From positions 1 through 27,321 of IMG/VR virus record IMGVR_UViG_3300022074_000301: a stretch of DNA of 27,321 nucleotides, one strand, 5' to 3'. Positions 1 to 27,321 of this stretch are shown piece after piece. This DNA is from a virus. The notes below the pieces were generated by a model. It saw only the letters and a list, made by a program, of their open reading frames with translations. It was not told the DNA's origin and made no database searches. Made by a program: the position numbers and the translations under genes. Positions within the stretch are counted from its first letter, which is position 1. Each line of letters begins with the position of its first letter.

Positions 1-158
1 AGGAGCAAACCAAACACTATTAAACCCTTATTTTATATGTATTTAATAACTGTTATTTTATCAGTTCCGATCTATTCTTATAGAAAGACTACCGGTGTTT
101 TTTATTGGCTTGAAAATATAGAACTAGATGCATGATATACACGTATTAAAAAAAAGTA

Positions 159-186
159 TTGACTCTATAGTTGACTTCTATATTCT
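159..186 (+). promoter_or_regulatory. Probable sigma70-like promoter of the leftmost operon
   Basis: TTGACT at 159-164 and TATTCT at 181-186 are separated by 16 bp, a good fit to a bacterial -35/-10 pair, 35 bp ahead of the first start codon. The first 221 bases hold no convincing gene, so this is the natural place for an early promoter read by host RNA polymerase. A second weaker candidate (TTGAAA at 110-115 with GATATA at 134-139) lies just upstream. Transcription start is not proven. Confidence 0.5.
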
Positions 187-221
187 GGACACATCGAAAC
201 AATAAATAAAAGGAAATAACA

Positions 222-560
222 ATGCATACAATTATTAAAGATCTATCTTACAATGCTAAGAATAAAAACAGCAAGCCAGTCCCACGTATTTGGCTTGACG
301 CTAAAGAGCTAAAAGCGTTTGACGTTAAGAAAGGTGATAGGTTCGATAAACTTATTTCAAATGGTATTGTAATTATTCGTTTCAATAGTGAAGGCAAAAG
401 AAAAGTTTCTGGTACTGACACTAGACCGGTAATAGATATAAACGGTGCTTTTTTAGAACCATTCTTTAAAGGTGCTAAACAATACAAGGCTACATTTATT
501 AGAGCTAATGAAACTCAATACTCAAATACTAATGATATAACTATTCAAAAGGTGGCTTAA
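222..560 (+). CDS. Hypothetical early protein, 112 aa
   Basis: First gene of the window, with an AGGA ribosome site at 211-214 and ATG at 222. The protein is small, basic at the N-terminus and looks soluble, with alternating beta-type stretches (GIVIIRF near residue 50) and a conserved-looking segment RKVSGTDTRPVIDINGAFL around residues 60-78. I do not recognise a named domain; the short beta-rich layout could suit a small DNA-binding or barrel fold, but that is a guess. It shares the leader AGGAAATAACAATG with the gene at 2699 and lies ahead of the cysteine-cluster protein at 755. Confidence 0.8.
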   Translation: MHTIIKDLSYNAKNKNSKPVPRIWLDAKELKAFDVKKGDRFDKLISNGIVIIRFNSEGKRKVSGTDTRPVIDINGAFLEPFFKGAKQYKATFIRANETQYSNTNDITIQKVA

Positions 561-561
561 A

Positions 562-732
562 ATGGATATGAATTTAATAGAAAAAATCAATATGCAATAT
601 GCTAGCGAAAAAACAGAACTATTAGAGCAATTAAAAAGTAAAGAGATTAGTAGAGAATTATATGAAAACTATTTACAGCAATTAGCACAAGCCTATAATA
701 TGGATATTGTAGACGCTACACTAGAAAATTAA
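562..732 (+). CDS. Small hypothetical protein, 56 aa
   Basis: An open frame starting one base after the stop of the preceding gene (TAA A ATG) and ending in TAA at 730-732. It encodes a charged, leucine- and glutamine-rich helical peptide beginning MDMNLIEKINMQYASEK, with likely coiled-coil character around residues 18-48. The GGTGG at the end of the upstream gene may serve as ribosome site. No function recognised. Tight spacing to the previous gene and fitting codon use support it as real. Confidence 0.65.
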   Translation: MDMNLIEKINMQYASEKTELLEQLKSKEISRELYENYLQQLAQAYNMDIVDATLEN

Positions 733-754
733 TTAATAGAAAGGAACTAATATT

Positions 755-1489
755 ATGTTTAATGGGAAAATAATCAAAGCCGGTATGAACGCAAAAACAA
801 TTAAAGGTGACGGCTCAGAATTTGAAACGGCTATCTTTTACGGTACGCCTTTTAAGATGTTTATAGAGAAAGCCGGCAAAAAGCTGCAAGTCAATTCTTG
901 TGCTTTTGCTGATATAGCTAAATGTTTTGAACCTTGTTTATATAAAGCCGGAAGGGGAAAGTTTTCAAGCGTACAAAAAAGCCGTACTGATAGAACTACT
1001 CTATTCTATACCGATAGAAGTTTATTTTTAGCTTTACTTGTAAAGGATATAGAAAAATTCGAAGTAAGGTGTATCAAGAATAATATAAAACCTTGCGTTA
1101 GGCTAAACGGCACTACCGATATACAATGGGAAAAAATAAAGGTTCCTAAATATGATATGAATATTTTTGAAATATTTCCTAATGTTCAGTTTTACGACTA
1201 CACTAAAATATATAAACGTGACGTTTCAAATATTCCTAACTATCATTTAACATGGTCTTATTCACAAGCTAATAAAGATTATGCTAAAGAATATAAGACG
1301 GCTTTAAATAATGGTATGAATATAGCCGTAGTATTTAGAGATAAACTTCCTGCAGCTTTTTTAGGCTTGCCGGTTATAGACGGTGATAAAGACGACTTAA
1401 GGTTTTTAGATACCAAAGCCGTAGTTGTAGGTTTAAAGGCTAAAGGTGACGCTAAAAAAGACGTTTCCGGTTTTGTAATAGACATATAG
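755..1489 (+). CDS. Cysteine-cluster phage protein of unknown function (GP88/DUF7227-like)
   Basis: A 244-aa protein with a good ribosome site (AAGGAA) in a leader shared with its neighbours. Its layout matches, from memory, a widespread phage and bacterial family of unknown function: NAKT near residue 12, a cysteine cluster (C49, C57, C61) followed by AGRGKF, then RLNGTTDIQWE (116-126), FYDYTK (146-151), NYHLTWS (162-168) and VIDGDKDDLRFLD (207-219). Close-spaced cysteines with conserved acidic and aromatic motifs suggest an enzyme, possibly metal or Fe-S binding; this is inference. The family name is given from recall, not from a search. It carries two copies of the AAAAAGCTGCA motif, one in each orientation. 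Confidence 0.75.
   Translation: MFNGKIIKAGMNAKTIKGDGSEFETAIFYGTPFKMFIEKAGKKLQVNSCAFADIAKCFEPCLYKAGRGKFSSVQKSRTDRTTLFYTDRSLFLALLVKDIEKFEVRCIKNNIKPCVRLNGTTDIQWEKIKVPKYDMNIFEIFPNVQFYDYTKIYKRDVSNIPNYHLTWSYSQANKDYAKEYKTALNNGMNIAVVFRDKLPAAFLGLPVIDGDKDDLRFLDTKAVVVGLKAKGDAKKDVSGFVIDI
878..888 (+). repeat. AAAAAGCTGCA motif, copy 1
   Basis: Exact 11-mer inside the gene at 755, read there as Lys-Lys-Leu-Gln. One of eight exact copies in the first 8.6 kb. Confidence 0.7.
1351..1361 (-). repeat. AAAAAGCTGCA motif, inverted copy 2
   Basis: TGCAGCTTTTT on the plus strand, the exact reverse complement of the motif, inside the gene at 755, where it is read as part of Pro-Ala-Ala-Phe-Leu. It is the only inverted copy found. 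Confidence 0.6.
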
Positions 1490-1504
1490 AAAGGAACTAA
1501 CAAA

Positions 1505-1696
1505 ATGAAAATTAACATTACTAAAAGACAAGCACGACTTATCTATGATTTAATTGATATGGAAATAGACGATGTAAGAAAGGCTAATAAAGAAAGGCGA
1601 TACGGTAAAACAAAACTTTATGACTATGCACGATATTTAAAAAGGCTAAAGGATAAAGTAAAGGATGAAGGCAATAGAGATTGTTACTATATATAA
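1505..1696 (+). CDS. Small basic hypothetical protein, 63 aa
   Basis: Starts with ATG at 1505 behind AGAAAGGAACTAACAAA, almost the same leader as the gene at 755. The 63-residue product is strongly basic with a helix-rich pattern (KRQARLIYDLIDMEIDDVR, then lysine- and arginine-rich YLKRLKDKVKDEG), which would suit nucleic-acid binding or a small adaptor. No named family recognised. Confidence 0.7.
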   Translation: MKINITKRQARLIYDLIDMEIDDVRKANKERRYGKTKLYDYARYLKRLKDKVKDEGNRDCYYI

Positions 1697-1724
1697 AAAG
1701 CTGCAACACCTGGAAAAAGCTGCA
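1695..1724 (+). repeat. Tandem pair of AAAAAGCTGCA motifs in an intergenic region
   Basis: Two exact copies (1695-1705 and 1714-1724) 19 bp apart at the start of the 97-bp gap between genes, just upstream of TTGACG at 1740-1745. As they do not encode protein here, selection on the DNA itself is likely. A role as operator or activator site is inference. Confidence 0.7.
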
Positions 1725-1739
1725 GGATATACTTTAGGC

Positions 1740-1767
1740 TTGACGTATCTATAAAAAACATTTAGGT
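1740..1767 (+). promoter_or_regulatory. Weak promoter candidate before the 46-aa gene
   Basis: TTGACG at 1740-1745 is a good -35 box, but no good -10 is seen 16-18 bp downstream (TTAGGT at 1762-1767 is poor). Its place in the gap right after two copies of the repeated 11-mer makes activator-dependent use possible. Confidence 0.25.
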
Positions 1768-1793
1768 GATTAGAAAAGAAAGGATAAAACAAA

Positions 1794-1934
1794 ATGACTA
1801 AACAAGTAATGACAATAGACTATGATCAAGCCTTAGCATTAGTTAAGAAAAAGGATAAGCTAACACCGGAACAATATTCAAAAGAATTTTGGAAACTATG
1901 GAAACCTAAGAAAAAAGAAAGGATAGAAAAATGA
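1794..1934 (+). CDS. Small lysine-rich hypothetical protein, 46 aa
   Basis: ATG at 1794 follows the leader AGAAAGGATAAAACAAA, the same kind of leader as at 755 and 1505. The 46-aa product begins MTKQVMTIDYDQALALVKKK and ends in a tryptophan- and lysine-rich tail. The stop TGA overlaps the next ATG (ATGA at 1931), so it is probably translationally coupled to the nucleotidase gene. Function unknown. Confidence 0.65.
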   Translation: MTKQVMTIDYDQALALVKKKDKLTPEQYSKEFWKLWKPKKKERIEK

Positions 1935-2446
1935 GTGTGACAAAAATACAACACCTATATTTAGACATGGATGGCGTAATTGCTGACTTCTACACCTTAC
2001 TTTCTGAATGGTTTAAAGTAGACCATTGGAAAGAGATTAAAACAAGAGAGGAAATACTTGAAAGATTAAAAGGTTCAAGTTTCTTTTCAGAAATACCGGT
2101 GTTCAGTAATACATATTTAATATTAGATATAGTTGATTATTATACTGAAGGTAATTGGTCTATATTAAGTACACCTTTAGAAGGTGACTTTGAAAACTCA
2201 GTTAAGCATAAAGATATATGGCTTGATAGAGTGTTAGAGCAAGCCGGAATAGAAACTATACGAACTAGAAATAGATTTTATAGTCATAAGAAATGGGAAT
2301 TTGCAGAACCTAATACCGTTTTAATAGATGATAGACCACAAAATATAAACGACTTTATAAAAGCCGGTGGCTTAGGTATAAGGTTTCAAGCTAACGAAAG
2401 TTACTTATCTAAGCTAGTGCAGAAACTAGAGAAATTATATAGGTGA
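1931..2446 (+). CDS. 5'(3')-deoxyribonucleotidase-like HAD phosphatase
   Basis: A 171-aa HAD-superfamily protein. Motif I is LYLDMDGVIADF (nucleophile Asp about residue 12, acid/base Asp two residues on), motif II is the Ser/Thr in SILSTPLEG, the lysine is in YSHKKWEF and the metal-binding acidic pair is in VLIDDRPQNINDF. Order and spacing fit the small phage and bacterial 5'(3')-deoxyribonucleotidases, which dephosphorylate dNMPs or NMPs in the cytoplasm. A role in nucleotide-pool adjustment fits the reductase and DUF3310 genes further right. Its start overlaps the preceding stop by ATGA. Exact substrate unknown. Confidence 0.8.
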   Translation: MSVTKIQHLYLDMDGVIADFYTLLSEWFKVDHWKEIKTREEILERLKGSSFFSEIPVFSNTYLILDIVDYYTEGNWSILSTPLEGDFENSVKHKDIWLDRVLEQAGIETIRTRNRFYSHKKWEFAEPNTVLIDDRPQNINDFIKAGGLGIRFQANESYLSKLVQKLEKLYR

Positions 2447-2450
2447 ACCG

Positions 2451-2603
2451 ATGGAACAATTTTTAATTTACTATACACTACTAATAGCGTTTATGCTTTT
2501 GCTGATGGTTATTGTAGTTGTGTGCGACCACATAAAATTAATGCGTCCCTTTTGGGAAATAGAAAAGAGATATAAAAAAGAGTTAGAAAGTATAAGAAAA
2601 TAA
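2451..2603 (+). CDS. Small single-span membrane protein, 50 aa
   Basis: Starts four bases after the nucleotidase stop and ends with TAA at 2601-2603. It has a long hydrophobic stretch at about residues 4-25 (LIYYTLLIAFMLLLMVIVVV), then a charged C-terminal tail (WEIEKRYKKELESIRK). This gives one transmembrane helix with a basic cytoplasmic tail. No ribosome site better than AGGTGA is seen. Function unknown; phage early genes of this type often act on the host membrane, but nothing here proves it. Confidence 0.6.
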   Translation: MEQFLIYYTLLIAFMLLLMVIVVVCDHIKLMRPFWEIEKRYKKELESIRK

Positions 2604-2629
2604 AAAGCTGCAACCAGGTTTTTTGTTTG
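2602..2629 (+). repeat. 28-bp direct repeat, copy A (contains the 11-mer)
   Basis: Identical over 28 bases to 4275-4302. It begins with AAAAAGCTGCA and ends in GGTTTTTTGTTTG. This copy lies between genes and its last bases are part of the TTGACC box at 2627-2632. Confidence 0.8.
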
Positions 2630-2653
2630 ACCGGTGTATTTAATTAGTATAGA
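2627..2653 (+). promoter_or_regulatory. Candidate promoter before the 71-aa gene
   Basis: TTGACC at 2627-2632 and TATAGA at 2648-2653 with a 15-bp spacer, in the 95-bp gap ahead of the gene at 2699. The spacer is short for sigma70. The -35 box is fused to the end of the 28-bp repeat, so a protein bound to the repeat could control it. Confidence 0.35.
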
Positions 2654-2698
2654 AAAGTAATAAGAGATAAATAACACTAGCTAAGAAAGGAAATAACA

Positions 2699-2914
2699 AT
2701 GGCTAAATTAGATCACATAAAAGTTAATCACCTATCCTATAGGCTTGTCGATGCTAGACAGCGTAACGGTTCAGTAGGAACTACTAAGAGTAATAACATA
2801 GGATGGATGAAAGAAATAGTAGCCGTAAACGGTCACGACCCTAGATGTTTCTTTACTAAAAGGTTTATCACCATAGAGTCTAGACTAAAGCAAATACTAA
2901 ACGGTCATATCTAA
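2699..2914 (+). CDS. Hypothetical protein, 71 aa
   Basis: ATG at 2699 follows AAGAAAGGAAATAACA, a leader identical over 14 bases to that of the first gene in the window. The product is basic (MAKLDHIKVNHLSYRLVDAR at the start) with a single Cys in HDPRCFFTKRF and no membrane segment. Not recognised. The gap before it holds the 28-bp repeat and a promoter-like pair, so it may begin a separate transcript. Confidence 0.7.
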   Translation: MAKLDHIKVNHLSYRLVDARQRNGSVGTTKSNNIGWMKEIVAVNGHDPRCFFTKRFITIESRLKQILNGHI

Positions 2915-2915
2915 T

Positions 2916-2996
2916 ATGGCTTTAACTTTAATATTAATTGGTATGCTGATAGTAGTTTTTGCTTACTGCTATTGGCTATCCGGAGGGTTCAAGTAA
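2916..2996 (+). CDS. Tiny membrane peptide, 26 aa
   Basis: Begins one base after the preceding stop (TAA T ATG) and its stop TAA shares its last base with the next ATG. The peptide MALTLILIGMLIVVFAYCYW plus SGGFK is almost wholly hydrophobic: a single membrane helix. It is very short and has no strong ribosome site, so translation is only plausible, though the tight coupling on both sides supports it. Confidence 0.45.
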   Translation: MALTLILIGMLIVVFAYCYWLSGGFK

Positions 2997-3181
2997 TGAA
3001 AACTATAGACTTAATAAAAATACTTTTAGAAACTGGCGACTTAAACAAGCCTATTAAATTCTACTCAATAGATAGCGATGAAGTAGGTGCAGAAGTAAAG
3101 TGTATTGAGTTTCAAGATATGCATAATACAATAGGCTATATTAATATAGAAATGAAAAAAGCTGCAGGAGATAAATCATGA
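2996..3181 (+). CDS. Hypothetical protein, 61 aa
   Basis: ATG at 2996 is preferred over the in-frame TTG at 2972 because GGAGG (2982-2986) stands at the right distance and TAATG couples it to the previous peptide. The product starts MKTIDLIKILLETGDLNKPI and has a short beta-rich middle. Its end encodes Lys-Lys-Ala-Ala from a copy of the repeated 11-mer. It overlaps the methyltransferase start by ATGA and may be co-translated with it. No domain recognised. Confidence 0.65.
   Translation: MKTIDLIKILLETGDLNKPIKFYSIDSDEVGAEVKCIEFQDMHNTIGYINIEMKKAAGDKS
3156..3166 (+). repeat. AAAAAGCTGCA motif, copy 6
   Basis: Exact 11-mer near the end of the gene at 2996, read in a different frame (Lys-Lys-Ala-Ala) from the copies at 878, 4275 and 8526 (Lys-Lys-Leu-Gln). 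This frame change argues for conservation of DNA, not protein. Confidence 0.7.
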
Positions 3182-4272
3182 TCTGCTATAGTGCTTTTGA
3201 TGGGTCTAGTTGTGTACAGCAAGCCTACAAAACTTTAGGTATAACTTTTGATGGTAGTAGAAATAAATACTACGCTAGTGAGCTAGACCCTTATGCTCAA
3301 GCCGTAACCAAATATAACTTTCCAAACACTATATTTTTAGGTGACGTTAGAAACGTAGACTATAACGAGCTTGCATCTAAACACGATGTAGATTTGATGG
3401 TAGCCGGTTCACCTTGTCAAGATCTTAGCTTTGCCGGTAAAGGCTTAGGCTTTAGTTCCGAAGGTAAACGGTCTAATCTTTTTTGGATATGGCTACAACA
3501 ATTCAAAGCTGTTAAGCCTAGATATGTTTTAGTTGAGAATGTACGCATGAAAAAACAGTGGCAAGATATGATGTCAGAAGGTTTAGGCTTTGAACCACAA
3601 GAGGTAAACTCAAAGCTGCAATCGGCTCAGAATAGGGTAAGGCTCTATTGGTTTGGTAAAAGAGTAGGCGATAAGTATGTACAAGTACCTATACAAGACA
3701 TAAAAGATTTAGGTATAGTCTTAGGTGATATCGTAGAAGATGAAGTCGATAGTAAATACTTAGCCGGTGATCACCTACAAAAAGGCTATAAAGGTGGCAA
3801 CCAGTTGAACCCTAACTATAAGTCACAAGCCAATACTATACACGATTTAAACGGCAAAGCCGGTGTAGTATGTGCCGGTACGCATGGCTACGCTAACGGC
3901 TACGTCCAGAATGGATGTATACAAGTAGGCGAAACGGCTAATATAAAAGGCTACGATATTATTAAGAGGGTATACAGCGTTAAAGGTAAAGCACCTACGC
4001 TGACAACGATGCAAGGTGGTCATAGAGAACCTAAGATAGCCACTAGCGATAAGACTTGGCGAAAGCTGACACCGTTAGAGTGTGAGCGTTTACAAACCTT
4101 GCCGGATGGCTATACGCAATACGGTGACTTTGGTGGTGAGCAGTTCGATAAAGACGGTAACTTTATTCGCTACACCACAAAGCCTATCAGCAATACGCAA
4201 CGCTACAAGATGATCGGCAATGGTATGACGGTTAGTATTATAGCTAAGATATTAGAAGGAATGGAGATATAA
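3178..4272 (+). CDS. DNA (cytosine-5-)-methyltransferase, Dnmt3-like
   Basis: A 364-aa C5-cytosine methyltransferase that transfers a methyl group from S-adenosylmethionine to cytosine in DNA. Visible motifs in order: AdoMet-binding motif I (CYSAFDGSSC, residues 3-12), ASELDPYAQ (motif II), DLMVAGSPCQDLSF with the catalytic Cys of PCQ near residue 80 (motif IV), YVLVENVRMKK (motif VI), SAQNRVRLYWFG (motif VIII), target-recognition region from about 165 to 290, and IGNGMTVSIIAKIL (motif X). The motif VI-VIII region resembles Dnmt3-like enzymes. No restriction partner is adjacent, so it is an orphan, likely protecting phage DNA or marking it. Target unknown; CCGG is enriched in this part of the genome. 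Confidence 0.93.
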   Translation: MICYSAFDGSSCVQQAYKTLGITFDGSRNKYYASELDPYAQAVTKYNFPNTIFLGDVRNVDYNELASKHDVDLMVAGSPCQDLSFAGKGLGFSSEGKRSNLFWIWLQQFKAVKPRYVLVENVRMKKQWQDMMSEGLGFEPQEVNSKLQSAQNRVRLYWFGKRVGDKYVQVPIQDIKDLGIVLGDIVEDEVDSKYLAGDHLQKGYKGGNQLNPNYKSQANTIHDLNGKAGVVCAGTHGYANGYVQNGCIQVGETANIKGYDIIKRVYSVKGKAPTLTTMQGGHREPKIATSDKTWRKLTPLECERLQTLPDGYTQYGDFGGEQFDKDGNFIRYTTKPISNTQRYKMIGNGMTVSIIAKILEGMEI

Positions 4273-4358
4273 TGAAAAAGCTGCAACCAGGTTTTTTGTT
4301 TGTACTGTTAGTAACGATTTGCTATGTATTAGATGTAACATATAACTATATATTTTAA
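4272..4358 (+). CDS. Tiny hydrophobic peptide, 28 aa, starting in the 28-bp repeat
   Basis: ATG at 4272 overlaps the methyltransferase stop (TAATG) and the frame closes with TAA at 4356-4358. The peptide begins MKKLQPGFLFVLLVTICYVL: a lysine pair then one hydrophobic helix, like a signal or small membrane peptide. Its first codons are made by copy B of the 28-bp repeat, so the frame could be a by-product of the repeat. Translation is plausible but unproven. Confidence 0.4.
   Translation: MKKLQPGFLFVLLVTICYVLDVTYNYIF
4275..4302 (+). repeat. 28-bp direct repeat, copy B (contains the 11-mer)
   Basis: Identical over 28 bases to 2602-2629. Here it forms the 5' end of a 28-codon frame directly after the methyltransferase gene. 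The two copies bracket the block of genes 2699-4272. Confidence 0.8.
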
Positions 4359-4369
4359 AGGAGAGAAAA

Positions 4370-4744
4370 ATGTTATTAAATAGAAAAATGGTAAAAGATC
4401 TTAGAGCAATATTAGATGATGCTCTTAACGATAATGAAAGTCTTAAACAGTTTATTGTTGAGATTGGTAGTGCTAACTTTAATGATACTGAAGTCACATT
4501 CAAAGTTAATCTAAGAATGAACGGTGCTAAGTCACAAAGCGAAAAAGACTTAGAGTTTTATGGTAACATGGATAACTTAGACCTTACCAAAATAGCCAAG
4601 CTTGACGGTAAAGACTTCAGCTTGTCCGGTTTTAGACGCAAGGCTAGAACTAAGCCGTACCTCATTCAAGACTTGAAGAATGGTGGTGAGTATATCATTA
4701 CTACCGATACAGCTAAAAGGTATTTTGGAAAGGAGGTAGCGTAA
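4370..4744 (+). CDS. Hypothetical protein, 124 aa
   Basis: Strong ribosome site (AAAGGAGAG at 4357-4365) before ATG 4370. The protein is soluble, with a helical start (MLLNRKMVKDLRAILDDAL), a central beta-rich part and a basic stretch FRRKARTKP near residue 90. The last codons contain GGAGG, which serves the next gene, whose ATG overlaps the stop. Not assigned to a family. Confidence 0.75.
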   Translation: MLLNRKMVKDLRAILDDALNDNESLKQFIVEIGSANFNDTEVTFKVNLRMNGAKSQSEKDLEFYGNMDNLDLTKIAKLDGKDFSLSGFRRKARTKPYLIQDLKNGGEYIITTDTAKRYFGKEVA

Positions 4745-5124
4745 TGAAAGCTATATTGATAGACCCAAAGGCGAAACAAGTTATGCAGATAGATTATAGT
4801 GGAGATTACCGACACATCTATGAGCATCTAAGTTTCCAAAACACAGAGGGCATGACGCATAAACCTAGAGCCTTTGATGTGGTTCGTACTCCAACCGAAG
4901 GGGATGGTATCTACGTAGACGATGAAGGATTGTACGCACCGGCAGAGGACAAGCATTGGTATAACATAAAGTATAACGATCAAGATATGATGTTAGTAAA
5001 CCGGAGTCTTGTTATTGGATGCGATGACGAGGGTAACAGTAAGGATTGTGTTTCTACTGTAGAGGATATCAGAAGTCGCATAACGTGGGGAATACCAAAA
5101 ACGTGGAGCATGGCTAGTGCCTAA
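4744..5124 (+). CDS. Hypothetical protein, 126 aa (DUF3846-like features)
   Basis: Coupled to the preceding gene by TAATG, with GGAGG just upstream. The protein begins MKAILIDPKAKQVMQIDY and has GIYVDDEGLYAP near residue 57 and SLVIGCDDEGNSKD near residue 88. This sequence of an IDP-type strand, a VDDEGL turn and a VIG-DDEG strand recalls phage proteins annotated DUF3846; that is from memory and unproven. No catalytic residues can be named. It closes the left block of medium-sized genes. Confidence 0.7.
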   Translation: MKAILIDPKAKQVMQIDYSGDYRHIYEHLSFQNTEGMTHKPRAFDVVRTPTEGDGIYVDDEGLYAPAEDKHWYNIKYNDQDMMLVNRSLVIGCDDEGNSKDCVSTVEDIRSRITWGIPKTWSMASA

Positions 5125-5287
5125 GACGTATTACAAAAAGGTGAAGATAACAAAGCCTCGTAATCCTGTGTTCATACGCAAGGCAACCATGTCTATAAAC
5201 GACAAGCGTGAAAAGGTTGCCAAGCGTAGGCATGAGCATGAGATTTTCCAGGCAAAATTATTAAGAAAGGAATTGAAAGATGACTGA
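5117..5287 (+). CDS. Small very basic protein, 56 aa, GTG start
   Basis: GTG at 5117 with GGAG at 5105-5108 gives a 56-residue frame that overlaps the previous gene by 8 bases and the next by 8. The product (VPKTYYKKVKITKPRNPVFI at the start, later KRRHEHEIFQ) is rich in Lys, Arg and His, consistent with nucleic-acid binding. The start is uncertain because no ATG occurs until an internal Met. Not recognised. Confidence 0.5.
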   Translation: MPKTYYKKVKITKPRNPVFIRKATMSINDKREKVAKRRHEHEIFQAKLLRKELKDD

Positions 5288-5438
5288 GTTAATTATAAAA
5301 AAGTTAATATGGGAGCAGTGTGGATTTACTGAGATTAATGGCATATTTAAATTTAAAGACTGTCAACATTGTGGTGACGAGTGGGAGTATCAATGCTATG
5401 AGTGTGAAAGAGAAGAGGAGGATATGAGACATGGATAA
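5280..5438 (+). CDS. Small zinc-ribbon protein, 52 aa
   Basis: ATG at 5280 follows AAGGAATTGAAAG. The 52-aa product has two CxxC pairs, in KDCQHCGDE and QCYECERE, nine residues apart, followed by an acidic tail (EREEEDM). This is a compact zinc-ribbon layout, typical of small phage regulators or host-interaction proteins. Role unknown. It overlaps genes on both sides. Confidence 0.65.
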   Translation: MTELIIKKLIWEQCGFTEINGIFKFKDCQHCGDEWEYQCYECEREEEDMRHG

Positions 5439-5580
5439 TAATAAAGATTGGTTTGATAAACATATTATTGTAGACTTTGGTGACTTCAATAATAAAGAAG
5501 ATAAAAAGAAAGCTGACGATCTAAAAGAAAAGCTGCGAGAGAAACTAGAAGAGGAGTTTAGAGATGACAAGAGAAGTTAA
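5431..5580 (+). CDS. Small charged coiled-coil protein, 49 aa
   Basis: Starts inside the end of the zinc-ribbon gene (ATG 5431, GAGGAGG-like purines at 5415-5421) and overlaps the next gene by 17 bases. The second half is a strongly charged helix (KEDKKKADDLKEKLREKLEE), probably a coiled coil. It contains a near copy of the repeated motif (AAAAGCTGCG at 5527). Function unknown. Confidence 0.6.
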   Translation: MDNNKDWFDKHIIVDFGDFNNKEDKKKADDLKEKLREKLEEEFRDDKRS

Positions 5581-5764
5581 ATGGGCGATACTCTTTACAC
5601 CTTTTGAAGAAGAGGATACTGAGTATGTTAAGGAAGGATGTGGAGCAATGTGGACGCAAGATAGTCCGGTGAAGGTGTTCGATACATATGAAGACGCTAA
5701 GAAAGAATGTGCTAAGTGGAACACTGGAGAGATAGTGCGATGGGTAGGAGAACAATATGAATGA
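5564..5764 (+). CDS. Hypothetical protein, 66 aa
   Basis: ATG at 5564 with GAGGAG upstream. The small acidic protein starts MTREVKWAILFTPFEEED and contains YEDAKKECAKWNTGEIVRWV, which looks like an alpha-beta fold with two tryptophans. Overlapping starts and stops place it in the chain of tiny genes from 5117 to 7428. Long frames on the opposite strand across this segment are shadows. No named family. Confidence 0.65.
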   Translation: MTREVKWAILFTPFEEEDTEYVKEGCGAMWTQDSPVKVFDTYEDAKKECAKWNTGEIVRWVGEQYE

Positions 5765-5888
5765 AGAAGAACAGCAAGAGGAACATAGTTGCGATGACAA
5801 CGCAATCTATTATGAGTTTACTGAAGATGGTCACAGATATCATGGGTATGAATGTGGTGTTTGTGGTGAGCATTTACAATCAGGATAG
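5757..5888 (+). CDS. Small CxxC protein, 43 aa
   Basis: ATG at 5757 overlaps the preceding stop; GTAGGAG at 5744-5750 is a good ribosome site. The 43-aa acidic peptide has a histidine-rich middle (DGHRYHGYECGVCGEH) with one CxxC pair and flanking His residues that could bind one metal ion. The stop lies within the AGGAGG that serves the next gene. Function unknown. Confidence 0.55.
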   Translation: MNEEEQQEEHSCDDNAIYYEFTEDGHRYHGYECGVCGEHLQSG

Positions 5889-5897
5889 GAGGACACC

Positions 5898-6116
5898 ATG
5901 AATGATAAAGTAAAAGAAGAGGCACTAAAGCAAGCGCAGGAGGCTTACATAATATTCCATAAGTTTCTAAAATACTTTGGCTATACTATGTTGTTTCTGA
6001 TATTCTTGCTGTACCTAAATGATTTCTTCAATGATCCTACAGCGAGTAGGCATCTACCTGAGGAGATAGCAGATCAATATGACCCAAAGGGTCTTAACAT
6101 AAGGAAAGGAATATAG
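5898..6116 (+). CDS. Single-span membrane protein, 72 aa
   Basis: Very strong ribosome site (AGGAGG at 5887-5892) before ATG 5898. A charged amphipathic N-terminus (residues 1-25) is followed by a transmembrane helix at about 28-46 (YTMLFLIFLLYLNDFF), then an acidic soluble tail. It stands directly before a second membrane protein. It could belong to a lysis or membrane-takeover set; the sequence gives no firm function. Confidence 0.65.
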   Translation: MNDKVKEEALKQAQEAYIIFHKFLKYFGYTMLFLIFLLYLNDFFNDPTASRHLPEEIADQYDPKGLNIRKGI

Positions 6117-6353
6117 ATGAAACCATATCATAACAAAGGCTTTGGCATGGCTTTCTTTGTAGTGTTCTTATTGCTCATACCTTTACCCATACTAGGACTG
6201 TGGGCAGTAGATGGTCAAGATTGGGTTGATAGGTTTACAACCAAATACTTTTCCCCTTGGCAGTCCGAATGTTGGGAGACATCTAAACATGAGAGAGTGT
6301 GCAAGGCAGATAACAACTGTAAATTTTGGAGGAACTTTTGCCATGAAGAATAA
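6117..6353 (+). CDS. Membrane-anchored cysteine-rich protein, 78 aa
   Basis: ATG follows the previous stop directly (TAG ATG), with AAGGAA upstream. A hydrophobic helix at residues 11-32 (AFFVVFLLLIPLPILGLW) acts as signal anchor. The exported part has four cysteines (CWETSKHERVCKADNNCKFW and a last Cys near the end), likely to form disulphides in the periplasm. The GGAGGA within its end serves the next gene. Spanin-like topology was considered, but no lipobox is seen. Confidence 0.65.
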   Translation: MKPYHNKGFGMAFFVVFLLLIPLPILGLWAVDGQDWVDRFTTKYFSPWQSECWETSKHERVCKADNNCKFWRNFCHEE

Positions 6354-6447
6354 TAATGATGATGAAGGTATAGCTCTACTGCTCACTATAGCCTTAGCTA
6401 TAACCTTAACTATGGGATTGAACGCAGTTGTTCAGCTTATCCTATGA
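6343..6447 (+). CDS. Small membrane peptide, 34 aa
   Basis: ATG at 6343 is chosen over an upstream in-frame ATG at 6211 because GGAGGA (6328-6333) stands nine bases ahead and the upstream part lies wholly inside another gene. The peptide is a short Asn/Asp-rich head (MKNNNDDEG) and one hydrophobic helix (IALLLTIALAITLTMGL). It overlaps its neighbours on both sides. Function unknown; small holin-like or membrane-modifying roles are possible. Confidence 0.55.
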   Translation: MKNNNDDEGIALLLTIALAITLTMGLNAVVQLIL

Positions 6448-6611
6448 GTAAATGGGCATATATAATAATAAAGGTGGAGCATGATGCGCCCAATACAGAG
6501 CTAATCGCTAGAGAATGTGATTGGGACATAGAGCATGAAACTATTATTGATGCTAAGATAGTGGGTTACGTTGAGCATGATCCAGAGTTTGACTATGAAG
6601 TATTACATTAG
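6444..6611 (+). CDS. Small acidic hypothetical protein, 55 aa
   Basis: ATG 6444 overlaps the previous stop (ATGA). The 55-aa acidic protein (MSKWAYIIIKVEHDAPNTEL at the start) has two VEHD motifs, at about residues 11 and 43, suggesting an internal duplication of a short strand-turn unit. No family recognised. Its stop is followed at once by GAGGAGG for the next gene. Confidence 0.6.
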   Translation: MSKWAYIIIKVEHDAPNTELIARECDWDIEHETIIDAKIVGYVEHDPEFDYEVLH

Positions 6612-6622
6612 AGGAGGTGGCA

Positions 6623-6748
6623 ATGGATGAAATGAATCTTATAGATCCAGAGTTTGATAATACAGAGGAGGAGGATAAACAAATTATAAACGAGTTTAAG
6701 GAGATAGCTGATGTTATTAGAGACAGCACTGATGTGCATGGCATTTAA
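6623..6748 (+). CDS. Small acidic peptide, 41 aa
   Basis: GAGGAGG at 6611-6617 precedes ATG 6623 at ideal distance. The 41-aa peptide (MDEMNLIDPEFDNTEEEDKQ at the start) is highly acidic with a helical C-terminal half. It overlaps the cell-wall hydrolase start by 38 bases, so coupling is likely. A DNA-mimic type role could be imagined from the charge, but nothing in the sequence proves it. Confidence 0.55.
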   Translation: MDEMNLIDPEFDNTEEEDKQIINEFKEIADVIRDSTDVHGI

Positions 6749-7139
6749 CATATATCACGAGGCAGGGAATCAATCCATGATAGGACAGATGGCTGTAGGT
6801 CAAGTAGTTCTGAATCGTGTAGCCGATAACAGATTCCCGGATACAGTTTGTGAAGTTGTTAAAGAGGCTGTAACATATAAGAATACGAACAAGCCAGTTC
6901 GTTGGAAATGCCAGTTCACCTGGTTTTGCGATGGCAAAAAGGATGAACCTAACTTTAACAGTAGGACTTGGAGTCTGGCATTAGAACACGCATCTATTCT
7001 GTTGACCAAGACTATTGTGCTTGATATAACAGAGGGAGCGACTCACTACCATGCAACCTATGTGCGTCCTGCATGGGCAAAGACTAAGACTAGGACGACA
7101 CGAATTGATAAACATATTTTTTACAGATGGGAGAAGTAA
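6711..7139 (+). CDS. SleB-type cell-wall hydrolase (endolysin candidate)
   Basis: A 142-aa Hydrolase_2 (SleB-like) protein. It shows AFNIYHEAGNQS with the catalytic Glu at about residue 17, GQVVLNRV at 30-37, the family CQFTWFCDG segment near 66-74, and a C-terminal THYHATYVRPAW block typical of the family. Such enzymes cut peptidoglycan glycan strands. ATG 6711 has AAGGAG seven bases ahead. No secretion signal is seen, so release would need a holin; a membrane protein follows at once. The most likely role is host lysis at the end of infection. Confidence 0.85.
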   Translation: MLLETALMCMAFNIYHEAGNQSMIGQMAVGQVVLNRVADNRFPDTVCEVVKEAVTYKNTNKPVRWKCQFTWFCDGKKDEPNFNSRTWSLALEHASILLTKTIVLDITEGATHYHATYVRPAWAKTKTRTTRIDKHIFYRWEK

Positions 7140-7141
7140 AT

Positions 7142-7330
7142 ATGACAGAAGCACAGATTGATTATATATTTTGGAGATGTATAGACATACTAAATTACAT
7201 TTGCAGCATAACTGGTTTGTCTTACGAACTCTTAAACATATTAGTTTTCGTGATAGGACAACCGGCTTTAATACTATTGTTCTATATACTGTGGAGATTT
7301 GAGAGAGGAAGGAGAAGAGCATGGAGATAG
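7142..7330 (+). CDS. Candidate holin, 62 aa
   Basis: ATG 7142 is preferred over an upstream in-frame ATG at 7127 because GGAG at 7130-7133 lies eight bases ahead. The product has a hydrophobic N-terminal half and a clear transmembrane helix (ILVFVIGQPALILLFYILW, about residues 33-51), ending in a very basic tail (RFERGRRRAWR). Position directly after the endolysin, small size and charged tail fit a holin, but sequence alone does not prove the role. Confidence 0.6.
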   Translation: MTEAQIDYIFWRCIDILNYICSITGLSYELLNILVFVIGQPALILLFYILWRFERGRRRAWR

Positions 7331-7428
7331 TAATATATACTTGGGCATTTATCTATGCTATAATACTGCTAGTTGGATTTATCACTAGCGTTATGAGAGT
7401 TAAGAGGTTGAACGATGCAGACAAGTAA
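7321..7428 (+). CDS. Small membrane peptide, 35 aa
   Basis: Overlaps the holin candidate by 10 bases and the integrase by 14. ATG 7321 has GGAAGGAG just ahead (7310-7317). The peptide has one helix (YTWAFIYAIILLVGFITSV) and a basic tail. It could be an antiholin or accessory lysis peptide, or only a small membrane protein. Coupling on both sides and a strong ribosome site favour translation. Confidence 0.55.
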   Translation: MEIVIYTWAFIYAIILLVGFITSVMRVKRLNDADK

Positions 7429-8329
7429 AGACATAAAGACTATGCTGTCTTTAGCTGACTACTACCTAAATTCCCCCCAGTTTTTATCGCTGAGGGGGAG
7501 AACTCAGAAGGACTATGAGTATGTCATATCAAGAGTTATGGCTACACCTATAAGGCATGGCAAGAGTCTAGGAGAGTTAAAGGTGGATAAGGTAACAGTT
7601 TCTGATTGTAAGACAGCGTATCAACAATGGCTAGATCGTGGAGTCAGGACAGCTAATATGTCTGCTACTTTAAGTTCTTTACTATTTAATCTAGCAGAGG
7701 AGTTTGAATTGGTTAGCCGTAACCCAATGCGTAGCGTCAAGAAGATGCAAACCAAACCACGCAAGGTTATGTGGACAGCCGATCAGGTTAGACTCTTCTG
7801 CGACACGGCTTACGCAGAGTATAAGTGGAGAAGTATAGGTCTTATAGTTCAGATGGCATACACGTTTGCTCAAAGGATAGGCGATATGCGTTCACTCAAG
7901 TGGGATAGTATAAACTTTGACGAGCGTAGACTAGACTTAGAGCAATCAAAGAAGAGAGCAGAGGTGCATCTTCCTATTAATATAAACATGTTTAGGATGC
8001 TAGAGCAACAGCATAAGGACTTTGGTTTCCAAGAATTTGTTGCACCTCATCCCTTTCCTAGAAGTGGTAGCTATGTTAACTACAACGATAAAGAAATAAG
8101 CTATATTGTAAACCAGATAAAGGAGAAGGCAAACCTACCAAAGGAACTGACAGCTATGGACATGAGAAGAACAGCTATAACAGAGATGGTTGAGGCAGGA
8201 GTAGACACCACTCAGATCATGGCTGTGTCTGGACACAACAGTCCAAACTCAATGCGTCCATATATTAAGCACACATTTAATTCGGCAAGTAATGCACTAG
8301 ACAGAAGGGAGAGTTATAAGGATGCCTAG
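7415..8329 (+). CDS. Tyrosine recombinase (phage integrase)
   Basis: A 304-aa tyrosine recombinase that would join phage and host attachment sites. It has an N-terminal core-binding part (about 1-105, with NMSATLSSLLFNLAEEFELV) and a catalytic part. Active-site residues: Arg154 (AQRIGDMRSLKW), Lys179/180, Arg251 (DMRRTA), His274 (SGHNSPNS) and Tyr283 (RPYIKH). The His of the usual HxxR box is Met248, a tolerated change in some families. Its place between lysis genes and replication genes, and the link with HMO-2011-like phages, suggest a conserved module. No attP core or repressor gene is seen nearby. Confidence 0.92.
   Translation: MQTSKDIKTMLSLADYYLNSPQFLSLRGRTQKDYEYVISRVMATPIRHGKSLGELKVDKVTVSDCKTAYQQWLDRGVRTANMSATLSSLLFNLAEEFELVSRNPMRSVKKMQTKPRKVMWTADQVRLFCDTAYAEYKWRSIGLIVQMAYTFAQRIGDMRSLKWDSINFDERRLDLEQSKKRAEVHLPININMFRMLEQQHKDFGFQEFVAPHPFPRSGSYVNYNDKEISYIVNQIKEKANLPKELTAMDMRRTAITEMVEAGVDTTQIMAVSGHNSPNSMRPYIKHTFNSASNALDRRESYKDA
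7472..7499 (+). other. GC-rich hairpin within the integrase gene
   Basis: TCCCCCCAG at 7472-7480 pairs with CTG at 7490-7492 and GGGGGA at 7494-7499, with one bulged A (7493) and a nine-base loop TTTTTATCG. It stands out in AT-rich DNA, near codon 20 of the integrase, where an mRNA hairpin could slow ribosomes or polymerase. Function unproven. Confidence 0.45.
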
Positions 8330-9110
8330 CATACCATCACGTAATTTTTTAGAAGGTATTAACGTAAAGGAAGGAGAATCACTCACATTAGATTGTCCTA
8401 AGTGTAATGGAGTAAAGAAGTTTTCTATTAGCAATCAGGAAGGCTTGTTGTTATACAACTGTTACAGAGCCTCTTGCGATGTTAAAGGTTCGTACATGAC
8501 AAATATGTTAGCTGATACGATAAAGAAAAAGCTGCAGGGTGTTGCAGAAAATAAAACACCAGAGAAGTTCATCATGCCAGAGCGTATAACTGATGGCAAT
8601 AACGCTTACGTTCAGCGATTCAAAAGACGATGGGATCTGTCGATAGATTTACTATATGACTGTAAAGACTCACGAGCCGTATTTCCTATCTACAGTAACG
8701 GCAGACTCGTAGATGCGATAGGACGAGCCTTATATAATAGTCAACCTAAGTGGTACAGATACGGTGGTGACGCTAAACAGTACACACATAGGATTTCTGA
8801 TTGCAAAAGTGTGGCTGTTGTGGTAGAAGATTGTGTATCAGCTACAGTGGTGGGAGAAACTATGGTGGGTATAACTGGTGTGGCTTTGCTTGGAACAAAT
8901 TTAATGAGAGAGCATAAAGAATACTTGGATACATTTGACAAAGTAATAGTCGCTCTTGATCCTGATGTTATAGGCAAGACGATTGAGTATACCAAAGAGT
9001 TAAAGAGTTACTGTGACCCTTCAGAAGTGTATGCTTTACACATTGAAGACGATCTAAAATACAAAAGAGAAAACGACTTTAATCAACTAAGGAGGCTTAT
9101 CAATGGTTAG
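8322..9110 (+). CDS. DNA primase with zinc finger and Toprim domain
   Basis: A 262-aa primase resembling the N-terminal half of T7 gp4. A zinc finger (C25, C28, C47, C52, in DCPKCNG and NCYRASCD) reads template sites. A Toprim fold follows, with the conserved Glu169 in VAVVVEDCVSATVV and the metal-binding Asp pair in VIVALDPDVIGK (D213, D215). It makes RNA primers for the replisome. The helicase is a separate gene two positions downstream, whereas T7 fuses both. It starts within the integrase end. A copy of the repeated 11-mer lies at 8526. Confidence 0.88.
   Translation: MPSIPSRNFLEGINVKEGESLTLDCPKCNGVKKFSISNQEGLLLYNCYRASCDVKGSYMTNMLADTIKKKLQGVAENKTPEKFIMPERITDGNNAYVQRFKRRWDLSIDLLYDCKDSRAVFPIYSNGRLVDAIGRALYNSQPKWYRYGGDAKQYTHRISDCKSVAVVVEDCVSATVVGETMVGITGVALLGTNLMREHKEYLDTFDKVIVALDPDVIGKTIEYTKELKSYCDPSEVYALHIEDDLKYKRENDFNQLRRLING
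8526..8536 (+). repeat. AAAAAGCTGCA motif, copy 8
   Basis: Exact 11-mer inside the primase gene, in the Lys-Lys-Leu-Gln frame, followed by GGG. The most distant copy, over 4 kb right of the others. Confidence 0.6.
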
Positions 9111-9699
9111 ATACTGCAGGGATTGTAAAGAGGAGCTAGACGTTACTACTAATTGGTCTGGGTCTTGTAGGAAGGCTCGTGTTTATAGATGTAAGAGATG
9201 TCATGCTGATAATCAAACAAGCTTTAATCATATACACGCTCCTAGAACTAACAAGTTAAGAATGTTTGTTGATGGCAAGTACATATCAAGAACACATCCA
9301 TTATACAAACCAGGAAGATATAAAACTTTTAACGATGCAGCTTTCTCTTCTTTGGTTAATTATGTGTTGTCTACTGAGGGGGAGGTGTACGTGCTTAGGA
9401 ATCCTGCGTGGAGTAATTGGTACAAGATAGGTAAAGCTATTGAGTCTGTGGATAGATGTAATCAATATCAAACAGGTAGTCCTCATAGGGATTACACGTT
9501 AGTCACCTATAAAAAGTTTAAGCATAGAGGTGTGGCAGAAAAGATGGCACACTCGTTGGCTGAGGGTTTAAGTCGTAAGAGAGCTAACGAATGGTTTTAT
9601 ATAGAGAATTTAGAGAAGGAAGACTTTGACAAGATGTTAGGTCTTATTGATGGGTTAATAGAGGAGAAGATACAGAATGATAGAACTAGCACTAATTAG
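9103..9699 (+). CDS. GIY-YIG-like nuclease with N-terminal zinc finger
   Basis: A 198-aa protein with an N-terminal zinc-finger-like part (C5, C8, C22, C30, C33) and a C-terminal domain of the GIY-YIG/T5orf172 type. VYVL (95-98) replaces GIY and YKIG (107-110) replaces YIG; Arg118 follows in VDRCNQYQTGSP, then Glu146 in AEKMAH and NEWFYIE (162-168). Such domains cut DNA and often occur in homing endonucleases. It sits between primase and helicase, overlapping both by a few bases, so it could be an inserted homing gene or a true replication-module nuclease. Activity not proven. Confidence 0.72.
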   Translation: MVRYCRDCKEELDVTTNWSGSCRKARVYRCKRCHADNQTSFNHIHAPRTNKLRMFVDGKYISRTHPLYKPGRYKTFNDAAFSSLVNYVLSTEGEVYVLRNPAWSNWYKIGKAIESVDRCNQYQTGSPHRDYTLVTYKKFKHRGVAEKMAHSLAEGLSRKRANEWFYIENLEKEDFDKMLGLIDGLIEEKIQNDRTSTN

Positions 9700-10900
9700 A
9701 AGCCTTATGCAACGTGACTTCTACGAGGATCACAAAGGCAGTAAGTGTCCTGATAAACTATTTAGTAAGGACATTAGAAAGATAAAGAATACTCTTGATG
9801 AAACTATGGGTAAGTACGAGAGAGATGTAACACTCACAGAACTACAAGCGTTATTCTTTGCTAATAATGGCACACTGACATCAGCAAATAGAACATCCTT
9901 TGAGATATTGTTTAGCAAGATAGCTAAAGAAGAGGCTATGAATAACGAGATAGCCAAGGAAGTATTGTCTAAGTTGTTTCAGCAGATGGTTGGGGAAGAG
10001 GTAGCTAACCTTGGGTTTGACTATGTGAATGGCACAAAGAATAATCTTGAGCCTTTACGAAACATACTTGACAACTATCAGGATGACTTCACTCCTAGTT
10101 TTAGATTTGAGGGAGATGACATTAGTTTCGATACTCTGGTTGATCACCTTAACTTAAAGTTTCAGTGGAAGTTTAACATACCCTCGCTGTGCAGACGAGT
10201 AGAGGGTCTGAGTGGTGGTCACTTTGTTATAGTAGGTGCTAGACCCAACACTGGTAAGACATCCTTCCACGCTAGTATTCTAGCCTCTGAGGGTGGGTTT
10301 ATAGATCAAGGTGCAAAGTGTGTCGTGCTGTGTAATGAAGAGGCATACAAGCGTGTAGGCTTGAGGTATCTGTACTGCAAGTCTAAGATGTCTAGCGATC
10401 AGGTCTTAGAGAATAGGACGATGGCACTGAAACGATACGAACCCATCAAACAGTTGTTGTCTATTAAGGATGCGACAGATAAAAACATGGATTACGTTGA
10501 ACAGCTTGCTAAAAGTGTTAACCCTGACATAATTATACTTGACATGGGTGACAAATTTGCAACAGCCGGATCAGAAAGATCAGATATTTATCTCAAAGAG
10601 GCAGCAATTCACGCAAGAAACATTGCCAAGAAGTATGATTGCGTTATAATTTGGATGTCCCAACTATCAGCAGAGGCTGAGGGTAAGATAAATGTTAATC
10701 AATCTATGCTTGAGGGTAGCAAAACTGGAAAGGCAGCAGAAGCAGATTTGATGTTACTACTTAGTAAGAACCCTGACATTGAAGGGCAGGATAGTAATGA
10801 TCCTCAGCGACACATCCGGTTAGCCAAGAACAAACTAACAGGGTGGCATGGTACGGTGCATGTAGAACTAGACGTAGAAACAGGAAGGTATTCAGCATGA
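9677..10900 (+). CDS. Replicative DNA helicase, DnaB/T7 gp4-like
   Basis: A 407-aa RecA-fold helicase that unwinds DNA ahead of the polymerase. The C-terminal motor has Walker A GARPNTGKTS (187-196), the catalytic Glu region LCNEEAYKR (218-226), Walker B DIIILDMGDKF (284-294) and a motif-3-like SQL (328-330), the usual DnaB order. The N-terminal 150 residues are helical and probably adaptor-like. No primase motifs are present, matching the separate primase gene. It overlaps the nuclease gene by 23 bases and the next gene by ATGA. Confidence 0.88.
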   Translation: MIELALIRSLMQRDFYEDHKGSKCPDKLFSKDIRKIKNTLDETMGKYERDVTLTELQALFFANNGTLTSANRTSFEILFSKIAKEEAMNNEIAKEVLSKLFQQMVGEEVANLGFDYVNGTKNNLEPLRNILDNYQDDFTPSFRFEGDDISFDTLVDHLNLKFQWKFNIPSLCRRVEGLSGGHFVIVGARPNTGKTSFHASILASEGGFIDQGAKCVVLCNEEAYKRVGLRYLYCKSKMSSDQVLENRTMALKRYEPIKQLLSIKDATDKNMDYVEQLAKSVNPDIIILDMGDKFATAGSERSDIYLKEAAIHARNIAKKYDCVIIWMSQLSAEAEGKINVNQSMLEGSKTGKAAEADLMLLLSKNPDIEGQDSNDPQRHIRLAKNKLTGWHGTVHVELDVETGRYSA

Positions 10901-11232
10901 GTGAGTGGCAATATGTTAGAACTAATAGTAAGGGTGAGCCTATATTTAGAAGGGATACTAACGAAACAAAGGAGTTTGTTGACAGTTTTTTAGATGAGAG
11001 AAACATCCCTTATCAATATCGTGAAAAGCCATTTATGTATTGGATAACCAACGATGAAGGCAAAGACTATGCGTATTTCTACACCACAGGAAGATGGTGT
11101 AAAAGAGTTAATAGAGGCTACCCAAAGATGCACTATCAAAGTAAGGGCATAGAAGACTTTTGCACTAGGTTTTTAAATAAATTTGTGGGGCAACCATTTA
11201 ATAAGAAGGAAGAAAATGAAGATAATACTTGA
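10897..11232 (+). CDS. Hypothetical protein, 111 aa
   Basis: ATG 10897 overlaps the helicase stop (ATGA) with GGAAGG ahead; an upstream in-frame start at 10843 lies inside the helicase and is rejected. The protein is basic and aromatic-rich (MYWITNDEGKDYAYFYTTGR, then WCKRVNRGYPKMHY) and seems to be a small beta-rich fold. Not recognised, but its place between helicase and polymerase suggests a replication accessory. It overlaps the polymerase start by 17 bases. Confidence 0.7.
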   Translation: MSEWQYVRTNSKGEPIFRRDTNETKEFVDSFLDERNIPYQYREKPFMYWITNDEGKDYAYFYTTGRWCKRVNRGYPKMHYQSKGIEDFCTRFLNKFVGQPFNKKEENEDNT

Positions 11233-13288
11233 TGTAGAGAACACAACAACTAAGCGTGATGGTAAGTTACATCTAGACCCATTTGAGCCTGATAATTCTT
11301 TGACACTTGTGGGTGTACAGGATTGGTTGTCTGATGAAAGCACTGTGTTTGTGTTTGACCACAAAGAAAAGACAATAGAGGATGATGAATCAGATAAAAA
11401 GCTTCAAAGAGTTCTTGACAACACAACATTACTAATAGGTCATAACCTACAGTATGATCTTCAATGGCTTTGGGCATGTGGTTTTAAGTATGAGGGGGAT
11501 ATATTCGACACTATGCTAGGTGAATACATACTACAGCGAGGTCAGAAGGAGTCTGTTAGCCTTGAGAACTGTGCTATTCGCTACAACCTTGATATGAAAA
11601 AGTCTGATACACTCAAAGACTACTTTAGGCGAGGCTTTCAGACAGACGAGATACCTCTTGAGGAGTTGTCAGAGTATCTTAGACAAGACTTAATGGTAAC
11701 AAAGGCTCTATTCTGGCGACTGATGGAGGAGTACGACAAGCCTGAGTCCAAATCTCTAGTAAATGTTAGGGATCTTACTAATGAAGTATGTAAAACGCTG
11801 ACTAGAATGTACATGAATGGGTTTAAGATAGACAAGGAAGCCTTACAGATAGTGCGCTCTGACTTTGAAGAGGAACTAATAGCCATAGAAAGACGCTTAC
11901 AGGATCAGGTTAGAGAGTTGATGGGTGATACACCTATAAATCTTAACTCTCCAGAGCAGGTTAGCCAGGTTATTTATTCAAGAATACTGTACAACAAGAA
12001 AGAATGGGCAGTTGCTTTTGACTTAGTGGAGGGAAAGGAAGAGTTTAAACAGGCTGTCAAGGATAATAGTGCCATGATGGTCAAAACAAAAGCTAGTGTG
12101 TGTCCTACATGTAACGGTAAGGGAAGAATAATTAAAACTAAAAAGGATGGTACACCTTTTGCCAAGCCAAACAGATGCCCTGAGTGTGATACGAGAGGGT
12201 ACAAACTTAAAAAGCTACGGCACATGGCAGGTCTTGGGTTCTTCCCACCGTCAAAAGAGTGGGTGAGTGCCAACGGTTTCTCTACGAGCAAGGGAAACTT
12301 AGAGCATCTTATAAATATAGCTAAGACAAAAGAGATGAATACAGCAGAAAGGTTCTTGACAGACCTAAAGAGACAGAGTGCTGTGTCCAGTTATCTCTCT
12401 TCCTTTGTTGATGGCATAGAGCATTACACAAAAGAGGATGGCTTCCTGCATGTTACCCTGACGCAACACGTTACGGCTACAGGACGTTTCAGTGGACGCA
12501 ACCCTAACATGCAGAACATGCCTAGAGGTGGTACGTTTCCTGTTAAGAAGGTGTTTGTGTCTCGTTGGAATAGTAAAGAGTTTGGTATGAAGGGTAAGAT
12601 ACTTGAAGCTGACTTTGCACAGCTAGAATTTAGAGTTGCAGCTTTATTATCGCAGGACAAAGTAGCGATGAAAGAAGTATCTACAGGTTTTGATGTTCAC
12701 TCCTACACGGCTCAGATCATCACTGAGGCAGGACAACCTACGTCCAGACAAGAAGCTAAGGCACACACCTTTGCGCCTCTATACGGTGCTACAGGATACG
12801 GTAGAACAAAAGCTGAGGCTGAGTATTACACACACTTTATGGATAAGTATAAAGGTATAGCTAAATGGCATAAGAAACTAGGTGATGAGGCTATCAACCT
12901 TGGTAGAATAAAGATACCCTCAGGTAGGCAGTATGCTTTTCCTGACGTAGAGAGAAGGGCGAGTGGTACTCCAACCCACTTTACCATGATAAAGAACTAC
13001 CCTGTTCAAGGCTTTGCTACAGGTGACATAGTTCCTATTATATTATTAGAGATGGAGAAGCGTTTGAGTAACGATAAGTTAAAGAGTGTTTTAGTAAACA
13101 CAGTGCATGACTCTGTGGTGTTGGATGTTCACCCACTAGAGGAAGAAGCTGTTTTAAATATTATCAAAGATGTTAATGACAATCTTAAAAGGATTATCGA
13201 AAAGCATTATGATATAGAAGTCAATGTTCCTATGTTATTAGAATCAAAAATAGGTGATAATTGGCTTGACGTTAAAGATGTATTCTGA
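11216..13288 (+). CDS. Family A DNA polymerase with DnaJ-like zinc insert
   Basis: A 690-aa T7-like polymerase. The proofreading exonuclease shows LDVENT (D6, E8), GHNLQYD (D81) and YLRQDLM (D158). The polymerase domain shows TGRFSGRNPNMQNMPR (422-437), motif A EADFAQLEFR (D466), motif B RQEAKAHTFAPLYG (511-524) and motif C VHDSVV (H631, D632). Between them, residues 296-324 have CPTCNGKG and CPEC, half of a DnaJ-type zinc domain, a known hallmark of HMO-2011-like marine phages. ATG 11216 follows AAGAAGGAAG; an earlier in-frame non-ATG start at 11183 is rejected. Confidence 0.96.
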   Translation: MKIILDVENTTTKRDGKLHLDPFEPDNSLTLVGVQDWLSDESTVFVFDHKEKTIEDDESDKKLQRVLDNTTLLIGHNLQYDLQWLWACGFKYEGDIFDTMLGEYILQRGQKESVSLENCAIRYNLDMKKSDTLKDYFRRGFQTDEIPLEELSEYLRQDLMVTKALFWRLMEEYDKPESKSLVNVRDLTNEVCKTLTRMYMNGFKIDKEALQIVRSDFEEELIAIERRLQDQVRELMGDTPINLNSPEQVSQVIYSRILYNKKEWAVAFDLVEGKEEFKQAVKDNSAMMVKTKASVCPTCNGKGRIIKTKKDGTPFAKPNRCPECDTRGYKLKKLRHMAGLGFFPPSKEWVSANGFSTSKGNLEHLINIAKTKEMNTAERFLTDLKRQSAVSSYLSSFVDGIEHYTKEDGFLHVTLTQHVTATGRFSGRNPNMQNMPRGGTFPVKKVFVSRWNSKEFGMKGKILEADFAQLEFRVAALLSQDKVAMKEVSTGFDVHSYTAQIITEAGQPTSRQEAKAHTFAPLYGATGYGRTKAEAEYYTHFMDKYKGIAKWHKKLGDEAINLGRIKIPSGRQYAFPDVERRASGTPTHFTMIKNYPVQGFATGDIVPIILLEMEKRLSNDKLKSVLVNTVHDSVVLDVHPLEEEAVLNIIKDVNDNLKRIIEKHYDIEVNVPMLLESKIGDNWLDVKDVF

Positions 13289-13318
13289 TAAAATTCAATT
13301 TCTAAACAGGAGTAATAT

Positions 13319-14200
13319 ATGGAAAATGCATTAGAAGTAATTGGTAAGTCCCCTGCTGATCTAGCAGAGTTAATGGGAATGTCGAACACACCTGCAAAAA
13401 GCACATCAGCTTTAGCAGAGGTGAAGCAAGTACATCAGAATGTGATGGGTACAAAGGAAGTGGATGGCGAGGCTATGGAAGTAGCCATAGTAAAAGCAGG
13501 TGCTTTCTCTGTAACTTTCCCTGACGATACTGTGTACTACAGTGATAAGATAACTATACGATCTTTCATGCAACGCTTTCAGTGGCAGAGGTATGACAAG
13601 AACTTCACAAGACCTGATGGTGGTGAGGGACGTATGTTACGAACAGTAATGGCAACGTCTTTGACAGGTGATCTGAAGGACAACTACGGTGGGTTTAACT
13701 GTGGTAGACCAACAGGTTATATCAAGGATTTTAAATCGTTGCCACAAGAAACACAAGACCTTATGAGAGCAACCTCTAGGTTCAAGGTTCTCTTTGGTCT
13801 GTGTACTCTCGACAAGGCTAAGGATGCCGATGGTAAACCTGTGAAAGTTAAAGAGTTTCCTTTCCTGATGAGGATTAAAAACAGAGATAGCTTTAATGCT
13901 ATAACTGATATGTTTAATCAGATTCAGCGAAAGAATAGGCTTCCCATTCAACACCTGTTACATCTTGGGTCAGAAGTAAAGAGTATTCCTAGTGGGGCAA
14001 CTTATGCTGTTTTGAAGCCTTCACTAGGTAAAGTAGTAGACATCACCACTGACGATCAGGAAGTGTTGAACAACTTTGTCGAGTGGGTAGAATCTATGAA
14101 CTCCATTACTCTCAGCAAGTGGGAAGAACATCGTAGACCTGAGGAACTCTCCGATCAGGAAGACGATATTGTTTCTAACATTGTTGAGATAGAGGAGTAG
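13319..14200 (+). CDS. Putative ssDNA-binding protein
   Basis: A 293-aa soluble protein with AGGAG (13308-13312) before ATG 13319. It has aromatic, basic beta-rich stretches (IRSFMQRFQWQRYDKNFTRP at about 81-100) and a strongly acidic C-terminus ending DDIVSNIVEIEE, the kind of acidic tail found on ssDNA-binding proteins such as T7 gp2.5. Its place between DNA polymerase and recombination nucleases also fits. No OB-fold can be proved from sequence reading, so the role is inference. Confidence 0.5.
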   Translation: MENALEVIGKSPADLAELMGMSNTPAKSTSALAEVKQVHQNVMGTKEVDGEAMEVAIVKAGAFSVTFPDDTVYYSDKITIRSFMQRFQWQRYDKNFTRPDGGEGRMLRTVMATSLTGDLKDNYGGFNCGRPTGYIKDFKSLPQETQDLMRATSRFKVLFGLCTLDKAKDADGKPVKVKEFPFLMRIKNRDSFNAITDMFNQIQRKNRLPIQHLLHLGSEVKSIPSGATYAVLKPSLGKVVDITTDDQEVLNNFVEWVESMNSITLSKWEEHRRPEELSDQEDDIVSNIVEIEE

Positions 14201-14203
14201 TAG

Positions 14204-15064
14204 ATGAACCATCCTGCAGAACTGGCGATCCATTCTTTCCTTCAAAGCGTTATGTCAGGTAAGGCTAGGGTGGATAGTTCTATACTTGATGCAGTAGCTA
14301 ATGATGTGAAAGAGTCATTGGATCGTCAATTCTCAGGGGGAAAAAGAAAGTTTAAACTTCGTATGTCTAATATAGGACGTAAGAAGTGTCAGCTTTGGTT
14401 CGATAAGAATCAGCCTGAGGAAAAGCTTTCTGACTCCCCCTACTTTCTTATCAACATGATACTAGGGGATATTGTCGAGGCTGTCTTTAAAGGGCTATTG
14501 AGGGCAGCCAAGGTAGATTTTGGTGATAGTGAACAGGTGACACTAAAGCTAAAGGACATGTCTGTTGATGGAACGTATGACCTTGTATTAAATGGAAAGG
14601 TTGACGATGTTAAGTCAGCCTCTCCTTGGGCATATGAGAACAAGTTCATAGACTTTGAAACACTAAAAGGAAAAGATAGCTTTGGCTATGTATCTCAGCT
14701 TGTAGGATACGCAAAAGCCAAGGGTGTTCCTGTTGGTGGATGGTGGGTTGTTAACAAAGCAAATGGAAACTTTAAATACGTTAGTGCTAGTGGCGTAGAT
14801 GTTAAAGAAGAAATGGGTAAGATACAAAACACAGTAGACTATATAAATAATGACGAGCCATTTGAGAGATGCTACGAACCGGTAGCTGAGACTTACTATG
14901 GCAAACCTAGTGGTAATATGAAGCTAGGCATTGAGTGTAGTCTATGCTCGTACAGAGAAAAGTGTTGGGATAATCTCCAGGTTCTTCCATCAAAAGTTTC
15001 TAGGTCAGCAACACCACCCTTGATAAACTATGTAAAGTTAGCTGATGCCCAAGATACAATTTAG
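14204..15064 (+). CDS. RecB/Cas4-like PD-(D/E)XK exonuclease
   Basis: A 286-aa nuclease of the RecB superfamily. Visible motifs: GTYD (123-126), DVK (135-137) as the catalytic D-x-K core, and QLVGY (165-169) as the QxxxY box. One N-terminal Cys (C62) and a C-terminal CSLCSYREKC set (C245, C248, C254) have the layout of the Fe-S cluster in Cas4 and AddB nucleases. Likely role: degradation or end-processing of DNA in recombination, or recycling host DNA. The gene begins 3 bases after the SSB candidate and overlaps endonuclease I by 20 bases. Confidence 0.85.
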   Translation: MNHPAELAIHSFLQSVMSGKARVDSSILDAVANDVKESLDRQFSGGKRKFKLRMSNIGRKKCQLWFDKNQPEEKLSDSPYFLINMILGDIVEAVFKGLLRAAKVDFGDSEQVTLKLKDMSVDGTYDLVLNGKVDDVKSASPWAYENKFIDFETLKGKDSFGYVSQLVGYAKAKGVPVGGWWVVNKANGNFKYVSASGVDVKEEMGKIQNTVDYINNDEPFERCYEPVAETYYGKPSGNMKLGIECSLCSYREKCWDNLQVLPSKVSRSATPPLINYVKLADAQDTI

Positions 15065-15455
15065 GAGCAAGTTTGAGGAGAGCGTAGCCAAAGAGTTGCG
15101 CCTCCTTAAACAGAGGATTCGATATGAAAAGATGTCAATCAGATACGCAGTACAAATGTTTAGACTCTATAAGCCTGACTTTGTTCTTAACAATGGTATT
15201 ATTATTGAGGCAAAAGGGTGGTTCAGATCAAGAGACAGAGTAAAGCATTTGTTAATACAGGAGCAGTATCCAGAGTTAGATATACGCTTTCTATTTCAGA
15301 ACGCATACAACACTATTAACAAAGGATCAAAGACTAGATACTGTGATTGGTGCGACAAGTATGGATTTAAATGGACAGATAAGGAGATACCTAAAAAATG
15401 GTTGACAGAAAAGAAGAAGCGAATACAACTAGGAACACTGAGCAAGTGGAAGTAG
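15045..15455 (+). CDS. T7 endonuclease I-like Holliday-junction resolvase
   Basis: A 136-aa homologue of T7 gp3. It matches the family along its length: RSKFEESVAKEL (Glu11), YKPDFVL (Asp45), IIIEAKGWF (Glu55, Lys57), then KHLLIQEQYPELDIRFLF and KGSKTRYCDWCDKYGFKW. The four catalytic residues correspond to E20, D55, E65 and K67 of T7 endonuclease I. It cuts branched DNA, resolving replication and recombination intermediates before packaging, and helps break host DNA. Starts inside the end of the exonuclease gene. Confidence 0.93.
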   Translation: MPKIQFRSKFEESVAKELRLLKQRIRYEKMSIRYAVQMFRLYKPDFVLNNGIIIEAKGWFRSRDRVKHLLIQEQYPELDIRFLFQNAYNTINKGSKTRYCDWCDKYGFKWTDKEIPKKWLTEKKKRIQLGTLSKWK

Positions 15456-15694
15456 ATACCGTAAACAGTCCTCCACACTATACAACAGGAGGTATAGAGT
15501 GTATTGACGCTATGAACGCTATGGCAGAAGGTGCTAACGTATCTTCTTTTGTTTCGTACTGTTGGTTAGCTACTTTTAAATACGTTTGGAGATGGCATTA
15601 CAAAGGCAAACCTATTGAGGACTTAGAGAAAGCTAAGTGGTATATCCAAAGGATGATAGATAAGCTTAAAGAAGAGAGGGAAGATGAAATTTAA
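15398..15694 (+). CDS. DUF3310 protein (T7 gp1.7-like)
   Basis: A 98-aa protein with the DUF3310 pattern: VNSPPHYTTGGIECIDAM at about 22-39, then FKYVWRWHYKGKPIEDLEKA and KWYIQRMIDKL. The family is widespread in phages, and T7 gp1.7, which carries this domain, is a nucleotide kinase; the same role here is inference. The start is unsure: ATG 15398 overlaps the previous gene by 58 bases, and GTG at about 15446 would also leave the domain intact. It overlaps the next gene by 11 bases. Confidence 0.8.
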   Translation: MVDRKEEANTTRNTEQVEVDTVNSPPHYTTGGIECIDAMNAMAEGANVSSFVSYCWLATFKYVWRWHYKGKPIEDLEKAKWYIQRMIDKLKEEREDEI

Positions 15695-15863
15695 GATAGT
15701 AGCAGAGGTAGAGATAGACGATGAGTCAAGTCATCTCCCTGTAACCTGCGATGCAGCATCTAAGAAAAAAGAAGGTGAAAAAGTTGTATCTGATATAGTT
15801 AAAGATCTTCTCTACGACATTGACGACATTGAAATTAACAGCATAAAGGTAACAAGAATATGA
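15684..15863 (+). CDS. Small acidic hypothetical protein, 59 aa
   Basis: ATG 15684 has AGAGGGAAG just ahead and overlaps the DUF3310 gene; its stop overlaps the reductase start (ATGA at 15860). The 59-aa protein begins MKFKIVAEVEIDDESSHLPV, then has an acidic helix (VSDIVKDLLYDIDDIEINSI) and ends in a strand, giving a beta-alpha-beta impression. Not recognised. Close coupling suggests co-expression with the reductase. Confidence 0.65.
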   Translation: MKFKIVAEVEIDDESSHLPVTCDAASKKKEGEKVVSDIVKDLLYDIDDIEINSIKVTRI

Positions 15864-17746
15864 ACGACTATCAAAAATTTATAGCTATATCTAGATACGC
15901 TAGATGGCTACCAAACGAAAACAGAAGAGAAACATGGGAAGAAACTGTCAGCAGGTATGTTGACTTTATGTCGTTAAAGGTCAAGGGACATCTGCCCATA
16001 CCACAACTAAAAGATGCTATAACTAAGCTAGAAGTTATGCCTTCTATGAGAGCGTTGATGACAGCCGGACTTGCGTTGGAAAGAGATAATACAGCAGGGT
16101 ATAACTGTAGCTACCTACCAGTAGATGACCCAAAGTCTTTTGATGAGGCTATGTATATCTTATTGTGTGGTACAGGTGTTGGCTTCTCTGTAGAGAGAGA
16201 CTACGTTAACAGGCTACCTGATATACCTGAGGGACTAGAGCCTGTTGATACTGTCATAAAAGTACAAGACAGTAAAGAGGGTTGGGCAAAGTCTTTACGA
16301 AAACTTATAGGGCATCTGTATATGGGAGAAATACCTTCATGGGATGTGTCAGACGTAAGACCTGCAGGAGCTAGACTAAAAATATTCGGTGGTAGGGCAT
16401 CAGGTCCTGCACCTTTAGTGGATCTTTTTAACTTTACTGTGTCTCTATTCAAACACAATCAAGGACGTAAACTATCAAGCTACGACTGTCATAATATGAT
16501 GTGCAAGGTTGGGGAGGTCGTTGTGTCAGGAGGTGTTAGACGTTCAGCTATGATTAGTCTGTCTAACCTTTCTGACGGACGTATGCGACACGCTAAGTCA
16601 GGACAATGGTGGGAGACAGCACCACAGATGGCACTATCTAATAACTCTGTAGCCTATACACAGAAGCCTGACGGAGAGACATTCCTGAGAGAGTGGGTAT
16701 CTCTCGTTGAGTCTAAGTCAGGAGAGCGTGGTATCTTTAATAGACTATCAGCAAAGGAGCAAGCAAAGAAGTTTGGCAGGAGAGATCCTAACCATGAGTT
16801 TGGCACTAATCCTTGTAGTGAAATTATACTTAGACCCTATCAATTCTGTAACCTTACAGAGGTTGTAATACGAGAGAAGGATAAGTATGATGATCTAAAA
16901 AGAAAGGTAATGCTTGCCACTATACTTGGTACAGCACAATCAACGCTGACTAAGTTTCCTTACCTGCGTAAGGTGTGGAAGGATAACACTGAAGAGGAAA
17001 GACTACTAGGTGTTAGTCTTACAGGCATAATGGATAACGAATTAACAAGTGGGAAAAAACATGGGCTTAAAGAAACCCTCACTAAACTCAGAGAGGTTGC
17101 AGTTGAAACAAACAAAGAATGGTCAGCTATCTTCGGTATTCCACAAAGCACAGCAATTACGTGTGTCAAACCAAGTGGAACGGTATCGCAACTTGTTGAT
17201 TCAAGCAGTGGCATACACCCTCGTCATAGCTCTTTTTACATTAGGACTGTGCGTGGTGACAATAAAGATCCTCTCACTCAGTTTATGATTGACAGCAATA
17301 TACCTAGTGAACCAGACGTAATGAAGCCAGATACACAAACGGTGTTTAGCTTTCCTATGAAGTCACCTCGTAAATCAGTGATGAGGGACGATATGACAGC
17401 CATAGAACAGCTACAAACGTGGCTCACATACCAGAGGCATTGGTGTGAACACAAGCCGTCAGTGACCATCTCTGTGAGGGATGACGAGTGGATGGAAGTA
17501 GGTGCGTTTGTATTTAACCACTTTGAAGAAATGTCTGGTGTGTCGTTCTTACCACACTCCGATCATGCTTATCAGCAAGCACCCTATCAAGAGTGTGCAG
17601 AAGAGGTATACAATGAGTTTAGCAGTAAGTTCGGACATATAAATTGGGATAAGTTTCAGAGCTATGAGAAGGAGGACAATACACAGTCCTCTCAGACATT
17701 TGCTTGCTCTGGTGATTCATGTGAAATAGTAGATATAGGGAGTTAG
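15860..17746 (+). CDS. Class II (adenosylcobalamin-dependent) ribonucleotide reductase
   Basis: A 628-aa monomeric class II reductase that makes deoxynucleotides from ribonucleotides. NCSYLPVDD gives redox Cys83; TNPCSEI gives thiyl Cys319 and Glu321; QFCNLTEV gives partner Cys330. The 11-residue distance 319-330 matches Cys408-Cys419 of the Lactobacillus leichmannii enzyme. VKPSGTVSQLVDSSSGIHPR and the C-terminal Cys pair in ACSGDSCE (reducing tail) also fit. No B subunit is needed. The phage would depend on host cobalamin and thioredoxin; no thioredoxin gene is seen here. Confidence 0.93.
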   Translation: MNDYQKFIAISRYARWLPNENRRETWEETVSRYVDFMSLKVKGHLPIPQLKDAITKLEVMPSMRALMTAGLALERDNTAGYNCSYLPVDDPKSFDEAMYILLCGTGVGFSVERDYVNRLPDIPEGLEPVDTVIKVQDSKEGWAKSLRKLIGHLYMGEIPSWDVSDVRPAGARLKIFGGRASGPAPLVDLFNFTVSLFKHNQGRKLSSYDCHNMMCKVGEVVVSGGVRRSAMISLSNLSDGRMRHAKSGQWWETAPQMALSNNSVAYTQKPDGETFLREWVSLVESKSGERGIFNRLSAKEQAKKFGRRDPNHEFGTNPCSEIILRPYQFCNLTEVVIREKDKYDDLKRKVMLATILGTAQSTLTKFPYLRKVWKDNTEEERLLGVSLTGIMDNELTSGKKHGLKETLTKLREVAVETNKEWSAIFGIPQSTAITCVKPSGTVSQLVDSSSGIHPRHSSFYIRTVRGDNKDPLTQFMIDSNIPSEPDVMKPDTQTVFSFPMKSPRKSVMRDDMTAIEQLQTWLTYQRHWCEHKPSVTISVRDDEWMEVGAFVFNHFEEMSGVSFLPHSDHAYQQAPYQECAEEVYNEFSSKFGHINWDKFQSYEKEDNTQSSQTFACSGDSCEIVDIGS

Positions 17747-17748
17747 TA

Positions 17749-17988
17749 ATGAGTGCGTTTGTAATATATGCCACAATATTCATAAATGGTATAGTCAGTG
17801 TAATAGAATATAAAGGTGAACAATTTGTAGACCAAGATAAATGTTTACACTATTTAGTAAAGGAGAATAAACACATTAACGAAACATTAGATAAGCATCT
17901 AAAACAAACGTACAGAAATGGTGCTAGTGTTTTATACATAGGATGTTCAGAACGTGGTAACTTTACAGGTCAAAATGAAACCATATGA
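17749..17988 (+). CDS. Hypothetical protein, 79 aa
   Basis: ATG 17749 follows the reductase stop by two bases, with GGGAG at 17738-17742. The protein begins MSAFVIYATIFINGIVSVIE and has a charged helical middle (NKHINETLDKHLKQTYRNGA) and one Cys near the end. The hydrophobic N-terminus looks more like a beta-strand pair than a membrane helix. Not recognised. It overlaps the next gene by 14 bases. Confidence 0.65.
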   Translation: MSAFVIYATIFINGIVSVIEYKGEQFVDQDKCLHYLVKENKHINETLDKHLKQTYRNGASVLYIGCSERGNFTGQNETI

Positions 17989-18199
17989 ACAAGGATACAG
18001 CGTCTTTGTGAGAGGTAAACTCTCTGAGGGGACAAAGATGCTGAGAGGTAATCCCTTTCACCTTGGAAGTGTAGCTTCTAAAGAATGGGAACGTGGCTTC
18101 AACGCTGCGTATTATCGCAACTGGGGGAGGCAATATGACTTCAGCGAGGAGAGAAGCAGAAAAAGCTTTCAAAAAAATGGAGGTAGATATGGAAAGTGA
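17975..18199 (+). CDS. Hypothetical protein, 74 aa
   Basis: ATG 17975 is chosen over an earlier in-frame GTG at 17954 inside the previous gene. The product is basic and aromatic (GNPFHLGSVASKEWERGFNA, then YYRNWGRQYDFSEER), a pattern seen in small phage proteins in which an xEWxxGF segment repeats the Gly-Asn-Pro-Phe context. No function is known to me. It overlaps the next gene by 11 or 65 bases depending on that gene's start. Confidence 0.6.
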   Translation: MKPYEQGYSVFVRGKLSEGTKMLRGNPFHLGSVASKEWERGFNAAYYRNWGRQYDFSEERSRKSFQKNGGRYGK

Positions 18200-18419
18200 A
18201 ATAGGTCTTGAAGATATGGCAAAACAGATCAATGAGTTGGAGGCACAACTTAATGATATGAAAAAAGCTTATCGTGAAAAAAAGATGGCAGGTCTTAAAT
18301 CTGCTATGGAAGCACGTAAGTCTGCCGATGAAGCTGTACGAGAAGAGTTAAAAGCTCTTGGAGTTACAACATCTTCATGGACATCAGATCCATTTAAATT
18401 ATATACCAAATGGTATTAA
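18135..18419 (+). CDS. Coiled-coil hypothetical protein, 94 aa
   Basis: Last rightward gene. ATG 18135 has GGGGGAGG immediately ahead, but with only four bases between; ATG 18189 (76 aa) after GGAGG at 18179-18183 is an alternative that overlaps the previous gene less. The protein is a long charged helix (LEDMAKQINELEAQLNDMKK, then KKMAGLKSAMEARK) with coiled-coil character and an aromatic tail ending KLYTKWY. Length and helix recall small nucleoid-like or structural proteins; no family assigned. A terminator follows directly. Confidence 0.65.
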   Translation: MTSARREAEKAFKKMEVDMESEIGLEDMAKQINELEAQLNDMKKAYREKKMAGLKSAMEARKSADEAVREELKALGVTTSSWTSDPFKLYTKWY

Positions 18420-18425
18420 ACTTTT

Positions 18426-18453
18426 GGGGGAGCTTAGTCTCCCCTAATTTTTT
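18426..18453 (+). terminator. Rho-independent terminator between convergent gene blocks
   Basis: GGGGAG (18427-18432) pairs with CTCCCC (18439-18444) around a six-base loop CTTAGT, followed by TAATTTTTT (18445-18453). It ends the rightward transcript eight bases after the last stop codon. The minus-strand gene's stop (18444-18446) lies inside it; read leftward the hairpin lacks a good U-tract. Confidence 0.88.
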
Positions 18454-21400
18454 ATGTCGTCTTTGATTACCTGTATACCGGCTTCCATAAGTTCAACCTC
18501 TTCCAAAGTCATATCCCTTATAGCTGTATTTATATCCATTATACGTCTAGCTTTTCTGAAGATAGTACCCTTCACTCTGTCTAGTTTTTTCTTTCTATAG
18601 TTTAAACCTTGCTCCGTATCAGGCTCATATGTAATAGTTTTTGTTATGGTAGCCTTAACACCTTTTAACATTTCGTCTGCTAGAAGCCTCTTAGTGGCTA
18701 TGTCCCCTCTCATAAACTTTTTATTCTTTAATAATAGCTCAGACTCTTGTTCTAACAATGGAGTCATAACCTTGTTTACAAAGTTGTCATGCTCAGGGAT
18801 ACCAGAGTACATGCTAACTTTCCAATCAGGTAGGTTGACCATACCAAACACCATGTTAGCAGCCGTTCTTGGTTGCTTTATCTTAAAGCCTGTCATGCTT
18901 CTTATAGGACTAGGATCAAATACCTCTCCCTCTCGTACACCAACACGTAACTCTTCTCCCATAAGTTTGCCACTCAGCATCTCCACTATGTTGTCTACAT
19001 AACGACTAGCATTAACGGTTAGCTTCCCTAAACCGTCTGCCTGTCGTCTATCTATAGCTGTGTCAGTGCCTGAAGCCATACCTATAAGCCTATTTACAGG
19101 GTCGAATGGTCGTGTTGCTCCTGCTAATACGTTACCAACAGTTGCTCCCATACCACCCATAAGAGCTTTAACGGCATCTCCATCTCCCTCAGTTATCATG
19201 CCTTGCACCATAGCGACTATCTTAGTTAGATCACTGCCAAACTGAAGGTCTGTGGCAGCTTGACCAATAGCTAACTGTTGCAAAAGATCTATCGTTAAAT
19301 CTTTAGTATCGCCACCTGCTGTTGATACATTCATGTACCTTCCGGCAACCATAGCTAAAGAGAAAGGGAACATGTTAGTTACATCAATAACATCACCACT
19401 TCCTGTTTCCATTTCGTTCCAAGCATATCCTTTCTTCTCTTGTTGTGCCTGATAGTCTGAGGCTAATTTTAATGCCATACCTCCAACAAAGCCTCTGGAC
19501 GCAGCTTCAACAGCCTCTACTTTTTTACCTGCACACACCGCTGCCATAAAAGGCATAGCACCTGTTATAGGATTCCAGTGATACGCTGTAGAAAATACGT
19601 TGTTTACAAACCTACCAAAAGGAAGTATGAACCCAAACCCAGGAATATTTGAAACCGTTTCAACTCCCTTTGCTATTGTCGATCCAAGATTTCCAGGTGA
19701 ACGAAAGAAAGCCTCACCAAAGTTAGCACTCTGAGTTTTTCTAGTATAGTCAAATGCAAACACTGACTTCATGGTGTCGTCAAGAGCAGCATCCATGATG
19801 TCGTTATCAACGGCTGTTAAATCTCCCTTTGATAAAACGTCTGAAAAAGATGTTGCCTTTTGTAGGCGCAACTGTTTGTCGATACTAGCCATAAACATTT
19901 GACTCTTGGTTACACTATCCTGTAGCTTAACAGCAGACACCTTGTTAGCAAAGTCAACCACGCCTTCTGTAATATTAAACGCTAAGTTTGCTTTATCTAT
20001 ATTAAATCTATCTGCCGTTCTCTCAATACCTCCGGCAAATGTTTCAAATATTCTTCGTTTCGCTTTTGGGTCAGCCTCAAGAACTTCAAGGTAAGTATCA
20101 AACGTGGTGTATGGATCAAAGAAGTTTTTTAGTTTTATAGACTGTAGTTCAAACAAAGCTTTAGCCTGAGCAAGGTTCTTTGTGCCACCCTCTGTTAAAG
20201 GTCCTCCCTTTATAAGACCTATCATCCCATATGTGCCTGTTTGAAATAACTCAGCCACACTATTCGCAGCGTAGTAGCCACCAAAACCTAACACGTTTGC
20301 AGCTGTTGTCTGTGGGGCAGATACTAGCAATCGTTTCCATGTGTTCTGTATATAGCTAGGGTTTATCACACTACCCTGTGGTGTTTCTTGCATAAGCTCA
20401 ACAGCTTCTTCTATTAATGCATCTGTTTCATTTAGTTTAAACTTTACATTACCAGACGCAAGAGCTTTAGAACTATTGATTGCAGATCCTTGAACTGCAG
20501 CTAAACTCTGGGCTGCATTTTGTATACTTCTGGAAACAACACTAGAGAGGTTTCTAGCTAGTATATCGGCTGTCTCCCCCAAGTGTATACCAGTGTCGTG
20601 ATAAACAATCCTGCCTAGTTGTGACGCACCACCCTCAGACATTTGTTGAAGAACATATGCTATCTTGCCTCCCTCACTCATGCCAGAGGGCAAGCTGATC
20701 TCTAGCTCGTCCAATGTATCTAGTATATACGTACCATCTTTCTTAGAGCCTATGATAGTGCTTAGAGCATCATGGGATAAGAACTGTGTTTTATCTTTTA
20801 TAAGTTCAGCAGGAAGAGTTTTTGTGGCAGGTATAAACTTTTCTACTATCAGATTACCATCAGCGTCTTCTCTAAAGAACTTAGCTTTCTTGTTTGTTCC
20901 TCTGAACTGTTCTAAGAAGGACTCACCTTTTAAAAACTCTTCTCCCTTAGCAGCTTGTTGTCTAAAGAAAGCATACTTGCCACTCTTCTCAGTCATCTTC
21001 TGCACGTTCTTTAACACTGCCCCTGAAAGTTTTTCTTTTTGTTCTTTCTTTAAGCTGATGCCTAGTTGCGTTTTAAATCTAGCTCTTTTAGTTTTCTTGT
21101 ATATGCCAGATATATCTGTTTTTTCTTTTCTTCCTGGAATAGCTCTCATAGCCAAGCCTGTTCCTAAGCCAGAACCTGCGGCAGAAAACAATGTTTGGAA
21201 AGGGTCGTAAAACTCTCTAGACTGTGCGTCTATTTCTGTCGTCTGTAGCATTGCGTCTTGTCCTACAACCACACCGGCATCAGCCACTCCTGTTAACCCT
21301 GCAGCGTAGAAAGCTTTTTTGTTGGCTGCTTTCTTAACAACATCATTAAAAGCTTTTTGAGCAAACTCTTTGCCGTTCTCTCTAAAGCCTTGCATGTAGG

Positions 21401-21908
21401 CTTGTTGAGCAGCTTTTTTAACGCCTTGAACAGCGGCTTTTCCTGCGACTGCACCAACCACTTTACCTGCACCAAGACCAAAATAGGTGGAGGGTGATGT
21501 TGCTATTGACTGTATGTAGTCTCCAACACCACTAATAGCCCCTGACAGCCCATCGTTTACAAATACATTACCTAGTTTATCATATATGGAATAGGCTTCT
21601 CCTGCTCTACGCTTGGCAAACCCATCAGCTTTCTTCATATACAAAGCCTCACTTACAGTCACAGCTTCGTTAGTGTTAAAGAACCTCATGTGCTTTGTGA
21701 ACTTATCAATAACTTCTTCACCGTCCATGTTGGCAAACTGCTTACCCTTACGATCTATCATGTACGCTCGTATAGGCTCTAACAACTCTGGATCAGTTTC
21801 TAAGTCTGTTATGGTTAAAGCTTCACCATTGTTACCGGCTCTAGTTGTAAGATCTAGTTTAGCTCTAGGTGGTTGGTATGTAGTCTCAAACTCATCAAAC
21901 ATTCCCAT
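18444..21908 (-). CDS. Large putative internal virion / ejection protein, 1154 aa
   Basis: The longest gene of the window and last of the leftward late block, starting ATG at 21908 after GAGGT. The protein has a charged N-terminal part (to about residue 110), then alanine- and glycine-rich hydrophobic stretches at about 118-250 and again near 520-545 and 790-815 (IPGFGFILPFGRF), mixed with long helices. Size, composition and last place in a 183-552-1154 aa series recall T7 gp16, which enters the cell envelope during DNA ejection. Unlike T7, the transglycosylase is in a separate gene. Function is inferred from context. Confidence 0.65.
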   Translation of the reverse strand: MGMFDEFETTYQPPRAKLDLTTRAGNNGEALTITDLETDPELLEPIRAYMIDRKGKQFANMDGEEVIDKFTKHMRFFNTNEAVTVSEALYMKKADGFAKRRAGEAYSIYDKLGNVFVNDGLSGAISGVGDYIQSIATSPSTYFGLGAGKVVGAVAGKAAVQGVKKAAQQAYMQGFRENGKEFAQKAFNDVVKKAANKKAFYAAGLTGVADAGVVVGQDAMLQTTEIDAQSREFYDPFQTLFSAAGSGLGTGLAMRAIPGRKEKTDISGIYKKTKRARFKTQLGISLKKEQKEKLSGAVLKNVQKMTEKSGKYAFFRQQAAKGEEFLKGESFLEQFRGTNKKAKFFREDADGNLIVEKFIPATKTLPAELIKDKTQFLSHDALSTIIGSKKDGTYILDTLDELEISLPSGMSEGGKIAYVLQQMSEGGASQLGRIVYHDTGIHLGETADILARNLSSVVSRSIQNAAQSLAAVQGSAINSSKALASGNVKFKLNETDALIEEAVELMQETPQGSVINPSYIQNTWKRLLVSAPQTTAANVLGFGGYYAANSVAELFQTGTYGMIGLIKGGPLTEGGTKNLAQAKALFELQSIKLKNFFDPYTTFDTYLEVLEADPKAKRRIFETFAGGIERTADRFNIDKANLAFNITEGVVDFANKVSAVKLQDSVTKSQMFMASIDKQLRLQKATSFSDVLSKGDLTAVDNDIMDAALDDTMKSVFAFDYTRKTQSANFGEAFFRSPGNLGSTIAKGVETVSNIPGFGFILPFGRFVNNVFSTAYHWNPITGAMPFMAAVCAGKKVEAVEAASRGFVGGMALKLASDYQAQQEKKGYAWNEMETGSGDVIDVTNMFPFSLAMVAGRYMNVSTAGGDTKDLTIDLLQQLAIGQAATDLQFGSDLTKIVAMVQGMITEGDGDAVKALMGGMGATVGNVLAGATRPFDPVNRLIGMASGTDTAIDRRQADGLGKLTVNASRYVDNIVEMLSGKLMGEELRVGVREGEVFDPSPIRSMTGFKIKQPRTAANMVFGMVNLPDWKVSMYSGIPEHDNFVNKVMTPLLEQESELLLKNKKFMRGDIATKRLLADEMLKGVKATITKTITYEPDTEQGLNYRKKKLDRVKGTIFRKARRIMDINTAIRDMTLEEVELMEAGIQVIKDDIKN

Positions 21909-21911
21909 CTT

Positions 21912-23570
21912 TTACCTCGTGTCCATTACAAGTTCTTGTTCAGTAGGGAGTCTACCAAATTTATCTTTAAAGTCTTGTATTGCTTGATTAATTATTTCTT
22001 CTCCACCAACCTTTCCTCTGTTTTGTCTTATCAAAAGTCTTAGCTTTTCAAAAGCTTTTGGATCTATTGTAGGAGCTACGTTAAATATTTTATCTCCTTT
22101 TTTATACACAGGAACTACCTGATTGTTTTTGATTGTGACTCCGACAAACTCTCCTCCATCAAAGGTAGCATCATATTTTGCAGACTGATCCTTTTGTCTA
22201 AACTCCTTAGTTAAATCCACATCTTGAATTTTATATCCTTTACCTGCTTTGAGCATTTCTTGTGTAGTTTTATTATGAATCTTACCCATATGCTCTTCCA
22301 AAGGATCTACAGTTGTAGCTATCATAGGATCTTTAAAACCTTTCTTTTTTATGTAATCGTTTAAAAGATATGCTTGAGAAGCTTTTACTCTTAGTAATGT
22401 TTTAGGGGCTGCCTTACCTCTAAACTTATCAACATCCAAACTATAGAAATAAATAAACTCATTGTCTGAACTTATATCTTCCTCTTTTGTTAACTCAATA
22501 GGCTCACCAAACTCTGTCTCCAGTTTGTTTGTTGCCTCTACTGCACTACCAACAGTCTTTGTTATATTCTCTGCTTCTTGTTCTGGACTCTCCACTTCAA
22601 CTTTAGCGTCTACTAAAAAGGAAAGTTGCTTCTTTGCATAGTCTGGTATGCCGTTTGGAAAAAATACTTGTGCTACTTTATCTCTTGCCTTACCCTCAGC
22701 CCACTTAACAAACATGTCATAAAACTTTCCAGAGCCATTATCTAGTTGCCTCTGCACCTGACCTCTTTCGTTGTCAGTAAGTGTTAATGTACTTAGAAAA
22801 GCACTATGATTTGAGGCTTTCTTAAAAGACGTAGACTCAGTAAAGTATCTGCTTGCTGCAAGTCTAGCTGTCTGTTCATCAACTACTTTTGGTAGAGAAG
22901 TTATTGAAGGAGTAGCGACTTGGAATGTACCCTCACCAAATATGTTTCTGTAGTCATCATCTTCTGCCATTCTATTTAGTTCAGCCACACTTATATTACC
23001 AAGATACTTCTCTGTTTCAAGCTTTCTTTTCATTCTCTCTTTAGCGTTGATACCCATAGCTCCCATGAACAGATTACCCATGTTAGCCTCTGTACTATCT
23101 GGTTTTTGTACGCTGTCATGCTCTTGTGCCAGATTAAAGGTCTGCTTCCAGAAGTCCTCCATCTTTATGTCACCTGTTTTAAACTGTTCTGGTATATCCA
23201 TTAATGATTTTACTTCAGCAGGACCAAACTCTACGTTAGGGTTATCTAGTGTTTTTAGTTGTTGCTTTTGTATTACACCGTATAGGGACTGTAGGGCAGG
23301 TAATCCATCTTTAGCGTAAAACATGATAGCTCTATTAGCCTCGTCAGCGTTGAAGTCTGGTTGATCTGAGCCTAAAGCTTTTCGTATAGCTGAAGCATAG
23401 CCTTGAGCTGCCTTCATCTTCATCTTTCTCTCTTTGTATACCTTCATGCTACGCTTGGCTCGTTCTCTTTCTCTTTCACCAAACTCCTGTGCTTTCTTTT
23501 GTCTCTCCTGTATACCTCCAGTAAGAGAGTTTAGAAACGCTGTAGCAAACGCCTGACCATCAAAACCCAT
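21912..23570 (-). CDS. Putative internal virion protein, 552 aa
   Basis: Starts ATG 23570, coupled to the upstream gene by TAATG with AGGAG ahead. The N-terminus (MGFDGQAFATAFLNSLTGGI) leads into a very basic charged helix (QKKAQEFGERERERAKRSMK) likely to be a coiled coil; the rest is mixed, with many charged residues and no enzyme motif I can name. Position between the 183- and 1154-aa genes recalls T7 gp15. The next gene begins three bases after its stop. Structural role inferred. Confidence 0.6.
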   Translation of the reverse strand: MGFDGQAFATAFLNSLTGGIQERQKKAQEFGERERERAKRSMKVYKERKMKMKAAQGYASAIRKALGSDQPDFNADEANRAIMFYAKDGLPALQSLYGVIQKQQLKTLDNPNVEFGPAEVKSLMDIPEQFKTGDIKMEDFWKQTFNLAQEHDSVQKPDSTEANMGNLFMGAMGINAKERMKRKLETEKYLGNISVAELNRMAEDDDYRNIFGEGTFQVATPSITSLPKVVDEQTARLAASRYFTESTSFKKASNHSAFLSTLTLTDNERGQVQRQLDNGSGKFYDMFVKWAEGKARDKVAQVFFPNGIPDYAKKQLSFLVDAKVEVESPEQEAENITKTVGSAVEATNKLETEFGEPIELTKEEDISSDNEFIYFYSLDVDKFRGKAAPKTLLRVKASQAYLLNDYIKKKGFKDPMIATTVDPLEEHMGKIHNKTTQEMLKAGKGYKIQDVDLTKEFRQKDQSAKYDATFDGGEFVGVTIKNNQVVPVYKKGDKIFNVAPTIDPKAFEKLRLLIRQNRGKVGGEEIINQAIQDFKDKFGRLPTEQELVMDTR

Positions 23571-24121
23571 TACATACTCCTTGACATTAACCCACCACCT
23601 GCTTGAGGCTCTTGCTCAGGCATCTCTTGTGGTGCTTCTTGTGGTGGCTCTTGCTCTGTGGCTTCCATAGCTGATACCACAAACTCTGTGCCTTGATCTT
23701 TTTCGTCAACCTTTTCCAAAAATCTCTTAACAGAACTAGCCAACCTTTGTTTCTCCTTACCCTGCAATCTTTGCTCGTCTGTTACAGGCATCTCTCTAAA
23801 CTCTACATCATATGTTTTTGCTGTACTCTTTATCACTTCATGTAGAACAGGAGCTATGAGTAGTCCAACATCAATGCTGTGTAAGCCCTCCATCACACCG
23901 TTCATGTATATACCTCTTACCAAAGTGGACAAAGGGAAGTCGTTTTCTAGAGCCAACATTATGTCGTCAACCGTTTCATCGTTTGTTATCTTTGGCAGAT
24001 AAAACTTCAAAGCATCTTCTGGAGTGTCGTACTCTGGTGGACGCTCCCAAGCGTATTGCTTTGGCTCACCAGTTAGTGACTGACCAGGAATGGCTGTAGT
24101 AAAGTTTGGTTCTTGTATCAT
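23570..24121 (-). CDS. Putative virion protein, 183 aa, Pro/Glu/Gln-rich tail
   Basis: ATG 24121 directly follows the stop of the transglycosylase gene. The first 120 residues look like a helical fold (DETVDDIMLALENDFPLSTL, then MNGVMEGLHSIDVGLLIAPV). The C-terminal 35 residues are a low-complexity segment rich in Glu, Pro and Gln (EQEPPQEAPQEMPEQEPQ), then GGGLMSRSM. It stands where T7 has gp14, of similar length (196 aa). No sequence proof of this link. Confidence 0.6.
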   Translation of the reverse strand: MIQEPNFTTAIPGQSLTGEPKQYAWERPPEYDTPEDALKFYLPKITNDETVDDIMLALENDFPLSTLVRGIYMNGVMEGLHSIDVGLLIAPVLHEVIKSTAKTYDVEFREMPVTDEQRLQGKEKQRLASSVKRFLEKVDEKDQGTEFVVSAMEATEQEPPQEAPQEMPEQEPQAGGGLMSRSM

Positions 24122-26368
24122 CTATGATTTCTCCATCAATCCTTTTGGTTTTGGTTCAGGTAGTTTAACCTCATCCAAAGCTCCTCGTTTTAAAAACTTT
24201 TCATAGCTTCCTAAGTTTATTTCTACAAACTGCCCCTCACCGTCTGGAGAACCAAACCATTTACCTATTTTCCTTACAAGATTATAGTCTTCTCCTCTGT
24301 ATGCTGCACCACCTATTTCTTTTATCATGTTCATTAGTTGTGCTACTGAGGTTACTTTTTGTCCATCGTTAAAGTTAAAACGATCTGTTATTATTAAATC
24401 GCCATCTTCATTTATTTTAACATCTGCTTGACCAAAGGATGTTTTTAAATTAAATCTTTTATCAGACAAGGCAAGCTCCTCCGTTGAATCATAGCGAACA
24501 TCAGAATATTTATCACCTGTTTCTAGATCTCTTTGCGTTTTCCAATCATCATAACCTATTTTTGCCGTCATGCCAGTTTTTATACCTGCATTACCTTCTA
24601 AATTATTATCTCTCCTAAGCATATCAACAGCTATGTCAGCTAATATATTTTTATAGTCTTTGCTTAACATCTTTTCTGTAAACTTGTAATTGTCTTTTAT
24701 CTTTTCACTTGCAAGAACGTCTGTTGCGAACAATCTAACATTTGGTGGCACATAGTCTAAAACAGAATCCCATCCATTTTTAAGTATATCAGCTATGCCT
24801 TTTTCATCTAAGTTCTTATCTAGCACTAAACTACTGTCAATCTGATTATCCTTAGGAGTAGAAGCCTGTGCTTTACCAAATAAATTATCTAGGCTAGGAA
24901 GAGAAAATCCTGCAGTCACTACACCTTGTTTTTCATCTACCGTTCTTTCCTCAACACCTTCTTTTTTCTTAAAAGGATTTAAAAAACTTAGATCAACATT
25001 AGGTTTAAACTCCCCACCTAAACCAAGCATACCACTCTGAGTAGATCCTCCACTGCCCAAAGCCTGTAAAGTCTGATCTTTTACTTCACCTAAGTTACTG
25101 GACATGTTCTCTATAGCCACCTTTAGATTGTCTAGCTTTTCTCTTAGCTGTAGTTTTGTTTCCATAGAGCTTAGGTTCTTTTGTTCTATTTGATCTATTT
25201 CTTTTATGGTGCTTTGTATTTCATTCTTTGTTGTATCTGTAAGCTTTACTGATTCTAAATCTGCAGGATTTGCAAACATAGCATCTGCTCTACTTACGAG
25301 TAAGTTATCAAGACTGACACCTTTTACGTAATCTGTTGCAGACTTTAACAATTTGAAGTCAACACCGGCTACACCAGAAGCTTCGACTTCATTAGATAGA
25401 TTATCCATTTCTACAGCAAAAGAATCTTTTTCGTTTGGAGGTGTTCTATCTGCCCTCATTGTGTCAGCATCAAAGTCAAAAGGCTTTACATTCTTCATAT
25501 TACCTAAAACACTTTCAGCGTATTTCTTTGCTTGTGCTTTCTTTAAGCCTGTAGGACCACCGTTGTACTGTGCTAACATCCTGTAGTAATCTGTTGGTTC
25601 AGCACCGTATTTGTCTCTTTGTAATGCTAGATAGGCAACACCAGACTCAATAGACTTTCTTATGTCATACTCTTTAGACTTAGGATTCTGTTGTTCTCTT
25701 GTTATATCTAGCCCATACTCCTGATTAACATCTTTTAGTGCTAGTCCTCTAACCTGCATAAGACCTAATGCTGTTCCTGCATCTCCTGCTGCAGTGAAAG
25801 GATTTAGACCACTCTCTTTTATACCAACAGCCTTTACTAACTCAAAGGGCAGATTGTACTTTTCAGACATCTCATAGAGTATTCTATCCACGTTACTTTC
25901 TTTAGTGAGGATACCCGGTGGTTTTGTGTCAAAGTTTATTATATCTTCTTTTGTTTTTACAGCACGACTTAACTTTATGTTGCCCCCTGCATATATAAGA
26001 TCTTTAGTTTTAATAGCAGGGTTGTCTTGATTTAGCTTCAGTAATTCTGGAATAGTCATGTTAGCTTTTTGTGCTATCTGAGAGAGCGTATCACCAGATT
26101 GTATCTGATAGTCATACTCTTCTGCTGCGTATGCTCCATCATCATTATCGTAAGCTGTTGCCAGAGCATTTGCAACAACCTTTGATGTGCCTCCAACATT
26201 TTTGTTGTCAGCTAACTGCTCTACTTGAACTTCTGCAGTAGGTGCATTAGTTTGTTTTGCCCCTATGCCAAGAGACTCCTTGACATTCTTGTCCTCCTCT
26301 TTGTCCTTATCAAAGTAATCGGATAAGAAGTTTTCTGTTAGTTGTTTTAAAGAGTTTAAATAGTCCAT
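24122..26368 (-). CDS. Virion-associated lytic transglycosylase with LysM domain
   Basis: A 748-aa protein. A LysM peptidoglycan-binding domain lies at about 86-135 (YQIQSGDTLSQIAQ, IPELLKLNQDNP). A soluble lytic transglycosylase domain lies at about 160-290: catalytic Glu185 in VGIKESGLNPFT, GLMQV (202-206) and AQYNGGPTGL (266-275). The remaining 450 residues are helical and low in motifs, probably structural. Such virion proteins open a hole in the cell wall for DNA entry, as the N-terminus of T7 gp16 does. It stands with the other internal virion candidates and is not the lysis enzyme, which is at 6711. Confidence 0.88.
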   Translation of the reverse strand: MDYLNSLKQLTENFLSDYFDKDKEEDKNVKESLGIGAKQTNAPTAEVQVEQLADNKNVGGTSKVVANALATAYDNDDGAYAAEEYDYQIQSGDTLSQIAQKANMTIPELLKLNQDNPAIKTKDLIYAGGNIKLSRAVKTKEDIINFDTKPPGILTKESNVDRILYEMSEKYNLPFELVKAVGIKESGLNPFTAAGDAGTALGLMQVRGLALKDVNQEYGLDITREQQNPKSKEYDIRKSIESGVAYLALQRDKYGAEPTDYYRMLAQYNGGPTGLKKAQAKKYAESVLGNMKNVKPFDFDADTMRADRTPPNEKDSFAVEMDNLSNEVEASGVAGVDFKLLKSATDYVKGVSLDNLLVSRADAMFANPADLESVKLTDTTKNEIQSTIKEIDQIEQKNLSSMETKLQLREKLDNLKVAIENMSSNLGEVKDQTLQALGSGGSTQSGMLGLGGEFKPNVDLSFLNPFKKKEGVEERTVDEKQGVVTAGFSLPSLDNLFGKAQASTPKDNQIDSSLVLDKNLDEKGIADILKNGWDSVLDYVPPNVRLFATDVLASEKIKDNYKFTEKMLSKDYKNILADIAVDMLRRDNNLEGNAGIKTGMTAKIGYDDWKTQRDLETGDKYSDVRYDSTEELALSDKRFNLKTSFGQADVKINEDGDLIITDRFNFNDGQKVTSVAQLMNMIKEIGGAAYRGEDYNLVRKIGKWFGSPDGEGQFVEINLGSYEKFLKRGALDEVKLPEPKPKGLMEKS

Positions 26369-26376
26369 TCTATAAC

Positions 26377-27321
26377 CTAAATTTTAAATATACCGTTTAC
26401 AATAGCACCGGCAAAAGAACCCAATGCTGTAGAAAATGCTGAGTCTTTTACAGCGTCTGCGTTTAAATTCTCTTGCATCAGAGCAACTCTTCTGTTCTCT
26501 GCATTTTCAGCAGAAGTAAAAGCGTATGCCATTATATCTCGTTCTCTTTGCCAGATCTCGTCAAGACCTTTTTGTGTCAGTGCATTGGCTTGTAGTGCGT
26601 CTTGCCTATTAGCTTCGTTTTGGGCAGCGTTGTTTATTGTAGCCAACTGCTGTCTCCATTGTGCGTTAGCCTGTGCTATAACAAGCTGATTCTGAGCGTT
26701 AAACATATCTCTTTGGTTCTTTATAGAGGCTTGGAACTTCTCTAGTGCGTTCTCTTCTCCTGCATTGTACTGAGACATAGCGTTTTCTTGAGAAGCATTG
26801 AACTCAGAAACTTGTGTTTCTAGCTTTGCAAAGAACTGATCTGTTTGATTTTGACTAGAAGCGTTAAACTGTGAGGCCGCATTTTCAGCAGCTATATCTG
26901 TAAATAGTCCCTGCACAATAGACTGATTTTTAAACATATCATTCTGCTGATCTGCATCAAAGTTTCTCATGTCTGTTTGTAGAAAAGCATCAGCGTTTCT
27001 AATTGCAGCTTGTTGTCTATTGTTTAGGTTTGACATGTCAGCATCAGCAATAGCTGCAGCTTGTGCCATGATAACAGCTTGTTTGTTACCCAAGTTTGTT
27101 AGACTTGTTGTTTGAGCTAGTCTAGAGTTTTCTAGAGCTATCTGTACTTCAGCAGAAAAGTTTGTGTTAGCAATATCAGATATCTTAGCTGCGTTCTGTA
27201 CTCTAGCCTGAAACTCTTGGTCAAACTCCATGCCAAGGAACTGCGCTCTTTGTTGAGCTGCCAACATTGCACGTTGCTGTCTGTTGCTTAAATTTTGCTC
27301 TTCAAACCTAGCAACAGTCTG
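26377..27321 (-). CDS. 11-residue-repeat (hendecad) virion protein, partial at window edge
   Basis: The frame ends with TAG at 26377-26379 and stays open to the window edge, so its true start is probably outside. An internal ATG exists at 27267, but 18 more in-frame codons (RFEEQNLSNRQQRA) precede it. The protein is rich in Gln, Asn and Ala and is built of 11-residue repeats, e.g. FNASQENAMSQ, YNAGEENALEK, FQASIKNQRDM, FNAQNQLVIAQ (residues 156-199 from the internal Met). This is a hendecad pattern for a right-handed coiled coil. The C-terminus turns hydrophobic (FAGAIVNGIFKI). Likely a structural or ejection protein; exact role unknown. Confidence 0.75.
   Translation of the reverse strand, partial: QTVARFEEQNLSNRQQRAMLAAQQRAQFLGMEFDQEFQARVQNAAKISDIANTNFSAEVQIALENSRLAQTTSLTNLGNKQAVIMAQAAAIADADMSNLNNRQQAAIRNADAFLQTDMRNFDADQQNDMFKNQSIVQGLFTDIAAENAASQFNASSQNQTDQFFAKLETQVSEFNASQENAMSQYNAGEENALEKFQASIKNQRDMFNAQNQLVIAQANAQWRQQLATINNAAQNEANRQDALQANALTQKGLDEIWQRERDIMAYAFTSAENAENRRVALMQENLNADAVKDSAFSTALGSFAGAIVNGIFKI

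Follow-up and report, generated by a model that had tools for sequence, protein, structure and literature searches.

Why does a phage repeat one 11-letter word through its early arm, inside genes, between genes, and on both strands? The word is AAAAAGCTGCA, and an earlier note on this DNA had picked it out by eye.

The window, meaning the whole stretch of DNA that was analysed, is a 27.3-kb virus record. Judged by its genes, it is a fragment of a marine HMO-2011-type phage. Such phages are defined by a family A DNA polymerase with two CXXCXGXG motifs, and by an integrase upstream of the replication module (PMC6918029). The window has its integrase, a PF00589 match, in this position. Its polymerase (ORF 11183-13288) has CPTCNGKG and CPECDTRG, the second of which is one letter off the motif. 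This polymerase carries a DnaJ-type insert, and is 57-63% identical over 98-99% coverage to the polymerases of HMO-2011, CRP-2 and CRP-603 (tblastn); that of CRP-207 also falls within this range of identity. The assignment follows from this polymerase and its insert, from the integrase and the ribonucleotide reductase, and from the order of the genes. HMO-2011-type phages measure 52-55 kb, which means that the window holds about half of a genome. Any regulator encoded in the late arm would therefore be out of view.

These phages are widespread in the sea, and at least one member integrates, as has been shown for one phage of this type (PMC6918029). This makes an immunity system plausible. In the literature searched, no description was found of how HMO-2011-type phages control lysis, lysogeny or early transcription. 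A dispersed site that stands at two putative promoters is a handle on their early control.

Copies of the 11-mer and their expected number

The window contains eight exact copies, seven on the plus strand and one on the minus strand, and the base 3' of each copy is always A or G. All of this was as the earlier note had it, down to coordinates and strands. Seven copies lie inside 878-4285, the early (left) arm. The remaining one, at 8526..8536 on the plus strand, codes for KKLQ in the primase gene. It is shared by the related phages L145 and L033, which do not have the rest of the set, so it is ordinary descent and was excluded. The idea that all eight copies form one set thus holds for the seven in the early arm, but not for the one in the primase gene.

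How many copies would chance produce? Dinucleotide shuffles lead to an expectation of 0.02. A third-order Markov model gives 0.06 for the whole window, and 0.018 for the left arm alone. The earlier note had claimed an excess over chance, and had proposed codon-preserving shuffles as the check. This null keeps the amino acids and the regional codon usage. It yields an expectation of 0.31 copies and a maximum of 3 in 400 runs, so a count like the eight seen was never reached, and the claim stands.

Not every copy is a separate event. The copies at 1695 and 1714 form a tandem, and those at 2602 and 4275 belong to a duplicated element, which leaves about five independent early-arm events in 3.4 kb. 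The repeat of AAAAAGCTGCA in the early arm is real, and it is private to this phage.

Several copies are found within genes. The GP88 gene has two of them. The copy at 878..888 (plus strand) codes for KKLQ, which is absent from the listed variants among 87 aligned homologues; these have KNIE, gaps or other residues, and the site is variable or deleted. The copy at 1351..1361 (minus strand) is read on the plus strand as PAAFL, where near relatives have PKTFL, PKKFL, PNEFL or PKEFL. The copy at 3156..3166 (plus strand) encodes KKAAG at the C-terminal end of the gene that precedes the methyltransferase, past the conserved part of that gene and in residues private to the window phage. The copy at 4275 lies in an ORF for a small membrane protein (4272-4358) and gives it the N-terminal residues KKLQPG; its homologues start differently. 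A near copy, AAAGCTGCA, lies in the methyltransferase gene (3612..3620, plus strand), and codes for KLQ where L145 has KYI.

The coding copies therefore use residues private to the window phage, at positions that vary among homologues. On these alignments the constraint acts on DNA or RNA and not on protein, which bears out what the earlier note had said. The word is built where the proteins are free to vary. Aligned with its nearest homologues, the gene is ungapped at 1351, and the same holds at 878 when L143 is the partner. The 1351 copy and, compared with L143, the 878 copy thus came about by substitution and not by insertion, and for this reason a mobile insertion was rejected.

It might still be argued that the word has no function, and that a few chance or coding copies were enlarged by the tandem (1695/1714) and by the 28-bp duplication (2602/4275). 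The duplications are evident, two copy pairs may be simple duplications, and the 8526 copy is pure coding descent. In addition, the word is missing from the early arms of relatives, and in bacterial genomes the word pair often occurs as coding repeats. Such an explanation is unlikely, but it deserves to be taken seriously. Against it, some five independent early-arm copies compare with the 0.02 expected, and in all 400 codon-preserving shuffles no 11-mer whatever exceeded four copies. The private residues used by the coding copies also speak against it.

Putative promoter boxes and favoured short words

The intergenic copies are found in two places. A tandem pair occupies 1695..1724 on the plus strand, with copies at 1695 and 1714, a period of 19 bp and CCTGG between them. 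It overlaps the stop codon of ORF 1505-1696 and extends into intergenic DNA. The box TTGACG (1740..1745, plus strand), putative -35 of promoter A, starts 15 bp past the second copy. The other place is 2602..2629 on the plus strand, where the 11-mer and CCAGG are part of a non-coding 28-bp element, AAAAAGCTGCAACCAGGTTTTTTGTTTG. Here TTGACC (2627..2632, plus strand), putative -35 of promoter B, starts 14 bp past the 11-mer. The earlier note had described non-coding copies just ahead of TTGAC boxes at 1740 and 2627, and these distances confirm it. The element is present a second time at 4275..4302 (plus strand), identical in 28 of 28 positions. CCWGG occurs three times in window positions 1-5000, each time within the 11-mer elements.

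TTGAC is also present at the promoter A junction in L143, L223, L023 and L230, and at the promoter B junction in L145, L143 and L227. Given that it is kept at both junctions in most relatives, the boxes at 1740 and 2627 are likely -35 boxes. A simple scan found no good -10 for either of them; the -10 boxes are poor. The only other non-coding TTGAC in 1-5200 is the pair at 159/171.

In the early arms of these phages, certain words of four to five letters are over-represented, and which ones depends on the phage. In the early arm of the window (1-5200), CCGG is found 22 times where codon-preserving shuffles lead to 8, and AGCC 60 times where 33 are expected. The maximum z is 6.9, and shuffles reach 4.4. 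Neighbours have favoured words of their own: GCAGC in L143, CCGGA in L223, CCGG and GGCC in L227, CCTGC in L145, and CCCGG in L023. Across these early arms the maximum z is 6 to 10 versus 4.4 in shuffles, and a mid-genome control has no such words. Methyltransferase cassettes were considered as the cause, and do not explain the bias: L223 and L227 have the same cassettes with GGCC counts of 1 and 42, and L023 is biased although a search of its early arm turned up no methyltransferase.

Could the 11-mer itself be such a favoured word, like CCGG or AGCC, the result of mutational or modification-linked bias and of no regulator? The excess of those two words in the early arm, missing from the mid-genome control, is in favour of this. 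So is the finding that all eight occurrences of GCWGC in 1-5200 fall inside AAAGCTGCA; the codon-preserving null expects 2.3 outside it, and has zero in 3.8% of runs. But 11 letters far exceed words of four or five, fewer than 0.1 copies are expected from Markov models of the left arm up to order 4, and the intergenic copies cluster at the putative promoter boxes. Bias as the explanation is quite improbable.

Related phages and a possible regulatory role

The earlier note had suggested looking at whether related phages keep the sites in place, and had counted absence there against its reading. They do not keep them: none of the relatives examined has AAAAAGCTGCA at the early-arm sites. Elsewhere, the same word or bipartite element turned up only as coding repeats or in unrelated contigs, and a GCTGCAA-CCWGG pairing in common with L052 is probably a coding coincidence. 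The absence from relatives is read here as turnover of a phage-specific site.

L145 is the closest syntenic relative. Its repeat at these two intergenic TTGAC/TTTAC boxes is a different one, TCCAGGTAWCCGGCAAAAA. At the two orthologous junctions, TCCAGGTATCCGGCAAAAA and TCCAGGTAACCGGCAAAAA lie 12-13 bp upstream of TTTACA and TTTGAC, and CCWGG adjoins all three CCGGCAAAAA copies. By itself this 10-mer is no stronger than background in repeat searches, and it is the match of 18 out of 19 and the placement that give it weight. L143, L223, L227, L230 and L023 have the box at these junctions and no comparable repeat, so the pattern of one shared element per phage rests on two phages. An element that is common to both promoters in each phage, and different between phages, is what would be expected of one regulator with drifting specificity.

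Differing repeats comparable to that of the window are common in related early arms, and cultured HMO-2011 is included in this. The survey took in 124 related loci no shorter than 7 kb. In 54 of them a repeat exceeds the largest of 40 Markov simulations, although these 54 include some overlapping records of one phage, and some coding repeats. The strongest of the repeats are dyads close to early genes, and their sequences differ from one to the next. L178 has TGTCTGAASTTCAGACA eight times, L157 has TGACGGACCATCCGTCA six times, and HMO-2011 has AGTCCGACAGCGGACT three times, at 61, 1262 and 1927. Further strong dyads in related early arms are AGTCCGACATCGGACT and TGTCAACSGTTGACA. Crude gene calls place 30 of 57 such dyads in non-coding DNA, which makes up about 10% of the loci, and 20 of those 30 lie at most 60 bp from a start. 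Phage-specific dispersed elements are thus usual in the group. The word of the window is asymmetric and not a dyad, unlike most repeats in relatives, and fits as another instance.

The preferred reading is that AAAAAGCTGCAR, the same word as AAAAAGCTGCA, may be a cis-regulatory site that is private to this phage, dispersed along the early arm and similar to operators or stoperators. The probability of this is put at roughly 45%, somewhat short of even. A sequence-specific regulator, from the phage or from its host, would bind the sites and, at promoters A (1740) and B (2627), control how the early operon is transcribed. It would perhaps also act along the transcript, in the manner of dispersed operators or stoperators. 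The specificity of the site would shift fast between phages, which would account for the other repeat at the same two promoters in L145.

Several points count against this reading: relatives do not keep the motif at these places, the -10 boxes are poor, most repeats of the relatives are dyads and this word is not, the L145 10-mer alone stays within noise, and two copy pairs may be simple duplications. In addition, a search for HTH_3 and HTH_26 repressors came up empty in 24 records, made up of the window and 23 others with complete HMO-2011, CRP-3 and CRP-345 among them, so no cI-like repressor is evident there. The first early gene (222-560) was considered as the regulator. It is AbrB-like by eye only, and was dropped because no family matched, nor did any solved fold match its confident model (pLDDT 88.7).

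A wider proposal is that HMO-2011-type phages use an undescribed form of early control. A regulator from an unrecognised family, not cI-like, would act on DNA (or RNA) sites that are scattered over the early arm and change together at every promoter of a phage, leaving close relatives mutually blind. AAAAAGCTGCA would then be one such specificity. This generalisation is distinctly unlikely.

A scattered word might also work as RNA: on the sense strand it could direct the antitermination, processing or translation of early transcripts. All early-arm copies but one, six of seven, are sense to transcription, which is a small number of copies. The 3156 copy is 11 bp before the methyltransferase ATG, and an A/U hairpin is possible in the 28-bp element. 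However, shuffled sequences fold as well as the intergenic elements do (z -0.8 to 0.7), and Rfam has no match in 1-9200, so a hairpin or known RNA family is unsupported. One copy is antisense, and the distances to start codons have no common value. A role as RNA is decidedly doubtful.

There is even less likelihood that the word is a recombination linker at gene junctions, used in the exchange of early gene cassettes. Such a role is possible given that copies mark gene borders (1695, 2602, 3156, 4275), and that gene 2451 moved between the window and L145: its homologue precedes an element in both, followed by different genes. The 28-bp copies are also perfect. But two copies, 878 and 1351, fall within a conserved gene, and the phages do not have the sequence in common, which a linker would require.

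The earlier note had raised a link to the nearby methyltransferase. The word as a target of this enzyme gained no support from the recognition segment that relatives share: L145, L034 and L232 have GYDIIKRVYS..AP(T/S)LTTMQGG in common with the window, and their early arms lack the word. The enzyme also has a segment present in the window alone. Relatives with the methyltransferase and with gene 2699 were looked for, and none turned up.

Comparison with known phage systems

Phages P1 (C1) and phi105 have asymmetric multi-copy operators, which are non-palindromic and dispersed among early genes. The predicted sites of the window are likewise non-palindromic and dispersed, but the sequence is unrelated.

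The preferred reading, a scattered regulatory site, can also be held against the stoperators of cluster A mycobacteriophages (L5, Bxb1; repressor of the gp71 type; PMC6550527, PMC9283540). These too are short, asymmetric and phage-specific, with some at promoters and a consensus that varies between related phages. Most of them lie along the direction of transcription; in the window six of the seven early-arm copies do, too few for a firm comparison. Stoperators come as many near-identical asymmetric sites, and the window has seven exact copies in its early arm. There are also differences. Cluster A stoperators have a cognate repressor, which binds the sites and stops elongation; the window has predicted sites and, in its half of a genome, no HTH_3/HTH_26 match. 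They are spread genome-wide, mainly in short intergenic stretches, while those of the window all lie within 0.9-4.3 kb and are about half coding. The window's sites number seven to eight, in one arm only, and the sequence in its closest relative is unrelated.

The start-associated sequences of cluster K mycobacteriophages (PMC3203893) are repeated short elements ahead of early genes. In this they resemble the dyads of the relatives. The word of the window, by contrast, keeps no fixed distance from start codons, and stands within genes as well.

Short words in the early arms

Synonymous codon choice in the early (left) arm is biased toward words of four to five bases, which differ from phage to phage. 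The favoured words are CCGG, ACCGG and AGCC in the window (1-5200). In six related phage loci they are GCAGC (L143), CCGGA (L223), CCGG and GGCC (L227), CCTGC (L145, the closest syntenic relative), CCCGG (L023), and GACTC and CCGC (L228). Their z values are 6-10, against maxima of about 4.4 in shuffles. A control from the middle of the window's genome had no favoured 4-5-mers of this kind.

Several roseophage-like loci (L009, L010, L060, L078, L084, L154) carry 4-7 copies of GCCCAGCGC, on both strands and mostly in coding sequence. HMO-2011 (L011) strongly avoids two other words: across 1-30320 there is no CCWGG, where 41 are expected, and no GATC, where 83 are.

Dyads in related phages

Phage-specific dispersed dyads occur in HMO-2011 (copies at 61, 1262 and 1927), L178, L195, L157, L177, L186, L147 and L189, frequently 15-30 bp upstream of early start codons. 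The middle of the dyad has the same orientation in every copy within several of these phages, a constancy that may hint at an RNA hairpin instead of a DNA dyad.

The leftmost intergenic region holds about three copies of the dyad TTTGTGATCACAAA in L148, L144 and L079, and about three of a AGTTATAACT-like dyad in L145 and L223. Both arrangements resemble operator clusters.

First early gene and C5 methyltransferase

The first early gene of the window (222-560) encodes a conserved protein of 112 aa. Its predicted structure is confident (pLDDT 88.7); comparison with families and, through the model, with solved folds gave no match.

The C5 methyltransferase (3178-4272) sits at the same locus in L143, L145, L223, L224, L227 and L230. 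Among these enzymes whole recognition cassettes vary, with blocks ending APTLTTMQGG, TNCLSTVQKDN or TPSLTTSSWEHNN, plus a IRDKSKAVRVGGRG block; one segment is private to the window. Bacillus phages have multispecific methyltransferases, and the cassette-wise variation of the enzymes at this locus is similar to theirs.

Follow-up and report, generated by a model that had tools for sequence, protein, structure and literature searches.

The question raised by the locus studied here is what protein is encoded at the end of a 27,321-nucleotide stretch of viral DNA (IMG/VR record IMGVR_UViG_3300022074_000301, positions 1 to 27,321; hereafter the window), where a minus-strand frame of 314 codons (26377-27321) has its 5' end cut off by the edge of the window, and what such a protein, rich in 11-residue repeats (hendecads), may do for the phage. 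No Pfam or PHROG match was obtained for the window protein, and the Peptidase_S74 domain was absent from it in the Pfam scan. The features of the gene are as follows.

26377..27321, minus strand: C-terminal 314 codons of the rod protein gene, an open frame that extends upstream in the relatives L007 and L008
26377-26379, minus strand: stop codon of the rod protein gene, within 26377..27321
27265..27267, minus strand: internal ATG, the first of the frame and the start in an ATG-based call
26665..27321, minus strand: hendecad rod, recognised by its period of 11 and by the anchor distance (D) of 225 in close relatives
26491..26664, minus strand: constant C-terminal segment of 58 residues, from anchor N to anchor R, as in 36/36 representatives
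26380..26445, minus strand: Gly/Ala-rich hydrophobic C-terminal tail (DSAFSTALGSFAGAIVNGIFKI), assigned from its position and from the hydropathy of relatives' tails

The earlier note had held that the gene is longer than an ATG-based call, and this was confirmed both by the repeat motif in the codons preceding 27267 and by the close relatives L007 (98% identity) and L008 (97%), whose frames run on for 385 and 423 codons beyond the upstream edge of the window and show no stop codon just outside it that would have contradicted that claim. The proteins of these two loci comprise at least 702 and 738 aa; both loci are IMG/VR contigs, the rod gene of L007 is itself cut, and in L008 an upstream stop is present, with the first Met as the second codon of the 738-codon frame. 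What the window contains of the rod protein is therefore its C-terminal part alone, about 40% of the whole. Within it the rod runs to the N of a NAQWR motif from a PIA anchor that lies outside the window, and is complete except for its first 7 residues; the rod of the nearest relatives comprises 20 hendecads. As regards the C-terminal tail, its 17-residue mean hydropathy reaches 1.0 in 22 of 36 representatives, which may point to a role at the membrane.

Periodicity was assessed by autocorrelation, in which the mean over the multiples of a period was compared with 1000 local shuffles performed inside 30-residue blocks. Over the 314 residues of the window protein the multiples of 11 gave z = 12.7 and those of 7 gave z = -1.3, the best lags being 22, 33, 11, 44, 66, 55 and 88, and a period of 7, or none at all, is thereby ruled out. 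The long rod that stays in register, as described in the earlier note, is thus strongly supported by this value and by the phase relationship set out below, while the piece from residue 134 to about 221, said to consist of unbroken 11-residue units, reached z = 11.4 over its 88 residues. The NL-NRQQ motifs are indeed spaced by 66 and 22 residues (window residues 10, 76 and 98), although in the numbering from the internal Met the latter two fall at 58 and 80 rather than at 59 and 81. As a background, 257 ORFs outside the family, taken from this locus and related ones, gave a mean of 0.2 and a standard deviation of 1.5; only three of them attained z of 7 or above, one from phage H6/1 that is annotated for ejection, one from CRP-3 and one from CRP-212. 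Of the controls, the P22 needle returned period 7 (z 7.0) and phiX174 H returned period 11 (z 3.6 in the same kind of test), and period 11 was absent from T7 gp14, gp15 and gp16, from P22 gp7, gp20 and gp16 and from SU10 gp20-24 (gp24 in part). In three long relatives of the window protein the C-terminal parts carry period 11 (z 10.4 to 13.8) and the N-terminal parts do not. As a separate observation, CRP-3 gp27, CRP-212 gp26 and CRP-738 gp28 (L089:4646-6091, L091:4471-5982 and L094:12-1466; about 480-500 aa), which are encoded directly upstream of a lysozyme gene, gave period 11 with z of 9.5, 7.8 and 4.2, respectively.

The rod protein belongs to an unnamed family, which tblastn retrieved from 27 phage records at 26-62% identity; of 103 relatives found in a further search, the best 80 were kept. 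The family is carried by HMO-2011-type podophages, which are reportedly prevalent in the ocean (so the title of a 2013 paper by Kang), and by more distantly related phages of Rhizobium, Sinorhizobium, Vibrio, Aeromonas and Pseudoalteromonas. HMO-2011 phage1322_25, CRP-2 gp49, HTVC115P gp47, CHOED_013 and phiM6_25 are all members and are annotated as hypothetical protein only, the sizes being 706 aa in HMO-2011, 1014 in CRP-2, 685 in HTVC115P and 460 in CHOED. A genome scan with CHOED_013 yielded 34 candidate stretches, none of which was a prophage relative. Compared with the window protein, HMO-2011 gp25 (L002:13056-15176) and L035 possess an extra C-terminal stretch, which in HMO-2011 includes CWVAREVYG. 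The RCA phages CRP-1 to CRP-7 are described as short-tailed, and CRP-1 to CRP-3 as HMO-2011-type (PMC6918029). The same source describes, in HMO-2011-type phages, a DNA polymerase with zinc motifs, and at 11183-13288 on the plus strand the window encodes a DNA polymerase A in which CXXCXGXG-like zinc motifs can be discerned by eye between the exonuclease and polymerase parts.

How strictly the register is kept in the family was read from the distance D between two anchors flanking the rod, both mapped with two short HMMs that exclude nearly all of the rod. Across the 187 loci searched, block 1 was located in 183 ORFs, block 2 in 184 and both in the 180 that were counted. In all 180 homologous ORFs, whose D ranges from 148 to 665 residues, this distance equals 5 modulo 11, and each thereby carries the two anchors and the phase by which membership of the HMO-2011-type hendecad rod family, as defined here, was judged; the window falls 7 residues short of its upstream anchor, and in L007, which is almost identical to it, D is 225. 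Fifteen lengths were found, corresponding to 13, 14, 15, 16, 18, 19, 20, 21, 28, 30, 40, 48, 50, 58 and 60 hendecads, and the clusters are all in phase at every level of redundancy (96 at 90%, 37 at 70% and 17 at 50% identity). In a 20-member alignment, one row of which (the window) is without the first anchor, the spacing from the P of the PIA motif to the N of the SN..WR motif differs by -77 to +110 in total and varies at two separate places, at each of them by multiples of 11 only. The rod flanks show 36 different lengths before and 22 after the rod, spread over the residues modulo 11, while the 58 residues next after the rod (N to R) are constant in all 36 of the 37 representatives measured, the remaining one being without the second anchor. 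Among three neighbouring families, two vary freely in length from one conserved residue to the next; the third, that of the 183-aa protein, hardly varies over the stretch measured and is therefore of little help. Proline occurred inside the rod in none of the 37 representatives.

A larger unit is superimposed on the hendecad. Many of the rod-length differences amount to exactly ten hendecads, and in L285 a super-repeat of 110 residues is evident from an identity of 0.48 at ten hendecads against 0.14 at nine and eleven, with a DNA identity of 0.55 at 330 bp. The hierarchy of the rod is one of 11 and 110 residues. Modules of 110 residues were also observed in the long rods of L271 and L242, being clearest in L285. 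Three rods (window, L285 and L242) were scanned with TRF and no 33-bp tandem repeat was detected, so that it is the protein sequence that preserves the repeat unit. DNA-level tandem repeats as the cause of the pattern were accordingly rejected for these three rods, although long rods do contain modules of 330 bp.

Hendecads in general form right-handed coiled coils, such as would then be expected of the rod, and the distribution of residue types indicates what sort of helix the rod would provide. Fourier analysis placed the peaks of Gln, Asn and charged residues at 3.66-3.68, i.e. 11/3, whereas hydrophobic residues, expressed as a ratio to shuffled sequence, gave 1.0 at 3.667, 9.3 at 2.2 and 11.7 at 2.75; without an 11/3 peak of hydrophobic residues, the rod departs from a simple coiled coil with a single stripe. 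On an 11/3 helical wheel, which like the rod profile used below was derived from the 37 representatives at 70% identity, acidic and basic residues occupy positions 4 and 8, glutamine lies opposite the charge at position 6 (43%) and position 2 (23%) and is also common at positions 5 (33%) and 9 (25%), and asparagine accounts for 67% of position 0. Hydrophobic seams run along one flank at positions 7/10 and along the other at 9/1 (Ala/Leu). Relative to shuffling, the hydrophobic residues have a first wheel harmonic of 1.0 and a second of 9.3 (12.9 with Ala), while glutamine (12.6) and charge (5.7) are one-sided. For the rod, a plain coiled coil of two or three chains joined along a single apolar stripe is disfavoured by this harmonic analysis, for which the P22 needle served as heptad control. 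A helix with two apolar seams touches two neighbours, as in helical barrels, and opposite faces of charge and glutamine with two flanking seams are as expected for a helix in a tube. Two AlphaFold2 monomer models were all-helical, with the helix broken and at low confidence (pLDDT 49.4 and 56.8), and the single match below E = 0.001 in a viral fold search, a 688-aa protein without name, superposed at an rmsd of 66.6 and was not used.

A tube that includes hendecads is known from the DNA pilot protein H of phiX174, residues 151-271 of which form a decameric tube (PDB 4JPP). This protein was named by a literature search for hendecads in phage ejection proteins, which gave only the phiX174 paper and whose coverage is incomplete. 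When the rod profile was run on H, the best 44-residue stretch was 142-185, the hendecad part, with 17.4 bits, a score equalled by none of the 257 background ORFs (maximum 12.5) and none of 300 shuffles. H residues Q151, Q162 and Q173, which Table 1 of PMC7354561 gives as first residues of its hendecads, fall on rod position 6. Since T244, M251, E258 and Q265, at the start of heptads, are described there as inward-facing (PMC7354561), the three glutamines are by analogy taken as inward-facing too. Both H and the rods have hendecads that are rich in Asn and Gln, those of H being placed by the rod profile in one clear register with glutamine on the same face, and of the features of an H-type tube the window protein displays the hendecad periodicity and an amide face opposed to charge with two seams between. 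Sequence homology was not found, no H chain being among the PDB matches of the 44-residue rod profile (HMMER). Moreover, H has 3 hendecads followed by 11 heptads (PMC7354561, Table 1) where the rods have 13-60 hendecads, and H stems from an ssDNA microvirus whereas the rods stem from dsDNA podophages. The resemblance is read as one of design rather than of descent. Portal barrels, that of P22 included, are likewise helical DNA tubes, and the P22 barrel gave no match to the rod profile. Separately, the second best background match (11.6 bits) was the C-terminal part, residues 614-657, of the portal of Octadecabacter virus DB2 (L099:9497-11575).

The setting of the gene bears on its role as well, as it is followed in the window by further genes, the first of them directly.

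24122..26368, minus strand: lytic transglycosylase of 748 aa with LysM and SLT domains (Pfam SLT 6.6e-12, LysM 3.4e-8)
23570..24121, minus strand: protein of 183 aa from a conserved family (APIPG..LT....YPW..PP), of which 13 members were aligned
21912..23570, minus strand: 552-aa cassette protein, at the same place in related phages
18444..21908, minus strand: 1154-aa last cassette protein, at the same place in related phages

Behind the rod gene, whether or not other genes are inserted, 14/14 named phages have a gene for 164-198 aa and then one for 365-935 aa. A gene for at least 817 aa comes next in 13/13 phages for which that position was fetched, the sequence fetched for the fourteenth not reaching it. 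The 183-aa protein has no PHROG function, and the sole match of the kind among the neighbours was that of the phage Slicky01 homologue of the last cassette protein to PHROG 'virion structural protein' (2.1e-18). In HTVC115P a gene annotated as toxin-activating lysine-acyltransferase (L004:10892-11341) was noted right after the rod gene.

The rod gene opens a conserved cassette, the order of which recalls T7 14-15-16 and P22 7-20-16; a review (PMC8954989) describes a small operon with a gp14-like gene beside gp15 and a larger gp16. T7 gp14 and P22 gp7 resemble the rod protein in being encoded by a first cassette gene with larger genes behind it and in a Gly-rich hydrophobic C-terminus (by eye), and residues 37-139 of T7 gp14 are reported to form a hexameric helical channel (PMC8954989). 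They differ from it in being of near constant size (about 200 aa) and without period 11, whereas rod proteins range from 460 to more than 1000 aa. Homology to either was not found (hhalign probability at most 0.6%, with shallow gp7 and gp14 alignments), nor was homology found between the cassette neighbours and T7 gp15/gp16 or the 7-11 and SU10 genes compared; to judge by position, the neighbours may have a role in ejection. The injection proteins of phiEco32, SU10 and 7-11 (PHROG 4287) and gp17 of Pseudoalteromonas phage H6/1 (PHROG 598/6121) are, like the rod, rich in Asn and Gln and in some cases end in S74, and SU10 gp20-24 are reported to be virion components that are no longer there once the genome has been released (PMC9509320). 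Unlike the rod, SU10 gp22 and the 7-11 protein have no period 11, while H6/1 gp17 shares it (z 7.9). The phiEco32/SU10 injection protein exhibited no sequence or profile homology to the rod, and membership in the T7 gp14, P22 gp7 or phiEco32 families was rejected for want of a profile match. H6/1 gp17 (L096:5140-6216), which is annotated as an ejection protein, ends in S74 and has a match to PHROG family 598 ('DNA ejection') in its N-terminal part. The PHROG matches of CRP-3, CRP-212 and CRP-738 to 'DNA ejection protein' or 'virion structural protein' vanished once S74 was cut (CRP-3 and CRP-738), for which reason they were not used for homology.

Taken together, the chances appear about even that the rod protein is a virion ejection (pilot) protein of HMO-2011-type podophages, its hendecads forming a rod or tube for DNA delivery. 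In such a scheme the variable N-terminal part would carry a long proline-free alpha-helix of hendecads, several copies of which would lie side by side, each touching two neighbours via its pair of hydrophobic seams; the charged face would point outwards and the glutamine face inwards, resulting in a tube or bundle. This would leave the head with other ejection proteins and line the DNA path, much like the phiX174 H tube, the strict 11-residue phase keeping each helix face aligned along the whole rod, and the phages would alter rod length by whole hendecads or 110-residue modules only. The earlier note had proposed a tube for DNA ejection, in favour of which speak, indirectly, the two-seam, glutamine-faced pattern, the phiX174 H hendecad match and the gene order, the tube itself being what we infer from them. 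The adjacent transglycosylase gene and the short tails of the RCA phages also count in favour of an ejection protein. No virion proteomics for the rod protein was found in the literature. A straight rod of 665 residues would measure about 100 nm, more than the cell envelope or a podophage head, and the long rods must therefore bend, fold back or work otherwise.

Other explanations of the rod must be weighed against an ejection protein. It may be a trimeric rod in the manner of a fibre or needle, situated on the outside or at the tail tip, with a hendecad coiled coil folded in some members by a C-terminal chaperone, which we regard as unlikely. S74 domains, the chaperone of endosialidase, act on trimers, and Pfam Peptidase_S74 was identified in 3 of the 20 family members scanned (best 1.7e-10), ending the protein according to PHROG matches; trimeric stalks contain polar layers, which the asparagine found at one position in most hendecads recalls. 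However, S74 also ends proteins annotated for ejection or injection (H6/1 gp17, Salmonella phage 7-11) and so does not discriminate, no single hydrophobic stripe is present whereas the P22 needle is a clean heptad protein, and the rod gene stands first in a conserved cassette whose genes are large. Very long helices are, on the other hand, typical of tape measures, and the quantised, modular rod length, with long rods exceeding the thickness of the envelope, would suit a rod with an internal function, organising the core of the head or setting a length in assembly, without serving as a DNA conduit. This scaffold-like function seems rather improbable, given that a simple ruler needs no glutamine-faced, two-seam pattern and that RCA phages of HMO-2011-type, described as short-tailed, would have no long tail tube to measure.

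The phase rule could also be a mere by-product of recombination between similar repeats, in a rod without strict geometric need, and the 110-residue super-repeat of the long rods, visible in L285 at both protein and DNA level, is what such exchange would leave. We find this quite hard to credit, as the three rods scanned with TRF have no 33-bp repeat, the 180 ORFs show no indel between the anchors other than multiples of 11 even at identities down to about 30% or less, and two neighbouring families vary freely in length. With regard to the ejection protein favoured here, it is quite possible, though less likely than not, that marine podophages of a prevalent type possess a modular, glutamine-lined hendecad tube of tunable length. 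With its 13 to 60 units it would, when straight, span about 22 to 100 nm; it would gain length in steps of whole hendecads or ten-hendecad modules only, and would have arisen independently of the phiX174 H tube and the T7 ejectosome.

A hypothetical protein of ordinary appearance has here been found to follow a geometric rule that is both striking and general; that it functions as an ejection tube may reasonably be proposed. On envelope crossing by HMO-2011-type phages nothing was found in print. The 4.5-fold range of rod lengths, without a single phase slip in 180 sequences, represents a natural experiment on geometric strictness, and the variation in length makes it testable whether length tracks the host envelope, head size or neither. 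If the tube is true, these dsDNA phages would hold a second, independent conduit of the phiX174 H kind.
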